IMG/VR virus record: IMGVR_UViG_3300025770_000870
Location: 62,001 to 126,000 of that record
Source: a virus
Length of the DNA stretch: 64,000 nt
Strand: one strand, 5' to 3'
Position numbers and translations under genes: made by a program. Positions 1 through 64,000 of the stretch are shown one piece after another (positions within the stretch are counted from its first letter, which is position 1; every line of letters starts with the position of its first letter). The notes beneath the pieces are model-generated. The model searched no databases and was not told where the DNA came from. It worked only from the letters and a program-made list of their open reading frames with translations.

Positions 1-1146
1 GTTGATGCCGGATTTGAAATTGATGTAAGTGTAGTGTCACCAGCAACAACAGTGCAGTTAGGTGATCCAAACTCAACTACCACTGATGGAAGAGTCCCAG
101 CATATGGGTATTATGACTATTCATGGTCAGCATTAATATATGGAGCAGCTGAGGTAGGTGTACCGATTATCATAGATGAAATACAATTTGATGTTGATAA
201 CAATATCAATACAACTATGAATAATCAAAAGATTTTCATGGCCCATACAACCATGAATACGTTTCCTAATGGAAGCGAACCGGTAGATGGAGATATTGAA
301 ATATCTGATTGGACATTAGTTTATACTGGAGATATAACTTGGACCCATGGATGGAATTCAATACCGTTAGACGCTACATTTATGTATAATGGACTCGGAA
401 ACTTACTTATTAAAACAATTAATGAACATGGGTCATGGACTTTTGATTATCCTGAATTTAGGTACACTGCAAAAGCTAACACAGTAGTATATAATTATGC
501 TGACGGTGGAATGCCTGGCCCATTAGGTTGGAGAAATAACCTCAGACCTAATATGAGGCTTGGGTTTGGTGGCGGTGGTGGTTCACTACCAATTGAATTA
601 TTATCCTTTGGTGTTGAGTCTAACGATGCAAATGATGTGGTGGTTGAATGGACTACAGCATCACAGAGCAACAATGACTACTTTACAGTTCAACGAAGTG
701 TTGATGGATATGAGTGGGAGGAAGTAACTAAAATCACTGGTTGTGGTAACTGTAATAGTCAGATAGATTACACATATTTAGACAGGAATCCATATACTGG
801 CGTTTCATATTATAGATTGATGCAAACAGATTATGATGGAGTATTTGAAATATTTGCACCACAGTCCGTTACTATCGCAAACAATCAAACAATAGGATTA
901 CATATTATACCTAATCCTGCAATAGATAACATCCAATTAGAGTTAGTATATCCAGATCCATTACATCGAGACTATAATCATGATGTACGAATATACAATT
1001 CTGATGGAGTAGAAGTTTATAAGAAGTTTTATATGGGTGAGTTAGAGGATTTTAACATTGATATTAAGAAACTTAAAACTGGATATTATATCATAAACAC
1101 TAAAGGCGATCGAGTTAAAGGTACTGGAAAGTTTATAAAAGAATAG
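1..1146 (+). CDS. T9SS-type exported protein, C-terminal part (5' end outside window)
   Basis: The frame is open from base 1, so the protein starts upstream of the window; the GTG at 34 need not be the start. The first ~175 residues form a beta-rich domain seen in Bacteroidota secreted proteins (aromatic/Gly-rich, with a NLLIK strand). After a Gly-rich linker (GGGGG) comes a fibronectin-III-like segment with the typical flavobacterial patterns PIELLSF, VEWTTASQSNNDYF and YYRLMQTDYDG. The last ~75 residues match a type A T9SS C-terminal sorting domain (IPNPAIDNI, then VRIYNSDGVEV, then LKTGYYIINT). Known for the family: such domains route proteins through the type IX secretion system to the surface. 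Being next to leader-bearing phage genes suggests capture from a host; the alternative is that the window starts in host DNA. Function of the N-terminal part is unknown. Confidence 0.8.
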   Translation, partial: VDAGFEIDVSVVSPATTVQLGDPNSTTTDGRVPAYGYYDYSWSALIYGAAEVGVPIIIDEIQFDVDNNINTTMNNQKIFMAHTTMNTFPNGSEPVDGDIEISDWTLVYTGDITWTHGWNSIPLDATFMYNGLGNLLIKTINEHGSWTFDYPEFRYTAKANTVVYNYADGGMPGPLGWRNNLRPNMRLGFGGGGGSLPIELLSFGVESNDANDVVVEWTTASQSNNDYFTVQRSVDGYEWEEVTKITGCGNCNSQIDYTYLDRNPYTGVSYYRLMQTDYDGVFEIFAPQSVTIANNQTIGLHIIPNPAIDNIQLELVYPDPLHRDYNHDVRIYNSDGVEVYKKFYMGELEDFNIDIKKLKTGYYIINTKGDRVKGTGKFIKE

Positions 1147-1163
1147 GACGGTATATAATAACT

Positions 1164-1394
1164 TTATAAAGTTTTGATTATATTTGATTGTTTTAAAATT
1201 TCACTTATATCTTTTTGATTATACCAAATATATTCACTATTGGGATAACTAACACCGAAAAAGGGACCAGTACCTTCCTTATCCGTTCTTTTATATAATG
1301 GTAGGTTTTTCCCACTTTGTAATATCACTCCTTCTTTATCTTTGTGAATAAATCTAATACCTATCCTCGGTCTCAATACTTCTATATTCATCAT
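1164..1394 (-). CDS. Small hypothetical protein
   Basis: A 76-residue product starting at the tandem Met (MMNIEVLRPR). A longer start at 1454 would add a hydrophobic stretch but overlaps the end of the upstream gene; the internal start leaves a 13-nt gap and fits better. Contains GVILQSGKNLPLYKR and an aromatic SEYIWYNQKD segment. No family recognised. Last gene of a leftward run of three small genes. Confidence 0.55.
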   Translation of the reverse strand: MMNIEVLRPRIGIRFIHKDKEGVILQSGKNLPLYKRTDKEGTGPFFGVSYPNSEYIWYNQKDISEILKQSNIIKTL

Positions 1395-1407
1395 TATATT
1401 TCTTTTA

Positions 1408-1602
1408 CTATATGAAAAGCCAACCCACAATATCCAGATTAGTATCATTATCAATTTTTTCTTCTTTAAACTTCAAGAAGCTTTCTTTGTTTGCAAATTG
1501 AGCAACTGATTGGTTACCATTAGTTTTATTTTTAAAGTGAATATAACCCACCATGCTATTCTTTTTAAGTTCTTCTACGTTTGGTATTTTTACTATCATC
1601 AT
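1408..1602 (-). CDS. Small hypothetical protein
   Basis: 64 residues, charged, no membrane segment (starts MMIVKIPNVEELKK, ends VGWLFI). Its ATG overlaps the TGA of the upstream 57-residue gene (ATGA arrangement), which supports translational coupling and the chosen start. No family recognised. Confidence 0.6.
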   Translation of the reverse strand: MMIVKIPNVEELKKNSMVGYIHFKNKTNGNQSVAQFANKESFLKFKEEKIDNDTNLDIVGWLFI

Positions 1603-1772
1603 ATATTATTTTTATTTCGGAGAATTAATAGATTTTCCATTCTCATTCGAAGTTCTATAATCTTATACTCATCTGTCTCAGATTCTATCATTTCTTCTAC
1701 TATATCGATAGAAGAATCTATCATCATTGATGATAATGCTTCATCTACTTCTTCATCTGTTAGTTGTTTCAT
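1599..1772 (-). CDS. Small acidic hypothetical protein (57 aa)
   Basis: A short gene read on the minus strand: begins MKQLTDEEVDEALSSMM and ends LILRNKNNI. It is strongly acidic, predicted alpha-helical, and its stop overlaps the next gene's start by 4 nt, as is usual in this genome. It fills what would otherwise be a 200-nt gap. No function assignable. Confidence 0.6.
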   Translation of the reverse strand: MKQLTDEEVDEALSSMMIDSSIDIVEEMIESETDEYKIIELRMRMENLLILRNKNNI

Positions 1773-1808
1773 ATTATTATATATTACTTAGTTCTGAAAG
1801 ATGTTAAA

Positions 1809-3053
1809 TTACATTTCTCCTTTAAGTGTTTCTAATTGGTTACTGACCTCAGTAAGTCTTAGATTTGAATCTTCGAATATACCATCAAAGTGTTCTTCTG
1901 ATACTAAGGTTTGGTTCTTATCAACTCCAGTAGTGATAGTTTCGATGTTATATTCTATTTCAGATAAGTTAGTCCATATCTTGTTTAGTGACTCTCCTAA
2001 ATTTTCACCAATACTCGATATTTTATTTTCAACATCACTGAGGTCTAATATAGATACTTCATTTGATTGTTTAAGTTTCGACATACTTATACCCGATGTT
2101 ATCATATACCTACCAAGTGATTTAGCGCTCGTGTTAGGTAAACTAGAATTCAATACATAAATATAAACTTTATAAGCTTGTTTAAGAGCTATTATATAAT
2201 AATCACATAATTGATCTTCTTCCAACGTTCTATGATCAATTCCATTTTGACTAACTAATTTAATATTTCCTTTATCAGCACCATAATCAACAAATTTGAT
2301 TTGATATGTATCTAGTCCATTTTCACCAATGACATCAGCTTTCTTATTATCATCAGGTACCGTACCATTAAGAAGACCTCCTATAAAAGACTCAAATAAG
2401 AACCCAGCACTTGTAGCATTAAAATGATCTTTCATCTCTTGTAAGTATTTCAATAGCATGATAGCTGATATCTTTTGTTGTATTACTTGTGTAGCATTTG
2501 AATTATTATATCCGCGGATGCCTAATGGGTTATTTAGTTTATTTAACTTTTCTCTTAACCCAGTCAGCCCTGTTCTATTACTAAGTGGTTTAGAGAACCT
2601 TTTAATCTTTTTGATAACCTCCATATCAATCTTAACATTGACCCAACCACTCGCCTCAGTATCGATTATATTAGAATATTCTGGTATAGATGGTGTCGGA
2701 TCAGTTTCATCCTCCCAGTCTTTGTTTCTTACCCATGGATTACCCAATTCATCAGTAACCACTTCTCCATCAAAGTTTCTCAATTGGTGATTTCCATTAA
2801 AATCAAATCCAACTAAAAATCCATTCTTGTCGATACCACCAATATATTCATGTTCTCTATTTCTTCTTAATTTATCAGTGTTATAATTCCAGTCCTTATC
2901 AATAATTATCTCAATTAAGTTACCACCTCTTCTGATATTTACTATATGTCCTTTCTTCTTAACTAATCTACCATCATTACCAATTATCTTATCAAGAACT
3001 TTTATACTTGTTCCTAATTCCTTTTTTTCGTTAAATCTTTTTAGGTGTTTCAT
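1809..3053 (-). CDS. Leader-bearing protein with PD-(D/E)xK nuclease-like C-terminal half
   Basis: About 414 residues. The start at 3053 (MKHLKRFNE) is preferred over ATG 3059 because it leaves the late-promoter-like box at 3059-3068 five nt upstream, the spacing seen across the window. The N-terminus carries the shared leader with a possible cleavage site after the Glu. Residues ~215-260 have FLFESFIGGLL, then ADVI, then YQIKFV; E221, D240 and Q251-x-K253 fit the E...D...QxK core of PD-(D/E)xK nucleases. The last ~90 residues look helical/coiled. Family knowledge: this fold includes restriction, repair and packaging nucleases. Inferred: head-packaged nuclease injected with DNA. The nuclease call rests on the motif only. 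Confidence 0.6.
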   Translation of the reverse strand: MKHLKRFNEKKELGTSIKVLDKIIGNDGRLVKKKGHIVNIRRGGNLIEIIIDKDWNYNTDKLRRNREHEYIGGIDKNGFLVGFDFNGNHQLRNFDGEVVTDELGNPWVRNKDWEDETDPTPSIPEYSNIIDTEASGWVNVKIDMEVIKKIKRFSKPLSNRTGLTGLREKLNKLNNPLGIRGYNNSNATQVIQQKISAIMLLKYLQEMKDHFNATSAGFLFESFIGGLLNGTVPDDNKKADVIGENGLDTYQIKFVDYGADKGNIKLVSQNGIDHRTLEEDQLCDYYIIALKQAYKVYIYVLNSSLPNTSAKSLGRYMITSGISMSKLKQSNEVSILDLSDVENKISSIGENLGESLNKIWTNLSEIEYNIETITTGVDKNQTLVSEEHFDGIFEDSNLRLTEVSNQLETLKGEM

Positions 3054-3058
3054 TGACA

Positions 3059-3068
3059 TATATATTAA
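3059..3068 (-). promoter_or_regulatory. Late-type promoter box TTAATATATA
   Basis: Reads TTAATATATA on the minus strand and ends 5 nt before ATG 3053. Same box and spacing as upstream of many leader-bearing genes; resembles the T4 late box TATAAATA. Confidence 0.6.
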
Positions 3069-3120
3069 AAATAAATACTAGATTTGATATACACAATTTG
3101 GCGAAATCATCAGAAATACA

Positions 3121-3153
3121 AAAAGGCCCTGAGTAAAACTCAGAACCTTTTTA
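3121..3153 (-). terminator. Rho-independent terminator after cold-shock gene
   Basis: Inverted repeat around CTGAGT-aaa-ACTCAG, flanked by A-run and T-run (AAAAAGG ... CCTTTTT), so it can work in both directions. It lies ~25 nt beyond the stop of the cold-shock gene. Confidence 0.75.
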
Positions 3154-3178
3154 ATTGATTTTTCTAATTGATTTTTAA

Positions 3179-3376
3179 TTAATCAACTAACCCAACATCA
3201 ACAGCAGTCTTGCCTTTACGACCCTCACCTTCTGTGTATGTTACCTTATCAGATTCTCTTATCTCCACACCTTCTAATAGTCCTGTTATGTGTACGAAGA
3301 TATCTTCGCCTGTTTCATCATTATTAATGAATCCGAATCCTTTCGAATCATTGAAAAATTTTACTGTTCCTTGCAT
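3179..3376 (-). CDS. csp: Cold-shock domain protein (CspA family)
   Basis: 65 residues, the usual CspA length. RNP1-like KGFGFI and RNP2-like DIFVHI motifs are intact, and the N-terminus (MQGTVKFFNDSKGFGFI) is typical. Family role: single-stranded RNA/DNA binding, RNA chaperone, transcription antitermination. It stands alone with its own terminator and a ~140-nt AT-rich region upstream that may include a long 5' leader as in cellular csp genes. It lacks the virion leader, so it presumably acts inside the infected cell. Confidence 0.93.
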   Translation of the reverse strand: MQGTVKFFNDSKGFGFINNDETGEDIFVHITGLLEGVEIRESDKVTYTEGEGRKGKTAVDVGLVD

Positions 3377-3504
3377 TATTTATTTATTTATTTTATTCTT
3401 TACTCAAAATGAGCTTGTTATTTACATTATACGTTGTTATTATAATTAGTTTAATAATTTATCATTTTTTTACGATACACAATTATAAAATTATAAATAA
3501 GTTT

Positions 3505-3514
3505 TTAATATATA
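3505..3514 (+). promoter_or_regulatory. Late-type promoter box TTAATATATA
   Basis: TTAATATATA followed by CTTT and the ATG at 3519 (4 nt spacing). Heads the 3519-4759 gene pair; the second gene of the pair has no box. Confidence 0.6.
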
Positions 3515-3518
3515 CTTT

Positions 3519-3929
3519 ATGAATCATATAAAATCATATAAAATATTTGAATCCGAGTTGGGTTATGTTAGTAAACCAATCGATATAAAGTTCGATATAA
3601 AGACTGCTAAATTTGATTATAATAGAAATACAAAATATAGACATGGTATTGATAGGGTTATTAATGATGATGAAATAATTGAAATTGTCGAAAAGGGTAT
3701 GGAAAAATTAACCATTGATTTGATGAATGATAATTTGGATATTGGTGATAGATTCGTGTTGAAAGGTGAGGGTTTTGATGGTGATATGTTAAATTTAGTT
3801 TGTCAGTTAAATCCTGGTGAGAATTTTTTCACATTGATGATCATAACTGCTATGCGTAAAGAGGATTTCACAGGACATAGAAATCAATATATCTTGAATG
3901 TAGATACACAACAACATCATTACGAATAA
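3519..3929 (+). CDS. Leader-bearing hypothetical protein
   Basis: 136 residues with the shared leader (MNHIKSYKIFESE). The body has YRHGIDRVINDDEIIEIVEKG, then DIGDRFVLKG, then LMIITAMRKEDF. The order (H..R...i...eIve...) faintly recalls BrnT/DUF4258-type small RNase toxins, but this is a weak resemblance. Overlaps the lysozyme gene by one base (TAATG). Probably a late virion protein by its leader. Confidence 0.7.
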   Translation: MNHIKSYKIFESELGYVSKPIDIKFDIKTAKFDYNRNTKYRHGIDRVINDDEIIEIVEKGMEKLTIDLMNDNLDIGDRFVLKGEGFDGDMLNLVCQLNPGENFFTLMIITAMRKEDFTGHRNQYILNVDTQQHHYE

Positions 3930-4759
3930 TGAGATATTTAAATAAATATAATATCTATAAAGGTGATTTCTTGTTAGAAAGTTTGAATGAGTCTATTGAT
4001 GTAGGTTCTTTTACATCTAAAATAAAAAATTATCTAAGTAATTTGAATAAGAATCAAATAAAAGAATACTATAAAAAATTCATTGAAAAGGTATCAAAAC
4101 TACCAAAAACAACAAAAAAGGCTATTTTAATAGGAGTTATACCAATATTTGCGTTAAATCTTAGTTCTGCTGACTTAGAACAATCAAGTGATCCAGTTGT
4201 TATAGAGGTTGTTAGTGAAGTAGAAACTTTAGAAGTGCAAGAACCAGTAGAAGAAATTGTAGAAGATAATTTCAAAAAAGGTTATGATTTTGTTTTAACA
4301 CAAAACGGGTGGGATTCTATACGAGATGAAGAGAAATTAAGATTATATCCGTATGATATAGGTGATGGTAAAATAACAGTTGGATGGGGACATGCCGAAG
4401 ATATCACTACATCTAAATATAAGATAGGTAATAAGATAAGTAAAGAGGAAGCTCAGAAATTATTAAAAGATGATTTGACATTAGCTGCTGATGCTGTTAG
4501 GCAAGTTTTCGTGGAGTGGAAAGAGAAGGATATAGATGTTGAAATAACACAAGATATGTTTGATGCTTTAGTTTCAATAACATTTAACATTGGTGTTGGT
4601 GGTATGAGAAATTCGGACTTTATACAAGACTTAAAGAAAGGAGATTATAAAGCTTGTGCTAATAGTATGAGAATACATAAGAGTAATCTATTTGAGAAGT
4701 TCCCTGGGTTAGAAACAAGACGAGGTAGAGAAGCTGATATTTACTTGAAAAATTATTAA
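3929..4759 (+). CDS. Leader-bearing GH24 lysozyme (muramidase) with membrane segment
   Basis: 276 residues, about 110 more than T4 lysozyme. Order: leader-like N-terminus (MRYLNKYNIYKGDFLLES), basic helical region, hydrophobic segment ~64-80 (AILIGVIPIFALNLS), acidic linker with VEEIVED, then the GH24 domain from ~118. Catalytic Glu lies in RDEEKLRLYPYD (E134/E135) with YDIGDGKITVGWGH behind it; the C-terminal GLETRRGREADIY is also typical. Cleaves the MurNAc-GlcNAc bond in peptidoglycan. Could be an endolysin with an uncleaved anchor (SAR-like) or, given the leader, a head-packaged lysozyme. Second gene of a two-gene operon. Confidence 0.88.
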   Translation: MRYLNKYNIYKGDFLLESLNESIDVGSFTSKIKNYLSNLNKNQIKEYYKKFIEKVSKLPKTTKKAILIGVIPIFALNLSSADLEQSSDPVVIEVVSEVETLEVQEPVEEIVEDNFKKGYDFVLTQNGWDSIRDEEKLRLYPYDIGDGKITVGWGHAEDITTSKYKIGNKISKEEAQKLLKDDLTLAADAVRQVFVEWKEKDIDVEITQDMFDALVSITFNIGVGGMRNSDFIQDLKKGDYKACANSMRIHKSNLFEKFPGLETRRGREADIYLKNY

Positions 4760-4779
4760 ATAAAAAAATAAATAATATC

Positions 4780-5061
4780 ATGAAGACGGAAGAAGAATTA
4801 TCAAAAGAAAGTCAACCACAATATTTCACTTGGTTGTGGAGGAATAAAAAAACAGAGATATTACTTACCTTTGTTGGTATTGTATCATGTATTTTAACTA
4901 CACCGATAATACTAGATCCTATGAACGAAAACCCAATTATTGTAATGATTTTAGCTTTTATTGCAATATATGGATTTACTGTTGGTATGGCATTACAACC
5001 ATACACAATATATAAAAAATTAGTTAAGATGAATTATTGGTCACGTAATTCTCCTTATTAG
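4780..5061 (+). CDS. Small membrane protein (two TM segments)
   Basis: 93 residues; charged N-terminus with KESQPQYFTWLWRNKK, then hydrophobic segments ILLTFVGIVSCILTTPIIL and IIVMILAFIAIYGFTVGM, then a basic tail. Sits 20 nt after the lysozyme gene, so a holin-like role is possible but unproven; it lacks the leader. Confidence 0.65.
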   Translation: MKTEEELSKESQPQYFTWLWRNKKTEILLTFVGIVSCILTTPIILDPMNENPIIVMILAFIAIYGFTVGMALQPYTIYKKLVKMNYWSRNSPY

Positions 5062-5063
5062 AA

Positions 5064-5073
5064 ATAATATATA
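5064..5073 (+). promoter_or_regulatory. Late-type promoter box ATAATATATA
   Basis: ATAATATATA variant ending 6 nt before ATG 5080. Confidence 0.5.
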
Positions 5074-5079
5074 GAAAGT

Positions 5080-5376
5080 ATGAAATACTTAAAGACATTT
5101 GAAAATTATGGAATAGTAGAATCTGTTTCTTTCAATAGAAAGGATAAGGCTAGAATACTAACATTAAATGATAGAGCTACTGATGAGGATCACTTAATTA
5201 GACTAGCTGTTAATATGGCGAACGCTATTGGTAGAAATGTTGAAAAAGGAAGTGAGAACGAATATATCTCTGGTAAGAAAGCCTTTCAAAGAGGATTAGC
5301 AGCAGAAGATGAGAACTTCCACGAGGTAGCTCAGATATTTTTTGATAGAGCAAAAGAATTGGGATTCGAAGAATAA
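5080..5376 (+). CDS. Leader-bearing hypothetical protein
   Basis: 98 residues with a canonical leader (MKYLKTFENYG). The rest is helical and charged (NRKDKARILTL, FQRGLAAEDENFHEVAQIF, RAKELGFEE), a little like a TPR-type helical hairpin. No family recognised. Its stop abuts the 3' end of the convergent tail-fibre operon. Confidence 0.7.
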   Translation: MKYLKTFENYGIVESVSFNRKDKARILTLNDRATDEDHLIRLAVNMANAIGRNVEKGSENEYISGKKAFQRGLAAEDENFHEVAQIFFDRAKELGFEE

Positions 5377-6762
5377 TCATATAAATCTATACTTTTGAGA
5401 ATTATAATTTTTCTCGAATTGTTCTTGTGATAATTCCACACCCCCATGAATTGTCATTCCTAAAGTCTTTCCATTTAGAAAGTTTCCGACAGCAGACCTA
5501 TCACACCCAATATTGAATCCATTTGTAACGCTACTAGTCAATGTAGTTATAGTTATAGTATCTTCTAATACACCATTAATGTATAATTTAGCGTTTCCAT
5601 TTTCAACCGCTGAACATCCTATGTGATACCACGTATTTATTACAGGCGTAGTTGTAGCCGTCAAATTATCATTCACCGAAGCGTTTATTACAGTCGCTCT
5701 TAGTAAGTTTGGATTACCCGCATTAATCCTGATTAAAAAGTTTCTATTGTTAGCATTATCATTATATTCAGACCGATACTCGCCTAAAAATGCGTTTATA
5801 TAGATCCATTGCTCAAAACTAAAGGTAGATCCTATATCAGCAACAGGTAGAATCGGAAAACTTACATATTCGTCCGTGCCATCCATATCCAAAACCCCAT
5901 CGGTTATGGTTAAACCATTTCGAAGCTCTCCTATCATTGTTGGATCTACTATATTCTTTATCAGATTACTTCCCCACTTATTAGTAAGTTGATTCGACTT
6001 CGTAATTATTTGACTTGACGTGTACACACCTTCTGCTACGAACATTTCCCCGTAAAATATATTGCCTGATCCCGTTAATGTCGATTGACCGTGACCTAAA
6101 TAAGTAGCGCCTAAAGTCGCTAAAATAGCAGTTGCAGATGCGTTTATTGGTTTAGTTCCATAAGACACACCATCAACAAATAATTCCATTAACTTATTTG
6201 ATATTGATATTTTCAATGCGTAAATGTGTAAACTATCTATACTTTGGTCGGGTATTGTCCAAGTCGAAACTTCTTGCGTAGCCGTTCCTTGCCATTTATT
6301 AACACTCCTAAAAGTTGTTGATGTCGTGTGATTAATTGTTATTCCGTTAACTAATGGATTGATTGAAGTTGGCATTGAAAATATATTTCCATTGCTATAA
6401 TCGAATGTGGAATACATTATAAGTAACTCCAAAATACCATCTGCACTATATGAAGATGTTTGCACACCATTAGATGAGGTAACATCGTACCCGACACTTA
6501 AATTTCGATTGCTATAGTTCTCGTAAAATATAAACTCTTCGCCTACTGCCGAGGTTCCCGTATAGCCATTTCCACTTTGGTCGGGAACTACCAATATATT
6601 ATCGAGATTATTTAATCCCGTTATCTTAGAAAAATCCCAATGGAGTTTAATATTTGAATCAACTACATCTGGATAATTGGTTACCACAGATAGTTTATTA
6701 CCCGTATCAGATTGAAACGTTCCTGAACTTGTTATTGCTGATTTAAATCCTCCTGTGCTCAT
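5377..6762 (-). CDS. Tail-fibre-associated protein with two LamG/ConA-like lectin domains
   Basis: 461 residues. Two jellyroll domains: one at ~35-265, one at ~285-455 with the usual LamG pattern (DGTDEYVSF, FSFEQWIYINAF, INTWYHIGCSA, KLYINGVLEDTI). It ends with LSQEQFEKNYNSQKYRF, shared with the next two paralogues. No signal peptide. Last gene of the leftward 9172-5377 operon, start overlapping the previous stop by 4 nt. Likely a receptor- or glycan-binding tip protein (inference from domain and position). Codons are richer in G+C than in flanking genes. Confidence 0.78.
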   Translation of the reverse strand: MSTGGFKSAITSSGTFQSDTGNKLSVVTNYPDVVDSNIKLHWDFSKITGLNNLDNILVVPDQSGNGYTGTSAVGEEFIFYENYSNRNLSVGYDVTSSNGVQTSSYSADGILELLIMYSTFDYSNGNIFSMPTSINPLVNGITINHTTSTTFRSVNKWQGTATQEVSTWTIPDQSIDSLHIYALKISISNKLMELFVDGVSYGTKPINASATAILATLGATYLGHGQSTLTGSGNIFYGEMFVAEGVYTSSQIITKSNQLTNKWGSNLIKNIVDPTMIGELRNGLTITDGVLDMDGTDEYVSFPILPVADIGSTFSFEQWIYINAFLGEYRSEYNDNANNRNFLIRINAGNPNLLRATVINASVNDNLTATTTPVINTWYHIGCSAVENGNAKLYINGVLEDTITITTLTSSVTNGFNIGCDRSAVGNFLNGKTLGMTIHGGVELSQEQFEKNYNSQKYRFI

Positions 6763-7490
6763 AAGTATCTATGTTTTTGTACTTCGTAATTATATAGTAT
6801 CTGTTCGGGAGTTAATACTGCACTATGTATAGTTGTTAGACCGAGAGTTCCTTGAAGTGTATATTGATTAAAGGCATTTAGTTGCAACCTACCTAATACC
6901 CATATATTATTTACTAAATCCGTACCGTACTGCGTTATGGGATTAATTGAATCGCTAACATCAGCAACCTTAACCCCATTAATAAACATTTCAGCATCCA
7001 ATACATCTGAGGGTGCAGTATAAACTATGTTCATCCAATCTCCTTGATTATAAGGAACTGTTGCGGGAATAGACCCATTACCCGAACCACCTTTTATTAA
7101 CTGATTAAGGCAATTAACCGACACTTCATTTGATGCTGCTTGTCCACTATTTCGACCCATACTTATTACCACAGCACCGCTTGAGCGACTTATGATATAT
7201 GAACTAAAGATATTTCTTTCTTCTTGAACCCAAGTGGAAAGTGTATAAGGTCTATCTGCTGCTCCTAAAGTTATTTGTGCTAATGGACTACTCGCTACAT
7301 TCACTTGGTCATCGACACCATCAAAAACTATACCTTTGTCAGAGAATGTTGTACCATTTTCTAAAAGGAGTTCTCTATGCTCAACAACATCTCTTATAGT
7401 AGTAGCGTCTTTACGCATAATTAAATTAGCACCATCAAAAGAGTACCTTAGATTGTCCTTTACTATTGATTTACGTGCGAAGTGTCCCAT
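6759..7490 (-). CDS. Tail-fibre-associated protein with LamG/ConA-like lectin domain
   Basis: 243 residues. A single LamG-like domain: FDGVDDQVNVASS, YTLSTWVQEERNIFSSYIIS, DWMNIVYTAPS, AEMFINGVKVADV; C-terminus LTPEQILYNYEVQKHRYL is shared with both neighbours. Paralogue of the flanking lectin genes. Likely adhesin of the tail fibre complex. Confidence 0.77.
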   Translation of the reverse strand: MGHFARKSIVKDNLRYSFDGANLIMRKDATTIRDVVEHRELLLENGTTFSDKGIVFDGVDDQVNVASSPLAQITLGAADRPYTLSTWVQEERNIFSSYIISRSSGAVVISMGRNSGQAASNEVSVNCLNQLIKGGSGNGSIPATVPYNQGDWMNIVYTAPSDVLDAEMFINGVKVADVSDSINPITQYGTDLVNNIWVLGRLQLNAFNQYTLQGTLGLTTIHSAVLTPEQILYNYEVQKHRYL

Positions 7491-7491
7491 C

Positions 7492-7752
7492 TTATCCTTC
7501 TATAAGCCCTATTGGTAATGTCCATTCTACCGTTGCCATTACTGCTAATATCTCTTCGTGAGTGTATGTAGGTATGGTTGGTGTAATTACTGATACACTA
7601 CTTGGTATATCTCCCTCCCATTTTAATACAAATTCTGTTTCATCAATATTCTTACGAACTGTATCAGCAGATGTCTGTTGGACTTGTGAATAATCTACGT
7701 TATTTAATTCAGCTATCGGTGCTATTGCGTATGTCTTATTATTGTGTGCCAT
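7492..7752 (-). CDS. Small tail-fibre-operon protein
   Basis: 86 residues between two lectin genes with 1-8 nt spacing. Contains QVQQTSADTVRKNIDETEFVLKW-like text and a C-terminal HEEILAVMATVEWTLP. Possibly a fibre assembly or connector protein; no family recognised. Confidence 0.65.
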   Translation of the reverse strand: MAHNNKTYAIAPIAELNNVDYSQVQQTSADTVRKNIDETEFVLKWEGDIPSSVSVITPTIPTYTHEEILAVMATVEWTLPIGLIEG

Positions 7753-7760
7753 AACTTTCT

Positions 7761-8480
7761 TTAATTTATATATCTTGATTTTTGTGCTTCGTAATTATCT
7801 AGTGCTTCTGCTTGGGTTAATTCTTTGTTGTAGATAACTAACTTTTTAAGACTTCCTTCTAAATAATTTGCAGACTCGTTAAATCTTCTACCGATTACAA
7901 ATCTAGCATTTGCACCAATCGCTATTGGAGAAGCACTTAAAGTATCATAGAATGTGACTAAAGTATCTTCAACGCCATCAGTATAAATGTGTATGCCCGA
8001 AACTAAACTACTACCATCATAAGTAACTACGTGGTGGTGTATTCCATCGTTATACGTGTTTGTTGTTCTTACTGCAACCCCATTAGTAGTCGGTGTATTA
8101 ACTAAACTGAAACCTAAAGCACCTAAAGGGGTATTTCGATATAACACTCCCCAACCTCTGTATGAATTATCAGTTCCTTGTCTGCCACATACCCAATCAA
8201 ATACCGAACCCGTAGATTTATCTATCCAAAATTCAATAGTAAATGAATCAGTCCTCTCGAACTTGGCAAAGTCTTCATCAGCAAAATCAATCCATTGGTC
8301 AACACCATCAAGTTCCATTCCATCATCAACTACTGTAATTCCGTTTTGAAAAGTTCCATCATTACGAGCCACTAAGTCACGAATGGTACTGCCTGAATTC
8401 GGATAAGATACTTTATTGTCAGCATCTATAAGTAACCCAGAATTTGTTACTATTGGTATTTTATGATAGTGTACTCCCAT
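7761..8480 (-). CDS. Tail-fibre-associated protein with LamG/ConA-like lectin domain
   Basis: 239 residues; third lectin paralogue. LamG pattern: LDGVDQWIDFADEDF, SFTIEFWIDKS, DGIHHHVVTYDGS, IHIYTDGVEDTLVTF, with C-terminal LTQAEALDNYEAQKSRYI. Likely host-range determinant as for its neighbours. Confidence 0.78.
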   Translation of the reverse strand: MGVHYHKIPIVTNSGLLIDADNKVSYPNSGSTIRDLVARNDGTFQNGITVVDDGMELDGVDQWIDFADEDFAKFERTDSFTIEFWIDKSTGSVFDWVCGRQGTDNSYRGWGVLYRNTPLGALGFSLVNTPTTNGVAVRTTNTYNDGIHHHVVTYDGSSLVSGIHIYTDGVEDTLVTFYDTLSASPIAIGANARFVIGRRFNESANYLEGSLKKLVIYNKELTQAEALDNYEAQKSRYIN

Positions 8481-8494
8481 AATTATGATATTTT

Positions 8495-9172
8495 TTATAC
8501 TATTGTTGTGTTAAATACACTTGTTACTATCCACGCAGCTACTGTTGCCTCATATATTAGTTCTACTGAATCTCCTATATCGTTAAATGTTATAGTTGTA
8601 TATCCTAAAAGGCTTGTGGGTGTTAGTGTTACTTTATCAGTAGGATCACCTTCAGTAGTATATAATATTGTTATTCTCTGACCTTCAATACCATTTGGTA
8701 AGTCTAAAAAATCTGATGTGGTTGTGGTTGTTATTTTAGTAATACTTTTTGTAACATCTATACTTGCTGTAGTTCCTGTTGATGTTATGGTATAACTATT
8801 TAGATTTACGTCTATTGTGTTTGTGCTTAAAGTAGTATCTCCCGTCACATCATTATAGTTTAACTCTAAAGGAACACCACTCGTTTGAAATGGATTTCCC
8901 ATTTGAATTAACCAATCGGCATCCGCATACATAATATCATTACCACTTACATCGGCTACTCCAAATAGTTGACCATCTTTATCGTCAGTGATTGTGAATA
9001 GACCTCCCGTAGTTCCATCAAAAGTAATGTTAGAAGCAGCAACTCCTGCTGTTGCTGATTGAACAATTTTAATAGCGTCAGATTCCAATGCCGCAGTTGA
9101 TATAAACTTTAAATCACCATCTAGTTTTATATCACCATCTAGTATTTCCGCATTTCCGTATATTTTTGCCAT
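8495..9172 (-). CDS. Tail fibre / virion structural protein
   Basis: 225 residues, Thr/Ser/Asp-rich beta repeats typical of phage fibre shafts: begins MAKIYGNAEILDGDIKLDGD, then GTTGGLFTITDD and a Thr-rich region (ITTTTTSDFLDLPNG). First gene of the leftward lectin operon, with a late-type box (TTAATATATA) ~50 nt upstream on the same strand. Confidence 0.72.
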   Translation of the reverse strand: MAKIYGNAEILDGDIKLDGDLKFISTAALESDAIKIVQSATAGVAASNITFDGTTGGLFTITDDKDGQLFGVADVSGNDIMYADADWLIQMGNPFQTSGVPLELNYNDVTGDTTLSTNTIDVNLNSYTITSTGTTASIDVTKSITKITTTTTSDFLDLPNGIEGQRITILYTTEGDPTDKVTLTPTSLLGYTTITFNDIGDSVELIYEATVAAWIVTSVFNTTIV

Positions 9173-9285
9173 ATCCCGTTATTTATTTTACAATCGACTT
9201 AAAATATATAATTGTAATATAGTATATATTAATTTTTTAATAAAAAATAGTTTGTGTTTCTAAATAATACGAAAAATAAATAAAA

Positions 9286-9981
9286 TTACTTACAGTGATA
9301 ACAATTCTTACCAAAATTTTCACACCATTGGTCTATTGTGCAGAAAGCTTCCATATATTTAATATATCCCCTTAACCCTTGGCATATAAATTTATCCCAG
9401 TAATTATACTTTATTGTATAATTCCATAAATCAATTTCACTCCAATTATACTTATCTTTTATATACTTAGCCACTTGATATCCAGTTCTATCAGCACCGG
9501 CTGTGCAGTGTATAAGAACTTTACCCCTTCTTAAATATGGTTGTATAATATCTAAGGATTCAACATAACCACTATCTTTCTTATAACCCAAATGTGCATT
9601 AACCCATACAAACTTTTTACCTAAACTTTCAACCAATTTTCTCTCAGAGTTAATACCAACACCAGTACCTTCTAACGCATTCATTCTAACTACAACATCT
9701 ATATCATAATTAGTTATTATTGACTTTAATTGAGATAGTGATGGTTGGTTTGTTCTAAAAACATTGTTACCACCAGGAACAGTATCAAATTTAGATGGTA
9801 GGTTATTTATCCTAATAAATGTGTCCTTTACAACCTCACCCACCTCATTGTTATTTTCAACATTTTCAGTTAATTTATAATTACTAATAGAAACACCTTG
9901 ATTATTTGAATAAATTGATAAAATTATAAAACTTGATATAAGTAATAAAGATGATATTAATATAATATTTATTCTTGACAT
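9286..9981 (-). CDS. Membrane-anchored or exported dual-specificity/tyrosine phosphatase-like protein
   Basis: 231 residues. N-terminal hydrophobic segment (~5-24, IILISSLLLISSFIILS) acts as signal anchor. The catalytic P-loop VLIHCTAGADRTG has the HCxxGxxRT signature (H158, C159, R165), and VVVRMN with Asp-containing loops precedes it. Family: Cys-dependent phosphatases (DSP/PTP, some acting on inositol phosphates). The C-terminus is Cys-rich (CTIDQWCENFGKNCYHCK). No leader. May dephosphorylate envelope or periplasmic targets; substrate unknown. Confidence 0.8.
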   Translation of the reverse strand: MSRINIILISSLLLISSFIILSIYSNNQGVSISNYKLTENVENNNEVGEVVKDTFIRINNLPSKFDTVPGGNNVFRTNQPSLSQLKSIITNYDIDVVVRMNALEGTGVGINSERKLVESLGKKFVWVNAHLGYKKDSGYVESLDIIQPYLRRGKVLIHCTAGADRTGYQVAKYIKDKYNWSEIDLWNYTIKYNYWDKFICQGLRGYIKYMEAFCTIDQWCENFGKNCYHCK

Positions 9982-10069
9982 ATGATATATATCACACTAA
10001 AAATATGTATATTGTATTTATAGTTGAAACTATTTAAAATTAGTTACATATACAATAAAAATAAAAATT

Positions 10070-10288
10070 ATGAAAGATTACAAAAAATGGACAGAAGACG
10101 AAGTAGCTTTAGTTAGAGCTGCAATTAAAAACAATGCAGAGGATATGAACTATCTAACCAAAGCACTTAACAGAACAGAGGGTAGTGTATCTTGTAGATT
10201 GGGAAGGGAAAGAATGTCAATGGGTTTAGAATCAAACTATACTGGTGAAACTATTGGTCATGTTAAGACAGAACCTATTTTAATATAA
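10070..10288 (+). CDS. Small Myb/GcrA-like helix-turn-helix protein
   Basis: 72 residues. KKWTEDEVALVRAAI and NYLTKALNRTEGSVSCRLGRER form a SANT/Myb-type three-helix DNA-binding motif (W near the first helix, recognition helix GSVSCRLGR). Likely a regulatory DNA-binding protein. Lies just upstream of the tRNA-like gene. Confidence 0.65.
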   Translation: MKDYKKWTEDEVALVRAAIKNNAEDMNYLTKALNRTEGSVSCRLGRERMSMGLESNYTGETIGHVKTEPILI

Positions 10289-10317
10289 ACAAATTAAAAA
10301 ATTATACTATAATTTTA

Positions 10318-10404
10318 GTCGATGAGGTGGTGTGGGTTACGCGATCCTTAGACGTAAGGATTGGTCTTAAATGGCTAATTAGGGTTCGATTCCCTGACAT
10401 CGAC
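10318..10404 (+). tRNA. tRNA-like gene, class II shape, anticodon uncertain
   Basis: Perfect 7-bp acceptor stem (GTCGATG with CATCGAC), D-arm-like GTGG...CGC, and a T-arm with TTCGATT loop closed by AGGG/CCCT. The centre has a strong hairpin ATCCT...AGGAT whose loop is 8 nt (TAGACGTA), followed by a long variable region. The loop lacks the usual U33 context, and one extra A sits between T-stem and acceptor, so I cannot assign the anticodon. Could be an unusual Leu/Ser-type tRNA, a degenerate tRNA, or a tRNA mimic. Discriminator C; CCA not encoded. Confidence 0.6.
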
Positions 10405-10430
10405 CTCCGGTTTTAATAAAGTTAGACAAG

Positions 10431-11267
10431 TTATGATAGTTGGTATTCGGAAAACTTCAATATCTTACTTTCATTGAAGTAATTATCCACTGGGTTTATT
10501 TCTTTGCTATATGATACCTCAGTTTCGATTTCTTCATCAGGAAATAGTTTAGGAAACTTTATATTCTTTATCTTATCTATAACTCTCTTAACCGCTAATA
10601 TACCAATATCATTAAATGATTTCAACCCTTTGATTATATCAACCATGAAATGTTTTATAGCAAAAACACCAACACCAATACCAGTTACTATTAATTTACC
10701 GACACCATCAGTAGATATCGCAGTTAAAATTGATGATATTGAAGTATCACTTTGTTGACCAATATCATTAAATATCAACGCAAATGGTACAAATAAGGCT
10801 GTATAAGCAAACATTTCACCAAAAGATGTTACTATTTTACCCAATTTAGATGATATAAAGTTAAAAACGTTCTTAATACCTTTCATTGATGTTATAAGTG
10901 GTTTTATTAAATGAAATATATTTTCATTCTTTAATTTGGTAATTAAGTCTTTATATTTCTCTTTAGGTTCACTTAATAAAATACCCATTAAACAAACAGT
11001 TAAATAAACAATACTTGATTTGGAAATCTCTTGTGGTAATTCCATTTCTGTTACAAGCTTCTCTATTATAGGATATAATCCCTTAACAGCTGGAGCGAAA
11101 ACAAACACAAATGAATATTCATAACCTAATTGATTCATAAGTTTTTTAACACTACCATCCGGTTCTTCCTTATTATGATGATGAACAGCTGCTTGTCCCG
11201 GTGTCTTATTTTCCAATAAAAAATTACATTCTCTTTCTGTGATATAATCACTATACTTATTAATCAT
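10431..11267 (-). CDS. Leader-like hydrophobic protein
   Basis: 278 residues. N-terminus MINKYSDYITERECNFLLE resembles the long form of the shared leader. Several hydrophobic stretches follow (SFVFVFAPAVKGLYP, SSIVYLTVCLMGILL, MFAYTALFVPFALIF, LIVTGIGVGVFAIKHFM), then a charged tail. Membrane-active or pore-like behaviour is possible; no family recognised. Confidence 0.65.
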   Translation of the reverse strand: MINKYSDYITERECNFLLENKTPGQAAVHHHNKEEPDGSVKKLMNQLGYEYSFVFVFAPAVKGLYPIIEKLVTEMELPQEISKSSIVYLTVCLMGILLSEPKEKYKDLITKLKNENIFHLIKPLITSMKGIKNVFNFISSKLGKIVTSFGEMFAYTALFVPFALIFNDIGQQSDTSISSILTAISTDGVGKLIVTGIGVGVFAIKHFMVDIIKGLKSFNDIGILAVKRVIDKIKNIKFPKLFPDEEIETEVSYSKEINPVDNYFNESKILKFSEYQLS

Positions 11268-11402
11268 ACACTATATATAAATATATCTAGATACTTTTCG
11301 AAATGTTAGCGAATAGATATTTTATATCAAGTGTATTGATAGATTCGAATAATTTATATCAACTTATATACTTCATTGCTCTATATATTAATAACGAATT
11401 AG

Positions 11403-11410
11403 TATATTTG
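11403..11410 (+). promoter_or_regulatory. Host-type (-7) promoter box TATATTTG
   Basis: TATATTTG matches the Bacteroidota -7 consensus TAnnTTTG; upstream of a structured non-coding stretch that ends in a T-run. Confidence 0.55.
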
Positions 11411-11416
11411 TTATAT

Positions 11417-11540
11417 GAATTGGTACGACTAATTCACCCTATGTGAAGGTAGGTAAATTTCAAACATGACTTCTCCTCTCTGTTTGTTTCGCCTAGCTGA
11501 GCGAGCTCCACTTTTTTGTAGGAAGCGAATCAGTTTTTTT
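11417..11540 (+). ncRNA. Candidate small structured RNA
   Basis: About 120 nt between a TATATTTG box and a hairpin with T7 run. The terminal hairpin pairs TTCGCCTA with TAGG-AA-GCGAA around an inner AGCT-GAGCG-AGCT stem. No credible reading frame inside. It ends 6 nt before the 11546 gene, so it could be an sRNA or a leader attenuator for that gene. The rest of the gap 11268-11402 is AT-rich with nothing else recognisable. Confidence 0.45.
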
Positions 11541-11545
11541 ATTAT

Positions 11546-11812
11546 ATGATAATATTTAATACCATAAAGAAAGCAGAACATTATGTCTCCTACTGTAACA
11601 AGAAGGTTGATCGGGAAGAGGGTGGATATGATTGGTCCTCTGTAAGAACTTTTATAGAGGGTGAATATATTATATGCAATAGCTCCGGTGATGGTTGTGG
11701 TTGTGGGTGTGATGATTATATGTATGATTATAATGAAGTAATTGGTCGTATAAAATCGTATGATAAAAAAAGTATTCGTGGTAATAAACTAAAACAGATC
11801 ATCGGTTTTTGA
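11546..11812 (+). CDS. Small Cys-rich protein
   Basis: 88 residues with a compact GCGCGCDDYMYDYNE segment in the middle (four Cys within ten residues counting CNSSGDGCGCGC), suggesting metal binding. Basic C-terminus. Follows the candidate RNA/terminator. No family recognised. Confidence 0.65.
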   Translation: MIIFNTIKKAEHYVSYCNKKVDREEGGYDWSSVRTFIEGEYIICNSSGDGCGCGCDDYMYDYNEVIGRIKSYDKKSIRGNKLKQIIGF

Positions 11813-11880
11813 ACAGATTTGAACAGAAAAAAATCTACAATATCTCAATAAATAAATAATTTATATTAATATATATAAAT

Positions 11881-12390
11881 ATGTTATTAAAGTATAAACT
11901 TTTTTTAGAAAAAAAATTCGATTCTAGAAAAGATATTGAGGGTTATGTAGATGCCAATGAATTGGTTGGACAAAGACTTTGGTTTCATACCAATAGGACT
12001 AATCGTAATAACGGTAATAATGGGATGATTGGTGTTTATAGTACATCACCTTCTGGTAGAAAAAAGGGTTTAGCTGGTAGGTATACGAATGAAGTTAGAC
12101 TAACAGATCCTATTTTCTTTCAGACCTCAATAGCAGGATCTGATACTATAAAGGCTACAAAAAAGAGAGGTTTAATAGCAGGAGTTTCGGGTGTAGTTGT
12201 TGAAACAAATAATGATATAAATAATATGATTCCGATAACTTACAACCCCAACGAAAATGGGTATTTTCATGAGGTGGGAGATGTGGATGCAAAAGAAATA
12301 ATATCGGGTAGTGAGGTATATTTCAACTCAACAGAAGATGGACAATGGTTTATCTATGTGAAAAATCCCGTGTATCAATTACTCAAATAG
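11881..12390 (+). CDS. Leader-bearing hypothetical protein
   Basis: 169 residues. Short leader MLLKYKLFLEKKFDS after a TTAATATATA box. The body has VDANELVGQRLWFHT, RYTNEVRLTDPIFF and VGDVDAKEIISGSEVYF. Reads like a domain binding a small ligand or nucleic acid, but no family is recognised. The frame after its stop (to ~12560) remains protein-like in another phase (NITPKIYKPKNWSLSSTG), so the gene may once have been longer. Confidence 0.7.
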   Translation: MLLKYKLFLEKKFDSRKDIEGYVDANELVGQRLWFHTNRTNRNNGNNGMIGVYSTSPSGRKKGLAGRYTNEVRLTDPIFFQTSIAGSDTIKATKKRGLIAGVSGVVVETNNDINNMIPITYNPNENGYFHEVGDVDAKEIISGSEVYFNSTEDGQWFIYVKNPVYQLLK

Positions 12391-12579
12391 AAAATAAACC
12401 GAGTTCCGATTCAAATATTACTCCAAAAATATATAAGCCAAAAAATTGGTCGTTGAGTAGCACTGGATTTATAACAATACCAAATTATTGGATTGAAGGA
12501 AGACAACCAGATTTACGTTTAGATATCTACGACATATACTTTCTTAAAGTGGTAATATTAATTTATGATATGTTTATTT
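12391..12579 (+). other. Intergenic stretch with protein-like reading in shifted frame
   Basis: No gene start is convincing. The frame -1 to the upstream gene stays open and reads like coding sequence (TPKIYKPKNWSL, FITIPNYWIEGRQPDLR) to about 12588, suggesting a frameshifted extension of the preceding gene. Confidence 0.35.
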
Positions 12580-12589
12580 TTAATATATA
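12580..12589 (+). promoter_or_regulatory. Late-type promoter box TTAATATATA
   Basis: Ends 6 nt before ATG 12596. Confidence 0.55.
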
Positions 12590-12595
12590 ACTATA

Positions 12596-13150
12596 ATGAA
12601 ACACCTTATAAGATATAATGAGTCTGATGAGTCTGATGATAATAAATTAGATATTAAGTATATAGAATCTTGCTTTGCTGAATTAATAGATAATTATATT
12701 GATTATAATAATGGTTATTTAGGAAGAAATAGTTGGACGAAAAATCCTATTACTAGTAGTTTAGAATATGGTGCTGAGGATTATTACAGTAATGAAAGTT
12801 GGTCTATTAGGTTATTACTTGAAGGAACACCAACAAATATGTCTGATGATCTATCCGATGGTAGTATAAAAACATCAGGGGTTCATAGATCATCATATAG
12901 AATTGGATATAAGTTAGGTAAGTTAGTCAAGGACGCAAATGAAAAACTTGAGATATTAAAGGAAATTGAAGTGGGTGTTAAACGAATTAAGGAAAAATAC
13001 CCATCATATAATATAGATTTCAATAAACAATTTACACATAGTAAGGATACACAAACCACGATACAAGAATTTATAGTTGTTGGTATTAGTCAACCACATT
13101 CAGATCGTTTACGACAGGTTAAATATAACTGGAAAGACGCGAATATTTAA
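12596..13150 (+). CDS. Leader-bearing hypothetical protein
   Basis: 184 residues; leader MKHLIRYNESDES. Contains IKYIESCFAELIDNYIDY near the start, the helix position conserved in the small leader-bearing paralogue family of this window, then a beta-rich body (WSIRLLLEGT, YRIGYKLGKLV). Overlaps the end of the convergent gene by 4 nt. Confidence 0.7.
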   Translation: MKHLIRYNESDESDDNKLDIKYIESCFAELIDNYIDYNNGYLGRNSWTKNPITSSLEYGAEDYYSNESWSIRLLLEGTPTNMSDDLSDGSIKTSGVHRSSYRIGYKLGKLVKDANEKLEILKEIEVGVKRIKEKYPSYNIDFNKQFTHSKDTQTTIQEFIVVGISQPHSDRLRQVKYNWKDANI

Positions 13151-13500
13151 AAGATAATTGTATTAATTTTATATCCTCTTTCAAACATTTTATAAGCTCT
13201 CAGAAAATCTTCTTGTTTCGTAAATAAGCTTATTAAATAGTTTTCAAATTCTACACCAGTGTAACCATCCATGAGCGAGTTTCTAATTCCTCCTACCTTT
13301 ATAACAATACCTTCATAATCAAAGACAGAATGATCAGTGTCTATATCAATACTAAAATTACTCAAAAGGAATCCTATGTGTTTCGCTTTTTCTAAGTATT
13401 CTAATCCGATTTTATCATCATAATCACCACACATTATATCATTGAGGTTTTCACTTAAACCTCCAAAAGTTTTAAATGGTGTTTTATCCAAATGTTTCAT
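13147..13500 (-). CDS. Leader-like hypothetical protein
   Basis: 117 residues. N-terminus MKHLDKTPFKTFGGLSEN is a longer version of the leader. Body: KIGLEYLEKAKHIGFLLSN, YEGIVIKVGGIRNSLMDG, and a helical tail. No family recognised. Confidence 0.65.
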   Translation of the reverse strand: MKHLDKTPFKTFGGLSENLNDIMCGDYDDKIGLEYLEKAKHIGFLLSNFSIDIDTDHSVFDYEGIVIKVGGIRNSLMDGYTGVEFENYLISLFTKQEDFLRAYKMFERGYKINTIIF

Positions 13501-13610
13501 TTAATAAATTTACTGTGTATAATATAATCGACATACACATCAACCATATTAAAAACTTGTTAATATTTTCTTTATACTTTTTATACATATCACAAATATA
13601 AGGATTATTA

Positions 13611-13620
13611 TTAATATATA
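13611..13620 (+). promoter_or_regulatory. Late-type promoter box TTAATATATA
   Basis: Followed by ACAT and ATG 13625 (4 nt spacing). Heads the 13625-14472 pair; the second gene has no box. Confidence 0.6.
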
Positions 13621-13624
13621 ACAT

Positions 13625-14056
13625 ATGAAACATCTCAAAAGAATAAATGAGTTATATCTAACATCAGATGTGTCTAGTGTTATAGATGATATATTATTGG
13701 AGATTAATGATATACCTAAGTTTGTTGGTCTTAATTGGAATCATACGGATCGTTTGGGTCGGGCATCTGAACATAGTTTTTTGGTTATTATTAAGTTGAG
13801 TGAGGGTATAGAAGATGGTATGGATTATGGTGTTGGTTTAGATGAGGAAATAACAGAAACTATTAAAAGGTTATTAGAATTTATGACAAGCAATCGATAT
13901 GAATACTTGATGGAATTTGGAACAGATAACATACCACCTGGTACTTCAAAAAAAGAATTAAGTGATTATATTAGGAAGTTTGAATATAGTGAATTATCTG
14001 ATAATGATTTAACTATGTGGGTGGATGAATTTATAAGAATAACTTTTACAAAATGA
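13625..14056 (+). CDS. Leader-bearing small paralogue family protein
   Basis: 143 residues: leader MKHLKRINELYL, then VSSVIDDILLEINDIPKFVGL, the (I/V)DDIxLE(I/L)xD helix shared with proteins at 14053, 19301, 20489, 46044 and 51145. The rest alternates beta strands (HSFLVIIKLSEGI) and helices. Probably one of an expanded set of internal head proteins. Overlaps the next gene by 4 nt (ATGA). Confidence 0.72.
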   Translation: MKHLKRINELYLTSDVSSVIDDILLEINDIPKFVGLNWNHTDRLGRASEHSFLVIIKLSEGIEDGMDYGVGLDEEITETIKRLLEFMTSNRYEYLMEFGTDNIPPGTSKKELSDYIRKFEYSELSDNDLTMWVDEFIRITFTK

Positions 14057-14472
14057 GATACATGAAAACATATGAATCATTTGGGAATCCCTTTGGTAAC
14101 AGTCCGAGGGATAGACGAATCAAGTTGTACAGTTTCCCCAGGGCAACACTTTTACTTGAAATCGAGGATATTCTAAGAGAGTTAGAGGATAATAATATAC
14201 GTGTTGAGGTATATTTTTGGGATGGTGTTGAGGTTTTCTTAACCAGTAGAAACGAACATGAAGTTAGAAGAGGCTTACTAGCTCCTGATACATTCCCATA
14301 TGAGGTTATAAAACCTAATATAGAGCATCTAGTTTCTTTCTTAGAAGAAATTGGATATAAAATTAAAAGTATTCATAATATTGTTAATCTTGAATCAAGA
14401 GGATCAATAACTCAATATCCTGATTTGGATGGTGAAGAAATAGGTAGATTGGAATTTAGATTTATCAAATAA
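14053..14472 (+). CDS. Leader-bearing small paralogue family protein
   Basis: 139 residues: leader MRYMKTYESFGN, then LLLEIEDILRELEDNNIRVEVYFWD, the family helix-strand pair, and IEHLVSFLEEIGYKIKSI near the C-terminus. Translationally coupled to 13625. Confidence 0.72.
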   Translation: MRYMKTYESFGNPFGNSPRDRRIKLYSFPRATLLLEIEDILRELEDNNIRVEVYFWDGVEVFLTSRNEHEVRRGLLAPDTFPYEVIKPNIEHLVSFLEEIGYKIKSIHNIVNLESRGSITQYPDLDGEEIGRLEFRFIK

Positions 14473-14506
14473 TTAATTACTTTATAAACAATACAACATT
14501 TAATTT

Positions 14507-14647
14507 TTAGTTCCATTTTTCTAATTCATATTCCTTTAAGGTTATCCAAATACCAAGTATTCTATGTTGTAAAGCTCTAGTAGTAACTAAACAAGTTGCC
14601 TTGCGGTTTCGGATAGTAAAAATATTTTTAGTTTTTATTCTATACAT
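14507..14647 (-). CDS. Very small basic protein (46 aa)
   Basis: Minus-strand reading that begins MYRIKTKNIFTIRNRK and ends TLKEYELEKWN. Basic N-terminus, amphipathic tail. It explains an otherwise empty 180-nt gap and reads like other tiny phage proteins; no function assignable. Confidence 0.5.
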   Translation of the reverse strand: MYRIKTKNIFTIRNRKATCLVTTRALQHRILGIWITLKEYELEKWN

Positions 14648-14653
14648 AGTTAA

Positions 14654-15013
14654 TTATTTTAAAATACTATTGATTTTTTCATCACGAATCTCTAATAGTA
14701 GTTGATCTTTATCAAACTCAGGGTAAGCAAATTCACCGACACATACTTGTGTGTGTCCATCTTTGACATAGAGTTCCCAAGCATCTCCAATACCTTGTCC
14801 AATACCAGATATCTTAAAAATATTATCTGGTTTGGTTTTAGAAAATTTAATTATATCTTCTTCGTATGAATACCACTCACACCATGAATCTGCGTCTGAA
14901 TCACCATATCTATCAAAGGCGTATTTAGCACTATCAGAAAAATTTCTAAATTTATTAATTAACTTATTACTACCCTCCACAATAGTAAATTGATACTTTG
15001 TTAAATATGACAT
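14654..15013 (-). CDS. Leader-bearing hypothetical protein
   Basis: 119 residues from the internal ATG at 15013, which gives a leader-like start (MSYLTKYQFTIVEGS); an earlier ATG at 15055 is possible but adds an untypical hydrophobic/basic stretch. Body: DSAKYAFDRYGDSDADSW, ISGIGQGIGDAWELYVKDG, VCVGEFAYPEFDKDQL. No family recognised. Confidence 0.62.
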   Translation of the reverse strand: MSYLTKYQFTIVEGSNKLINKFRNFSDSAKYAFDRYGDSDADSWCEWYSYEEDIIKFSKTKPDNIFKISGIGQGIGDAWELYVKDGHTQVCVGEFAYPEFDKDQLLLEIRDEKINSILK

Positions 15014-15070
15014 TAAACCAAATCTTTTATATCTTTGAATAAAAATAATAATCACCCCTCGATAATATCA

Positions 15071-15274
15071 TTAAACTTTATATTTTTCAAGGTAAGTATC
15101 AAATGTTTTATCACATAAATCATTTCTAAAACCTTTAATAATAGTCTTATAGAAATATCCCGTATGTCTTTTAGCATACAAGTCAATAACATTACTAGCG
15201 TTACCGCAATCATTCATAGTTTCACAACCAGAAATAATTTCAGTTACTTTATCAATTTCAAAATCTGTGTTCAT
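15071..15274 (-). CDS. Small hypothetical protein
   Basis: 67 residues with four Cys (ISGCETMNDCGNAS ... NDLCDKTF). Followed closely by the 15013 gene on the same strand. No family recognised. Confidence 0.55.
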   Translation of the reverse strand: MNTDFEIDKVTEIISGCETMNDCGNASNVIDLYAKRHTGYFYKTIIKGFRNDLCDKTFDTYLEKYKV

Positions 15275-15341
15275 AGTTTATATTTTTTAATTATTACTTT
15301 ATTTATATACAAATGTAAGGATATTATCATACTAATACAAA

Positions 15342-15351
15342 TTAATATATA
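15342..15351 (+). promoter_or_regulatory. Late-type promoter box TTAATATATA
   Basis: Followed by CTTT and ATG 15356 (4 nt). This fixes the lipoprotein start at 15356. Confidence 0.6.
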
Positions 15352-15355
15352 CTTT

Positions 15356-15496
15356 ATGGAAGGAATGAGGAAAATTATTATGTTTAGTCTTGTAATGATA
15401 GTGTTAAGTTCTTGTGGAGTACTCAAGGGTGGTAAAGGTAAATGTGAGTGTGAGGACTGGGGTCGAAGAGAGTCTGAAAAGACTGATAGTGTATGA
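15356..15496 (+). CDS. Small lipoprotein (46 aa)
   Basis: Starts MEGMRKIIMFSLVMIVLSSCG: basic n-region, hydrophobic core and lipobox LSSC. The mature part is ~25 residues, charged, with CECEDW. The size and lipobox recall outer-membrane spanin subunits (Rz1-like), but no partner is adjacent. Stop overlaps the next start (ATGA). Confidence 0.65.
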   Translation: MEGMRKIIMFSLVMIVLSSCGVLKGGKGKCECEDWGRRESEKTDSV

Positions 15497-15882
15497 AATA
15501 CCTAAAAAAATTCAATGATATAAGATTCGAAATAGAAGAATCTGATTCAACTAAAATACGTATGTATGATGTTGATGAAAAAGTTGGTTATTCATCAGTA
15601 ACTATAAAGGATAATATTTTTGATAAATGGAATTTACATGATGATTTAGAAGTTGATCCGATAAAAAATACTAAAAGCTTATACATTCTAGGAATATCAA
15701 TGAGGAATAGGAGAACAGGTTATGGTTCTAATTTAATAAACTATATTGAGGAATATGCTAATAAGAAAGGATGTGAATACATCACACTAAGTTCTATTAC
15801 CGATGCTTTGGGGTTCTGGAAAAAAATGGGATATGAAGTTTATAGTATGGGTGATTACTATTCAATGTATAAGAAGTTATAA
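15493..15882 (+). CDS. Leader-bearing GNAT acetyltransferase
   Basis: 129 residues: leader MKYLKKFNDIRFEIEES, then a GNAT core. Motif A is ILGISMRNRRTGYGSNLI (R-R-x-G-Y-G acetyl-CoA loop), followed by YIEEYANKKGCEYITLSS and the motif-B-like ALGFWKKMGYEVYSM. Transfers acetyl groups from acetyl-CoA to amines; substrate unknown. The leader suggests packaging and injection, comparable to host-modifying enzymes such as T4 Alt (an ADP-ribosyltransferase). Coupled to the upstream lipoprotein gene. Confidence 0.82.
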   Translation: MKYLKKFNDIRFEIEESDSTKIRMYDVDEKVGYSSVTIKDNIFDKWNLHDDLEVDPIKNTKSLYILGISMRNRRTGYGSNLINYIEEYANKKGCEYITLSSITDALGFWKKMGYEVYSMGDYYSMYKKL

Positions 15883-15905
15883 ACCTTATTGATATTGCTT
15901 ATATA

Positions 15906-16229
15906 ATGTTTATGGATTTAGTAGAAATAAGATATGTTGGTGATAAGAGTTGGTCAGTTGTAACTCGATTCTTAGCAACAGGGATGTCTGGGATTGAAAT
16001 GAGAGAGATTGATAAAAATGGACCTAAATTAACTCTAATCAACAATCTAAATAAAGAATTTATCAAAGAGCGTACTTGTAATTGGGAGAAGGAGGATTAT
16101 GAATACACAACACCATGTGGTGTTAATTTCGATTGTGATAAAGTTACTAAAATTAACGATAATAACCTTGGTTATGTCCTCCACTACTGTCCAAATTGTG
16201 GTGGTAAGTTAGATTTAAATCTAATTTAA
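15906..16229 (+). CDS. Small zinc-ribbon-like hypothetical protein
   Basis: 107 residues. C-terminal CPNCGGKLDL and an upstream TPCGVNFDCDK supply two Cys pairs, suggesting one zinc site. N-terminal beta segment (VEIRYVGDKSWSVVTRF). No leader. Confidence 0.62.
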   Translation: MFMDLVEIRYVGDKSWSVVTRFLATGMSGIEMREIDKNGPKLTLINNLNKEFIKERTCNWEKEDYEYTTPCGVNFDCDKVTKINDNNLGYVLHYCPNCGGKLDLNLI

Positions 16230-16238
16230 ATCTATTGG

Positions 16239-16706
16239 TTAACTTTTACCTATTCTCCATGCGTTTTTAACAACTCTTTTAATTTTAGTAGAATCTTCAT
16301 AGTTACCAATTACGACACCATCTTTGATAGTGAATGCGTGTGATGTAACTTGTAGTATGTAAGTACCTTTATCATATTCTTTTATGAAAGTACCAACAGT
16401 CATTTTACTCTTACCATTGTTAGTTTTTAAGTGGTTTTTATTAATGGTATTTACCGTTTTTCGATTTAATCTAAGGTTATCATTATTCATACCATTCATA
16501 CCTGGTGCGAATCCATATGTTCCTTTTTTATTTTTACGGCTGAATTTATTACAGACCCATTTATGTGATTTATCGTATGTCATACCAGATGCGGATGCAA
16601 TGGCTCTAACAACACAGTCATTATTTTCTTTTTTAGCAATAACCGAATCTCTGTATCCGTTAATCGCGGCTGATGAAGATGTATAAGGAATTTTTTTTGT
16701 TTTCAT
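16239..16706 (-). CDS. Papain-like/cysteine-peptidase-fold phage protein
   Basis: 155 residues. Pattern of a small phage Cys-peptidase-like family: NDCVVRAIASASGMTY (Cys), VGTFIKEYDKGTYIL, then SHAFTIKDGVVIGNYED (His and Asn/Asp), and a C-terminal VKNAWRI. Basic linker rich in Asn/Lys in the middle. Activity is not proven. A weak host-type box (TATCTTAG) lies upstream on the same strand. Confidence 0.6.
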   Translation of the reverse strand: MKTKKIPYTSSSAAINGYRDSVIAKKENNDCVVRAIASASGMTYDKSHKWVCNKFSRKNKKGTYGFAPGMNGMNNDNLRLNRKTVNTINKNHLKTNNGKSKMTVGTFIKEYDKGTYILQVTSHAFTIKDGVVIGNYEDSTKIKRVVKNAWRIGKS

Positions 16707-16759
16707 AGTAGTGATTTTTATTTCTACTAAGATACGGAATTTATATCAATTAAAAAAAT

Positions 16760-17272
16760 TTATTTATTAAGTATTTTATTAAGTTTAGTATCTCTTAGTG
16801 TTGATTTACCTATAATATTGTGTATTTTCTTCATTGATTTATCACAATTATCTTTTGAATTTTTATTAAATTCATTTTTATAATCAGCATACTTTTGGTA
16901 AAAGAATTTATAATCTTTTTCCTTTATATCTCCTTTGTGTGAGAAGAAGGTACCAGCTGATAAATAGATTGCGGATATTGTAAATATCCCACCTTCAATT
17001 TTATACTTTACTTTTAAGTCTACCTTATTTTTAGAAAATTTTATTTCTTCATAGTTCACTCCCAAATCCCAATTATCAATTTGTACTGAATGGAATATGT
17101 CCTCGAATGTGTCTTCAATATATTTGTCCTCGTTGAAGCTTTTTATTTCAACAAATTCATCCTTTATGTTTTTTGGAATTACTTTTGATTTTTTTCCTTT
17201 ATTCATCTTAATACCCAAATAGGAATATGTACATAATATGGCAATAATTCCTATAAGTAATAATATATTCAT
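16760..17272 (-). CDS. Membrane-anchored hypothetical protein
   Basis: 170 residues: one N-terminal TM segment (ILLLIGIIAILCTYSYLGI), then a Lys-rich cytoplasmic or periplasmic domain with YIEDTFEDIFHSVQID and FTISAIYLSAGTFFS. No family recognised. Confidence 0.62.
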   Translation of the reverse strand: MNILLLIGIIAILCTYSYLGIKMNKGKKSKVIPKNIKDEFVEIKSFNEDKYIEDTFEDIFHSVQIDNWDLGVNYEEIKFSKNKVDLKVKYKIEGGIFTISAIYLSAGTFFSHKGDIKEKDYKFFYQKYADYKNEFNKNSKDNCDKSMKKIHNIIGKSTLRDTKLNKILNK

Positions 17273-17481
17273 TTTGTAATTTTTTTTAATATTGTTTTCA
17301 TTAAAGTAGTCTAATGAAAGATTAACTTACTGATATCAATGAACCTCACTGTGTTGAATTTAACAGACTCTTTAAGAGGTTTGATAGTCTTAGTAGTATT
17401 CTCTATAATAGTTAGCTCAGTCCTCTAAAAAGACACCCAGTTGTGATTCTTAGTCTATCAACCGGGTTATTGTTTTCATTT
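17273..17481. other. Intergenic region with hairpin
   Basis: No reading frame found. An imperfect inverted repeat (ACCCAGTTG ... CAACCGGGT) near 17446-17474 with flanking T/A runs could terminate transcription. The segment TAGCTCAG at ~17412 recalls a tRNA D-arm but no tRNA folds around it. Confidence 0.4.
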
Positions 17482-17955
17482 TTATTTTTCAAAATAATCA
17501 GTTAATTCATCCTTCAATATCTCTCTATATTTTAGAGTTCCTATTCCGTTATCTAGATAAATCCATATTATTGGTTTCATTTTACTAATGAATTCTCTCA
17601 TTTCATCAGTAGCAACTTCTGACCACCTTTCATCTAAGACAGATAAATTATCAACCTTGATGTAATATCTACTACCAACTTTACAACTACCAGATGGGAT
17701 TTCTTTTATACAAGTATATAACTCAACCAAATCATTATCGATATCGATATTACATTTAATATCTTCTTCTTTAGATAATTCAGATTTTAAATCTATAAGA
17801 TCTGTCTTATGTTTGAGCAAATACTCTTTAATAATTGGATCATTATCATCAAAAATATTTAATGCGTTAGTTAATACTACATGTTTGTTTTCTAAATTAG
17901 CAGCATTCTCAAAGTCTGATTCGAATTGTTCTATTGTGTAAGAAGTTTCTATCAT
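17482..17955 (-). CDS. Hypothetical protein
   Basis: 157 residues, acidic; N-terminal helices (TIEQFESDFENAANLENK), then VELYTCIKEIPSGSCKVGSRYYIKV-type strands. The SCKVGxxYYIKVDN pattern recalls small SH3-like barrels in phage proteins, but the family is not recognised. Confidence 0.62.
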   Translation of the reverse strand: MIETSYTIEQFESDFENAANLENKHVVLTNALNIFDDNDPIIKEYLLKHKTDLIDLKSELSKEEDIKCNIDIDNDLVELYTCIKEIPSGSCKVGSRYYIKVDNLSVLDERWSEVATDEMREFISKMKPIIWIYLDNGIGTLKYREILKDELTDYFEK

Positions 17956-17991
17956 GTGTATAATTTTAGAGGGGATATTAACCCCCTATTT

Positions 17992-18180
17992 TTACGAAAG
18001 AATACCTTTTCCAAGAATAAGTGGAGAAGCATCTTTGTTTGTTGTTATGGTAAAAAGATTTTCATATTCCTTTATGATAAGAGCTTTATCACCGAACATT
18101 TTTTTATAGTTCTCTCTAGCATAAGCTTCAACTTCATCTCTTACTGAATCTTCCATTATAATTTCTTCTTTTCTTTTCAT
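17992..18180 (-). CDS. Small hypothetical protein
   Basis: 62 residues, charged N-terminus (MKRKEEIIMEDSVRDEVEAY), then ALIIKEYENLFTITTN. A TATTTTTG box ~33 nt upstream (18213-18220, minus) could be its host-type promoter. Confidence 0.55.
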   Translation of the reverse strand: MKRKEEIIMEDSVRDEVEAYARENYKKMFGDKALIIKEYENLFTITTNKDASPLILGKGILS

Positions 18181-18229
18181 TTCTTTTCTTTTTATAGGTT
18201 TATAATTGAATACAAAAATACAAATCTAT

Positions 18230-18487
18230 TTAATATATTCCTAATTTATTTAACTTTTTTATTCTATTATTAATTTTTTTTATTCTATACTGAGTATTTT
18301 TATAATTATTCATTATACAACTCTTCATAACAAGAGCCATATAGTCAAACTCTTTAGTGTTCTTGTTTGGTTTATAATGATGATAATGGTGTAACTTGGT
18401 TTTGTTAATAATGTCTTTTTTATTAATAAACCCAGTTATACCTGAATTTTTGACCAACCTTTCATATAAATCATCAAAATCTAACAT
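18230..18487 (-). CDS. Small basic hypothetical protein
   Basis: 85 residues, rich in Lys, Asn, His and Tyr (KTKLHHYHHYKPNKNTK); helical basic C-terminus (YRIKKINNRIKKLNK). May bind nucleic acid. No family recognised. Confidence 0.55.
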   Translation of the reverse strand: MLDFDDLYERLVKNSGITGFINKKDIINKTKLHHYHHYKPNKNTKEFDYMALVMKSCIMNNYKNTQYRIKKINNRIKKLNKLGIY

Positions 18488-18496
18488 TTTATAAAA

Positions 18497-18694
18497 CTAC
18501 TTTCCATTTATATTTGATGCTATTGACAAAACCTCATAACTACAACCATTATCAGAATTTTCATTCATAACTTCAGCAAGTTTATTTGCTACGTTTACTT
18601 GTGGTATTTCTAATACCTCACTATAACCATTTGTTAAAAATACATGGCTCTTCTTACCACTTTTGATAAGGGTTTTTTTAATTACATAAATCAT
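18497..18694 (-). CDS. Small hypothetical protein
   Basis: 65 residues; starts MIYVIKKTLIKSGKKSHVFL, short beta segment, then a helix (VANKLAEVMNENS). Ten nt upstream of the 18487 gene, same strand. Confidence 0.55.
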   Translation of the reverse strand: MIYVIKKTLIKSGKKSHVFLTNGYSEVLEIPQVNVANKLAEVMNENSDNGCSYEVLSIASNINGK

Positions 18695-18757
18695 ATTTCT
18701 CTATTTTTTAATTTTCAATTATACAAAAAGTCTATTTTATAAATATAAGTAAATTAT

Positions 18758-19015
18758 TTACAATACCTTTCTAATTCTTACTTTTTTATATTTAAATTTT
18801 TCAATAACTATTGTATCTGTACAAGACCAATTAGACTCTTCTATATAAATACAAAATTTATCACAATTATAATCTTCATAGTGTGAGTGATGTGATGGTA
18901 TTGTTATAGTATCCTCTATTACTAAAATTTCCACACCATCATGAACATAATGTTCTGTGGTTTTACAAGATGTGAATATTATTGTAAGTGTTAGTAAGTA
19001 TATTAATATCTTCAT
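18758..19015 (-). CDS. Small lipoprotein
   Basis: 85 residues from ATG 19015. N-terminus MKILIYLLTLTIIFTSCK is a lipoprotein signal with lipobox FTSC. The mature part is His/Asp/Cys-rich (IPSHHSHYEDYNCDKFC), suggesting metal binding. An earlier in-frame start (19132) would bury the signal peptide and is rejected. Confidence 0.68.
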   Translation of the reverse strand: MKILIYLLTLTIIFTSCKTTEHYVHDGVEILVIEDTITIPSHHSHYEDYNCDKFCIYIEESNWSCTDTIVIEKFKYKKVRIRKVL

Positions 19016-19043
19016 TTTATTATTTTTATCTATTACTATTTGA

Positions 19044-19277
19044 TTAATACCATATTTGAAAATATCTGAAAATATTCCCGGGCTCTTCTTTATCCATTGA
19101 TAAGTAAATTGGTAGATTTTGGTCATGGTCATTATCCATTATTTGAATATCACTATCTGATATATGAAGTATTTCATATTCCTTACCAGGTGTTAAAAGA
19201 ACAGTCATTGGGTAAATACAAGTTAGTTTTTCACCAACTGATATTTTTCTACTATTAATTGATATTTTCTTTGACAT
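19044..19277 (-). CDS. Small hypothetical protein
   Basis: 77 residues, beta-rich: ISVGEKLTCIYPMTVLLTPGKEYEIL reads as an SH3-like barrel. Preceded by a host-type TATCTTTG box 4 nt from its ATG. No leader. Confidence 0.6.
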   Translation of the reverse strand: MSKKISINSRKISVGEKLTCIYPMTVLLTPGKEYEILHISDSDIQIMDNDHDQNLPIYLSMDKEEPGNIFRYFQIWY

Positions 19278-19281
19278 ATAA

Positions 19282-19289
19282 CAAAGATA
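19282..19289 (-). promoter_or_regulatory. Host-type promoter box TATCTTTG
   Basis: TATCTTTG (TAnnTTTG) on the minus strand, 4 nt before ATG 19277; implies a leaderless transcript. Confidence 0.55.
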
Positions 19290-19300
19290 AGGAAAATATA

Positions 19301-19735
19301 TTAAAGTTTACGATATTTTAATATTATATCTATATGTGATGTTTCCATATCTTTGATATGTTTTAATTTGGAATATGAATGTTTTTTATTCATACGAGAG
19401 TCATCTATATGATTAAATTCTCTATATGTTAACTTCCAAAGTTCTAACCCATATTCTTTCTGTAAGAGTGGTAATGCGAAGTTAAGAACTCCCATAACAT
19501 CATAGACTTTAAATCTACTAAAACTTGGTAAGGTATATCTTTCTACAATCTTATCGATTTCTATTTTAACGTGTGGTGTCAATTCCATATTCATTTTAAC
19601 TTCAACAGTAAACCCCAAATCACTTAATTCGATTAGAGATTCCTCCACAACATATTTTAAATCTGTTGAAGTATCCTTCTTTTTCTTAAAGAAAGAAAAG
19701 TTATTAAATAATTCATATGTTTTGATATACTCCAT
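19301..19735 (-). CDS. Leader-bearing small paralogue family protein
   Basis: 144 residues: leader MEYIKTYELFNN, then YVVEESLIELSDLGFTVEVKM, the family helix-strand signature, and VKIEIDKIVERYTLP. C-terminal helix with LPLLQKEYGLELWKL. Preceded by an ATAATATATA box 4 nt upstream. Confidence 0.72.
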   Translation of the reverse strand: MEYIKTYELFNNFSFFKKKKDTSTDLKYVVEESLIELSDLGFTVEVKMNMELTPHVKIEIDKIVERYTLPSFSRFKVYDVMGVLNFALPLLQKEYGLELWKLTYREFNHIDDSRMNKKHSYSKLKHIKDMETSHIDIILKYRKL

Positions 19736-19739
19736 TGTT

Positions 19740-19749
19740 TATATATTAT
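19740..19749 (-). promoter_or_regulatory. Late-type promoter box ATAATATATA
   Basis: Ends 4 nt before ATG 19735 on the minus strand. Confidence 0.55.
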
Positions 19750-19758
19750 TTAGGTATT

Positions 19759-20463
19759 TCATTTATTCTTAAATATTTCTAAATCTTTGAAGATGGTATC
19801 CAATAACATCTTTAATCCTTTTTTAGAACTAACAATATAATTAATATATTCTTTAAGGACCTTTTCATTATTACATTGTAGTTTTAATAAATATGATTCT
19901 CTTCCTTGTAAACAAGAGATTGGGTGTATCTCAAAATGTAAGTTATCAACTTGTGTGTAACTCTTATTATTAACAGGGCTAACTTCATCTAATGAATTAT
20001 ATGGTGATGATAGTTCTGGTTTATATTCATTATTAGTATAAGTTATAAATTTATACTTACCATCATCTTCCAAACCATATTTATCATCTGTTGTGAAGTC
20101 GGTATGCCAATCATCTATATAATTGATTTGATCAAATCCTATATCAATTGTATTCGCAGTCGTTGACCAATAACTTTTTTCCAAAGATTTATCATAAAAT
20201 GATAATTGTTCTAAAACTTGCATCAATGTTTTGAATGTATAATGTTTATAAGCATTAGCACCACTTGGTCCCTCACTATCTTTATTACCATCATATTTTG
20301 TTATGATGTATTGTTCTTCGTGTTTATAGAAAAGGAATTTAATACCATCGACAGCCATTACATGAAATCTAGTAATTCCATTATCTATTAAAGTATAATC
20401 TAATTCATTATCTTTTATAAATTGTATAATCTTATCTTTATCCTCTTTGGTGATTTCTATCAT
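19759..20463 (-). CDS. Hypothetical protein
   Basis: 234 residues, no leader (MIEITKEDKDKIIQFIKDNE). Contains YKHYTFKTLMQVLEQLSFYDKS and a C-terminal LKEYINYIVSSKKGLKMLLD helix. Beta-rich middle with many Tyr/Asp. Shares a palindromic late-type box with the divergent 20489 gene. Function unknown. Confidence 0.66.
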   Translation of the reverse strand: MIEITKEDKDKIIQFIKDNELDYTLIDNGITRFHVMAVDGIKFLFYKHEEQYIITKYDGNKDSEGPSGANAYKHYTFKTLMQVLEQLSFYDKSLEKSYWSTTANTIDIGFDQINYIDDWHTDFTTDDKYGLEDDGKYKFITYTNNEYKPELSSPYNSLDEVSPVNNKSYTQVDNLHFEIHPISCLQGRESYLLKLQCNNEKVLKEYINYIVSSKKGLKMLLDTIFKDLEIFKNK

Positions 20464-20466
20464 AGT

Positions 20467-20486
20467 TTTATATATTAATATATAAA
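20467..20486. promoter_or_regulatory. Palindromic bidirectional late-type promoter
   Basis: A perfect 20-bp palindrome (TTTATATATTAATATATAAA) containing one TTAATATATA on each strand. Spacing to ATG is 4 nt rightward (20489) and 5 nt leftward (20463). Confidence 0.6.
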
Positions 20487-20488
20487 GT

Positions 20489-20935
20489 ATGAAATACTTG
20501 AGAACTTATAAAATATTTGAGTCTGTTGATTTGGTTGAGTTGGAATCAACCGTGGATGATATATCTTTAGAGATAAAGGATTTGGGCTATGAAGTAATGA
20601 TTTATATGCTAAGGAACTTCGTTAGTGTTGAAGTAATATCAAAAAGGTCAGAAAATCTTTATTCTAAATGGACGCAAGATAGGGAGAATTTTTCAAAGAA
20701 GGAATATAATAAGTGTTCTGAGGTTTTGGATAGATTGGAAGATTTTTTGAAATCGGAAGGTATGTTAATTTATTCAAAGAACTTAATTCGGGTATCACAA
20801 GTTAATTACTCAAATTATTCACAATTCGAACATGGTGTATGTGATCAAGGGTATGATAGCACAGGTACTTGGGAATATAACGTGATGTATCATCTTCCAC
20901 CTCCAAAACCTTTATATCCAAGAAAAATAAAGTAA
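20489..20935 (+). CDS. Leader-bearing small paralogue family protein
   Basis: 148 residues: leader MKYLRTYKIFESV, then ELESTVDDISLEIKDLGYEVMIYM (family signature). Pro-rich C-terminus (HLPPPKPLYPRK). Five nt before the GH16 gene. Confidence 0.72.
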   Translation: MKYLRTYKIFESVDLVELESTVDDISLEIKDLGYEVMIYMLRNFVSVEVISKRSENLYSKWTQDRENFSKKEYNKCSEVLDRLEDFLKSEGMLIYSKNLIRVSQVNYSNYSQFEHGVCDQGYDSTGTWEYNVMYHLPPPKPLYPRKIK

Positions 20936-20940
20936 TAGTT

Positions 20941-21636
20941 ATGATAAATTGGCAAGGGTATGAGTGGTTGAGTGAAGAGAGATGGGGAGAATATCACCCA
21001 AATAAACCTATTGTTTGGTATGATCCATCAGCTATTGAGATAGACTCCCTCGATGTTCTAAAACTAAAATGTAGGTCTAATCCAAAAACTTTTGATGATA
21101 TTATCATCCCAATTGGTACCGGTTTGATATCTTGTACTACTGAGTTTGGATATGGTAAGTTTGAGATATGTGCTAAGTTACCAGATGGTCCTTTTGTTTG
21201 GCCAGCATTTTGGATGTGGTCTTTTGATTCTTGGCCACCAGAAATAGATGTATTTGAGGGTTATACTAATAAAAGGAATAGTTATTTTAATTGGAGTTTA
21301 CGTTCTTTACTTGGTAAATTCTGGGCAGTTAATTCGAATATACATCTTGGATCATCACCAGATAATTATATGATGGGTGCAAAATCTCATTGGTTGGGTT
21401 GGAAAAGTCCAAGTAAAGTTTTTAATAAGTATGGTGTAATTTGGACAGATAAAGAAATAAAAATATTATTTAATGATAGAGTTGTTAGGGAAATAAAAGA
21501 TGAAAAGGTTATAATCCAGTTACGGGGTAAGAAGATGAATGTTATAATAAATAATTCTATACAAGATGGTTATATGGAAACTGATAGACCGGCTCATGAA
21601 ATGATAGTTAAATATTTCACATACGAAAAATACTAA
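20941..21636 (+). CDS. GH16-family glycoside hydrolase
   Basis: 231 residues, a bare catalytic domain without signal peptide. The GH16 signature E-x-D-x-x-E is intact: PPEIDVFEG gives E101 (nucleophile), D103 and E106 (acid/base). Around it are the typical GYGKFEICAKLPDG and WPAFWMW strands. GH16 enzymes cleave beta-1,3/1,4-linked glucans, agars, carrageenans or related polymers; substrate cannot be read from sequence. Behind the leader-bearing 20489 gene in the same transcript, so probably late. Could be a capsule/matrix depolymerase or a lysis accessory. Confidence 0.88.
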   Translation: MINWQGYEWLSEERWGEYHPNKPIVWYDPSAIEIDSLDVLKLKCRSNPKTFDDIIIPIGTGLISCTTEFGYGKFEICAKLPDGPFVWPAFWMWSFDSWPPEIDVFEGYTNKRNSYFNWSLRSLLGKFWAVNSNIHLGSSPDNYMMGAKSHWLGWKSPSKVFNKYGVIWTDKEIKILFNDRVVREIKDEKVIIQLRGKKMNVIINNSIQDGYMETDRPAHEMIVKYFTYEKY

Positions 21637-21701
21637 CCAAATAATTCATTGGTTAAGTCTTTGTTTTTGTGTGGTAAAGAATAAGATGTTGATAATACAA
21701 A

Positions 21702-21711
21702 TTAATATATA
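21702..21711 (+). promoter_or_regulatory. Late-type promoter box TTAATATATA
   Basis: Ends 5 nt before ATG 21717. Confidence 0.58.
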
Positions 21712-21716
21712 CAATA

Positions 21717-21923
21717 ATGAAAAATTTGAAAGAGAGTGATAGTTGGGCTGGTTCTAATTACGCTTATAACCAAACAATAGTACCTAGAAATACTGAGATA
21801 TTTAAAGTAAATGATCCTATATCCTATAAGTGTGATAGTTGTGAGTTTGAATTTTTCACTTATACTAAAGAGCAAGACTACTGTACCCTTTGTGGATCAG
21901 AAGATATAAAACAAATAAATTAA
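21717..21923 (+). CDS. Small zinc-ribbon protein
   Basis: 68 residues; CDSCEFEFF and CTLCGSEDI form a two-CxxC zinc ribbon. N-terminus MKNLKESDSW is only weakly leader-like. Two nt before the next gene. Confidence 0.66.
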   Translation: MKNLKESDSWAGSNYAYNQTIVPRNTEIFKVNDPISYKCDSCEFEFFTYTKEQDYCTLCGSEDIKQIN

Positions 21924-21925
21924 TA

Positions 21926-22282
21926 ATGAAATTAAAAAGATTTAATGAGGATATCACAGATGATTCTGTTATACCAACAGGAATTCCCAATCCAGAGAAT
22001 GATATGTTCCAAACAAGTATATTTGCTGATATAGAAGGTGATTTGGAAGATATGTCACCCGGAGAAGCAGAAGATTATCTATCAAGTATAATTGTTTTCT
22101 GTAACCAACAGATTAAAGGCATCATTGAGGAAGAAGTGGATGAAGAAGAAGTGGATGAAGAAGATGAAAGAAGATATGATGATAGAGAAAATTATGGTAC
22201 AGATGATGAATCAAGATATGATGATACAGTAGCACGTAACATCAGAAATTATAAATACGGAAACCATCCTGATGAAAAATAA
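21926..22282 (+). CDS. Leader-bearing acidic protein
   Basis: 118 residues from ATG 21926, which gives the leader MKLKRFNEDITDDS. Very acidic C-terminal half with a short tandem repeat (EEEVDEEEVDEEDE) and Asp/Tyr/Arg-rich tail. Such acidic internal proteins may neutralise or scaffold. An upstream start at 21890 would overlap the previous gene and hide the leader. Confidence 0.68.
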   Translation: MKLKRFNEDITDDSVIPTGIPNPENDMFQTSIFADIEGDLEDMSPGEAEDYLSSIIVFCNQQIKGIIEEEVDEEEVDEEDERRYDDRENYGTDDESRYDDTVARNIRNYKYGNHPDEK

Positions 22283-22517
22283 TAATAAAATAATGAAAAA
22301 AATAATTAAAAAAGTAAAGTGTTATTTTGAGAAAGTTAAGAACTTCTTAAATAGATTTAATCTAATAAATGGTTGGAAAAATGGATCAGGTTCTAAACAA
22401 GGAGATAAATATATTCTCGAATTAAGACTTGGTAAGTTAACTGTGGTTGAGTTGGATATTGATTTGAATAAATCATTTAGATTAACATTATTTAACTTTG
22501 CTATATCCTTTAAGTAA
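22272..22517 (+). CDS. Small basic hypothetical protein
   Basis: 81 residues; Lys-rich N-terminal helix (MKKIIKKVKCYFEKVKNFLNRF), then a beta segment YILELRLGKLTVVELDIDL. ATG 22293 is an equally good start. No family recognised. Confidence 0.58.
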   Translation: MKNNNKIMKKIIKKVKCYFEKVKNFLNRFNLINGWKNGSGSKQGDKYILELRLGKLTVVELDIDLNKSFRLTLFNFAISFK

Positions 22518-22518
22518 A

Positions 22519-22773
22519 TCACTTTAATGCTTTATATGACTCGTTATACATGAAATGATATAACATGCCTATGATCATGGAAAAGATGCCTATGATTAGT
22601 ATTGGTGATATAATAACACCAATGCTTTTATATCTAAACATAGATAAAAGTAATACAAGTCCACCCAAAGATAAAAACAATAATGTTTTTATCTTAATTG
22701 ATGATAAAAATTTATCTACATCACCACCATAATTGGTATCTACTATTTTCTTAACTTCCTTTTCAAATTCCAT
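22519..22773 (-). CDS. Small membrane protein (two TM segments)
   Basis: 84 residues; amphipathic N-terminus then LLFLSLGGLVLLLSMF and IGVIISPILIIGIFSMIIGM. Coupled to the upstream 113-aa gene (TAATG-type junction). Function unknown. Confidence 0.62.
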   Translation of the reverse strand: MEFEKEVKKIVDTNYGGDVDKFLSSIKIKTLLFLSLGGLVLLLSMFRYKSIGVIISPILIIGIFSMIIGMLYHFMYNESYKALK

Positions 22774-23114
22774 TATTTACTTAATTTATCCTTTAGTTTT
22801 ATTAATCCAAACATTTGTTCTTCTCCTCGGCCATCGAATTTACGTTTATTATTTAATATCCATTCTAAATCAACAATTCTTTTATTACAATTCTTTATAT
22901 AGTAAACACCATACTTAATTCTTGAAGATTTAAGGTTATTCCAATCAGCAATCATAACTTCGTCTATATCAATATTTTTATTTTTTAGAAGAACCTTCAT
23001 GAAATTAAACGACCTTATAGTAAGTTGTGTTTTTATATCAACTATATTTTTACCTCCTTTGAAGGATTGTATTATGGTTCTATCAACCATCTGTAATATT
23101 TTTTCTGGACTCAT
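22773..23114 (-). CDS. Hypothetical helical protein
   Basis: 113 residues; MSPEKILQMVDRTIIQSFKGGK, then LTIRSFNFMKVLLKNK and IADWNNLKSSRIKYG. Host-type TATATTTG box 4 nt upstream of the ATG. No family recognised. Confidence 0.62.
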   Translation of the reverse strand: MSPEKILQMVDRTIIQSFKGGKNIVDIKTQLTIRSFNFMKVLLKNKNIDIDEVMIADWNNLKSSRIKYGVYYIKNCNKRIVDLEWILNNKRKFDGRGEEQMFGLIKLKDKLSK

Positions 23115-23118
23115 ATTA

Positions 23119-23126
23119 CAAATATA
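23119..23126 (-). promoter_or_regulatory. Host-type promoter box TATATTTG
   Basis: Minus-strand TATATTTG, 4 nt before ATG 23114; heads the 23114-22519 gene pair. Confidence 0.55.
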
Positions 23127-23283
23127 GTAAATTAATTTGAATATATAAAGTTTATGTCGGATTTTTTTATGGTACTATCAAATATAAACAAATGATATAA
23201 AATAAACAAATGATATATTATTTAATATATAGGTGTGTTAGTTTTGCTATTTGTGTAATGATATTTAATTTAAAATAAAAGTT

Positions 23284-23538
23284 ATGGGAGAAGATAATCA
23301 TAAGAAGGATCAACAAGAAGTTATTAAAAAACAAGCTAGTTATCTCGAAAAGTCTATAAAGGAAAAGACAAAGGAACTGAAATTTGTACAAAACACCTGT
23401 AAACATCCAGAAGAATCGATAAAACTTAAAGATATGAATCCAAGTGGTGCATCTGATATAAGAAAATGTTGTGATTCTTGTGGACATGTTTTAGGATATC
23501 CGAGTAAAACTGAAATGGATAATTGGATAGGTAAATAA
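23284..23538 (+). CDS. Small zinc-binding-like protein
   Basis: 84 residues: helical N-terminal half (EVIKKQASYLEKSIKEKTKE), then CKHPEESIKL and CCDSCGHVLGYPS, enough Cys/His for one zinc site. The upstream ~170 nt hold direct repeats of ACAAATGATATA and a TTAATATATA box. Confidence 0.64.
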   Translation: MGEDNHKKDQQEVIKKQASYLEKSIKEKTKELKFVQNTCKHPEESIKLKDMNPSGASDIRKCCDSCGHVLGYPSKTEMDNWIGK

Positions 23539-23546
23539 TTACTTTT

Positions 23547-23999
23547 CTATATTAATCTATTATCATTTAGTAAACCAGTACCCAAAGCCGCGGTAGTAGC
23601 TAATACATCACATCTTTCATTTTCTTCATGTCCGTTGTGCCCCTTAACCCAATTAAAATTTATATTGAAATTGTTGTGTATGTTTAAGTATCTTCTCCAA
23701 AGGTCTTCATTTTTCTTACCGCCAAAGTTTTTCTTCTTATCCCAATTAAAAACCCATCCTTTGCTAATAGAGTCAACGACATATTTTGAATCAGAATAAA
23801 CTTCTATTCTATATTTGGTATTTTTAATTGCTTCTAAAGCAACGATTATAGCAAGTAACTCCATTCGGTTATTCGTTGTGTGGATATATCCTTGTGATAG
23901 TTCTTTGACTTTACCTTTGAACTTCATGACAACTCCATAACCACCCGGACCAGGGTTACCACGAGAACTACCATCTGTATATATGTAAATTTTATCCAT
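23547..23999 (-). CDS. rnhA: Ribonuclease HI
   Basis: 150 residues from ATG 23999, which overlaps the previous stop (TAATG). All catalytic residues visible: D9 in IYTDGSSRGNPGPGG, E47 in NRMELLA, D70 in YSDSKYV, H in KGHNGHEENE, D131 in CDVLA. Cleaves RNA in RNA-DNA hybrids, for example primer removal during phage replication. Second gene of a short leftward operon under a host-type promoter. Confidence 0.95.
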   Translation of the reverse strand: MDKIYIYTDGSSRGNPGPGGYGVVMKFKGKVKELSQGYIHTTNNRMELLAIIVALEAIKNTKYRIEVYSDSKYVVDSISKGWVFNWDKKKNFGGKKNEDLWRRYLNIHNNFNINFNWVKGHNGHEENERCDVLATTAALGTGLLNDNRLI

Positions 24000-24307
24000 T
24001 ATATTTTTATGGATTTCCATACCTCCACGGGGTTATTTTTTTGTTCAACTTTGAAAACACTTTTAAATGGTGTTTTGAAAACTCTAACTGTTATACCTGT
24101 TTTTGAATTAGAAAATTCTTTGATTGATTTAAAATCATCTGTTCCATAAGAATATAAAGATTTGAATCTCTTGTCGATTTCGCCTTTTTTATTTATGCGA
24201 TTAATCAAATAACAAAAAGAGTTTGATTCTTTAATTCCTGTATAAAACCTAGTCATTACTAATCTACGTTTGGTATCTACTTTTGGGGAAAATTTTTTGT
24301 ATCTCAT
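23999..24307 (-). CDS. Hypothetical basic protein
   Basis: 102 residues, N-terminus MRYKKFSPKVDTKRR (not a clear leader), with KTGITVRVFKTPFKSVFKV strands. Coupled to rnhA by TAATG; host-type TATCTTTG box 4 nt upstream. Confidence 0.64.
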   Translation of the reverse strand: MRYKKFSPKVDTKRRLVMTRFYTGIKESNSFCYLINRINKKGEIDKRFKSLYSYGTDDFKSIKEFSNSKTGITVRVFKTPFKSVFKVEQKNNPVEVWKSIKI

Positions 24308-24311
24308 AATA

Positions 24312-24319
24312 CAAAGATA
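24312..24319 (-). promoter_or_regulatory. Host-type promoter box TATCTTTG
   Basis: Minus-strand TATCTTTG, 4 nt before ATG 24307; heads the rnhA operon. Confidence 0.58.
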
Positions 24320-24335
24320 CGGAAAATAATCCGAA

Positions 24336-25061
24336 TTACAAAATCGACTTTATCTCATTTACTTTATCCTCACTCAATAACTTAGACATAACTCTCCAAA
24401 ATATATCATCATTATCAGCCATTGATTCTGATAATCTAAAAATAGGAATTGGTTTTTCTATATTTTTTAATTCCATCTCAAAGATATAAAACAACATAAA
24501 TTCTTTAGATATCAAAATAACTTCTGGATTATCAACTAACAATTTATCATAATTATCACTTTTCATTATATCAAATGATGCTGGGTAAAAATGTTCGATA
24601 AGTCTGTTATATAAATGGAATCCAATAGATGCTTTAGTATCACCAAATAATTTAGTATTAGCTTCTATTCTAGATGTTCTATTTATAACAGTCCCAACAT
24701 AAGTATTTAATAAACCTGTTCCAACTTCCCATATGTTACCGGAGTCAGATCCTATACCAAATGATGCTTTTACTCCAGTGATACTAACAAAGTCATTACA
24801 TAATTTATTTAAAGCTCTGTGTGTTGATAATAGATAAGCGTATCCTTCAATATAATTTTTATCTGATAAAAATATTGTTAATACTCCATCACCGGTTGTA
24901 CCCATATGTATATCATCGGATATAATATTAGCTATATCTGATTGTATTTGATAATAAGACTCGATGAAATTTAAAAATTCATTGGATTGTTTATATTGAA
25001 AGTTTTCAAATAACCCACTAAAATTCCTGATATCTGTTAATATTGTAGTCGCTGATTTCAT
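24336..25061 (-). CDS. Class III nucleotidyl-cyclase-like protein
   Basis: 241 residues, a soluble stand-alone catalytic-type domain plus ~90-residue C-terminal extension. First strand TILTDIRNFSGLF carries D10, the hairpin MGTTGDGVLTIF carries D57 (47 apart, as for the two metal-binding Asp of class III cyclases), followed by GVKASFGIGSDSGNIW and TYVGTVINRTSRIEANTK, the usual G..VN...R.E block with N127 and R131. The base-recognition Lys and Asp of adenylate cyclases are not obvious, so the nucleotide made is unknown and loss of activity is possible. Host-type promoter box, so probably early. Might make, bind or mimic a cyclic nucleotide signal. Confidence 0.72.
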   Translation of the reverse strand: MKSATTILTDIRNFSGLFENFQYKQSNEFLNFIESYYQIQSDIANIISDDIHMGTTGDGVLTIFLSDKNYIEGYAYLLSTHRALNKLCNDFVSITGVKASFGIGSDSGNIWEVGTGLLNTYVGTVINRTSRIEANTKLFGDTKASIGFHLYNRLIEHFYPASFDIMKSDNYDKLLVDNPEVILISKEFMLFYIFEMELKNIEKPIPIFRLSESMADNDDIFWRVMSKLLSEDKVNEIKSIL

Positions 25062-25066
25062 AAATA

Positions 25067-25074
25067 CAAAGATA
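25067..25074 (-). promoter_or_regulatory. Host-type promoter box TATCTTTG
   Basis: Minus-strand TATCTTTG, 5 nt before ATG 25061 of the cyclase-like gene. Confidence 0.58.
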
Positions 25075-25110
25075 GATAAATTTTATCATATATCAATATA
25101 TTATAAGTAT

Positions 25111-25380
25111 TTATATTTTATTCCTAGATTTTTCTTCTTTACCACAAAAAAAACATTTAATATATCTTTTATCATCACTACCAACTATCCTTTTATCACA
25201 TTGACTTAGACACTTAGCCTGTGGTATAACTTCTTCTTTACCAACTAACTTAATTCTATTTGGTTTGAAGAATTTAATCACAACATCATCACCATTTTCA
25301 GAAACGACCTTACCTAATCTACCTCTCACAGTAACTATATCATCTTTTGTGAATTCTTCAAATAATTTTAAATGTAACAT
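25111..25380 (-). CDS. Leader-bearing zinc-finger-like protein
   Basis: 89 residues: leader MLHLKLFEEFTKDD, then an SH3/KOW-like stretch (DIVTVRGRLGKVVSENGDDVVIKF split over residues 13-36), then CLSQC and CFFCG metal ligands. Divergent from 25432 with facing AT-rich boxes between them. Confidence 0.7.
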   Translation of the reverse strand: MLHLKLFEEFTKDDIVTVRGRLGKVVSENGDDVVIKFFKPNRIKLVGKEEVIPQAKCLSQCDKRIVGSDDKRYIKCFFCGKEEKSRNKI

Positions 25381-25396
25381 AAGTTATATATTATAA

Positions 25397-25406
25397 TTAA
25401 TATATA
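25397..25406 (+). promoter_or_regulatory. Late-type promoter box TTAATATATA
   Basis: 25 nt before ATG 25432; overlaps an opposed similar box for the divergent gene. Confidence 0.45.
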
Positions 25407-25431
25407 AAGAAATAATAAAAAATATAATTAT

Positions 25432-25818
25432 ATGAAATATTTAAAGAAATTTTTCGAAGACCTTGAGGAAGCTCAAGAAGAAGTAGTACAGGCACAGAGT
25501 GAAGGTGATATGGATGCTTGTATTGAGGCTTGTAATAAATGTGCTGAGATATGTAAAAGGTGTGCTGATGAGTGTGCTAAGAATGATAATGAAGAGTGTG
25601 CTAAGAATTGTACAGAATGTGCTTTATTATGTGAATTATGTGCTACAGCTTGTGAGAGTGGATCAACTAGATCTAAAGATATCTGTGAGTTGTGTGTAGA
25701 TTGTTGTAAAGACTGTGTTGAGTCATGTGATGATTGTGGTTCAGAAACTTGTACAGAATGTTCAGCGGCTTGTAATGTTTGTATAGAAGAGTGTATGATG
25801 TGTCTTGAGTCCATGTAA
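25432..25818 (+). CDS. Leader-bearing Cys-rich four-helix protein, copper-storage (Csp/DUF326)-like
   Basis: 128 residues with 25 Cys, mostly as CxxC/CxxxC along helices: DACIEACNKCAEICKRC, EECAKNCTECALLCELC, ICELCVDCCKDCVESC, ETCTECSAACNVCIEEC. This pattern is typical of the DUF326/Csp four-helix bundles, which in bacteria line the bundle core with Cys and bind many Cu(I) ions. The N-terminus MKYLKKFFEDLEEAQ is the shared leader, not a Tat signal, so this copy is predicted to be packed into the capsid. Metal identity is inferred from the family. Confidence 0.8.
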   Translation: MKYLKKFFEDLEEAQEEVVQAQSEGDMDACIEACNKCAEICKRCADECAKNDNEECAKNCTECALLCELCATACESGSTRSKDICELCVDCCKDCVESCDDCGSETCTECSAACNVCIEECMMCLESM

Positions 25819-25836
25819 AAAAAATATTTAGAAAGT

Positions 25837-25989
25837 ATGCTTAATCGAAAATATATAACGGAGTCTGAATTTATTAATTGGCTTAAGGGATATTTAGATG
25901 CTATTGATGCTAATAGTATAACCTACAAAGAGTATGAAAAAATATTAGAAAAATTAGTATTAGTCAAGCCTAAAGATTACGAAGATTGA
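25837..25989 (+). CDS. Small hypothetical protein (50 aa)
   Basis: Starts MLNRKYITESEFINWLKGYL and ends LVKPKDYED; predicted all-helical. It follows the Cys-rich gene by 18 nt in the same direction. Coding look is good (TESEFINWLKGYLDAI) though short; similar small phage proteins exist. Confidence 0.6.
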   Translation: MLNRKYITESEFINWLKGYLDAIDANSITYKEYEKILEKLVLVKPKDYED

Positions 25990-26011
25990 GTCTAAACTCA
26001 TTACAATATTA

Positions 26012-26626
26012 TTAATTTTTTATAATCCCTAAATCTTTTAATGCTAGATAACCAAAGTAAGCTCCGAATAGAGCCATAAATAAGAATCCTGACATAACAC
26101 TAACGATAATTAATAACACTGATGTTACTAAAGAAACTTTAGCCGCTATTGAAAATGCTTGTCCTCGGTTGATTCCTAATTTTCTACTTTTTATTGATAA
26201 TAAATCTCTTAAAATTCTACCACCATCCATTGGATATATTGGGAGAATGTTAAATACGAACAGTAATAGGTTAACCATCATAAATGAATCAATGAATGTG
26301 TTTGGATAAACAAAACTAATCAACATTCCAATGAAATATAGAGTTAGATTACTTATTGGACCTGCGGCCGTGATTGGAATAGAATCTCTCTCGTGTATAT
26401 TAGAATCAATAGAGGCAGATCCACTAAATAAACCAACCTCAATACCATATACTCTATAACCCCTTCTGTTAGCTACAAAAGCGTGTGCCATTTCATGCAA
26501 TATTACTGATATAAAAATTGAAACTGCAATCGGTATTGGTGTTATTATAAATATAATCAGGAAGAGTAGGTTCAGATTAACTGGTGTTCCCTGGAATGTA
26601 AATAACTTAAATATTAAATTTGTCAT
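26012..26626 (-). CDS. Site-2 protease (M50) family intramembrane metalloprotease
   Basis: 204 residues with about five hydrophobic segments. Zinc motif HEMAH (H44-E45-x-x-H48) in ISVILHEMAHAF, and the second motif NILPIYPMDGGRIL with D134. Intermediate ITAAGPISNLTLY matches the family G-P-x-x-N block. Family role: cleaves transmembrane substrates such as anti-sigma factors or signal peptide remnants. Host-type TATATTTG box ~34 nt upstream. No PDZ domain. A phage copy could alter host envelope stress signalling (inference). Confidence 0.9.
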   Translation of the reverse strand: MTNLIFKLFTFQGTPVNLNLLFLIIFIITPIPIAVSIFISVILHEMAHAFVANRRGYRVYGIEVGLFSGSASIDSNIHERDSIPITAAGPISNLTLYFIGMLISFVYPNTFIDSFMMVNLLLFVFNILPIYPMDGGRILRDLLSIKSRKLGINRGQAFSIAAKVSLVTSVLLIIVSVMSGFLFMALFGAYFGYLALKDLGIIKN

Positions 26627-26660
26627 AACTAATTTTTCTTTGCTTTATATTTCATTTATA

Positions 26661-26668
26661 CAAATATA
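26661..26668 (-). promoter_or_regulatory. Host-type promoter box TATATTTG
   Basis: Minus strand, 34 nt before the site-2 protease ATG. Confidence 0.5.
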
Positions 26669-26707
26669 GTTATATTATATCAAGAACCATAAAAAGTGTT
26701 TAATTAT

Positions 26708-26717
26708 TTAATATATA
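26708..26717 (+). promoter_or_regulatory. Late-type promoter box TTAATATATA
   Basis: 25 nt before ATG 26743, heading the 26743-27542 pair. Confidence 0.45.
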
Positions 26718-26742
26718 ATTGTATAAAAATCACTACAAAAAC

Positions 26743-26958
26743 ATGGCATTACCGATGGTATCTTTTAAGGAATTTGTAAAAAACCCAATAGTGGCTCTAT
26801 TATTTATGTGCTTAATGGCTATTGGATATTTATATATTGATAATAAATCAACATTAACCACACAAATAGAGACTCTACAAGTAGAAGTAATTAACTTAAA
26901 GAAGGATTATAAAGAATTGAATGATAAATTCATAGAAACAATACAAAAAATGAAATGA
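26743..26958 (+). CDS. Membrane-anchored coiled-coil protein (holin/i-spanin-like)
   Basis: 71 residues from ATG 26743 (a TTG further upstream is less likely). One TM segment (IVALLFMCLMAIGYLYI) followed by a coiled coil (LTTQIETLQVEVINLKKDY). The layout fits an inner-membrane spanin or a small holin, but the next gene has the same layout, so they may pair. Overlaps the next gene by 4 nt. Confidence 0.62.
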   Translation: MALPMVSFKEFVKNPIVALLFMCLMAIGYLYIDNKSTLTTQIETLQVEVINLKKDYKELNDKFIETIQKMK

Positions 26959-27542
26959 AAAATTTTTTAGTTATATTTTCAGCATTTTGTTTATTATTAA
27001 CATTAGTGGTAATAATCAGAAGTAATCAACATATGTATGAACACGATTATGAAGATGCTCAATCTAATATAGATAGTATGAAAATTGAAAAAGACAGTCT
27101 ATTTCAATTAGCGGATGATGTGTTAGATATCGTTTTTCATGAAAAAGAAATGAAGGACTCTATCGTTAGTAATTTAGACTATCAAGTTAAGAATAGTGAA
27201 ATTACTATCGAACAACAGGTTCGTCAACTAAAGGAATTATTAAGGGAATCTAATGAATCTAATGAATTTGCATTAGAACAAAAGGATATAGCTATACAGG
27301 TACAGAGAATGGCTCAATTAGAAAAGGAAAAAGCTGAAATGGCAAGAATGATATCACAGAAAAAATATCAAGAACTTCTAAAAGAGAATATGATGTTATT
27401 GGAAGAGATAAAGAACTTTAAGGAACTTACTGAAAAAGTTGTGTTAGATAATATCGAAATATCTGATACTTTAAGTGTTGATGATATAGATATCAAAAAG
27501 GATAAGAAGAAGAAAAACAAGAAGAAAAAGAATAAAAATTAA
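26955..27542 (+). CDS. Membrane-anchored coiled-coil protein with Lys-rich tail
   Basis: 195 residues. N-terminal TM (FLVIFSAFCLLLTLVVII), then ~130 residues of coiled coil (SEITIEQQVRQLKELLRESN and similar) and a tail of Lys/Asn (KKDKKKKNKKKKNKN). Could be an inner-membrane spanin or a structural tether. No leader. Confidence 0.65.
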   Translation: MKNFLVIFSAFCLLLTLVVIIRSNQHMYEHDYEDAQSNIDSMKIEKDSLFQLADDVLDIVFHEKEMKDSIVSNLDYQVKNSEITIEQQVRQLKELLRESNESNEFALEQKDIAIQVQRMAQLEKEKAEMARMISQKKYQELLKENMMLLEEIKNFKELTEKVVLDNIEISDTLSVDDIDIKKDKKKKNKKKKNKN

Positions 27543-27600
27543 TCTAAAAATTTGATTAGTTTATCATCTCTATTTAAATCTTTATATCCACTAAAATTAT

Positions 27601-28332
27601 TTACAAAATTATTATGATTGGTAAATGATCTGATAATTTTCTTTTATCATTTTTATATTCAAACTCAAAAACCTCAGAATGGTTTATCTTAATACCCCTT
27701 TCTACAAAGAAATGGTCATAACTATTTTTACTAATACTACCATCCCTTTTGAATGTGGTCGGCTCACCCACCAAAGGACATTGGAAATTTACCAATAGTG
27801 GTATATAAATTATATGTTTAGATGTTAGATTAAAATCCCCACAAAGTATTCCATCTTTATAGTTATATAAATGTTTTATTTCTCCTTGTGGGTTTTTTGA
27901 CGCTGGTACAATGTGAACTTGTCTTATTATAATTTCCTCACATTTATATTTGAAGTGAGCAATATAAGGTTCTCTATTAATCGAATCCTCTAATGTTACA
28001 TCTAAGTAAGCTGTGTCTAATTCAACATCTTTACTATAAAGGTAAGCGTATCTTTCTGTTCCTCTACCAGTAGTCTTGTCGGATATAACATAATTATAAT
28101 TTAATATGTTTGCTAATTGTATAATACAAGAGTCCCCATACTTATTTGTCACCAATTCCTGAATAGCTATTATATCAGCATTTGATTGTATCATAACATC
28201 AGCTATTGCTGGTACAATGGTATCTTTCTTGAATTTTGATTCTCCTAAATATTGTATATTCCAAGACATAATAACCTGAGAGAAGGTTATAGTTGGAAGT
28301 AAAAGTGATAGTATTAAGATTATTTTTTTCAT
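27601..28332 (-). CDS. Exported endonuclease/exonuclease/phosphatase (EEP, DNase I-like) protein
   Basis: 243 residues. Sec signal peptide (MKKIILILSLLLPTITFSQ) in flavobacterial style. EEP motifs in order: VIMSWNIQYLG, IIAIQELVT, ILCGDFNLTS, SYDHFFV and KLSDHLPI, so metal and catalytic residues appear complete. Family acts on DNA, RNA, phospho-lipids or other phosphodiesters. An exported phage copy might degrade external DNA or block superinfecting DNA, but the substrate is unknown. The ~58 nt after its stop read as a helical remnant in another frame. Confidence 0.85.
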   Translation of the reverse strand: MKKIILILSLLLPTITFSQVIMSWNIQYLGESKFKKDTIVPAIADVMIQSNADIIAIQELVTNKYGDSCIIQLANILNYNYVISDKTTGRGTERYAYLYSKDVELDTAYLDVTLEDSINREPYIAHFKYKCEEIIIRQVHIVPASKNPQGEIKHLYNYKDGILCGDFNLTSKHIIYIPLLVNFQCPLVGEPTTFKRDGSISKNSYDHFFVERGIKINHSEVFEFEYKNDKRKLSDHLPIIIIL

Positions 28333-28379
28333 GTAGTTATATATAAAGATATACCCTTGTAAATTATTAGACTATTTAT

Positions 28380-28389
28380 TTAATATATA
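28380..28389 (+). promoter_or_regulatory. Late-type promoter box TTAATATATA
   Basis: Ends 5 nt before ATG 28395. Confidence 0.6.
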
Positions 28390-28394
28390 AATAC

Positions 28395-29861
28395 ATGAAA
28401 TCTTACACAGAGTTTCTTTTAGAAAAAAAGGAAAATGATTTATTGGAATTACTCAATGAGGCTGTATTTATTATGGCACCGGAAATGAGTGATATAATAG
28501 ATGAGTTATATAATAGTGAAGAGGGTTATTCTAAAATAGCTAAATGTTTCTATATGTTAGATATGGAAGACATAGACACTCAGATAAGTTATCTAAACTT
28601 AGGAGATGATAATTCAACTATAACATTCCTAAAACCAGAAAAAGTTGATAAGATAAGAAAGGAAAAAGAATGGACAATAAATGATGTGTGGGTAAATGTC
28701 AAAGGTAATGGTATTAGAGTTGGGAGGTTAACTAGAAAGGTTATCGAACTTTATAATAAATCAAGAAGTGTAAAAACCACTAAAGCGACTAATTCTTCCA
28801 TAAGTGATGTTAAATTTACAGATCAAGAAATCGAGAAGTTTGTAAATGCTTACAAATCTCAATATGATTTTAATAATAATATAATGGATAATTTTAGTTT
28901 AGTATCAAGTGAAGATGATATTAAAGAAGCTTATTTAGAAGATAATTATTATAGTGGTGATGGTACACTTGGTGGTTCTTGTATGAGAAACGATGATGCT
29001 CAAAATTACCTTGAATTATATCATAATACATCAGTAAATCTATTGGTATTGAAATCAGCAAATAATAAAATTATGGGAAGATCTGTTATATGGACCCTAA
29101 GTGATGGTAGGAAATTTATGGATAGAACTTACACGAATAGAGATTCTGATGTTGATTTGTTTATAAAATATGCTCAAGAGAATAGATATATTTATAAAGC
29201 GGAACAAGACTCACGAGCCCACACTTATTTTTATGAACCTGGTGATAATTATAACAACAGCTCATTTATACAATTGGAATCAAAAGTTTATGAATTTAGT
29301 ATTGGTAATAATGGGGGCGAGGAATTTCCTTATATGGACACAATGAAATATCTTTACTGGGAAGAAGGTATTATACGCAATTATAAAGATAAATCAAATT
29401 ATTATATCAAATTGGAAGATGTTGATGGTTGGTGTGATTGTGCTGAATGTGATGGCGAAGGTAGAGAAGAATGTAATAAGTGTGATGGTGATGGTAACAA
29501 TACATGTGAAGATTGTCGTGGGTATGGGTATGAGGAATGTAGTAGATGTAATGGATATGGTGATAATATGTGTAAAGAATGTGATGGTGATGAGGAAGTT
29601 GAGTGTGAAGAATGTGATGGTGAAGGTTATATAGATGGGGAAACGTGTGGTACTTGTGGTGGATCCAGTAAGGTTACTTGTGTTACTTGTGATGGATATG
29701 GTACAGAAAATTGTTCAAATTGTGATGGTGATGGTAGAGAAGAATGTGGTGAGTGTAATAACAACGGAACAATTGAATGTGAGACTTGTGATGGTGATGG
29801 TGAAGGTGAATGTAGTAGATGTGGGGGATATTCTCATAGAGATTTTTTTGTTAGTAATTGA
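28395..29861 (+). CDS. Leader-bearing protein with DnaJ-like zinc-repeat C-terminus
   Basis: 488 residues. Leader MKSYTEFLLEKKEND is very close to the T4 internal-protein leader style. The central domain (~130-300) carries GGSCMRNDDAQNY, IMGRSVIWTLSDGRKFMDR and DSDVDLFIKYAQEN, shared with the 39078-40559 protein. The last ~140 residues hold about a dozen CxxC(x)G(x)G-type units (CAECDGEGREEC, CNKCDGDGNNTC), as in the DnaJ zinc-binding region but longer. No J domain. Likely a virion protein; the zinc region may hold unfolded partners or RNA (inference). Confidence 0.78.
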   Translation: MKSYTEFLLEKKENDLLELLNEAVFIMAPEMSDIIDELYNSEEGYSKIAKCFYMLDMEDIDTQISYLNLGDDNSTITFLKPEKVDKIRKEKEWTINDVWVNVKGNGIRVGRLTRKVIELYNKSRSVKTTKATNSSISDVKFTDQEIEKFVNAYKSQYDFNNNIMDNFSLVSSEDDIKEAYLEDNYYSGDGTLGGSCMRNDDAQNYLELYHNTSVNLLVLKSANNKIMGRSVIWTLSDGRKFMDRTYTNRDSDVDLFIKYAQENRYIYKAEQDSRAHTYFYEPGDNYNNSSFIQLESKVYEFSIGNNGGEEFPYMDTMKYLYWEEGIIRNYKDKSNYYIKLEDVDGWCDCAECDGEGREECNKCDGDGNNTCEDCRGYGYEECSRCNGYGDNMCKECDGDEEVECEECDGEGYIDGETCGTCGGSSKVTCVTCDGYGTENCSNCDGDGREECGECNNNGTIECETCDGDGEGECSRCGGYSHRDFFVSN

Positions 29862-29975
29862 TCAAGAAGAATTTGATTATTTATCAAACACATACACAAT
29901 TCTATATTAGAGGATCATAAATTCAACATATTAGTTGATAAGACAGAAAACGGAACAAAAAATAAAAATTAAAAG

Positions 29976-30410
29976 ATGATAGATTCAATTTTATTAGTGG
30001 ATGATGAAGACTTATTTCACTTGGTTTTCGAAGATGCGTGTAGCTTATTAGATATAACGTTATCATTAGAAAGTTTAACATCTGCTGATGAAGCAGAAAA
30101 TCTATTCAAAGAATATTTTCAAAATAAAAATATCGATAAACCAGAATGTGTATTCGTAGATTTGAATATAATCGGATCATCATTCGATGGTATAGAATTA
30201 ATTAGAAAGATTAATTTCGAATATGGTAATGGTGTTGTTCTTGGTATAATTTCATCATCAGGTGAAGTAGAAGAGCAATCAAAGGCTATAGGGGCTGGTG
30301 CTCAATTCTGGATAATTAAATCAGATGATATAGAACCTAGATTGGAAGAGTTTAGAAAGGACTACAAAGGTTATAAGAACCGAACAAACCCATTTAAAAT
30401 ATATAAATAA
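29976..30410 (+). CDS. Response-regulator receiver-like protein
   Basis: 144 residues, a single REC domain: acidic pair in ILLVDDED (D9, D10), phospho-acceptor D62 in CVFVDLNIIG, Ser in GIISSSG, and K115 in WIIKSDD. No output domain. Family: phosphorylated by histidine kinases. Two nt before the coiled-coil membrane gene at 30413, so the two may act together. Could intercept host two-component signalling (inference). Confidence 0.75.
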   Translation: MIDSILLVDDEDLFHLVFEDACSLLDITLSLESLTSADEAENLFKEYFQNKNIDKPECVFVDLNIIGSSFDGIELIRKINFEYGNGVVLGIISSSGEVEEQSKAIGAGAQFWIIKSDDIEPRLEEFRKDYKGYKNRTNPFKIYK

Positions 30411-30412
30411 TA

Positions 30413-31093
30413 ATGAAAATTAAAGTTGATAAAGGAACTAGGAAACAATTACTTGATATCTATAAATCAAAAAGGATTTATTTAGAGGGTAATATTTTGA
30501 AGTTAATTGATTGTGATGGTGATGAAGAATTTCAACTTTATGTGGAGGCCGCTATCAATAAAGATAAGGAGGTAAGAAGGAAAAGATTAGATATAACCAA
30601 AAGAGTACAGTCACAGAATACTGAACTAGTAAATGGTCAGAATGAAAATGATAGAGTAAATAAACAACTAATAAAAGCTTTAGATGAAGCTGAAAAATCT
30701 AAATCTCGAGCAGTTAGTGCGAAGGATGAAGCAGAGAAATCTAAAGATGAGGCTAATGAATTGAGATTAGAAGCAGAGGAAGCGAGGGTAGAATCTGAAA
30801 AAGCTAGAATGGAATCTGATAACGCTAAAAATTCTGCTGAAAATGATTTAGAATTAATACAAAAGAAAAGTCAATTTGAATTAATAGGCACGATTGTTAA
30901 AGTTTCACTTTGGGTTATTTTGGGAGTTGGTGTATCAACAACTTTAATATACACAACAGCTTTATTCTTAGGTGTGGATACAACCGGATTATTTACAACT
31001 TGGAGCAATATAATTGGTATTTTATTAACAAATTCATTTAGTATAATTGGTACGATAATGGGTGTTAAATATGCACTTGGTAATAAGGAATAA
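30413..31093 (+). CDS. Coiled-coil membrane protein
   Basis: 226 residues: N-terminal ~60 residues globular, then ~90 residues of heptad-rich coiled coil (DEAEKSKSRAVSAKDEAEKS-type repeats), then two TM segments (VSLWVILGVGVSTTLIYTT, IIGILLTNSFSIIGTIMGV). May be a signalling partner of the REC protein or a holin-like protein. No leader. Confidence 0.66.
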   Translation: MKIKVDKGTRKQLLDIYKSKRIYLEGNILKLIDCDGDEEFQLYVEAAINKDKEVRRKRLDITKRVQSQNTELVNGQNENDRVNKQLIKALDEAEKSKSRAVSAKDEAEKSKDEANELRLEAEEARVESEKARMESDNAKNSAENDLELIQKKSQFELIGTIVKVSLWVILGVGVSTTLIYTTALFLGVDTTGLFTTWSNIIGILLTNSFSIIGTIMGVKYALGNKE

Positions 31094-31102
31094 AATATAG
31101 TT

Positions 31103-31381
31103 TTAGATATTTAATCTTTTGTATTTTTTTGATTCTACCCAACGAACTATAAATCTACCAGATCCACTATATCTTGAGTTAGTATCACATATAAGTTTAT
31201 TTGTTTTTTTATTGAATTTAAAATCCACCTTTCTAAGTTCATCACATACGACTTGTGATACTTTTAGTACATATATTTTCTTACCGACTCCAAAATCGTA
31301 ACAAAAGAGACCGTTCAGTCCTCTCATCTCAATGAAACTAGATTTTGAGTTATTCTTAACTGCACTAGAAAGTAAATTCAT
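31103..31381 (-). CDS. Small hypothetical protein
   Basis: 92 residues; FCYDFGVGKKIYVLKVSQVV and RYSGSGRFIVRWVESKKYK. Coupled to 31605 gene by ATGA overlap. No family recognised. Confidence 0.6.
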   Translation of the reverse strand: MNLLSSAVKNNSKSSFIEMRGLNGLFCYDFGVGKKIYVLKVSQVVCDELRKVDFKFNKKTNKLICDTNSRYSGSGRFIVRWVESKKYKRLNI

Positions 31382-31605
31382 ATTTTATGTAATAATTTAT
31401 GTAATATTCTAAGTTGTGATAAATCTGAATTTGCATCCTCAACACTCTTATAAAGAAATAATATTTTTTCAGTATTACTCTTTTTATATTCTAGTCTAAA
31501 TTCATCATCTATTAGAATTACTTTCATGTCATTTAATGAATTCTGATCTCTTAGAATTTCATAGAAGTCTGTCTGGAAGGCGTAATTTTTTAGTTTTTGT
31601 AACAT
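31378..31605 (-). CDS. Small hypothetical protein
   Basis: 75 residues; MLQKLKNYAFQTDFYEIL, then a beta hairpin (MKVILIDDEFRLEYKK) and helical C-terminus. First gene of a leftward pair; an imperfect TATCTTTA box lies ~15 nt upstream. Confidence 0.58.
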   Translation of the reverse strand: MLQKLKNYAFQTDFYEILRDQNSLNDMKVILIDDEFRLEYKKSNTEKILFLYKSVEDANSDLSQLRILHKLLHKI

Positions 31606-31719
31606 AATTATTTTTTATAAAGATAGGTATGTTATTATTACTAAAGAAATTTAAAAAGTTTTAATTATTTATACACATATAAAAAATTATACTAATCTAT
31701 ATAATTCATAATATTTGTA

Positions 31720-31727
31720 TATATTTG
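31720..31727 (+). promoter_or_regulatory. Host-type promoter box TATATTTG
   Basis: TATATTTG 17 nt before ATG 31745; its position inside a longer possible reading frame argues for the downstream start. Confidence 0.5.
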
Positions 31728-31744
31728 ATATAAATACAATTCAA

Positions 31745-31942
31745 ATGAATAAATTTAAGAAAGGACAAAGAGTATTTTACCTTTTGATGGGTAGTACTTG
31801 TCAATCGAATATTGTGGATTTTTATACTAAAGATGGTATAATCTTTTACGTTGATGATTTATTTGATAATATTAAAGAATTTTATTTATTCACGAATAGA
31901 AAGAGTTGTATAGAATTTCACCAAAATAGTTTTAAAAGTTAA
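31745..31942 (+). CDS. Small hypothetical protein
   Basis: 65 residues from ATG 31745: MNKFKKGQRVFYLLMGSTCQ looks like an SH3/KOW-type barrel start, followed by DGIIFYVDDLFDN. Start chosen because the promoter box sits just upstream. Confidence 0.6.
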   Translation: MNKFKKGQRVFYLLMGSTCQSNIVDFYTKDGIIFYVDDLFDNIKEFYLFTNRKSCIEFHQNSFKS

Positions 31943-31948
31943 TATATA
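31939..31948 (+). promoter_or_regulatory. Late-type promoter box TTAATATATA
   Basis: Followed by CAAT and ATG 31953 (4 nt). Starts a four-gene rightward run of leader-bearing genes (31953-33921). Confidence 0.6.
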
Positions 31949-31952
31949 CAAT

Positions 31953-32153
31953 ATGAAAAATATAAAAACATTTGAAAACTACGAGTACGAAAATTTCACA
32001 TATAGTGATATGGAATTCGCTAAAGAATTATACGAAGAAGGTATGACTGACCCAAAAGACATTGCTAGAGAAATGGATTGGAAAGATGATATGGATGAAG
32101 CAACAGTTAAACAGATGATATACACAATGAAAAAAAGTGGAGAGATAACATGA
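31953..32153 (+). CDS. Leader-bearing small protein
   Basis: 66 residues: leader MKNIKTFENYEYEN, then a helical hairpin (MEFAKELYEEGMTDPKDIAR, ATVKQMIYTMKKSGE) that looks HTH-like. Overlaps the next gene by 4 nt. Confidence 0.68.
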   Translation: MKNIKTFENYEYENFTYSDMEFAKELYEEGMTDPKDIAREMDWKDDMDEATVKQMIYTMKKSGEIT

Positions 32154-32623
32154 AATATTTAAAGAAATTTGATAAAATAGATGAGTCTATTCATGATGGG
32201 ATGGTAAATGTTATTAGAAATATTCTAAGAGAAACTTATGACTCTAATAATGAGGCTAGTATAACTGATGTTATAAATAAATTTGCTGATAAATTATTCA
32301 TTGATGTTTCTGATAGAGAAGCTTTCTCAACTAGTATAATCGGTGAGATTATGGAAGAAAGTTTAAATGAATCTAGGATATATGACTATAAAATACTACC
32401 GGATGAAGCCTTAAAGGAATTAGAGATGTATGTTGATTATAATGATACTGATAATAAAATAGAGGTTGTTCCGGATCCAAGAGTTGATGGGTCTTTTGCT
32501 GTTAAAGTTTATAGAATAAATGATGACTATACTTTCCATTTATTGTGGAACAGAGGTGCTTATGATGAGGTTGAGTTTGATACATTCCCACCAATATCAA
32601 GTGACTTAAAGTTTTTTACCTGA
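32150..32623 (+). CDS. Leader-bearing hypothetical protein
   Basis: 157 residues: leader MKYLKKFDKIDES, helical first half (MVNVIRNILRETYD), beta-rich acidic second half (IEVVPDPRVDGSFAVKVYRI). No own box, as expected for an operon-internal gene. Confidence 0.68.
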   Translation: MKYLKKFDKIDESIHDGMVNVIRNILRETYDSNNEASITDVINKFADKLFIDVSDREAFSTSIIGEIMEESLNESRIYDYKILPDEALKELEMYVDYNDTDNKIEVVPDPRVDGSFAVKVYRINDDYTFHLLWNRGAYDEVEFDTFPPISSDLKFFT

Positions 32624-32647
32624 TAAAAAATCATAATAATATAACAA

Positions 32648-33043
32648 ATGAAAACTTTAAATAAATTAAAATTATACGAGGAGTTTGTGGAAGAACCAAC
32701 TATTAATCATTCATATATAAAGGCTAAGATGAAAGAATTATCTGAGTTAGTAAACTATACCTTAAAAAGTGATTTTGATAAAGGCGCTCATTTTGAATAT
32801 GGTATAACAGAAGATGATGTAGAAATTACATTGGTGTATAGAAATCACGAAATAGAGAATTCTATAACATTACAGATACTTTTTAACCTAGACTCATTGA
32901 TATTAGGATTCTATATGGGAGGTCCTGTTGACTATGAGGGCCACGAAGAACACTTTAGGGTGTCTTCAATAGAAGAAGGTATGGAATGTATAGAAAAGAA
33001 AATTTACGACGCTATAGGTGTCTCTGAGAAGAAAGAAATATGA
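32648..33043 (+). CDS. Leader-bearing hypothetical protein
   Basis: 131 residues: leader MKTLNKLKLYEEFVEE, then IKAKMKELSELVNYTL helix and beta strands (VEITLVYRNHEIENSITLQI split around residue 60). Overlaps the next gene by 4 nt. Confidence 0.68.
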   Translation: MKTLNKLKLYEEFVEEPTINHSYIKAKMKELSELVNYTLKSDFDKGAHFEYGITEDDVEITLVYRNHEIENSITLQILFNLDSLILGFYMGGPVDYEGHEEHFRVSSIEEGMECIEKKIYDAIGVSEKKEI

Positions 33044-33921
33044 AACACTTAACAACACATAACGAAGGTTTATTCAATTGGAGAAGAAATAGGGGTAAGG
33101 AACCTTTACATAGAGGATTCTCTAAAGATGATATGTACATATCCAGTGGTATTGGATATAAGAAAAGGATTGGTACATCACAATTAAAGGATTCTAATAC
33201 TTTTTACTCTATCCGTTTTCCTGATATGTCTTTAAATATGATAAAACAACACATAGTTTCTAAGAGAGATATTCATTCTAAAGGTATATTTGGTGACTTT
33301 GGTAGTTATAGAACAGACGGGCCTCGATATAGAGAAAAGAGTTGGGTTAAGAGCACATCTGTTTGGTATGATTGTGGGAATATATTTAACTCTCTTAGAA
33401 ATATATCAGATCAATGTGGGTATAGTTTGAATCAGTCTGTTCATGTTACATCTACACAAAAAGATACTAAGATAGTAGAAATAGTAAACTTTTCTTTTTA
33501 TAAATTAACTGGTATTTTATCAGATGGTATTGATGAATGTTTAACACTTTTATATAAGGTTGAAGAAGATGATAATTATTATCAGATAGGTCAGATAGAA
33601 AAAATAGAAGATAGTCCAGAAAGAAATATAGTGGATGAGGTTATAGAGGAAAATTTCTTGGAACTTATGGATGATGGTTTAATTACCTTTAAATCAGAGG
33701 AAATAAAAATAAAGGGTGTTGTTAATTATAAATGTTATGTTAAAGTATCAAAAGATATGACACCACAAGTTCTATTTAAGATATCAGAATGTTTATTAGT
33801 TGCTGCTCAAAGGTTGAATGATATTAACATTGATATTGATATAAAGTCTATGCAACATTCAGAAGATAGAAATACAAGAACTGGTACAACTGATATTGAG
33901 TTTACTGCTATTCAAAGATAA
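33040..33921 (+). CDS. Leader-bearing hypothetical protein
   Basis: 293 residues: leader MKHLTTHNEGLFNWRR. Contains SVWYDCGNIFNSLRNISDQC, a helix-strand unit like the small paralogue family, and IVEIVNFSFYKLTGILSDG. Last gene of the run; its end overlaps the convergent Nudix gene by 14 nt. Confidence 0.68.
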   Translation: MKHLTTHNEGLFNWRRNRGKEPLHRGFSKDDMYISSGIGYKKRIGTSQLKDSNTFYSIRFPDMSLNMIKQHIVSKRDIHSKGIFGDFGSYRTDGPRYREKSWVKSTSVWYDCGNIFNSLRNISDQCGYSLNQSVHVTSTQKDTKIVEIVNFSFYKLTGILSDGIDECLTLLYKVEEDDNYYQIGQIEKIEDSPERNIVDEVIEENFLELMDDGLITFKSEEIKIKGVVNYKCYVKVSKDMTPQVLFKISECLLVAAQRLNDINIDIDIKSMQHSEDRNTRTGTTDIEFTAIQR

Positions 33922-34453
33922 ATCCTAAATCTCTTAGTCTATCACCGTGGTCAAAAGCAAATCCATTTTTATTCATTTGATTTAATTCTTCAATCGAAAA
34001 CCATCTAGCTGATTGAGCATCATCCATACCGATTATATTGTTACCCATATCTCCAGGAATCTCAACAGTAAACGAATGAGCTTCTACCCATGATGTATCA
34101 CTATTTCTAGGATCTCTATTCTTATCATCAAAAACTCCTAATAGTTTGAATTTAGAATCTTCTATTTCCGATAGGTCTAATCCCGTCTCTTCTAGAATTT
34201 CTCTTTTACCAGCTTGTAACTCAGTCTCTAACCCAGGTTCCCATTCATTACCCCGATTAGCAGTAGTATCAACAAAACCACCAGGAATACTCCATTTATT
34301 TGGTTCTGCCTTAACAGACTCACCTCTTTGTATTAATAATACTTGTTGTGTACCATCAACTGTTCTAGTTACGATAGTATCAGCGGTTGGGTTTGGACCA
34401 ACATATCTTAATGATGGCTTGTCGAATGACTCAAATGTTTTTACAAATTTCAT
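33908..34453 (-). CDS. Leader-bearing Nudix hydrolase
   Basis: 181 residues. Leader MKFVKTFESFDK, then a Nudix fold with NKWSIPGGFVD and the Nudix box LETELQAGKREILEETGLDL (E76, R84-E85, E88-E89). An insertion separates the usual box Gly from E76. ADP-ribose/NADH-pyrophosphatase-like members share such insertions. Hydrolyses nucleoside diphosphates linked to another moiety. ATAATATATA box 4 nt upstream marks it as late. Inferred to be injected, perhaps to act on NAD- or ADP-ribose-derived signals or caps. Confidence 0.85.
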   Translation of the reverse strand: MKFVKTFESFDKPSLRYVGPNPTADTIVTRTVDGTQQVLLIQRGESVKAEPNKWSIPGGFVDTTANRGNEWEPGLETELQAGKREILEETGLDLSEIEDSKFKLLGVFDDKNRDPRNSDTSWVEAHSFTVEIPGDMGNNIIGMDDAQSARWFSIEELNQMNKNGFAFDHGDRLRDLGFIFE

Positions 34454-34457
34454 AGTG

Positions 34458-34467
34458 TATATATTAT
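34458..34467 (-). promoter_or_regulatory. Late-type promoter box ATAATATATA
   Basis: Minus strand, 4 nt before the Nudix ATG 34453; lies beside a host-type box that serves the opposite gene. Confidence 0.58.
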
Positions 34468-34477
34468 AAAATTTTTA

Positions 34478-34485
34478 TATATTTG
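34478..34485 (+). promoter_or_regulatory. Host-type promoter box TATATTTG
   Basis: 4 nt before ATG 34490. Confidence 0.58.
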
Positions 34486-34489
34486 TAGG

Positions 34490-34912
34490 ATGAGTAAATT
34501 ATACGGAGTTGCTTTAATAACCAATTCCAAAATTAGAGATTTGATATTGAGTTATGTTTTAGACGAAGAATCATTCAACAAGAATGATTATGTTTATGAT
34601 GGTGAGTATGATTATATTATTGATATCAATAACACACTCAATACAGATATCTCTAGATATACAAAGGTTTATAAAACATTAAATGGGGCTAAAAGACTAA
34701 GAGATAGTTTTGGAACAGATTCAGTAATGAGACTAAGGTACGCCATACCAGCAGGTGTTGGTTGGAAACGAGAATATAATACACCGACACATCAAGCTGT
34801 TATTATTGATATAACAAAAAAGTGGGATGATATAATCGATAAAAGAATTGAAGAACGTACTAAAATCTTTAATAAAGATATAGAGAGGTTAAAATCAAAG
34901 AAGTCCAAATAA
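34490..34912 (+). CDS. Hypothetical protein
   Basis: 140 residues, no leader (MSKLYGVALITNSKIRDL). YDGEYDYIIDINNTLNTD and TLNGAKRLRDSFGTDS; basic helical C-terminus. Host-type promoter, so probably early. No family recognised. Confidence 0.66.
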   Translation: MSKLYGVALITNSKIRDLILSYVLDEESFNKNDYVYDGEYDYIIDINNTLNTDISRYTKVYKTLNGAKRLRDSFGTDSVMRLRYAIPAGVGWKREYNTPTHQAVIIDITKKWDDIIDKRIEERTKIFNKDIERLKSKKSK

Positions 34913-35320
34913 CAAGTAAGCAACTTGTATAATCAACCCAATAATCATAAAAATAGTTCTATTTCTATAAGTCATTATCTTTGTTAACTTAGCAGTTGAA
35001 GTTGTTGATTGTGATTTCCATTTTAATGGATAAACTTTAGAATCTATTCTATTTCTAGTAACATAATAACTTCCATTATGGAAGAAACTAAATACTAAAG
35101 CCATACCAACAGTATTTAGTATAGAGAACCACCCAATGGTAAATGATAACATAACTCCTATTAATATAAGTATTATACCTCTTTGTGATGCGAACACAGG
35201 GTGTATTTCAAAGTCATTTTTAGATTTTGAAATTCCCTTGAAATACCAATAAAAACCTTCTCTAAATCCCTCTAACATTGAATATAATATCCAAAGTATA
35301 TTTGTTATTAATACTATCAT
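34895..35320 (-). CDS. Membrane protein (about four TM segments)
   Basis: 141 residues: LITNILWILYSMLEGFREGF, IILILIGVMLSFTIGWFSIL, VGMALVFSFFHNGSYYV and IFMIIGLIIQVAYLLFGLL. Function unknown. Separated by 5 nt from the upstream 36339 gene. Confidence 0.66.
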   Translation of the reverse strand: MIVLITNILWILYSMLEGFREGFYWYFKGISKSKNDFEIHPVFASQRGIILILIGVMLSFTIGWFSILNTVGMALVFSFFHNGSYYVTRNRIDSKVYPLKWKSQSTTSTAKLTKIMTYRNRTIFMIIGLIIQVAYLLFGLL

Positions 35321-35325
35321 AATTA

Positions 35326-36339
35326 TTATTTTTCTACTTTTACTCTAAAGTACAATTCATAAACATCAAAGACTTTAGTAACATCTCTTGAAAATCTTTT
35401 TGGTTCAGTAACAATCTTAAATGTTTTTTGTTCTTCATACCAATAAAATATTGTTATTAATATATTACCATCATTATCAATAATCTTATATCCCCGCTCG
35501 GCACTATGTGATTGTATATGTGGTCTAGATGCTTTAACTGGTACTAATTTTAATTCATGGCTTTCGATTTTACTGTAAAACTTAGTAACCCAAGTGTTGA
35601 ATAAAGACATTAGTTGTTCTCTATTATCAGATTTACCACTATCCATAGCAGTTTTTATAGCCCATTCCGATGGTAGTAAATCATTATTTAATATTCTTAT
35701 TTCATTTGGTAAAGTTCTAAGTTGTGCTTTATATTCATAAGTATCACCACTTGGTCTTCTCCAAGTAGAATCGAAACTTAATGAATACCCTTCTATTCGA
35801 GCACCATCTAGGTCACGGTACCTAACACCTCTGTGGTGATGGTCATCCACTATCTGTAAAGATTTTAATATATCTTCTACACCTTCATAATTAATAAAGG
35901 AATCACTTTGCTCTCTATCGAAAATTATTCTTATTGTAATATGATTTATATTTCTAATTGAATAATACACACTGGCTTTACCATCAAGCATTGATTTTAT
36001 CCTATGTATTGAGTTATAGATAGAGTCTATTATATTTAACTCTGATTCGAAATAAACACTCCCATTCCAATTCCTAACATCACCAGATCCACCATCAGAT
36101 ATAGATTTATCATTAATCGTTCTATCAAGTTCTATTTCGATACCTGGATAATAATCTTTAACATCTCTAGTTCTTCTGTGTGGGTAACCTGTTGATAGTG
36201 ATATGTAAACAGGATCTATCATATAAGTATATCCCAAATCAACCATATCGATAAATATTTCCTCGATATTATCATCATCAGCATTTATTCTTGATAACAA
36301 GTCTTCTTTACTTTCTAATATTTGGGAAAATTTTCTCAC
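35326..36339 (-). CDS. Leader-bearing hypothetical protein (GTG start)
   Basis: 337 residues. GTG at 36339 gives the leader MRKFSQILESKEDL with the late box 5 nt upstream. DDDNIEEIFIDMVDLGYTYMI is the family helix-strand signature also seen in the small paralogues, here followed by IEIELDRTIND and two more related halves (IYNSIHRIKSMLD, LPSEWAIKTAMDSG). Looks like a larger member of the family. Confidence 0.68.
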   Translation of the reverse strand: MRKFSQILESKEDLLSRINADDDNIEEIFIDMVDLGYTYMIDPVYISLSTGYPHRRTRDVKDYYPGIEIELDRTINDKSISDGGSGDVRNWNGSVYFESELNIIDSIYNSIHRIKSMLDGKASVYYSIRNINHITIRIIFDREQSDSFINYEGVEDILKSLQIVDDHHHRGVRYRDLDGARIEGYSLSFDSTWRRPSGDTYEYKAQLRTLPNEIRILNNDLLPSEWAIKTAMDSGKSDNREQLMSLFNTWVTKFYSKIESHELKLVPVKASRPHIQSHSAERGYKIIDNDGNILITIFYWYEEQKTFKIVTEPKRFSRDVTKVFDVYELYFRVKVEK

Positions 36340-36344
36340 ATAGA

Positions 36345-36354
36345 TATATATTAA
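36345..36354 (-). promoter_or_regulatory. Late-type promoter box TTAATATATA
   Basis: Minus strand, 5 nt before GTG 36339. Confidence 0.58.
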
Positions 36355-36369
36355 AATAAATCTATTTAA

Positions 36370-36558
36370 ATTGAAAAACCCACCGTTACAGCGGTGGGTT
36401 TTATTAACTCCTCGTTACAAGTATTAACTATTTTCTTACACCTGAGAACTTGCTAAACCTGGACTCACGGATTCACTTTTCAAGTAGAAAAGCTAACATC
36501 GTGTTAGAGAAGGAAATGAATTAAAGTTGTTTAATTCTGAATGTCTTTCTTTTTATTT
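36370..36558 (-). ncRNA. Candidate ~190-nt structured RNA
   Basis: Bounded on the minus strand by a host-type TATATTTG box (36565-36572) and the 9-bp terminator hairpin. Internal hairpins: GAATTAAA-caac-TTTAATTC and CTAACA-cga-TGTTAG. The only open frame is tiny (MLAFLLEK). No known class recognised (not RNase P RNA or tmRNA by visible motifs). Confidence 0.55.
36377..36400 (-). terminator. Strong terminator hairpin
   Basis: AACCCACCG-ttacag-CGGTGGGTT perfect 9-bp stem with T-rich flanks on both sides; ends the candidate ncRNA on the minus strand. Confidence 0.8.
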
Positions 36559-36564
36559 ATATTA

Positions 36565-36572
36565 CAAATATA
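36565..36572 (-). promoter_or_regulatory. Host-type promoter box TATATTTG
   Basis: Upstream of the candidate ncRNA on the minus strand, TSS expected near 36558. Confidence 0.55.
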
Positions 36573-36650
36573 GTGAAAAGTTTTTAATAAAAAATAAAAT
36601 TTTACATTTTTAATATATAATACTCATATTAGTTAAAATAAAAACAATAA

Positions 36651-37040
36651 ATGGGTCATATAGAGAAATTTAAGAGTTTTAGTAGAAGAAAAGTGGATAA
36701 AATAAGGAATCTTACTTGGGATGATGTTAAATCATTCGGTAATAAGAGTTGGGTTTACCTTAAACGTGAGAGTGATGAGACAAAACAAGCCGCTATGATT
36801 CTAAACAAAATGATATCTGGTAAAGATGTTACTAACAACGAAAAGAAATTCTTAAAAGAACAGAGCAAAGACCTTGTTAGGATAATATCAACCGGTGCTT
36901 TACCTATACCAATCACAGCTATCTTGGTATCTCTTGGTAAGAAATATAATTTTGAAGTTTTTCCTGGTGATCAAAAAGAATTAAAAGCTCTTATCGAAAA
37001 GGAAAAGGAAGAGTTGGGTGTTGCTATCGAAGAAGAATAA
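36651..37040 (+). CDS. Leader-like small protein with amphipathic C-terminus
   Basis: 129 residues: MGHIEKFKSFSRRK is a weak leader. Contains AAMILNKMISGKDVTNNEKK, EQSKDLVRIISTGALPIP and a C-terminal acidic helix. The pattern recalls small proteins annotated as LETM1-like in bacteria, but this is uncertain. Box TTAATATATA at 36610-36619, 31 nt upstream. Confidence 0.6.
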   Translation: MGHIEKFKSFSRRKVDKIRNLTWDDVKSFGNKSWVYLKRESDETKQAAMILNKMISGKDVTNNEKKFLKEQSKDLVRIISTGALPIPITAILVSLGKKYNFEVFPGDQKELKALIEKEKEELGVAIEEE

Positions 37041-37073
37041 TTAAACCACCAATATTATCGGTGGTCTAAACTA

Positions 37074-37832
37074 TTATTTTAAGTGGGGTAATACTTCTTT
37101 TGCGTAGTAATCATCAAACCCTTCAAGTAATCCAGTAATTGGAGTACTCTTATCAGTTATAATGATTTCATCAATGAAACCAAAGTCTAAAGCTTCTTGT
37201 GAGTTTAACCACTTATCTCTTCTAGCACTTTCTAATACTTCATCAAAAGATTTACCACTATTCTCAGCTAACATCTTAAATAAGATATAATTATACTTCT
37301 CAGATTCCATTTGTGAGATGCGATTATCAGCAACATGTCCTTGTGCACCACTCGATACTTGGTGAATCATAACCTTTGAGAAATTCAAAGATGAACGTTT
37401 GCCTTTTGTACCAGATGATAATAGAATAGAACCCATAGATGCTGCCATACCTGTGTTGATAGTTTCAATATCACAATCGATATATCTCATTACATCAACC
37501 ATAGATAATCCACTTTTAACTGAACCACCTGGTGAATCAATGTGCATCCTAATATCTCTTTTCTCCGCTGCTCCTTCTTCTACGGAATCAAGATACATCA
37601 ATTGTGCTTGTACAACAGTTGACATATTATCATTCACAACACCAGCAACCCATAAAATTCTTTCTCTCATTAATCTAGAGAAAATATCCATTTGAGTTAC
37701 TCTCATTTCTCTTTCTTCAAGTATGTATGGTGTCATACTATTCTCCATTTGTTTTTGGTAATAGTGTAAGTTCATAGAAGATAACCCCTCACTCTTTGCG
37801 TACTTATTAAAATCTTTCCCGTAATCTATCAT
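37074..37832 (-). CDS. clpP: ClpP-family serine protease
   Basis: 252 residues, longer than typical ClpP (~200) by an N-terminal extension of a type seen in Bacteroidota (YILEEREMRVTQMDIFSRLM). Catalytic triad present: S132 in GMAASMGSILLSSG, H157 in MIHQVSSGAQG, D206 in RRDKWLNSQEA. Forms tetradecameric chambers working with Clp ATPases. Divergent from rnpA. A phage copy may redirect host proteolysis or process virion proteins; it is not the expected prohead protease (T4 gp21 type). Confidence 0.95.
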   Translation of the reverse strand: MIDYGKDFNKYAKSEGLSSMNLHYYQKQMENSMTPYILEEREMRVTQMDIFSRLMRERILWVAGVVNDNMSTVVQAQLMYLDSVEEGAAEKRDIRMHIDSPGGSVKSGLSMVDVMRYIDCDIETINTGMAASMGSILLSSGTKGKRSSLNFSKVMIHQVSSGAQGHVADNRISQMESEKYNYILFKMLAENSGKSFDEVLESARRDKWLNSQEALDFGFIDEIIITDKSTPITGLLEGFDDYYAKEVLPHLK

Positions 37833-37905
37833 ATTTCTTAATTTAGTTATTAATCATATAAAGAATAATCAAAAAAGTTTAATTGTTATTTAATTACTTT
37901 ATCCT

Positions 37906-37913
37906 TATATTTG
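37906..37913 (+). promoter_or_regulatory. Host-type promoter box TATATTTG
   Basis: 5 nt before GTG 37919; indicates a leaderless rnpA mRNA and favours this start over the GTG at 37913. Confidence 0.6.
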
Positions 37914-37918
37914 TGATT

Positions 37919-38227
37919 GTGAAAAAGAGTTTAATACTTAAAGGTAAGAGTGAAATCGATAATTTGTTTACAACTGGGTATCCAGTTTCAAGTGATTTTG
38001 TATTTGCTAAAGTTTTATCTTCTGATTCAACTAAATTCCTATTCGCTGTTTCATCTAAGAAATTTAGAAGAGCAGTTGATAGAAATAGAATAAAAAGGTT
38101 GATGAGAGAAGTTACTCGTAAAATAGATATAAGTGGTGTTAAAATTGCTTTTATCTACACCGGAAAATATTTACCGACATACTCAGAAGTAGAATTATCC
38201 ATCAAATCAATAATCGGTAAAATATGA
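37919..38227 (+). CDS. rnpA: Ribonuclease P protein component
   Basis: 102 residues from GTG 37919. Signature FAVSSKKFRRAVDRNRIKRL contains the conserved RNR-x-KR core, followed by MREVTRK; N-terminal KKSLILKGKSEIDNLFTTG matches the family start, and the C-terminal half gives the FIYTGKY strand. Binds RNase P RNA and helps 5' tRNA maturation. No rnpB RNA is recognisable in the window, so it may work with the host RNA. Rare in phages. Own host-type promoter. Confidence 0.93.
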   Translation: MKKSLILKGKSEIDNLFTTGYPVSSDFVFAKVLSSDSTKFLFAVSSKKFRRAVDRNRIKRLMREVTRKIDISGVKIAFIYTGKYLPTYSEVELSIKSIIGKI

Positions 38228-38332
38228 CATATTAAGGAATCTTAACAATATAGTAACAATAAGATAGCACCATTTTATACATTTTTTTGACTTTTAGGTA
38301 TATATAAAATCAAATAAAAATGTATAAAATAA

Positions 38333-38950
38333 ATGAATCTTAAAATAAAATTATTATCATTACTAATGTTATTCACATTTAGTGGTATTTCTCAAATAAA
38401 TTATGAAAATTGGTCAACTCTGAATGTTTGTGGTGGTGTAAGTGATAAATTCAAGGTATACATGGAATTAGAACAAAGGTTCAATCATACAAACAAAAAA
38501 ATAAGATATCTACATGGTGATATTGGATTGGTATATAAAGTAGGTGATAAATTATCTATTGGTGGTTATTACAGAGAGTTATATGAAACTAAAAAGGGTG
38601 TTCGTGTTTCTGAAATTAGACCACATTTGGATATCTTTTATAAATTCAATAAGAATTGGAAAGTAAGAATAAGAAATGAATATCAAATAAAAGAATTTGA
38701 TGATGATATTTATAGACTGAGAATAAGAGGTACTTACAAATTGAACAAATTTGAAAATTTCAATCCATTAATACAAACAGAGGTTTTTTTAACACCAAAT
38801 GGGTTAGTTAGGAATAGATTAAATATAGCGACCTCAATAAAGGTAGGTGATAAATTAATTATAGAACCTGGTTACTTATTAGAATCTAATAATAAGTCAG
38901 GATGGACTAACATACACATTTTGTGGGTTAATACAAAAATTAAATTTTAA
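38333..38950 (+). CDS. Outer-membrane beta-barrel protein (DUF2490-like)
   Basis: 205 residues. Signal peptide MNLKIKLLSLLMLFTFSGIS, then regular amphipathic strands: FKVYMELEQRFNHTNKKIRYLHGDIGL-type segments, LSIGGYYRELYE, KVRIRNEYQIKEF, LNKFENFNPLIQTEVF. Strand pattern and NWSTLN start fit DUF2490. A phage-encoded OMP could mask a receptor or exclude other phages (inference); alternatively captured host gene. Confidence 0.78.
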   Translation: MNLKIKLLSLLMLFTFSGISQINYENWSTLNVCGGVSDKFKVYMELEQRFNHTNKKIRYLHGDIGLVYKVGDKLSIGGYYRELYETKKGVRVSEIRPHLDIFYKFNKNWKVRIRNEYQIKEFDDDIYRLRIRGTYKLNKFENFNPLIQTEVFLTPNGLVRNRLNIATSIKVGDKLIIEPGYLLESNNKSGWTNIHILWVNTKIKF

Positions 38951-39077
38951 TAGTTTATTTAAGTAAATTACAATATTCTTTGAAGTGTTTGATTCTATCA
39001 TATAATTTTATTGAAAAATAAAGCCGCTGATGCTAAAGGATATTTATCAACCACTATATTAAAAGGTGTGGTTATGG
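38951..39077 (-). pseudogene. Possible remnant of coding sequence
   Basis: Past the stop of the DnaJ-like gene the minus strand reads DKYPLASAALFFNK in one frame and YDRIKHFKEYCNLLK then stop in the next, as if a small gene had lost its start and a base. Weak evidence. Confidence 0.3.
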
Positions 39078-40559
39078 TTATTGACAATCATAACAAGGTC
39101 GTTCACCTCTCCCACTACAATCAGAACATTCTATGGTTGAATTACCATCACATTCAGTACAATCTACTTTACCCCTAGCATCACAATCCTCACAATCTAC
39201 ATCATGTTCTTCACCATCAGATCCTTCTTCTGTTATAGTTCCTCCACCATCACAATTTGAACAATTTTCTGTACCATATCCGTCACATTCTGGACAGTCT
39301 CTTTCACCACTACCACCACAATCATAACATTCCACTTCGCCTCCACCACCACATCCCTCACATCTATAATGTGAGCCTTCAGTATCTTCTAATATATAAC
39401 AATTACCACATTCATCTATTGATAGTGTACCATTATCTTTATTCCAATATTTCAAAGTGTCTAAGTAAGGATATTTTTCATATTCACCTGGTTTTATATC
39501 CACGATTATGTTCAAATTTGTATCATCACCATTAGGATCAATACAACTACCATTGGCGTTGGATGCGTTTCCACGTTTTGTATACCAACCATTCTCTTTA
39601 GCATAATCCTTAAATAATTGAACATCAGAATCATTGGCTGTGTATATTCTATCCATAAATCTTTTACCATCTCTCAATTTCCAAAGTAATGCTCTTCCTA
39701 AAATTTTATCTGTATCATCATCTGATTTATAAATAACCAAAGTACAAACTTCTGGATTAGAAATATAGATATCAAAAAATTCCTCATCAACAGCGGACAT
39801 ACAAGAACTACCTAATACGCCCCTCCTTGTCGAGTAATGTGAATAGTGATACCAATATCCTATTTTATCACCAGTAACTTCTTCAAATAGTGAAAATTTA
39901 TCATTAAATTTATCAATTGTTGCTTTATATAAATTAACAAATACTTCAATATCCTTATCAAGGAATTCTATATCATTAGTTTTAAGTAATGCTCTAATAG
40001 CTCTACCTACTTTAACTTCTTGTCTATTCGTTGACCAAATTTTATCCAATCTATCATCAACCTTTCTAATCTTTTCGGCATTTATGACCAATTCTGTACT
40101 TGGGAATTTAACATAAACAAATCTCTTACCCGATTCTTCCGAAACTGTTTCTTTAATAATTTCTCCTAGTTCATCATTTTCTGGTTTTATCAATTCCTCA
40201 CCAGGTGTGAATCCTAAAGCATCGAAAATAGTTTTATTTTTATATTCTCCTCCTTCATTTTTATTAAAAGTTAACCAACCACCATTATTACCAACAAATC
40301 TAACCTTAATATTTTCCTCACTCAGTATTTGTTGTGCTCTTCTATCTGGTATAAATGATACTTTATCATTTTTATCCATTACTATATCAAAATAATTAGA
40401 CCTAACGTCTAAATCTTTATTCTCAACATCTAAAAGTGATTTGGATACTGGGTTCTCTATTTTTGAAAGAGTGAGTCTAAATTTATCAGAATAAACGACA
40501 TCCGACTCCAATATTAACTCTAATGACTCATTTATGAAATCAAAATACTTTTTTAACAT
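39078..40559 (-). CDS. Leader-bearing protein with DnaJ-like zinc-repeat C-terminus (paralogue)
   Basis: 493 residues. Leader MLKKYFDFINESLEL. Central domain shares GSSCMSAVDEEFFDIY, KILGRALLWKLRDGKRFMDR and NDSDVQLFKDYAKENGW with the 28395 protein. C-terminal ~110 residues carry CxxCxGxG-type repeats (CEGCGGGGEVEC, CPECDGYGTENC, CSDCSGRGERPC). Divergent from 40598 with an AT-rich box between. Likely a virion protein. Confidence 0.78.
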   Translation of the reverse strand: MLKKYFDFINESLELILESDVVYSDKFRLTLSKIENPVSKSLLDVENKDLDVRSNYFDIVMDKNDKVSFIPDRRAQQILSEENIKVRFVGNNGGWLTFNKNEGGEYKNKTIFDALGFTPGEELIKPENDELGEIIKETVSEESGKRFVYVKFPSTELVINAEKIRKVDDRLDKIWSTNRQEVKVGRAIRALLKTNDIEFLDKDIEVFVNLYKATIDKFNDKFSLFEEVTGDKIGYWYHYSHYSTRRGVLGSSCMSAVDEEFFDIYISNPEVCTLVIYKSDDDTDKILGRALLWKLRDGKRFMDRIYTANDSDVQLFKDYAKENGWYTKRGNASNANGSCIDPNGDDTNLNIIVDIKPGEYEKYPYLDTLKYWNKDNGTLSIDECGNCYILEDTEGSHYRCEGCGGGGEVECYDCGGSGERDCPECDGYGTENCSNCDGGGTITEEGSDGEEHDVDCEDCDARGKVDCTECDGNSTIECSDCSGRGERPCYDCQ

Positions 40560-40597
40560 AATTATATTTCAGTTTTTATATATATTAAATACTATTT

Positions 40598-40879
40598 ATG
40601 AAATATATTAAACCATATAAAATTTTTGAATCAAGATACACTCTTGAGGAATACTTATATGCTGTTTCACAAGAATTTAGTAAGTATAATATCTCTGCGG
40701 TCGGTGTTCGAGAGTTGTTAGATAATTATAAAGTAGCTATCGAAGATGCTATATCAAGTGATGTTGATCCATATACATTTGTAAAAAATATTGCTAATGA
40801 TATGCAATTATCTGATAATGGTGGTTTCATGAGTCATGACACACCGCCTCCGCAACCAACAACGATTAAATATCTATAA
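40598..40879 (+). CDS. Leader-bearing small protein
   Basis: 93 residues: leader MKYIKPYKIFESRY, helical core (LEEYLYAVSQEFSKY), Pro-rich tail (TPPPQPTTIKYL) like that of the 20489 protein. Confidence 0.68.
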   Translation: MKYIKPYKIFESRYTLEEYLYAVSQEFSKYNISAVGVRELLDNYKVAIEDAISSDVDPYTFVKNIANDMQLSDNGGFMSHDTPPPQPTTIKYL

Positions 40880-40942
40880 TCTATATCTTTTTTCTCATTA
40901 TATAGGAAAACATAAACTTGAGCAGATTATTGAATTGAAAAG

Positions 40943-40952
40943 TTAATATATA
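40943..40952 (+). promoter_or_regulatory. Late-type promoter box TTAATATATA
   Basis: 20 nt before ATG 40973. Confidence 0.45.
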
Positions 40953-40972
40953 CAGAAAGTATTAATTTTATT

Positions 40973-41353
40973 ATGAGAATAAAGAGATTCAATGAAATAG
41001 AAAAATCAGGAGAAATATCTGAAGGTATAGATGCTGATATCTTAGGTATCACAACTAACACTGGTAGAAGAACCGGAACTAGAAGTCCTAATAGAAGAAC
41101 TCAATACTTTTATGATTACTATACTGGTAAGAAAATTAGTGGTAAATCTAAATATGAATTAAACTCTAAAGTTTTTGACTTGGCTAAGAGAGATGATGAA
41201 CTTGGTTTATTAGCTCAATTTTGTTTACAAGTTGAAAGAGATTCAATGACTACTGATTATAGTATTACAGGACAAATGGATAAAGGTGGTTTGTCTGATG
41301 AATTTATACAAAAGATTAAAAATATCAGTGATAATATTGAAGGTGAAGAGTAA
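40973..41353 (+). CDS. Leader-bearing hypothetical protein
   Basis: 126 residues: leader MRIKRFNEIEKSG, a basic Arg/Thr-rich region (NTGRRTGTRSPNRRTQYF) that may bind nucleic acid, then helices (VFDLAKRDDELGLLAQF). No family recognised. Confidence 0.68.
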   Translation: MRIKRFNEIEKSGEISEGIDADILGITTNTGRRTGTRSPNRRTQYFYDYYTGKKISGKSKYELNSKVFDLAKRDDELGLLAQFCLQVERDSMTTDYSITGQMDKGGLSDEFIQKIKNISDNIEGEE

Positions 41354-41364
41354 ATAAACTTGTT

Positions 41365-41586
41365 TCAATTTAATCTAACTATAACACACCCATAATTTGT
41401 AGGGTGATCAATAACATTAAAATTATAATCATAACAAGTTTCTTTAACGATTTCTTTCATACGATTACTAATACCCGTTATAATTTCAATCTCAATCTCA
41501 TTTTTTTGCATCATTTCCCAAAAGAAGGTATCTAACCTCCTTGACACAAACTCATGTTTAATTCCATGTAAATCTAACTTTTTCAT
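41365..41586 (-). CDS. Smr-domain-like small protein
   Basis: 73 residues from ATG 41586. MKKLDLHGIKHEFVSRRL carries the LDLHG signature of Smr domains; IEIITGISNRMKEIV and GCVIVRLN match the later Smr strands, with the usual TGxG altered to TGIS. Smr domains are nuclease-like and bind RNA/DNA. Divergent from 41604 across a shared box. Confidence 0.72.
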   Translation of the reverse strand: MKKLDLHGIKHEFVSRRLDTFFWEMMQKNEIEIEIITGISNRMKEIVKETCYDYNFNVIDHPTNYGCVIVRLN

Positions 41587-41587
41587 T

Positions 41588-41597
41588 TTAATATATA
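41588..41597 (+). promoter_or_regulatory. Late-type promoter box TTAATATATA
   Basis: 6 nt before ATG 41604; the reverse strand serves as upstream region of the Smr-like gene. Confidence 0.55.
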
Positions 41598-41603
41598 TCT
41601 TAT

Positions 41604-41858
41604 ATGAGATATCTGAGAACATACAAAAAGTTTACGGAAAATGCTTACGTAGCAGCATCCACTGCTGGTTCTGGTAGTGTAGTTGCTGCTCAACCTGGAT
41701 CCTTACCTGGTACATTCGGAACAGATGGGTCTGGTGATATTGGGTTTACCTTTAAGAAGGAGAAAAGAAAAAAAGGTGATGTTACCGAGGTTAGTGATTT
41801 GAGAGACCTAGAAGAGGTTGAAATTGAGAAGGTTGATGATATAAAAATCAAAAATTAA
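41604..41858 (+). CDS. Leader-bearing small protein
   Basis: 84 residues: leader MRYLRTYKKFTENAY, then Ala/Gly/Ser-rich linker (VAASTAGSGSVVAAQPGS), then acidic/basic tail (FKKEKRKKGDVTEVSDLRD). Low complexity; likely unstructured internal head protein. Confidence 0.68.
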   Translation: MRYLRTYKKFTENAYVAASTAGSGSVVAAQPGSLPGTFGTDGSGDIGFTFKKEKRKKGDVTEVSDLRDLEEVEIEKVDDIKIKN

Positions 41859-41869
41859 TAAGTTATTTA

Positions 41870-42140
41870 AAATAAAAAAGAAACTGATTTACATCTGTGT
41901 GATCAGATATAATTTCAGTCTCTTTTCTTACGAGTCCAGAAGTTCACAATTTCATTTACTCTACTACACACCTTTTAATTCAACCGTATCGGTATAGCTA
42001 ATACTAATCTACTGCGGATTAAACAGATAAAGAATCCATAACCTCGGTAAAAGTTATCCCAATTTTCATCACAAGTTACCGCGAGTGATTTATATGAGAG
42101 TGATTAAACACTTTTTTAATTTCGGTATAAATTAAATACC
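41870..42140 (-). ncRNA. Candidate ~270-nt structured RNA
   Basis: Bounded on the minus strand by host-type TATATTTG (42147-42154) and a terminator (41880-41922) with outer stem GAGACTGA/TCAGTTTC, inner stem ATCTG/CAGAT and T-run. Internal hairpins: ATCAC..GTGAT, ATAAC..GTTAT, ACCG-ata-CGGT. The longest frame is 16 codons. Not recognisable as tmRNA, 6S or RNase P RNA by eye. Confidence 0.55.
41880..41922 (-). terminator. Terminator of the candidate ncRNA
   Basis: Two-step hairpin (8-bp outer and 5-bp inner stems) followed on the minus strand by TTTTTTATTTT. Confidence 0.65.
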
Positions 42141-42146
42141 TTAATA

Positions 42147-42154
42147 CAAATATA
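42147..42154 (-). promoter_or_regulatory. Host-type promoter box TATATTTG
   Basis: Minus strand, just upstream of the candidate ncRNA; TSS expected near 42140. Confidence 0.55.
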
Positions 42155-42155
42155 G

Positions 42156-42431
42156 TTATTTTATTTTAATATTTGATCTTTTTTTATTATTATATTTCTG
42201 AGCTTTCTCCTTGATATCGGTCAGAGACATACCAAATATTAATGCGATTATTATTATAACTACTGACAATAAAGCAGTTGATATGATAATCAAAAATGGT
42301 ATCCATAATGGAGATGTTACCCACCACCAAGACCAAGTTGCGACCATACCTACTTCAGCTAATTTTAATCCCAAAAATAGGAGGAAAATTAACACAGGTA
42401 AACTCAAACCACTGTTATTAGATTTTGACAT
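42156..42431 (-). CDS. Small phage membrane protein (Fragile-X-F-like)
   Basis: 91 residues; LPVLIFLLFLGLKLAEVGMV, then WSWWWVTSPLWIPFLIIIST, then a third hydrophobic run and basic tail. The W-S-W-W-W-V-x-x-P-L-W-I block is typical of small phage proteins annotated transmembrane Fragile-X-F. Function unknown. Confidence 0.72.
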   Translation of the reverse strand: MSKSNNSGLSLPVLIFLLFLGLKLAEVGMVATWSWWWVTSPLWIPFLIIISTALLSVVIIIIALIFGMSLTDIKEKAQKYNNKKRSNIKIK

Positions 42432-42503
42432 ACAATCTTTTTTATTTTATACCTATTTCTTATAATAAGTTTTCTATTTTTTTTTGTGAATATATGAGAT
42501 TGA

Positions 42504-42698
42504 TTATGTAACTGAGACTTTTCTTATTTCAATGTATTCACTTTCATATCCATCATATAAGTCTTTCCTATCCAAAGTCCAACGGCTCACACCCAATTGC
42601 TCATTACCATAATGAGCGTATAATTTTCCGAGGTTAACAAACACCTCTACTCTGTTCGTCAATTTCCAACGAATATAAATTATAGTTTGACTTCTCAT
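42504..42698 (-). CDS. Small hypothetical protein
   Basis: 64 residues, beta-rich, aromatic (TIIYIRWKLTNRVEVFVNLG, SRWTLDRKDLYDGYE). AT-rich box (ATAATATATATG-like) precedes the ATG. Confidence 0.55.
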   Translation of the reverse strand: MRSQTIIYIRWKLTNRVEVFVNLGKLYAHYGNEQLGVSRWTLDRKDLYDGYESEYIEIRKVSVT

Positions 42699-42722
42699 AT
42701 ATATTATAAAAAGAAGAGAGAA

Positions 42723-43502
42723 TTATACTCTCTCTTCCCAAAGTTCACCAATATTAAGTAATCGATGTTGTATACCATACATATTTATAGTAGCACTTCT
42801 GTGGAAGTGACCATAATAGTGGTGTGTGATATCATTACCATTTAATCTCAATAAATGAAACATATCTGTTATTTGATTTCGTTCAAATAACAGATCGGTT
42901 TTTAATTCTGTATCACCAGTATCTCTAATTATACCTTCAACAAAAGGACCAAGTCCAATGCTATTATCAACAGGACAATAATCGGGTGAGTTATGTGTAA
43001 CTACAATATCGATGTCTTTCATGTTAGCTATTTTATCACGATCTAATACGAATACTTCATCTTTCCACCAACTTTGACCTGGGTGTATTGTATAGTCACC
43101 TTTTCTTTGTTTATCAGTTCTTCTCCAATTTCTATCAACACTCACAGCACCACCAACACAAAGTATATTTTTTGTTTCGGTAAATCCTAATGTATCTAAT
43201 TCTAAATTAAGGATGGTGTAGTCTGGAATAAGTTTAATATTACTAAATCCAAATGGGTCATTATCGAAATAAGGTTTGAAGTCATGATTACCACGAATTG
43301 CGTATAACATGATGTTATTCTTCTCAAGAATAGTATTTACATATCCTAATGTTCGGCGCTCTTTCTCAAGAGTAGCAAAACCAACACCAAAGTCACCAAC
43401 TTGAATTATGATAGCATCTTTTATATCATACTGCTTAACATATTGATTAATCAAGTTAAAATTTCCGTGGATATCACCGAGATATAAAATTCTTTTTTTC
43501 AT
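42723..43502 (-). CDS. Calcineurin-like metallophosphoesterase
   Basis: 259 residues from ATG 43502; a start further up is excluded by the promoter box 4 nt upstream. Metallophosphatase motifs in order: LGDIHGNF, VGDFGVGF, RGNHDFKP, VVTHNSPDY and YYGHFHRS. Two-metal phosphatase; members act on phosphoproteins, nucleotides or diadenosine tetraphosphate. No leader and host-type promoter, so probably an early intracellular enzyme. Confidence 0.9.
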   Translation of the reverse strand: MKKRILYLGDIHGNFNLINQYVKQYDIKDAIIIQVGDFGVGFATLEKERRTLGYVNTILEKNNIMLYAIRGNHDFKPYFDNDPFGFSNIKLIPDYTILNLELDTLGFTETKNILCVGGAVSVDRNWRRTDKQRKGDYTIHPGQSWWKDEVFVLDRDKIANMKDIDIVVTHNSPDYCPVDNSIGLGPFVEGIIRDTGDTELKTDLLFERNQITDMFHLLRLNGNDITHHYYGHFHRSATINMYGIQHRLLNIGELWEERV

Positions 43503-43506
43503 ATTA

Positions 43507-43514
43507 CAAATATA
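43507..43514 (-). promoter_or_regulatory. Host-type promoter box TATATTTG
   Basis: Minus strand, 4 nt before ATG 43502. Confidence 0.58.
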
Positions 43515-43568
43515 AGTAAAATTTACAGAAGGCAAAAATTATTTATAGTATATCATGATGTTACATGA

Positions 43569-43781
43569 TTAACTTATACTTTTGAACCTTTTTTTACCAC
43601 TCTCTACATTAGAATTCCAATTATCGAGGGGTCTAGCATGGTATGATCCGAAAAGAATTGATTTGTAGATAACTAGCTTATCACCATTCTCGCTATGTGG
43701 GGCCATAAATAAAAATTCATATACACCACCTTTATAATGCCTGTATTTCCCACCAGGCTCGGGATATTTTACTTTTTCCAT
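43569..43781 (-). CDS. DUF1653-family small protein
   Basis: 70 residues. PGGKYRHYKGGVYEFLFMAP, the HSENGDKLVIYKS strand and ARPLDNW match DUF1653, a small beta-barrel domain of unknown function widespread in phages and bacteria. Confidence 0.8.
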   Translation of the reverse strand: MEKVKYPEPGGKYRHYKGGVYEFLFMAPHSENGDKLVIYKSILFGSYHARPLDNWNSNVESGKKRFKSIS

Positions 43782-43812
43782 ATAAATAATATGTAGTAAG
43801 TAAGTGAAAGTT

Positions 43813-44256
43813 TTAATTTTTTATTAAATATCTCACAACAGAATCCCAATTTTCGAATTTATCAGAACCAAAGTGTAACCACTCTCCTTCAAATTCTGGT
43901 TGTCCATCAGCGTCACTATCATCAATTAGGTATTCACCCTTCAATAATGATTTGTCACCACACAGAACCATTCTTTGAACAACGTCAAATCCTAAGTGGT
44001 CCCAAATCCATTGTGCCTTTTCTGTGAAACAATTTACGTTTCTAAATGAAGGTCTTGTTAGAATCCAAACATCATATTTTTCTTCTAGTTTCCTAAATGA
44101 ATCAATTGCACCAGGCATTTCTTCTAATTTAAGAAAAAATCCCCATTGAGATTGTGGATATTTTTGCTCAGGATATTTTTCTAAAGCTTCTGATGCGGCT
44201 TTGAAAAAATCACAAAGGACTCCATCCATATCTACGTAAACTTTTTTTCTTTTCAT
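43813..44256 (-). CDS. 5'(3')-deoxyribonucleotidase (HAD, NT5C type)
   Basis: 147 residues. HAD motif I VYVDMDGVLCDFF (D9, D11), motif II ILTRPSF, Lys in DKSLLKGEYLIDD, and motif IV LIDDSDADG. The P-G-A-I-D-S-F-R-K-L cap region is typical of NT5C-like enzymes. Removes 5'-phosphate from deoxynucleotides; probably part of nucleotide pool control during infection. Confidence 0.88.
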   Translation of the reverse strand: MKRKKVYVDMDGVLCDFFKAASEALEKYPEQKYPQSQWGFFLKLEEMPGAIDSFRKLEEKYDVWILTRPSFRNVNCFTEKAQWIWDHLGFDVVQRMVLCGDKSLLKGEYLIDDSDADGQPEFEGEWLHFGSDKFENWDSVVRYLIKN

Positions 44257-44351
44257 AATATTTCTTTTAATTTTCTACTTCGAAAAATGTTACTTTCTAT
44301 GAAATAACAAGTAAGGTACTTATAAGTGTGTTCATAATATAATATACAGAA

Positions 44352-44361
44352 TTAATATATA
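44352..44361 (+). promoter_or_regulatory. Late-type promoter box TTAATATATA
   Basis: 50 nt before ATG 44412; longer leader than usual. Confidence 0.4.
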
Positions 44362-44411
44362 ATATTATAATTATAGTTGATAATTATAGATTAGTTTAAA
44401 TAAGGAACAAC

Positions 44412-44945
44412 ATGAAACATATAAAAAGATTTGATGAGGTTATTAAAGTCGATATTAAAGTCGGTGATACTGTCCTTGGTGGTCGATTTAAGAATAAGAA
44501 AACCCTTGTTAAGAAAATAGGTAAAAATAAAAAAGGTGATATAACTATTAATGATAAGCCTTTGCTTAAATATAGAATCATAAAAGAAGATGTTGATATT
44601 AAAGATGTTGTTACTTATTACTTATCACATTTAATAGATGATGGATTCGTAGCTTATGATGGAGATGAATTTATAAGAATTTTCAAACCAAAGTATGGTG
44701 ATGTTTATACTTATACGAATTTAATAGAATTTAATTTTGCTGAAATAGCTGGTGATATAATCAGGTTTGTTAATTCAGTGGACGATATTAAAAATATATC
44801 ATATATGACAATTGCTGAAAAACCAAAAGAGTATAAAATGCAAGGTGGTGGTGTGTTATTTGATAATTTGGAAAGAAATGTTATTGATATTAATAATTTA
44901 GAACAAGTCAATATGGATATGTATTCATTGACTATATTATTTTAA
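44412..44945 (+). CDS. Leader-bearing hypothetical protein
   Basis: 177 residues: leader MKHIKRFDEVIKV, then an SH3/KOW-like segment (VGDTVLGGRFKNKKTLVKK), YYLSHLIDDGFVAYDGDEF and a C-terminal beta region. The order helix-strand resembles the paralogue family. No firm family. Confidence 0.68.
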   Translation: MKHIKRFDEVIKVDIKVGDTVLGGRFKNKKTLVKKIGKNKKGDITINDKPLLKYRIIKEDVDIKDVVTYYLSHLIDDGFVAYDGDEFIRIFKPKYGDVYTYTNLIEFNFAEIAGDIIRFVNSVDDIKNISYMTIAEKPKEYKMQGGGVLFDNLERNVIDINNLEQVNMDMYSLTILF

Positions 44946-44997
44946 TATAATGTAAACTTTTACATGGTCAAGAAATAAAAGAAATAAATCTTTAAAA

Positions 44998-45261
44998 ATG
45001 TCAAAATCAGAAAACGTTAAAGTTAAGAAGAAAACCACTAAGAAACCTAGTGCTAAAAAAACTACTCAGAAGAAAGTAGTTAAGAAACCTAAAGTTATTA
45101 AAGACCTAAGTTTATGGGCCTTAAACGAGAATAACGAAATCGAAAAAGTTATTGTACCACTTAAATATAAATTGGATTATATTAAAAGATTCGGTGTTAT
45201 GGAAATAACAAATAAAACGGAGTTAAAAACTTGGTTAGAAAATATTAAATTAGTAGGATGA
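44998..45261 (+). CDS. Lys-rich DNA-binding-like protein
   Basis: 87 residues. N-terminal third is a histone-H1-like Lys/Thr tail (KKKTTKKPSAKKTTQKK), then a small folded domain (LSLWALNENNEIEKV, YIKRFGVMEITNKTEL). Could condense DNA or anchor to RNA. Overlaps rpiB by 4 nt. Confidence 0.68.
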   Translation: MSKSENVKVKKKTTKKPSAKKTTQKKVVKKPKVIKDLSLWALNENNEIEKVIVPLKYKLDYIKRFGVMEITNKTELKTWLENIKLVG

Positions 45262-45704
45262 TTAAAATATCAATGGGTTCGGACCATGCTGGTTTTGAAT
45301 TAAAACAGGAAATTAAAAAATACCTTCACACACTTGGTAATAAAGTTGAAATAAGTGATAAGGGTTGTTTTGTTGAGGAAAGGTGTGACTACCCAGACTA
45401 TGCACATTTAGTTGCAGAAGATGTTGAAAAAGATATATGTGATTTTGGTATATTAGTTTGTGGATCAGGTAATGGTATAAATATGTCAGCTAATAAATGG
45501 GATGGTGTTAGATCTGCATTATGTTGGAACTCCGAAATAGCTAATATGGCGAGACTTCATAACGATGCTAATATACTAACACTACCTGGGAGATATATTT
45601 CGGTAGAAGACGCAATAGAGTGTGTGTGTGAGTTTATGAAGACCGAATTTGAAGGTGGTAGACACTCCGATAGAGTTGAAAAAATATCTATTTGTAGATC
45701 CTAA
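45258..45704 (+). CDS. rpiB: Ribose-5-phosphate isomerase B
   Basis: 148 residues, the family length. GSDHAGFELKQEIKKYL, YPDYAHLVAEDV, catalytic C68 in GILVCGSGNGINMSANK, ARLHNDANILTLPGRYI and GGRHSDRVEKI are all intact. Interconverts ribose-5-P and ribulose-5-P; an auxiliary metabolic gene that may raise ribose-5-P for nucleotide synthesis. Coupled to the Lys-rich protein gene. Confidence 0.95.
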   Translation: MIKISMGSDHAGFELKQEIKKYLHTLGNKVEISDKGCFVEERCDYPDYAHLVAEDVEKDICDFGILVCGSGNGINMSANKWDGVRSALCWNSEIANMARLHNDANILTLPGRYISVEDAIECVCEFMKTEFEGGRHSDRVEKISICRS

Positions 45705-45809
45705 AATTGGTAAAAATAAATTCGATGAAATTTATTAAAATTTCAAGGTTTTGGTATAAAGTGATAATATAAAGTTAATAGATATATTACAAAAAATAAC
45801 ATCTTACTT

Positions 45810-46043
45810 ATGAAAAATTTCGATAACAACCTTAGAGAATTTACTATTTCACATTTAAATGGAAATAAAATAGATGAAGATTATAAATTTCTTGTTGAGA
45901 AATTTATTTTTTATATGGATGCTTATTGTGCTGAAATGAAAACCACAGATAGTGAAGTTTTAAACAATGATAAGTTATATAAAACGGTATCTTCTCTTTT
46001 TAAGAGTGTTATTATGGAGAAGCAACTTAATATGGTTGTTTAA
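45810..46043 (+). CDS. Small hypothetical helical protein
   Basis: 77 residues, all-helical (FIFYMDAYCAEMKTTDSEVL). N-terminus MKNFDNNLREFTISHL is only faintly leader-like. No family recognised. Confidence 0.6.
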   Translation: MKNFDNNLREFTISHLNGNKIDEDYKFLVEKFIFYMDAYCAEMKTTDSEVLNNDKLYKTVSSLFKSVIMEKQLNMVV

Positions 46044-46445
46044 TTAAAAGTTTGTGTGTGCTACACCATCACCGAATGTAACATATTCCTTTTCTTTTTC
46101 TTTTGTAAAAGAAAGATATTTATCAATAGGATAATGTTCACGATCTTCGGTATCTTTTTCGAACCATTCTGATATTTTCATTAAGTCACGTATCCTCTCA
46201 ATTATATCTTTTAGGTTTGAAGAATCTGGTGTTTCCTTATATTCTTTCCATTGAATTCTAACAAATATTTGATCACTTTTGGGTAACATCTTACTAACAT
46301 TTATAGAAAATCCTTCGTCTTCCAATTCCATACAAATATCCTTTATCGTTTGTACCAAACAATCTGTTTCTTCGTTATCATATCCCATTCTACAAGGTTT
46401 GGAAACGTTTGAGTTAAATTCATTTATAGATTTTAGATATCTCAT
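46044..46445 (-). CDS. Leader-bearing small paralogue family protein
   Basis: 133 residues: leader MRYLKSINEFNSN, then LVQTIKDICMELEDEGFSINV (family signature), IFVRIQWKEYKET, and a helical segment IIERIRDLMKISEWF. Overlaps the upstream gene by 4 nt. Confidence 0.72.
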   Translation of the reverse strand: MRYLKSINEFNSNVSKPCRMGYDNEETDCLVQTIKDICMELEDEGFSINVSKMLPKSDQIFVRIQWKEYKETPDSSNLKDIIERIRDLMKISEWFEKDTEDREHYPIDKYLSFTKEKEKEYVTFGDGVAHTNF

Positions 46446-46963
46446 TTTTCGTAAGGAGCAAATATGTGTTCCCAGGGGATAATATCTTCTGTGTGATACA
46501 TAGCAATATCAAATCTAATACCATGTTCACCATCACCTTGAAATACCGAGGACTCTAAAGAAAAATTAAGTATTTTGAATTTATACCCAAAATCTTTTAT
46601 TTTAATTAACGAATCAGAAAACTCATTAAAGAATTCAATTGTACTAGACATTTGTTTATCATTTACATCTCTAATTGATGATGATAAATCATCAAATCTT
46701 AATCTAAGTGTATATCCTTTATAAAGAGGTTTATCTATGTAATTTATTCTATCTCTAACTTCAAAGTTTTCATCAACTAAAGTATGTGTTGAGTTTTTAA
46801 TTCCTATAATTTTACCACCTAAATCAACCAATTCTAAGAAAAATTCTTTTAACTCACCATCTCTATTATATTCAGATCTCATGATAGCTAATTCAAACCA
46901 ACCATCTCCCTCGCCCGATTCGTTTATCATCTCTACATTATTATAATTCTTTAAGTATTTCAT
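46442..46963 (-). CDS. Leader-bearing paralogue family protein
   Basis: 173 residues: leader MKYLKNYNNVEMINES, then LKEFFLELVDLGGKIIGI (signature variant), LRLRFDDLSSSIRDV and IRFDIAMYH. ATAATATATA box 4 nt upstream. Operon with 46044. Confidence 0.7.
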   Translation of the reverse strand: MKYLKNYNNVEMINESGEGDGWFELAIMRSEYNRDGELKEFFLELVDLGGKIIGIKNSTHTLVDENFEVRDRINYIDKPLYKGYTLRLRFDDLSSSIRDVNDKQMSSTIEFFNEFSDSLIKIKDFGYKFKILNFSLESSVFQGDGEHGIRFDIAMYHTEDIIPWEHIFAPYEK

Positions 46964-46967
46964 TAAC

Positions 46968-46977
46968 TATATATTAT
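46968..46977 (-). promoter_or_regulatory. Late-type promoter box ATAATATATA
   Basis: Minus strand, 4 nt before ATG 46963; overlaps the stop of the 46974 gene. Confidence 0.58.
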
Positions 46978-47087
46978 TTTCCTTTGAAGAAATTCCAAAA
47001 TCCACCGACTTTCTTTTTAGGATATTCAACTGCTTGTGGTTTGATTGGTTCTTCTGGTTTATTTAACTCTCCATTACTATACCACAT
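46974..47087 (-). CDS. Very small protein (37 aa)
   Basis: Minus-strand reading MWYSNGELNKPEEPIKPQ... ending GGFWNFFKGK: Pro/Lys-rich with an aromatic tail. Starts inside the end of the 47063 gene in another frame. Either a separate small gene or the frameshifted extension of that gene (the frame reads sensibly even before its ATG: PRIPRLSKDKRN). Confidence 0.45.
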   Translation of the reverse strand: MWYSNGELNKPEEPIKPQAVEYPKKKVGGFWNFFKGK

Positions 47088-47194
47088 ATTTCTCTTATCT
47101 TTAGATAGTCTTGGTATTCTGGGGAATCGGTGTTGACTCCATTTTTATTTAATATCGATTTAGCGTATGCTATATTTTCATTAATAATACTCAC
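47063..47194 (-). CDS. Very small protein (43 aa, GTG start)
   Basis: Reads MSIINENIAYAKSILNKNGV, then TDSPEYQDYLKIREICG. The SPEYQDYLKIRE core looks like other tiny phage proteins. AT-rich box (TTATATATACAAC) upstream of the GTG. Confidence 0.5.
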   Translation of the reverse strand: MSIINENIAYAKSILNKNGVNTDSPEYQDYLKIREICGIVMES

Positions 47195-47211
47195 GTTGTA
47201 TATATAAAAAC

Positions 47212-47257
47212 AAAAAAACCCAATCACTTTTGGTGATTGGGTTTTTATATCAATATG
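47212..47257 (-). terminator. Rho-independent terminator after FKBP gene
   Basis: AAAACCCAATCAC-tttt-GGTGATTGGGTTTTT: perfect 10-bp-plus stem with A/T tails on both sides, just past the stop of the FKBP gene. Confidence 0.85.
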
Positions 47258-47265
47258 TTTGGTTA

Positions 47266-47712
47266 TTAAGCCTCTGTTGTCTCAGTAGCAGTTGCTTGAA
47301 TATCAATAACTTCAATGTCAAATTGGATATCTTTCCCAGCTAACGGGTGATTACCATCAATCACAATGTGATTTTCTTTAATCTCTTTAACTTTTACTGG
47401 TGTACTTTGACCATTGTCTGATTGTGCTTCAAGTGTTAATCCAACTTCAACATCCCCAGGCATTTGGTCTTTAGGTACTTCTACAATTAGGTCTTCTCTT
47501 ACTGGTCCGTAAGCATCTTCTGGTGTTAAAAACTCTGTGTTGACTTTATCTCCTATATTTTTACCGATTAAAACGTCTTCAAATCCCGGAATTATTTGTC
47601 CAGAACCAATTTGAAACGTTAAGGGATCTCTTCCCTGTGATGTGTCAAAAGTTGTTCCATCAGTTAATTTACCAGTATAATGAACGCTAACTACATTTCC
47701 ATTTTCTATCAT
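47266..47712 (-). CDS. FKBP-type peptidyl-prolyl isomerase, SlyD-like
   Basis: 148 residues. FKBP start VVSVHYTGKLTDGTTFDTS and IGSGQIIPGFEDVLIG, then an insert-in-flap region (YGPVREDLIVEVPKDQMP), then GNHPLAGKDIQFDIEV as in SlyD. Lacks SlyD's His-rich metal tail; tail is Thr/Ala-rich instead. Prolyl isomerase/chaperone. Own terminator; probably monocistronic. A host-derived folding helper, unusual in a phage. Confidence 0.93.
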   Translation of the reverse strand: MIENGNVVSVHYTGKLTDGTTFDTSQGRDPLTFQIGSGQIIPGFEDVLIGKNIGDKVNTEFLTPEDAYGPVREDLIVEVPKDQMPGDVEVGLTLEAQSDNGQSTPVKVKEIKENHIVIDGNHPLAGKDIQFDIEVIDIQATATETTEA

Positions 47713-47759
47713 AATAATTAATTTATTTTTAAGTTATATTATTAATTCTTTTTTTGTTG

Positions 47760-47882
47760 TTATAATTGGTTAATTAATAACCATTTTTTATATTTAAGTG
47801 TGTTACTTAGAAAGTCATCTATTTCATATTCAACTGAATCTGTTGGTACCTCAATTATTAATATATTATCTTTTATAATCAT
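47760..47882 (-). CDS. Very small protein (40 aa)
   Basis: Minus-strand reading MIIKDNILIIEVPTDSVEYE ... KKWLLINQL. Sensible amphipathic composition; fills part of a 260-nt gap. No function assignable. Confidence 0.5.
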   Translation of the reverse strand: MIIKDNILIIEVPTDSVEYEIDDFLSNTLKYKKWLLINQL

Positions 47883-47973
47883 AATTCTTAAATGTTTGTA
47901 TATTTATATATTTTTCTTAAATGTTTTTGTTAATTATATATTAAACTTTTTGTTATTATTAATTAGAATTAAT

Positions 47974-48663
47974 GTGAGAGAATCTTTCGAAGAATATAAA
48001 AAAACAATAGAAACCTTAATTATCAACTTCAAATATCTATATGATGGTGATGTTAAATCATCTAGTAATAAATCATACTCTGGTAGTATATCACATAAAA
48101 ACACTTCACCTAGTTTTGTTATAAATTGTATAAATCAAATATACGATGAAAGTATTCAATCGATGATCGATAAGTCAATACCAATGAGTATAGGATTAAA
48201 AACTGAACCATTGATAGGTAAACCAAGTAATGTGGCTGATAATATATTTTATTATATTGATAAATTAAAAACAAACTCATTCAAACCTCTTTATGTTTTT
48301 TGTTCATATAATGGAAGAAAATTATTTGGTATAACTAAAGAAATTAATAAAAACAAGCCTTTCCCGGGACACTTTTATGATATAGAAAAGTATCATAGTA
48401 GATCATATGACTTATATTTATCACCTATACTAATTAATGATAAAGAAGATGATATTGAGATTTATGTAACTGACAAATCAATACAAAGCTTAGTTTATTC
48501 TATACAAAATATGGATTATAAAATTTCAAAAGATGATGAATCATACAAACATACAATGTCTTATCATTTTTATGATTGTGACTTTACCTGTTATAAATTG
48601 ATAATCAAGGATGTATCTAAATGGAGGGATGAGAAAATAAATGAAATATTAAATGAGAATTGA
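47974..48663 (+). CDS. Hypothetical protein
   Basis: 229 residues from GTG 47974 (RESFEEYKKTIETLI); earlier starts would add an AT-derived hydrophobic stretch. Mid-part SIPMSIGLKTEPLIGKPSNV, later RSYDLYLSPILINDKEDDIEI and WRDEKINEILNEN. No family recognised. Overlaps the next gene. Confidence 0.6.
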   Translation: MRESFEEYKKTIETLIINFKYLYDGDVKSSSNKSYSGSISHKNTSPSFVINCINQIYDESIQSMIDKSIPMSIGLKTEPLIGKPSNVADNIFYYIDKLKTNSFKPLYVFCSYNGRKLFGITKEINKNKPFPGHFYDIEKYHSRSYDLYLSPILINDKEDDIEIYVTDKSIQSLVYSIQNMDYKISKDDESYKHTMSYHFYDCDFTCYKLIIKDVSKWRDEKINEILNEN

Positions 48664-49060
48664 TTGTGATAGTTTGGATTTTGGATTGGAATGTTATGAT
48701 CCAAGTTCTTTAGAGGAACGAAATAGATTAAAATCTAGTAAATTAGTTAAGGATTTATTGAAAATAAATAATAAAATGGAACCTAGAAGAAACTATATGG
48801 TTATATCAATGAATGTCTTTAATCTATTAGAGTATCACGATAGATTTGAACATATAAAATTATCTAGTAAAAAAGAAATAGGCCCATTAACACTTGTTGG
48901 TTATATAGGTGGTTTAGATTGTTATGTAGATTTAAATATGAAACATAATAACATACTATTACATTACGATAAACAAGTTATTCGTAATCTTAGATTAGAA
49001 TCTATATTAGATGATAGTAATATTATTGATGATGAGGTTGAAATTGAAGTGATAATTTAA
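48653..49060 (+). CDS. Hypothetical protein
   Basis: 135 residues. YMVISMNVFNLLEYHDRFEHI and LVGYIGGLDCYVDLNM slightly recall the C-terminal region of HK97-type capsid proteins, but the similarity is too weak to call. Coupled to 47974. Confidence 0.6.
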   Translation: MRIDCDSLDFGLECYDPSSLEERNRLKSSKLVKDLLKINNKMEPRRNYMVISMNVFNLLEYHDRFEHIKLSSKKEIGPLTLVGYIGGLDCYVDLNMKHNNILLHYDKQVIRNLRLESILDDSNIIDDEVEIEVII

Positions 49061-49093
49061 CTGGACTAAAAGATTTTTATCTCACCTAACATA

Positions 49094-51106
49094 TTATTTA
49101 TTATTGTTATTGAATTTCTCAAATTTAGCGATAATCTTTTTATTTGTATTATCGATAGTCATTAAGCTTTTCCTATCCGTTTTCATTCCTTTTCCAGCAC
49201 CGGCCCTAATAAATTCTTCTTTTGTTACTGTTGATGGTGTACCATCGTTATTAACTAATTGATATTCGAAATTTTCATTAGTATCTTGTCCTAATAACTT
49301 AACACCTTTGGTATCATAATCAACATCCTCTCCAGATCTAGCAGTATCTATCTTTTCTTTAAGAGCATTTACAAAATCTCTAGCTATCTTCTTTAATACA
49401 TCAACATATTTATCTGTATCATAAGCTATTTTCATCATAGCTTTATTATATTTTAATAGATTAAGACCAGCGATATTTGTAATTGATGGGTGACCTCCAC
49501 TATTTCTTATTACAATTTCCCATACTGGAATTTTGAGATTATTTAATAGTGTTTTTTGTTCGTAAGATAAATCTTTATGTAAAACATTCATAGCTTCTTC
49601 TAATCCATCTTCTTTAATATCAACATTAAGAATAGTTCTACCCTCTTTCTTAAATACACAATCAGAATAAAAAGCTTCTAAATCAGAATATTTAAATCCA
49701 ACACCTTCGTATGAATCACCTTCATCCTTCTTCATTTTTTTCCAATCTTGTGAATTTTCAAATTCATTCTTAATTGATTCTAATGATATATAATACTTAC
49801 TCATCATTGGTTCATACTTAGCTAATACTTCTTTAGAGATTTCTCCTAAGTTAATATCTTTAAGTATTTTCTCCTTAAATGGATTACAAGAAACTTGTAC
49901 AAGACCCATTGGCCAAACAATACAGATAAATTCCGCATCCGGGAAATTCTTAAATGGTGTATATCTATCATAAGAACCTGGTTTAATCATACTACCACCT
50001 CCATATTGCATAAGTATTTTATAATCTTCATCAATATGAATACCCTTTATAGAACTCTTACCATTGAGAGCTTTTCTTCCTAACCAAGTAACGCTATAAA
50101 CATTTTTCGGTTTATCTTCAATATAATTTTTATCAAATAATCTATCAACATACTTAACATACTCTTCGTTAGATATTCCTAGCTTCTTAGCTAATTCAAC
50201 ATCTTGAGAGGCTGGCATTCTGTGTATATTTTTTAGGATGCTTAATTCGGTTCTACCAATTTCCATAACATCACCACTTTCACTTTCAACGAATCCGTAA
50301 TCCTTCATTCTCTCGATATAGTTAGTAAGGTTTGTTTTTATTTCTTCTGGTGTTGCTAATCTACCAAGCTTATCGCTTGTTTTTGCATTATTAATATAAT
50401 GTCTAATATTGTTAAACATTGAGTATAAACTCGCAGTTGAGTCTAATAATAAACACTCAAGTATATTCTTATTTATGTGATCTCTTTTACCATCTAATGA
50501 TTTAACAGTTATTCTTTTATTCTTATAAGCTAATAATAATCTATTAACCACTAATCCCATCATAAATCTATTCTTTTGTGGTGTTTCTGCCTTTTCATAT
50601 TTGAATATAGAATTTTGAACATCTTCTGGCTTAATATTATTTCTCAAGAAATCTGCTGAATCAATTGTTTGAATCATTTTTATATCTTGTGCCGTGAATA
50701 TATCTGAATATGAAACTTCACCTGATATAATCTCAACATTTGATCTAGCTGATTTGAAATATGTTGATTCTGTGTCCTCAGCACCAACTTGTTTATCATG
50801 ATGATCCGATTGTATATGGAACATTGGTTTACCGTGTGCGAAATCAACTAAAACTTTTAATGTATCAGGTCTTCCGTTTTTAACAGCATACTCTAATCCA
50901 CCATATTGAATGATATGACAATCAACTGTTTCTATTTGATAGTAATTTTTTAAGAATACACTCATAGCTAATGCTGATGTTACTCCATCTAAATCTTTGT
51001 GAAAGTATATCTCACATTCTTTATATCCTTTAGTTATAGCTTTTATGTTTCTTAAACCTACTTCCTCGTTTACAAACTCAGTATATTTTTTCATATTATT
51101 TTTCAT
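49094..51106 (-). CDS. Leader-bearing DHH-family phosphoesterase with winged-helix insert
   Basis: 670 residues. Leader MKKYTEFVNEE (from Met5) closely resembles the T4 internal-protein leader. DHH motifs: YFHKDLDGVTSALAM (H36, D38, D40), VLVDFAHG (D88), QSDHHDKQ (D101-H102-H103); DHHA1-like NSGGHPSITNIAG at ~537. Between them a winged-helix segment (~300-350: LSILKNIHRMPASQDVELAK). Family members cleave nanoRNA, pAp or cyclic di-/oligonucleotides, and include RecJ. About twice the size of NrnA/GdpP cores. Predicted head-packaged; could destroy defence second messengers or oligoribonucleotides on entry (inference). Confidence 0.82.
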   Translation of the reverse strand: MKNNMKKYTEFVNEEVGLRNIKAITKGYKECEIYFHKDLDGVTSALAMSVFLKNYYQIETVDCHIIQYGGLEYAVKNGRPDTLKVLVDFAHGKPMFHIQSDHHDKQVGAEDTESTYFKSARSNVEIISGEVSYSDIFTAQDIKMIQTIDSADFLRNNIKPEDVQNSIFKYEKAETPQKNRFMMGLVVNRLLLAYKNKRITVKSLDGKRDHINKNILECLLLDSTASLYSMFNNIRHYINNAKTSDKLGRLATPEEIKTNLTNYIERMKDYGFVESESGDVMEIGRTELSILKNIHRMPASQDVELAKKLGISNEEYVKYVDRLFDKNYIEDKPKNVYSVTWLGRKALNGKSSIKGIHIDEDYKILMQYGGGSMIKPGSYDRYTPFKNFPDAEFICIVWPMGLVQVSCNPFKEKILKDINLGEISKEVLAKYEPMMSKYYISLESIKNEFENSQDWKKMKKDEGDSYEGVGFKYSDLEAFYSDCVFKKEGRTILNVDIKEDGLEEAMNVLHKDLSYEQKTLLNNLKIPVWEIVIRNSGGHPSITNIAGLNLLKYNKAMMKIAYDTDKYVDVLKKIARDFVNALKEKIDTARSGEDVDYDTKGVKLLGQDTNENFEYQLVNNDGTPSTVTKEEFIRAGAGKGMKTDRKSLMTIDNTNKKIIAKFEKFNNNNK

Positions 51107-51144
51107 ATCAGTATAATAATTTTCTTTATTCTTTATATATTAAA

Positions 51145-51588
51145 TTAGACAACGTATTTTATTTTTATGTCTTCTATTCGATGCATAAATATTTTAAGTT
51201 GATATCCCACTACCTTTGACTTCGAAATATACCATCCAAAATCACCCAATCTATCATTTGTGGTTTCTATTATTTCTTTAAATTCACTAGATTTTATATA
51301 ATCTTCTAATTCTTCTTTTTGTCTTCCGACATCATTAGCATTCCGTTGAACCAATTCCTGAAAGACACATCTTATATAAGGTATAGATTCTATAACCATT
51401 TTACCATCCTCTTTATCAACTGATGTATCTCTTTGGATAAGATTTTTATCAAAGTATGTTGATGTATTATATCCAGCATCCGATATATCAACAAACATAT
51501 CCTCAATGTATTCCTTTGTTAATCCATTATAATGTTCTTCCTTTGGTACTAACATTTCCCAACCTTCGAATGTCTTTAAATATTTCAT
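51145..51588 (-). CDS. Leader-bearing small paralogue family protein
   Basis: 147 residues: leader MKYLKTFEGWEM, then YIEDMFVDISDAGYNTSTYF (family signature), IRCVFQELVQRNANDVG, and C-terminal YQLKIFMHRIEDI. Eight nt after the amidoligase-like gene in the same transcript. Confidence 0.72.
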   Translation of the reverse strand: MKYLKTFEGWEMLVPKEEHYNGLTKEYIEDMFVDISDAGYNTSTYFDKNLIQRDTSVDKEDGKMVIESIPYIRCVFQELVQRNANDVGRQKEELEDYIKSSEFKEIIETTNDRLGDFGWYISKSKVVGYQLKIFMHRIEDIKIKYVV

Positions 51589-51595
51589 TATTTCA

Positions 51596-52990
51596 TTATT
51601 TCTTTAAGAATTGCTTACCATATGATTTCATAATACCCTTATCAGTTCCTTTCTCTCCATCAGCATCAAACTTAGTATCAAAGAAGTTATTATAATCAGT
51701 AACAATCTTAACATCTGAATCCATTGTTGCATAAGGACCTAGTTTACCTGATCGATAAACACCACCTCTCATATCACCATTTAAATAACCTCCTACAAAA
51801 TAACAATTGGTTAATTTACTACGCTCAACATTACAATTTAATATCTTTGTATCTTCTGCATCAGAGTTATTTAATTTTGATTTAGATACTTGTGAATTTA
51901 TTATGTTAGTTCCCATAAAGAAACAATCATCAAATATACCCTCGACATTACAGTTTATTAATTCATATCCTTTTATGGTAGATGTTCCTTTTATATTAGC
52001 ATCAACAACCTCCATGGTTTGATCAGTTGTTACATAATTGATAATACACTCTTTCATATCTTCCGAACCTTCTATTATATTATAAAGTTTTGTATAAATT
52101 TTACCATAATATGCAGAAACGATATCATATGAGTGATTCTGGTCTATTTGTATTTGTATAGTTGGAAAATCGATTATAAAATTATCATAACTTGATAAGT
52201 TCTTATAATTCAATATATTTTCTTCTAAATAATCTTCTAATTTATTAATATCTTCTGAATTGAAATCAGATCTAACTGAATCATAAACATTAATAATAAA
52301 TCTTTCCAAGAAGTAAATTAATTGTCCAATATTTTTCTCGTAATCTTCACCCCCGATATATCTAAATTCTAACCTTTGTGTTTCTCTGGTATTACTTATG
52401 TTAGTGAAGTTTATACCATAATATTTATCATTTGGTAATCTCATGTTGTTTTTAACAACACCAATTGGTATGTTAAAAAAATCATATTCCTTAAATGGAA
52501 TCATTTTCTTAATACTCTTAGCATAAACATTTGATTTCCTTGATGGATAAGCTCTGTATATCTCTTCTTCATCAGTATTTAATATTAATTTTAATACATT
52601 TAGATCATTTAGATCCATATCATCATCAGTAAAAGATATATTAAAGTGTACTGATGACTTCTCATTTGTATATCCATAATTTTGTATGAACTTTAGAATC
52701 TTAATTAAGAAGTATTTAGCATTATAAAAATCCATTGGTCCAGTCACTATTTCAACCATATTGGAACCACCAGATAAATCAGGTTCTATTTTGAAATTAT
52801 TTGCATCTGGTTTGAAGTCTGAGTGATATTGTCTAAATCCCCAAACTTTCACTGGATTAAGTTCCTGATTCAATAATTCAAGTGTTTTATAATAAGATAA
52901 ATCCTTTAAATAAAATTCAAACTCGAAACCAACTTGTGATTTTTTGAGCTTGTTTGTTTGGCTTAGAAATTTATCAGAGTATTTTCTCAT
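51596..52990 (-). CDS. Amidoligase-like protein with pentapeptide-repeat-like C-terminus
   Basis: 464 residues. N-terminus MRKYSDKFLSQTN is a weak leader with the late box 5 nt upstream. Residues ~20-130 follow the putative amidoligase (COOH-NH2 ligase, ATP-grasp-related) pattern: VGFEFEFYL, EPDLSGGSNMVEIVTGPMDF, SSVHFNISF. Residues ~345-420 read as a small beta-helix of pentapeptide type (CNVEGIFDDCFFMGTNIINS, LNNSDAEDTKILNCNVERSK). Might form amide bonds on peptides or cell-wall material; activity unproven. Confidence 0.7.
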   Translation of the reverse strand: MRKYSDKFLSQTNKLKKSQVGFEFEFYLKDLSYYKTLELLNQELNPVKVWGFRQYHSDFKPDANNFKIEPDLSGGSNMVEIVTGPMDFYNAKYFLIKILKFIQNYGYTNEKSSVHFNISFTDDDMDLNDLNVLKLILNTDEEEIYRAYPSRKSNVYAKSIKKMIPFKEYDFFNIPIGVVKNNMRLPNDKYYGINFTNISNTRETQRLEFRYIGGEDYEKNIGQLIYFLERFIINVYDSVRSDFNSEDINKLEDYLEENILNYKNLSSYDNFIIDFPTIQIQIDQNHSYDIVSAYYGKIYTKLYNIIEGSEDMKECIINYVTTDQTMEVVDANIKGTSTIKGYELINCNVEGIFDDCFFMGTNIINSQVSKSKLNNSDAEDTKILNCNVERSKLTNCYFVGGYLNGDMRGGVYRSGKLGPYATMDSDVKIVTDYNNFFDTKFDADGEKGTDKGIMKSYGKQFLKK

Positions 52991-52995
52991 AATAG

Positions 52996-53005
52996 TATAT
53001 ATTAA
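52996..53005 (-). promoter_or_regulatory. Late-type promoter box TTAATATATA
   Basis: Minus strand, 5 nt before ATG 52990. Confidence 0.6.
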
Positions 53006-53053
53006 AAATAAATATTCTAATAAGTTCGAAGAGAATGTTATATTTCAATATAT

Positions 53054-53170
53054 ATGATTATGAAATCTTGTAACAAATGTGAATTTTATAAAATGACACC
53101 AATAAGTATAATAAAGTCTTTAGATAACCTATTATACACTAAAGATAATTCAAAATTAAATAAAATATAA
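53054..53170 (+). CDS. Very small protein (38 aa)
   Basis: Reads MIMKSCNKCEFYKMTPISII ... DNSKLNKI, with one CxxC. One nt before the next gene's ATG. Small but plausible. Confidence 0.5.
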   Translation: MIMKSCNKCEFYKMTPISIIKSLDNLLYTKDNSKLNKI

Positions 53171-53171
53171 T

Positions 53172-53561
53172 ATGGAATTCTTTTGTGTATATTGCAAGAC
53201 TCGCAAGAAGTTTGATAAGTTTGTTAAAGTTAACAAAATTAAAAATAAGTATATTGTTGATATACGAAGGATTGTTGATGAAGAAGAAGTCGATTTCACT
53301 GATGATAAGACTTACCTCAAAATATTAATCTTTAATAAAATTCAACAAGCAATAGATAAGAAAAAGGATATTTACTATATTCCAGATTTTGACAAAGACT
53401 TTGCAATCGAGAAATTATTAAACCTTAAAAAGATATTAGCCGAGAATAACTTCAATGTTCTCATTTTTTACAACGAATTCAGAAAGAATCCAGAAATAAT
53501 GGATGATGTTCTATCAAACCTTTCTAAATTTTCAAATTCGCAAATTATTCGCGATTATTAA
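53172..53561 (+). CDS. Hypothetical protein with N-terminal CxxC
   Basis: 129 residues: MEFFCVYCKTRKKFDKF zinc-knuckle-like start, then AIDKKKDIYYIPDFDKDFAI and NFNVLIFYNEFRKNPEI, alpha/beta alternation like half of a P-loop fold without a Walker A. No family recognised. Confidence 0.64.
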   Translation: MEFFCVYCKTRKKFDKFVKVNKIKNKYIVDIRRIVDEEEVDFTDDKTYLKILIFNKIQQAIDKKKDIYYIPDFDKDFAIEKLLNLKKILAENNFNVLIFYNEFRKNPEIMDDVLSNLSKFSNSQIIRDY

Positions 53562-53602
53562 ATAAATAAAGATGTATAATTATTAGTAGAGATTACTAAT
53601 AA

Positions 53603-53612
53603 TTAATATATA
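53603..53612 (+). promoter_or_regulatory. Late-type promoter box TTAATATATA
   Basis: 17 nt before ATG 53630, at the head of the baseplate gene run. Confidence 0.55.
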
Positions 53613-53629
53613 CTAAAAAGATATTATAT

Positions 53630-55450
53630 ATGGCAATATTAGGAGGATCACCACTAGGACTTATAGGTATTAAAAGTACCCCATCTAGAGATGGTATGTC
53701 AACTTTTAATGCTGGGAACTCTCGTAATGTTAATGTTAATAAATATAACACAGGTAAACCTAATGAGGGTAGTGCTAAAGGAGGAATGGTATCATTATTC
53801 AGTGGTGGTAATGTTGTAAAAGCGTGGGGTAATATTAAAGCTGCAGGGACCGAGATGGATTCAACTGGACTTACGGATAATTTCAAAGGAACTTCTAGAT
53901 CAACATTACACAACAATGATATTTATGATACTAGTGTGTTAAATTTAATAGAGAAATTATCAACTACTCCAGCAAGGCTAAGACCATCTGATTTTGCTTA
54001 TCTCAAAGATTTAGGTCGTTATCCAAATAATAGACTAATGATAGCTAGAAGATTTGGTGGAGCAATTGGTGATGATATTATCGGAAAATCTAGAAAGCCG
54101 GACGTACAGGCGCTGTTGATAACATGGAAACCAGAGGGTGAAGAATTTTTTGAAATTTCATTTAGTGAAGACTGGGAAGATGCTGCTGCTGATTTTACTG
54201 GTATAATAAATGAAATGGGTGAAGACTTCTTGGGTAAGAGTGTTGGTAGCGGTATGGGAGCTGCTTTGGGATCTATACCACTCCCTGGATTCACAGAAGG
54301 TTTACAAAGACAATTCATGAAAAATTTAGGGATATTTGATAAGCTCCCAACAAATTCTAAAGGTATCGAGATTTTACCAGCAGGTAACCCTAATATAATT
54401 AAAATGGCCAAGAAAAGGAAAACTATCAATGCTGCTGACAAGGGTAGTGGTTTGAAATGTAGCTTTGCGGTGAAAATGGTGTGTGAATATGAGCAGAAGT
54501 TTATTTCGGGTATAGATCCAACAATTGTTTGGCAGGATTTATTAGGCACTATGTTAAGGTTCGGTACTTCTAAAAAATCAAGTTATGGATTATCAAAAGA
54601 TTTTGTTAAAAAAGTAGGTGAATGGTCTACAGATCCAGGTAAAGCTGTCGCATTTATTGCTAAAAAACTTTCATCCGCGGTCAATGCAATCGCTGATGAA
54701 GTTTATGAATTAATTGCAGCCATGACAGAAGATAAAGATGATAAAGAGGATAGGTTAGAAGAAGAAGCTGCTGAAGCAGGTAATCTAGCTACGGCGTTCT
54801 TCAAAGGCTTACTCGCTGATATTAAGAGCTCAGTTGAATCAACTGTTCTTAAATATAAACATGATATAATGGGTGTTGCTAACGCATTATCTGGTATGCC
54901 GTCAACACCTTGGCATATAACAATTGGAAACCCATTAAGACCTATGTTTTGTTCAGGTGATATGTTAGTTGAGGACACCAGATTAATCGTTGGTGCGGAT
55001 TTAGCATTTAATGATCTACCATCTAAAATAAGAGTTGAGTTTACTCTGAAAAATTCTAGACCTTGGGGTTTAGGTGAAATAGCTAGTAAATTTAATACTG
55101 GTAATATACGTACTGTGAATACTATTAGGGATTTTTCATCATTAAAAGCTGGTCAAACTTTACACAACTCACCACTTGAGAATGTTCCAACTCCAAAGGC
55201 CGAACCAGTGGGATCAGGACCCGGGGTTTCTAATACAGCCGCTGGTGTTGATAATACCAATAGTGGAGTAACAACTGAAAACAAAGAAGTGGAAGTGGTT
55301 GTTCCTGAGGCTGGAAGTGGATCAGAACCTGAATCTGTTGTAACCGATGGAGAGACCACATCCCCTACTGAAGTACAAGTAGCCGCCGAAGCCGCTGCCG
55401 CCACAGCCGCCGCAGCCGCAGCACCAGAATCAGAAACACCTGCCCCATAA
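53630..55450 (+). CDS. Baseplate/tail-tube-associated virion protein
   Basis: 606 residues. Residues ~290-490 hold SFAVKMVCEYEQKFISGIDP, TPWHITIGNPLRPMFCSGDM, DLAFNDLPSKIRVEFTLKNS, a pattern found in tail proteins next to baseplate hubs in T4-like Bacteroidota phages (T4 gp48/54 region). Helical middle (ADIKSSVESTVLKYKHD). Last ~90 residues are low-complexity Pro/Glu/Ala, ending in an Ala-rich run encoded by a GC-rich tract. First gene of the rightward baseplate run. Assignment is by neighbourhood and pattern. Confidence 0.68.
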   Translation: MAILGGSPLGLIGIKSTPSRDGMSTFNAGNSRNVNVNKYNTGKPNEGSAKGGMVSLFSGGNVVKAWGNIKAAGTEMDSTGLTDNFKGTSRSTLHNNDIYDTSVLNLIEKLSTTPARLRPSDFAYLKDLGRYPNNRLMIARRFGGAIGDDIIGKSRKPDVQALLITWKPEGEEFFEISFSEDWEDAAADFTGIINEMGEDFLGKSVGSGMGAALGSIPLPGFTEGLQRQFMKNLGIFDKLPTNSKGIEILPAGNPNIIKMAKKRKTINAADKGSGLKCSFAVKMVCEYEQKFISGIDPTIVWQDLLGTMLRFGTSKKSSYGLSKDFVKKVGEWSTDPGKAVAFIAKKLSSAVNAIADEVYELIAAMTEDKDDKEDRLEEEAAEAGNLATAFFKGLLADIKSSVESTVLKYKHDIMGVANALSGMPSTPWHITIGNPLRPMFCSGDMLVEDTRLIVGADLAFNDLPSKIRVEFTLKNSRPWGLGEIASKFNTGNIRTVNTIRDFSSLKAGQTLHNSPLENVPTPKAEPVGSGPGVSNTAAGVDNTNSGVTTENKEVEVVVPEAGSGSEPESVVTDGETTSPTEVQVAAEAAAATAAAAAAPESETPAP

Positions 55451-55465
55451 AAATAATTAATATAA

Positions 55466-55993
55466 ATGAACTTTAAATCACTTGCTGAGTATATAGGAAT
55501 AAATAAGTATCGAGAATTAGGTGATAATGAAGATGTTTTTTATGATTTGTTTTCATCTACGTTTAAGTATAATCAACGTATAGTATTATCAGAATATAGA
55601 GTTCCTAAGGGGTTTGATATGAGATTAGATTTGGTGTTTCAGGAAATGTATAATTTAGAGCCTAATGAAGTTGGTAATTATTTAGAAGATATGGATGTTA
55701 TATACTTTATCAATAATATTGATAATCCACTTAATATAAAGGAAGGACTTGTATTAAAATATCCGCCCGATTTGGGTAACCTACGTGAGTTTAGAGTTCT
55801 TAATGTTGATGATGATATTAATCATAAAGATAGAGTGAAAGAGAAATTAGCATACCCTAATAAGTCAACTCGTAAAGATAAGTCTAGAGAAAATTTTGTC
55901 AAAAATGGGTATTCACTACCACCAGTAGTATTAGAAACACCCAGGCCACCAGTTTCAGTAAAAGATGGTAAATTCAATATTGGTGGACTTTGA
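55466..55993 (+). CDS. Baseplate wedge subunit, gp53-like
   Basis: 175 residues. YNQRIVLSEYRVPKGFDMRL and LEDMDVIYFINNIDNPLNIK, then GLVLKYPPD, as in LysM-like wedge proteins (T4 gp53). Pro-rich C-terminus (YSLPPVVLETPRPPVS). Likely part of the baseplate wedge. Confidence 0.68.
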   Translation: MNFKSLAEYIGINKYRELGDNEDVFYDLFSSTFKYNQRIVLSEYRVPKGFDMRLDLVFQEMYNLEPNEVGNYLEDMDVIYFINNIDNPLNIKEGLVLKYPPDLGNLREFRVLNVDDDINHKDRVKEKLAYPNKSTRKDKSRENFVKNGYSLPPVVLETPRPPVSVKDGKFNIGGL

Positions 55994-56012
55994 TAAATTT
56001 TATAAATAGTTT

Positions 56013-58130
56013 ATGGCTAAAGAACCGGATGTATCAGTAAGAGTTAGAGCAATTAATACAAATCTAGATGAGAGGCACTCAGGGTTGGGTGATATAGAGG
56101 TTCGTGTTATTCATGAGGGTGGTAAAAAATATAAAGTCGCTTGGATTCCTAAGGGTGGATACGGATATGTTACGGAATTTAAAAAGAAAGGCAAATATGA
56201 ATTATACACTGCTGAAAACTTTATACATGCTGTGATTTATCAAGCAACTAAGATTAAACTTGGAGGAAATTCTTCTATCGTTGATGTTAATGATTATAAA
56301 TTATTTGGTGATGATCAATATTATGAGATAATACAAAATCCCTTTGAGCAAAATCCCCCATTGTATAGATCTTTTGGTAATGATCCATATTATTTAAATA
56401 ATCAAACTAAAGTCAGTATATTTTGGTTTATAGGTGATAAACAATCTATATCTAGATTGGAGTTTAGTAAAACTTATGCACAAACTGAAGCAGTTAACTC
56501 AGTTAATGCGGTAACTGGGAATTTCGAACTTCGGGCGACATTTGGAGGTACAGAGGGTGTGTGGTCAGGTGGTGCTCTTTGGAGTCTTCCTAATGGTCGA
56601 GAGAAATTACGAAATACCAGAGATACAAATGGTGAGGGTATATTTAGTGAGGGTAATACATATGATGACAAGGCTGCTTGGGGTCAAATTTATGGATTAT
56701 ATATTGAATCTGATAATACATATGAAGACCCGTTAAATATTATAGAATATAAGAAATGTGATATAAAGAAATATGTCTTGATAGAGCATAAAGAATCCGG
56801 TGAGAAATTCACACTTGAGGAGAATATGACAGATTTCGTGGGCCCCTTCACAGGAGAAATAGAAAAACAATATGGGTTTGAAATAGATGGGGAAATACTC
56901 GATGTGGAAATACTCGAGTCTATCTTGACTATTTGGAAAAAAAAGGTTGCTGATTATGATGCACTTGATGTTTGTTATAAGGACTATGGGAATACCAAAG
57001 GTAAGGATTTACCTAAACACTTTTCTTGTAATGAGGTTGAGTATAGAAGTCCTATACAAATAGAACCAAAAGAACCGGAACCTACACCAAACGAAGAATC
57101 TGTACAAACACAGGGCACACCAAAGATTAAACTGAGTGTTGTTTTACCGGAAGATTTCGAGTTGAAGGTTAAAGAAGATTTAGATGAGGTTAAAGTTTAT
57201 ATAGGTGATCCACCATCAGATGGTTTTGTTTTCCAGGATGATTTTGATAATCTAGAAGAGTTGGATCCTGAATATATGGAGTCTGATTTTGAAGGAAGTC
57301 AAGAGGTGATAAATACACCAGAAGAGGTTGAAGAAAATATGGAGGTTGCTAAAGTTGATAATACTGGACCTCCTTCCGCTGTAATATCAACTGGTGATTT
57401 TACGTGCTCTGAGCCCCGTCAATCATCCGATAGCACCTTTCAGAATAATAAAGTACCTTATTATTTCCAATATGATACTAGATGGAATTATGTCATATTT
57501 GGATTATCGAAGGAAAAACAGTTTATAGAGGATGAAATCTTACCAGCGCTTTCAAGAGGTTCTTCAGGTAAGCTATATACTGTTAATTTTAAAGGAAGTA
57601 GTTATAAGATACAATGTGATCATAGAAGTGGGGATAAAGGGTATTCCGGAATTGGAGGTGGTGGGTGTGGTCCTACTAGTTTGGCTATGGTTAGTAATTA
57701 CTGGGCAAAAAGGAATGGTAAAGGAGTTTATACATCCCCTGTAAAAACAGCAAAAATGATATGTGATCTAGCTATCAGTGCTCGACCTGGTCCACCATGT
57801 AGCGGTACTGCCATGCGTACAGTAGAAAAAAAATGTAATGACACACTATCTTCGTTATTCGGTTTTAAATTACGGAAAGTCAGTAAGGAGCAAGCGATTT
57901 CTAGAATTAAAAGTGGAAATCCAGTTATATGGCAATGTAGGCAAGGATCAGGTTACAACAAAACGGGTGGTAAGAAGAAGTATGGTGGTCATTATATGGT
58001 GATATCCGAATTTAGAGATGGTAAATTTTGGGTAAGTGATCCTGGTAATAAATCCAAAAAGGGTATTGTATATTTAGATTCCACGTTGAGTACTTGTAAA
58101 GGTTATTACTTTGAATGTTATAAGGCATAA
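56013..58130 (+). CDS. Baseplate/tail protein with C39-like cysteine peptidase domain
   Basis: 705 residues. N-terminal ~470 form a virion scaffold with WSGGALWSLPNGREKLRNTR, EYRSPIQIEPKEPEP and GFVFQDDFDNLEELDPEY, shared with the 62227-64000 protein. C-terminal ~210 form a C39-like peptidase: Cys in GGGCGPTSLAMVSNYW, His in YGGHYMVISEF, Asp/Asn in VSDPGNKS. Probably opens the peptidoglycan cross-links during DNA entry. A TATAAATA box, the T4 late consensus, lies just upstream of the ATG (TTTATAAATAGTTTATG). Confidence 0.8.
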   Translation: MAKEPDVSVRVRAINTNLDERHSGLGDIEVRVIHEGGKKYKVAWIPKGGYGYVTEFKKKGKYELYTAENFIHAVIYQATKIKLGGNSSIVDVNDYKLFGDDQYYEIIQNPFEQNPPLYRSFGNDPYYLNNQTKVSIFWFIGDKQSISRLEFSKTYAQTEAVNSVNAVTGNFELRATFGGTEGVWSGGALWSLPNGREKLRNTRDTNGEGIFSEGNTYDDKAAWGQIYGLYIESDNTYEDPLNIIEYKKCDIKKYVLIEHKESGEKFTLEENMTDFVGPFTGEIEKQYGFEIDGEILDVEILESILTIWKKKVADYDALDVCYKDYGNTKGKDLPKHFSCNEVEYRSPIQIEPKEPEPTPNEESVQTQGTPKIKLSVVLPEDFELKVKEDLDEVKVYIGDPPSDGFVFQDDFDNLEELDPEYMESDFEGSQEVINTPEEVEENMEVAKVDNTGPPSAVISTGDFTCSEPRQSSDSTFQNNKVPYYFQYDTRWNYVIFGLSKEKQFIEDEILPALSRGSSGKLYTVNFKGSSYKIQCDHRSGDKGYSGIGGGGCGPTSLAMVSNYWAKRNGKGVYTSPVKTAKMICDLAISARPGPPCSGTAMRTVEKKCNDTLSSLFGFKLRKVSKEQAISRIKSGNPVIWQCRQGSGYNKTGGKKKYGGHYMVISEFRDGKFWVSDPGNKSKKGIVYLDSTLSTCKGYYFECYKA

Positions 58131-58225
58131 AATCTCACATTAGTTATTACGGAGATAACGAGTTCTATGATAGTTTATCAAACTAATCGAGTGGTTATTT
58201 AAGAACAAGAATACTATCAATATAA

Positions 58226-58444
58226 TTACCAAGTTCTGATAGAACTTAAAGGTGTATTTCCTGAGTTAGGAGCTGCATCTACAAGTACTAATAAATTAGA
58301 TAAAGCTAATTCATATGTTGTTCCGGTAGCGGATAAATTAACTTCCGGCATAATAGCAATGAATAATCCGGGATCGTTTCTTCCTGAAGTAGCAAGTCCG
58401 GATGGTTGATAATGTATGTTTATTAGATATGTAGGATTTACCAT
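58226..58444 (-). CDS. Small virion-like protein, tandem duplicate A
   Basis: 72 residues. Starts MVNPTYLINIHYQPSG, core MPEVNLSATGTTYELALSNL, ends DAAPNSGNTPLSSIRTW. Nearly the same as the next gene except for a deletion in the loop. Likely a tail-region structural protein. Confidence 0.68.
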   Translation of the reverse strand: MVNPTYLINIHYQPSGLATSGRNDPGLFIAIMPEVNLSATGTTYELALSNLLVLVDAAPNSGNTPLSSIRTW

Positions 58445-58465
58445 TTTAAGTATTTTTAATTATTT

Positions 58466-58720
58466 TTACCAAGTTCTGATAGAACTTAAAGGTCCATTTA
58501 CTGGGTTAGGAGCTGCATCCACAAGTATTAATAAATTATCTAAAGCTAATTCATATGTTGATCCAGTAGCGGATAAATTAACTTCCGGCATACCAGCAAC
58601 GAAACAAGCAGGTCCATATGTGTTTACTGATGATGTTACACCACCAACATTTACGAGTTGTTGTCCACTAAGATGAGATGGACTATAAGATATGTTTATT
58701 AGATATGAAGGATTTACCAT
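58466..58720 (-). CDS. Small virion-like protein, tandem duplicate B
   Basis: 84 residues. MVNPSYLINISYSPSHLSG, core MPEVNLSATGSTYELALDNL, end NGPLSSIRTW; a 12-residue longer loop (VNVGGVTSSVNTYG). A TTAATATATA box is present ~30 nt upstream on the minus strand. Heads the pair; the duplication is recent, since the DNA is also near-identical over ~100 nt. Confidence 0.68.
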   Translation of the reverse strand: MVNPSYLINISYSPSHLSGQQLVNVGGVTSSVNTYGPACFVAGMPEVNLSATGSTYELALDNLLILVDAAPNPVNGPLSSIRTW

Positions 58721-58758
58721 TTTAATTAGTATATTTTTAATTATATATTAATTTTCAA

Positions 58759-60303
58759 TTATATAAATTTATCGAAATCACTTTTTCTGATAAGTGTGTA
58801 TGTAAAGGTATCTTTATTTGTAACTTTTACTTGATTTTCACAATTATTCATAAACTGTTTAAATTGTCTAGATTTCTTAAATACCTGACAGCCTTTCGAC
58901 CAGTTATAAACATTATTAGAACTACCACCTTTACTAGATCTGTGTATATTTATACCAAATGATCCTTCTTCTGTACTAGCTTTGAAGTTATATGCTCCAT
59001 CTTTATCATTTCTGTGTACTATACTCTTGGCGTATTTTAGACATTTATGATCTTTTTTACCCTGGTGTAATCCTATCTTATATTGATCGATATATTGACC
59101 AAGTGCTAACACAGCAACATTTTTCGGTAACTTCTTAGTCTTCGGTATAAAACCTGGAGTTGTAGTTACATTATATTCCATCGATATCCATGTGTTATTC
59201 ACATTTTTAAAGAAAACATAAATAGTATCATCAAATTTATTCGAAACGGTTCCATCATCTTTAGTTCTAATACCAACTATATTCATCATACCAACTTGGT
59301 CATAAACCACATAACCCTTTGATTGCATAAACCTTACCCACTTATTTACTTCCTCATTAGATTCTGTTGATGTCAGATCTATTGGTGGATTTGTGTTTTC
59401 TGCTGGTACATCGTCCGGTTCTCCATCCGTTGCTGGTGCAACATAATCTTCATCATATTCTTGCTTAGGACCATCTAGAGGTTTGAAATCTTCATCAGTT
59501 TTAGCTGTCATATCATTTTCAATTCCTCCTACTTCTTCTGGACCCTTTGTTGAATCCCAAGCATCCCCTACTTGTGGATCATCTTGTCTTTCAGGGAAAG
59601 AGTGGCATCTAACAGCAGTTACTTTATTATTATCTACTATATTAACGTGATGTGATAGAAAGACCGGATCTCTCAAAGATTTATATTTTAATAGAACTGA
59701 TATCATTTCTGGATTTGGTACAACCGGAGCTCCCAAGTTTCCTAAATAAGGACCGGCTTTGCTACCCAATAGGTTATCCACAAACTCATCAAACCAATCC
59801 ATCCAATGATTACCTAATATAGCTTGTTGTGAAGCACCAGCATCCCCAATATTAACATCTCTATTATTATCTTTAAGATTTAAATCAATTGTATCTTCTG
59901 TTATATTAATATTATTATACTTATAGTCTATTTTAAGTCCTTCATCATCATTAACATAAATTTGTGTTTTGTGATCAAAAATCAAAGACTTCATCGATTT
60001 ATAATTATCACCATCTAAAGATTCTAACTTCTTTTCTAAATTTACATTGTAGTGATCTGAGAATATGAATTCTGGTTTATATTCATCACCTTGGTCAAAA
60101 ACAACAATTAAAACTTTACCCTTTTCTGGTACATTAAATTCATTACCATTTATATCTTTCCATGGTGTAGCCCAGGGTAAATCCTCTAGCTTCATTTCAT
60201 CAAAAATATCCATAACCCTAACTTTAACTCTCCCGAGTTTCTTAGGATCTGCATTGTCTTCGACAACACCTATATATGTTTTGTTAGCTTCTACTTTATT
60301 CAT
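58759..60303 (-). CDS. gp5-like baseplate hub protein with L,D-transpeptidase-like C-terminal domain
   Basis: 514 residues from ATG 60303, eight nt after the upstream stop. N-terminal OB-fold of the gp5/VgrG type: YIGVVEDNADPKKLGRVKVR, DLPWATPWKDINGNEF, GKVLIVVFDQGDEYKP. Acidic/Pro linker ~270-330. C-terminal ~180 residues hold GSFGINIHRSSKGGSSNN and NWSKGCQVFKKSRQF: an H...S-x-G-C arrangement as in YkuD-type L,D-transpeptidase/peptidase domains. Suggests a central spike hub carrying a peptidoglycan-acting enzyme. Confidence 0.76.
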   Translation of the reverse strand: MNKVEANKTYIGVVEDNADPKKLGRVKVRVMDIFDEMKLEDLPWATPWKDINGNEFNVPEKGKVLIVVFDQGDEYKPEFIFSDHYNVNLEKKLESLDGDNYKSMKSLIFDHKTQIYVNDDEGLKIDYKYNNINITEDTIDLNLKDNNRDVNIGDAGASQQAILGNHWMDWFDEFVDNLLGSKAGPYLGNLGAPVVPNPEMISVLLKYKSLRDPVFLSHHVNIVDNNKVTAVRCHSFPERQDDPQVGDAWDSTKGPEEVGGIENDMTAKTDEDFKPLDGPKQEYDEDYVAPATDGEPDDVPAENTNPPIDLTSTESNEEVNKWVRFMQSKGYVVYDQVGMMNIVGIRTKDDGTVSNKFDDTIYVFFKNVNNTWISMEYNVTTTPGFIPKTKKLPKNVAVLALGQYIDQYKIGLHQGKKDHKCLKYAKSIVHRNDKDGAYNFKASTEEGSFGINIHRSSKGGSSNNVYNWSKGCQVFKKSRQFKQFMNNCENQVKVTNKDTFTYTLIRKSDFDKFI

Positions 60304-60310
60304 TATATTC

Positions 60311-62167
60311 TTATCTTCTTTGACCGCCATTAGAGAATCCACCACCAACTGCACCACCCAATGAGTCTCCTAAAAACCCAACTAAATCACCCCTTACATC
60401 ATAGAAAAATCTTTGTGACACATTACTACCAGCATTCAATAATGAACCTTGTTCTCCTGGGCCAAGCTCATATATATTTTTGGGTGGTGGTATCGTACCT
60501 CCCTGTAATGATATTGCTGCTTTATTTAATGTTCTGGCTAATAATTGTGCTTTTGTGTTTATAACACCTTGTAATTCTTTTTTAGCAGATGATACCAATC
60601 TATCCTTAGCTTTTTTTGCCGCAGCTTTAGCCTTTCCTTTAGATGCTTTCTTATCTCCTTCTAAACTTTCCCCATCACTCGGTGGATCATCAGCGGTTAG
60701 GACTTCAGGAGCCAGTATAATTTCTGTTGTTCCTAATTTATTTATACTTTTTAAAACAAATGGTGATTCAACACCATTTTCTCTTAACTTATTTTTACCA
60801 ACTGTGAAGAAATTTGGTATTGATGTGTCTCCAACTGATTGTGTTCCTCTTGCTCCTGGGTTACCAATTTTCCAAATAGCACCACTATCATAACCAACAT
60901 AGCTACCAAAACCATCACCGGTTGGTACAAACTTTTCAAATTTAACGGCTGAGTATTTATAATCAAATGTTACTGGTGTTGTGCCTTGCGCAGCAATACT
61001 ACCCATGTCTATCTGAGCTGGGTGAGGTAGTTGGTCAAAAAAGAATTGACATTCTCTTAGAGAATAAACATATCTAGATACATTATCCTTTATTATTTCT
61101 AAATTACCAGTCTCTACTGCTTTTCTAACCCTGTTAAAATTTCTACATTCCGAAACTACTATATCACAATTAAATCTCAATAGATTCTCAGGAATCATTC
61201 CCTTACCATTTGGTTTAGACCAATATAATAATTTATAAAGATGTGTTAAAGTACCAACACTCAAAGAAACATCTTCCAAAAAGTCTAATGTTATGACATC
61301 TTTTCTATAATCAGTAATATATTTTAATGTTCCTGGTTTATTACTCTCTACTAAGAAGTTTAGACCTGTTATTTTTTGTATATAATAACCCATATAAGCT
61401 TTTTTACCCAATTGAAAAATTGATTTCGAGTTATCAAAACTAGCTGAGTTTACACCACTATTACTCATTGTTGTTTGTTCTGGATCAATCCTTAATGTTC
61501 CTTTTGTTTTGAAAAATTTCAAAAATTGTTGCTTAAAATCCTCATATACTGGTATCCTAGCGGCCATTTCATTTATTCCCTTATATTGATTTAAAAAATC
61601 TATCACAGATCCGTTTAATAATGGTGATGATATACCATCAATTATTAAATCAAATCCATACATAACCGGATCATTATTTTCGAATGGTGTTGCTTTGAAT
61701 TGACTCAATCTTAAATCAGAAGCACCTTCTGAATTTTCAATTGGTGTTAACCCATCAATTATTTGTAAACCGTGTTTAAAATAATCCGTTTTATTATCAT
61801 CAAATATCATATAATGATCTCTCATGGAATAAGGGATATCTTCTAAATCTGCACTTGATTTCGGTAAATCTTTACTTTCGTTAAATCTATCCGTAGTATC
61901 TAAATCAATTAAACCATTTGGTGTTATTTTCTGACCTAACCAATCTTCATATTCATATTGTCCATATTTAATTTTAACAGCTTCTTGCTGCTTCCCAAAA
62001 ACAGACAATGATGGTTGTATCAAAACTGGTGGTAAGAATCCAGAAGTTTTTGAAAAATCGGGATTTACTAATGTTTGTGGCCAAGGATTACTCACAAAAG
62101 CAATAATACTTGATGCTGAGTTAGATATTTTCTCTTTTAAATCTGTGATTTTGTCGAATACTCCCAT
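60311..62167 (-). CDS. Large baseplate / tail-tube-initiator-like virion protein
   Basis: 618 residues. DPVMYGFDLIIDGISSPLLN, LTHLYKLLYWSKPNGKGMIP and LLRFNCDIVVSECRNFNRVR with FFFDQLPHPAQIDMG are patterns of structural proteins that sit beside the gp5 hub in this phage group. Lys/Ala-rich linker (KASKGKAKAAAKKAK) and Gly-rich C-terminus (GFLGDSLGGAVGGGFSNGG). Late box TTAATATATA upstream. Role by neighbourhood. Confidence 0.68.
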   Translation of the reverse strand: MGVFDKITDLKEKISNSASSIIAFVSNPWPQTLVNPDFSKTSGFLPPVLIQPSLSVFGKQQEAVKIKYGQYEYEDWLGQKITPNGLIDLDTTDRFNESKDLPKSSADLEDIPYSMRDHYMIFDDNKTDYFKHGLQIIDGLTPIENSEGASDLRLSQFKATPFENNDPVMYGFDLIIDGISSPLLNGSVIDFLNQYKGINEMAARIPVYEDFKQQFLKFFKTKGTLRIDPEQTTMSNSGVNSASFDNSKSIFQLGKKAYMGYYIQKITGLNFLVESNKPGTLKYITDYRKDVITLDFLEDVSLSVGTLTHLYKLLYWSKPNGKGMIPENLLRFNCDIVVSECRNFNRVRKAVETGNLEIIKDNVSRYVYSLRECQFFFDQLPHPAQIDMGSIAAQGTTPVTFDYKYSAVKFEKFVPTGDGFGSYVGYDSGAIWKIGNPGARGTQSVGDTSIPNFFTVGKNKLRENGVESPFVLKSINKLGTTEIILAPEVLTADDPPSDGESLEGDKKASKGKAKAAAKKAKDRLVSSAKKELQGVINTKAQLLARTLNKAAISLQGGTIPPPKNIYELGPGEQGSLLNAGSNVSQRFFYDVRGDLVGFLGDSLGGAVGGGFSNGGQRR

Positions 62168-62226
62168 AATGATTTATATATTAAAAATATCCTACTCTAA
62201 TAGAAGTTTGTTGAAAATTAAGGTGA

Positions 62227-64000
62227 TTAAGCAGGGGCGTATTTACCAGTACCATTTTTTTCGGCTCTAACATCATTATAAGTAGCTAAAGCAGCTTCAC
62301 ACTTCTTTATTCTTTCACCAGCGTGATGTTTGTAATAGTCCCTATTGGATACTCCGTTTTTATAGATTGCATCAGGCTTCTTTAGTGGTCGGCCGACTGA
62401 ACCAGGAACCTCAAAGTCACATAAAATTGCTTCACAATAAGCACCTATTGTTTGTGTTGGCTTACCACCCTTTTGGTTGATAAAAGTACCATTCTTTATC
62501 AACTTAGCTGAATTACCAGATGGAATACCAGCGAACATTTTTTGAATTCTACCTCCTTTACCGGAGCTCTGAGTCAATTCAGATATTAAAAAGGCACATT
62601 GTGCCTCAAATAAATAAGGCACTGATTTCAAATATACTTCGAGTTTATTTAAAGTATCTCTTCCAATCTTAACAGTTCCGCCTCCATGTGGTCTTGGATC
62701 TGTATCAAGGAATCCATTCTTCAAAGCTGAAGTCTTAACTCCTTTGTTAGTTAGATACTCACCACAAAATTTCTCCATGTTATATCTCCTTGAATATGTC
62801 CATTGAGCTAAGCCGAGACCAGAGAATACTTGACATTTACCTTTCTTACACGTATAATGTTTTACTGATCCTTGTTTTGCGTTCTCTTTTGACCACCGTT
62901 TTGCACCCATCCCACCGGGTACTATGTAATTTGCTTGATTTTCAATATTCCAAAATTTAAAACTTGATTCTGCATCGATATTACCACAGATACCAGCTGC
63001 TTGGTCTTTTGTAAACCCGCCCTCCTTGATTAACAATTCCATCAAAATATAAATCGCCTGTCGTTTCGTTTGGTTGTTACTAGGTGATGCTGGTGTAGGA
63101 GGTTCACCAGTAGCTGGATCAGCGTCTGGATCATTGGATCCATTCTGTTCCCGCGCCTCATCCCGCTCCTCAGCTGCTTCTGCTTCTGCCTCCTCTTGAC
63201 CTAAGAATGCAGTTTCTCGGTACTCATCGTCCAATTCACCAAGTTGTTCAAAATCATCCTGGAAAACAAACCCACCGGGTTCGATTAGTGTTAATTTACC
63301 AATTTTTGAATCTACTATTATTGATAAAGAATCTTCATATGATTTGAGAGAATCGTTACTAGTTGTTCCGCCGCTTGCACTTCCACTTGATAAAGGAAGA
63401 AACACTCCCTCAATTTCAACATTGAATGTTATTATATTTTTTTTTGATTCTACATCACCGCTTTGTGAACCCGTAATTACAGGCGCGGGCTCTTCTACTT
63501 CTTCTTCTGGTAGTAATTTTATGGGGCTTTTATACTCTACTAATTCTCCTGAATAATATAAACCTTTTTCACTTTTAGCAGGTGTTGAATTAGCCGCCCC
63601 CAATCTACCACCACCTTCGGGGTTATATATGTTACAAGCCACACCATTACCAAATATTTTATTAGTGTTCCCATCCTTCGCTGGCCACCTACCGAGTGAT
63701 GTTTCCTGTGGATCTATCAACTCACATTGACCAACATTATAATTAGGTACTTTTTTATTCCAAGCAGATAGTATATCATTTATGATATCAACATCATCAA
63801 CATTACCAGTATATTTCTTTTCTTGCTTCTCTAATTTTGTTGTGGTAGATTTCCCAGTATCGTCATAAGTCGTTTCATATCCAACCTTAGTAGATAATTC
63901 TAATAAATTATCCTCTGTTATATAAAGAACAGATTCTTCGGTCTTCCATTGTGGATCAAAAGAAGGGTCACTAGGAGTCCGTATGGTTACCGACTTAATT
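62227..64000 (-). CDS. Tail-associated lysozyme/baseplate protein (5' end outside window)
   Basis: The minus-strand frame stays open to base 64000, so the start lies beyond the window (TTG 63720 is not the true start). N-terminal part shares the scaffold of the 56013 protein (IINDILSAWNKKVPNYN, VEYKSPIKLLPEEEVEEP, GFVFQDDFEQLGELDDEY). A Glu/Ala-rich linker (EEAEAEAAEERDEAREQ) leads to a lysozyme-like domain (~320-490 of the visible part): LIKEGGFTKDQAAGICGNID, AESSFKFWNIENQ (catalytic Glu candidate), GLGLAQWTYSRR. Matches phage tail-type lysozymes (Phage_lysozyme2-like). Degrades peptidoglycan at entry. Confidence 0.8.
   Translation of the reverse strand, partial: IKSVTIRTPSDPSFDPQWKTEESVLYITEDNLLELSTKVGYETTYDDTGKSTTTKLEKQEKKYTGNVDDVDIINDILSAWNKKVPNYNVGQCELIDPQETSLGRWPAKDGNTNKIFGNGVACNIYNPEGGGRLGAANSTPAKSEKGLYYSGELVEYKSPIKLLPEEEVEEPAPVITGSQSGDVESKKNIITFNVEIEGVFLPLSSGSASGGTTSNDSLKSYEDSLSIIVDSKIGKLTLIEPGGFVFQDDFEQLGELDDEYRETAFLGQEEAEAEAAEERDEAREQNGSNDPDADPATGEPPTPASPSNNQTKRQAIYILMELLIKEGGFTKDQAAGICGNIDAESSFKFWNIENQANYIVPGGMGAKRWSKENAKQGSVKHYTCKKGKCQVFSGLGLAQWTYSRRYNMEKFCGEYLTNKGVKTSALKNGFLDTDPRPHGGGTVKIGRDTLNKLEVYLKSVPYLFEAQCAFLISELTQSSGKGGRIQKMFAGIPSGNSAKLIKNGTFINQKGGKPTQTIGAYCEAILCDFEVPGSVGRPLKKPDAIYKNGVSNRDYYKHHAGERIKKCEAALATYNDVRAEKNGTGKYAPA

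Follow-up and report, generated by a model that had tools for sequence, protein, structure and literature searches.

The 64,000-nucleotide stretch of viral DNA analyzed here (the window; positions 62001–126000 of a 241,918-bp IMG/VR record) contains a complete gene, at 25432..25818 on the + strand, in which a short leader precedes a domain (residues 27–128) that we assign with high confidence to the Csp3/DUF326 copper-storage family. Taken as a whole, the evidence moderately favors an account in which this protein, hereafter Csp, is a Csp3-type Cu(I) sink that is tagged by its leader, packed into the phage head and probably injected.

The Csp gene, its cysteine core and its origin

The Csp ORF runs from ATG to TAA and encodes 128 amino acids, including 25 Cys and no His. 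Cys makes up 1.03% of residues over the ORFs of the record, which gives a binomial chance of 2e-24 for 25 Cys in 128 residues; the runner-up ORF in the record reaches 7.6%. The Cys residues follow a repeated C-x3-C-x2-C spacing and are found at positions 30, 34, 37, 41, 44 and 48 in helix 1; 56, 60, 63, 67, 70 and 74 in helix 2; 85, 88, (91), 92, 95, 99 and 102 in helix 3; and 107, 110, 114, 117, 121 and 124 in helix 4. The count and the CxxC/CxxxC spacing given in the initial annotation are thereby borne out by the translation and the Cys positions. As judged by these positions, the helix faces and an alignment with cellular Csp3s, the Cys core (residues 30–124; 25519..25803, + strand) comprises four helices, each contributing six Cys in register, and the additional C91, i.e., a layout of four times six plus one. 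Within each predicted helix the Cys residues share a single face (permutation p 0.0001 to 0.0013).

Csp scores 21.1 bits against PF03860 (DUF326), above the Pfam cut-off of 20.4, and its best match among PDB sequences is BsCsp3 (E 3.8e-8), aligned from residue 27 onward. A single-sequence model gave a leader helix and four more helices, and matched S. lividans Ccsp only weakly. Modeling with 30 cellular Csps as alignment gave pLDDT 96 and pTM 0.83; the top 43 PDB matches of this model are copper-storage or DUF326-type chains, most at about 1.3–2 Å, and TM values against solved Csps are 0.7–0.9. The alignment itself contains Csps, so that the fold agreement and the sequence match are not independent lines of evidence. 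A four-helix bundle with Csp topology is nevertheless strongly predicted, with good backing from the sequence, the modeled fold and the kept family Cys. The copper-storage-like bundle claimed in the initial annotation, which named structure prediction against known Csps as a check, thus agrees with the DUF326 and BsCsp3 matches, with the pLDDT 96 model and its Csp/DUF326 neighbors in the PDB, and with the retention of every family Cys. Other identities were considered and rejected: a chance low-complexity ORF is ruled out by selection (see below) and the family match, a metallothionein by the folded bundle, and a zinc-ribbon or DnaJ-like protein by the helical character and the absence of CxxCxGxG.

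In a 31-row alignment, Csp retains every one of the 19 family Cys and has six more, at positions 60, 70, 74, 91, 102 and 124. Cys102 occupies the position of the mouth His, which is His in nearly all cellular relatives, and the His-containing mouth motif of classical Csp3s is absent from Csp. Since RkCsp3 also lacks this motif, the missing His excludes the classical Csp3 subgroup, not the family; the non-classical RkCsp3 binds 18 Cu(I) without it (PMC10155185). Characterized Csp3s contain 16–19 Cys and bind 18–20 Cu(I) (PMC10155185). Among cellular Csp loci, 75 of 80 have 19 Cys, in a sample biased by the consensus query, and a Csp match was found in 25 of 396 sampled Bacteroidota genomes, where the top count is 22 Cys.

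An ortholog with 80.5% identity is present, in syntenic position, in the 634,780-bp uncultured phage LR745206.1, which shares the neighbors at 24336–25061, 25111–25380 (a leader protein) and 26012–26626 (an M50 peptidase). Residues 1–17 and 24 of the 25 Cys are identical between the two proteins. Synonymous sites differ at 70% (pS 0.70) and nonsynonymous sites at 11%, corresponding to a dN/dS of about 0.057 with synonymous sites near saturation. The Csp gene is real and under purifying selection. Two further observations concern genes of the window: a GH16 glycosyl hydrolase (20941–21636, + strand), whose LR745206.1 copy is well conserved, and the shared ORF at 24336–25061 (− strand), which by eye resembles a nucleotide-cyclase catalytic domain (TTILTDIRNFSGL...), is 76% identical in LR745206.1 and has no Pfam match at 0.01.

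The LR745206.1 ortholog is the only close relative found, giving two phage Csp sequences in all. No Csp was detected in the other huge phages of the collection searched, in PAU, or in 50 contigs, mostly fragments, with the major capsid protein (MCP) in common; in the record, about 113 kb separate the MCP from the Csp gene. Searches of IMG/VR by protein or by two-row alignment returned no close relatives, with search patterns that consisted partly of leader or low-information stretches, and the genes adjoining Csp, used as bait, also yielded none. Csp matches in Acinetobacter "phage" entries were rejected as likely host DNA in partial records of 2–2.8 kb. In the paper library searched, we came across no description of a phage-encoded copper-storage protein.

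In a tree built on 111 columns, the phage pair is sister to a Bacteroidota Csp with support of 94/82 and a long stem, and the phage gene was probably taken from a Bacteroidota cell. This placement agrees with the Bacteroidetes hosts predicted for phage genomes over 634 kb (PMC7162821).

The leader and its relation to head proteins

The leader comprises residues 1–26 (MKYLKKFFEDLEEAQEEVVQAQSEGD; 25432..25509, + strand), with a core motif at residues 1–9, and has no counterpart in 30 cellular Csps. It is predicted to continue helix 1. A Tat or Sec signal peptide was rejected by eye, the leader being charged and without a hydrophobic core. The initial annotation had called the leader shared, and it is: the pattern M[KRNE]x[hydrophobic]xx[F/Y/I] is found at 47 of 341 ORF starts vs 4 of 1216 internal Met, and on 55 of 341 ORFs (about 16%) once nearby starts are allowed. 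Among these 55 leaders, 49 have L or I at position 4 and 52 have F or Y at position 7. The portal, MCP and tail ORFs that were read lack the leader. Leader-bearing enzymes include a NUDIX hydrolase (33908–34453, − strand), a DHH-type protein (49094–51106, − strand) and a phage lysozyme (3929–4759, + strand); these would be candidate injected enzymes, or else they indicate that leader use extends beyond the capsid.

Several lines of evidence connect the leader to T4-type head assembly. In T4, leader sequences read MKTYQEFIAEA, and in IPIII residues 4 and 7 govern targeting and residues 8 and 10 processing (PMC9026906); L4 and F7 of Csp coincide with the targeting positions. Some leaders in the phage genome read YTEFLLE or YTEFVNE, linking the MKYLKKFFE and T4-like forms, and the closest in the window to T4 MKTYQEFIAE is MKSYTEFLLE, on a protein with 27 Cys and CxxCxGxG repeats (28395..29861, + strand). 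The record encodes a Gp23-like MCP that scores above the cut-off, and the ORF just before it carries an S77-like protease domain (E 6e-5, below the cut-off). In this protease-scaffold ORF of about 716 aa, outside the window (record positions 198213–200354; loci L012 and L013), the S77-like domain is followed by ten YxEYxxE repeats. These YSEYIAE-like repeats are near-identical to T4 YQEFIAE and are kept in related contigs; the capsid tag may act as a mimic of the scaffold.

Processing sites can also be proposed. Cleavage by the head protease is possible after E9 (FFE) or E13 (LEE/A, the slash marking the junction); by eye, LEE/A at residues 11–14 fits the [L/I]xE processing site, and a related motif occurs within residues 6–20 in 23 of 55 leaders vs 6.5 in shuffles. 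An 84-aa ORF (41604..41858, + strand) combines a leader ending in FTE with an MCP-like mature N-terminus: FTE/NAYVAASTAGSGSVVAAQP resembles INE/NAYANASNVSGMGAVVAAQP of the MCP. This sequence comparison supports the leader as a putative cleavable head propeptide.

Phage PAU, which has a related MCP and a Sphingobacterium host (PMC3738902), offers independent support. Its depositors annotated gp70, gp142, gp154, gp199 and gp270 as "internal capsid protein", on a basis they do not state. An MK[TSG][LI]xxLYE start is found in four of these five and in the annotated scaffold gp152, whereas of the 283 other ORFs only 15 have it (p 7e-5, with gp270, whose third residue is Gly, counted by eye). The annotations are probably not leader-based, because most leader genes carry none. 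N-terminal sequencing of the PAU MCP showed that about 65 residues are lost (PMC5646251), and the cleavage point lies within one residue of LME/N.

The statement in the initial annotation that Csp is tagged for the capsid thus has indirect support, which comes from the T4 targeting positions, the PAU leaders, the protease-scaffold ORF with its repeats, and the MCP-like junction. From these comparisons, we consider it likely that the leader is a capsid-targeting tag.

A separate observation concerns three Cys-rich proteins of 472–493 aa, at 28395–29861 (+ strand), 39078–40559 (− strand) and record positions 45334–46752, with T4-like starts (YTEFLLE, YFDFINE and YNEFILE); the first is the protein with DnaJ-like CxxCxGxG repeats described above. 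The three are possible packaged zinc proteins.

Proposed role of Csp and competing explanations

We propose that a phage lineage joined a capsid-targeting leader to a captured cytosolic Csp3. In the resulting protein, the bundle core is strongly predicted to be lined by 24 Cys, or by 25 in the copy from the window, and by analogy with Csp3 chemistry it would bind about one Cu(I) per Cys, so that each monomer would take up about 24 Cu(I). By analogy with T4, PAU and the head genes of the phage itself, the leader would dock Csp to the scaffold inside the prohead and might then be cut by the head protease after E9 or E13. Mature Csp would then remain with the DNA and enter the host upon infection; given the apparent packing tag on Csp, the phage may bring a copper sponge with it into the infected cell. 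The likeliest job would be that of an immediate Cu(I) sink and thiol buffer that shields phage DNA on entry, along with the early phage enzymes, against copper met in the host or its environment. T4 internal proteins number about 360 copies per virion (PMC9026906), and if T4-like copy numbers hold, a virion could contain some 8,600 Cu(I) sites.

That copper is the natural ligand is, in our judgment, probable. Csp3s expressed in E. coli protect against copper, and BsCsp3 provides an endospore laccase with copper (PMC10155185, PMC9484137). Also encoded in the record is a metal-binding protein with an HMA domain and an apparent signal peptide (record positions 13364–13699, − strand; L003), a domain match typical of copper chaperones; this second metal-handling gene hints at metal handling by the phage, and LR745206.1 gave no HMA match at the threshold applied. 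Counting against the copper account, neither the record nor LR745206.1 contains a multicopper oxidase (PF07732).

The main competitor keeps the Csp3-type store and places it, unpackaged, in the infected cell, the leader being a general N-terminal signal for translation, localization or another assembly; we regard this as rather unlikely. Native Csp3s do work in the cytosol, and the leader, on about 16% of ORFs including the lysozyme, NUDIX and DHH proteins, is more widespread than internal proteins alone would predict. Being so common, and present also on lysozyme, it might mark more than internal proteins. However, the head is indicated by the T4 targeting positions, by the leaders of PAU internal capsid proteins, by the repeats of the scaffold and by the leader–MCP junction, and the portal, MCP and tail ORFs that were read lack the leader.

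Less probable still is a packaged thiol-rich bundle with a role other than copper storage, either as a redox buffer for the head, or for injected enzymes, or as a store of another thiophilic metal, e.g., zinc. Replacement of the near-invariant mouth His of cellular Csp3s by Cys would suit such a role, as would the nearby genes for further leader-bearing Cys-rich proteins, but all 19 Csp core Cys are in register, and RkCsp3 still binds its 18 Cu(I) without the His motif (PMC10155185). A packaged copper grabber might also serve as a weapon that, once injected, strips host cuproenzymes or a copper-based host response. The Cu(I) affinities of Csp3s, about 1e17 to 8e17 per molar (PMC10155185), and the precedent of T4 internal proteins as injected counter-defence factors (PMC9391042) are compatible with this, whereas a T4-like complement of about 360 copies per virion would bind only some thousands of ions. 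Moreover, we know of no copper-dependent phage defence, and we consider the weapon very unlikely.

Returning to the packaged Cu(I) sink, our confidence is evenly balanced on the broader proposition that a bacterial Csp3 was recruited by a giant phage, expanded to 24–25 Cys and tagged for the capsid, so that the virion injects its own metal store. If this is true, each infection would begin with the delivery of a Cu(I) sink or a Cu(I) dose, and Csp is one of perhaps more than 100 packaged proteins. Packaging of Csp would extend the injected phage proteins beyond counter-defence to the protection of metal or redox balance, and copper at infection would become a factor that can be tested for huge phages. 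By means of the leader, likely internal proteins can be listed easily in Mahaphage-type genomes; we found no virion proteomics for such genomes and no isolate of this clade.

Comparison with known systems

Phage Csp resembles the Csp3s (BsCsp3, 5fig/6wkt; MtCsp3; SlCsp3/Ccsp; RkCsp3; DUF326, PF03860) in its predicted four-helix bundle, its 19 family Cys in register and its lack of an export signal. It differs from the characterized members in having 24–25 rather than 16–19 Cys, and from Csp3s in carrying Cys in place of the mouth His, no His at all and a 26-residue leader. The nearest cellular protein in the tree (94/82) is the Bacteroidota Csp L171 (genome G305), which shares the six-Cys helix 2 and a GSTxS loop, but has 21 Cys, retains two His and lacks a leader.

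In T4, the unrelated proteins IPI, IPII and IPIII (MKTYQEFIAE) likewise share a short N-terminal MKx-hydrophobic-xx-aromatic leader followed by Glu, and the T4 Gp23 capsid protein and gp21-type protease have counterparts in the phage genome. The leaders themselves differ (MKTYQEFIAE vs MKYLKKFFE), and T4 has far fewer leader genes than the Csp phage, where packaging is a proposal. The MK[TSG][LI]xxLYE leader of PAU gp142, gp154, gp199 and gp270 is similar to that of the Csp phage, although the sequence differs, and the two phages have in common a related MCP and a Bacteroidota host.
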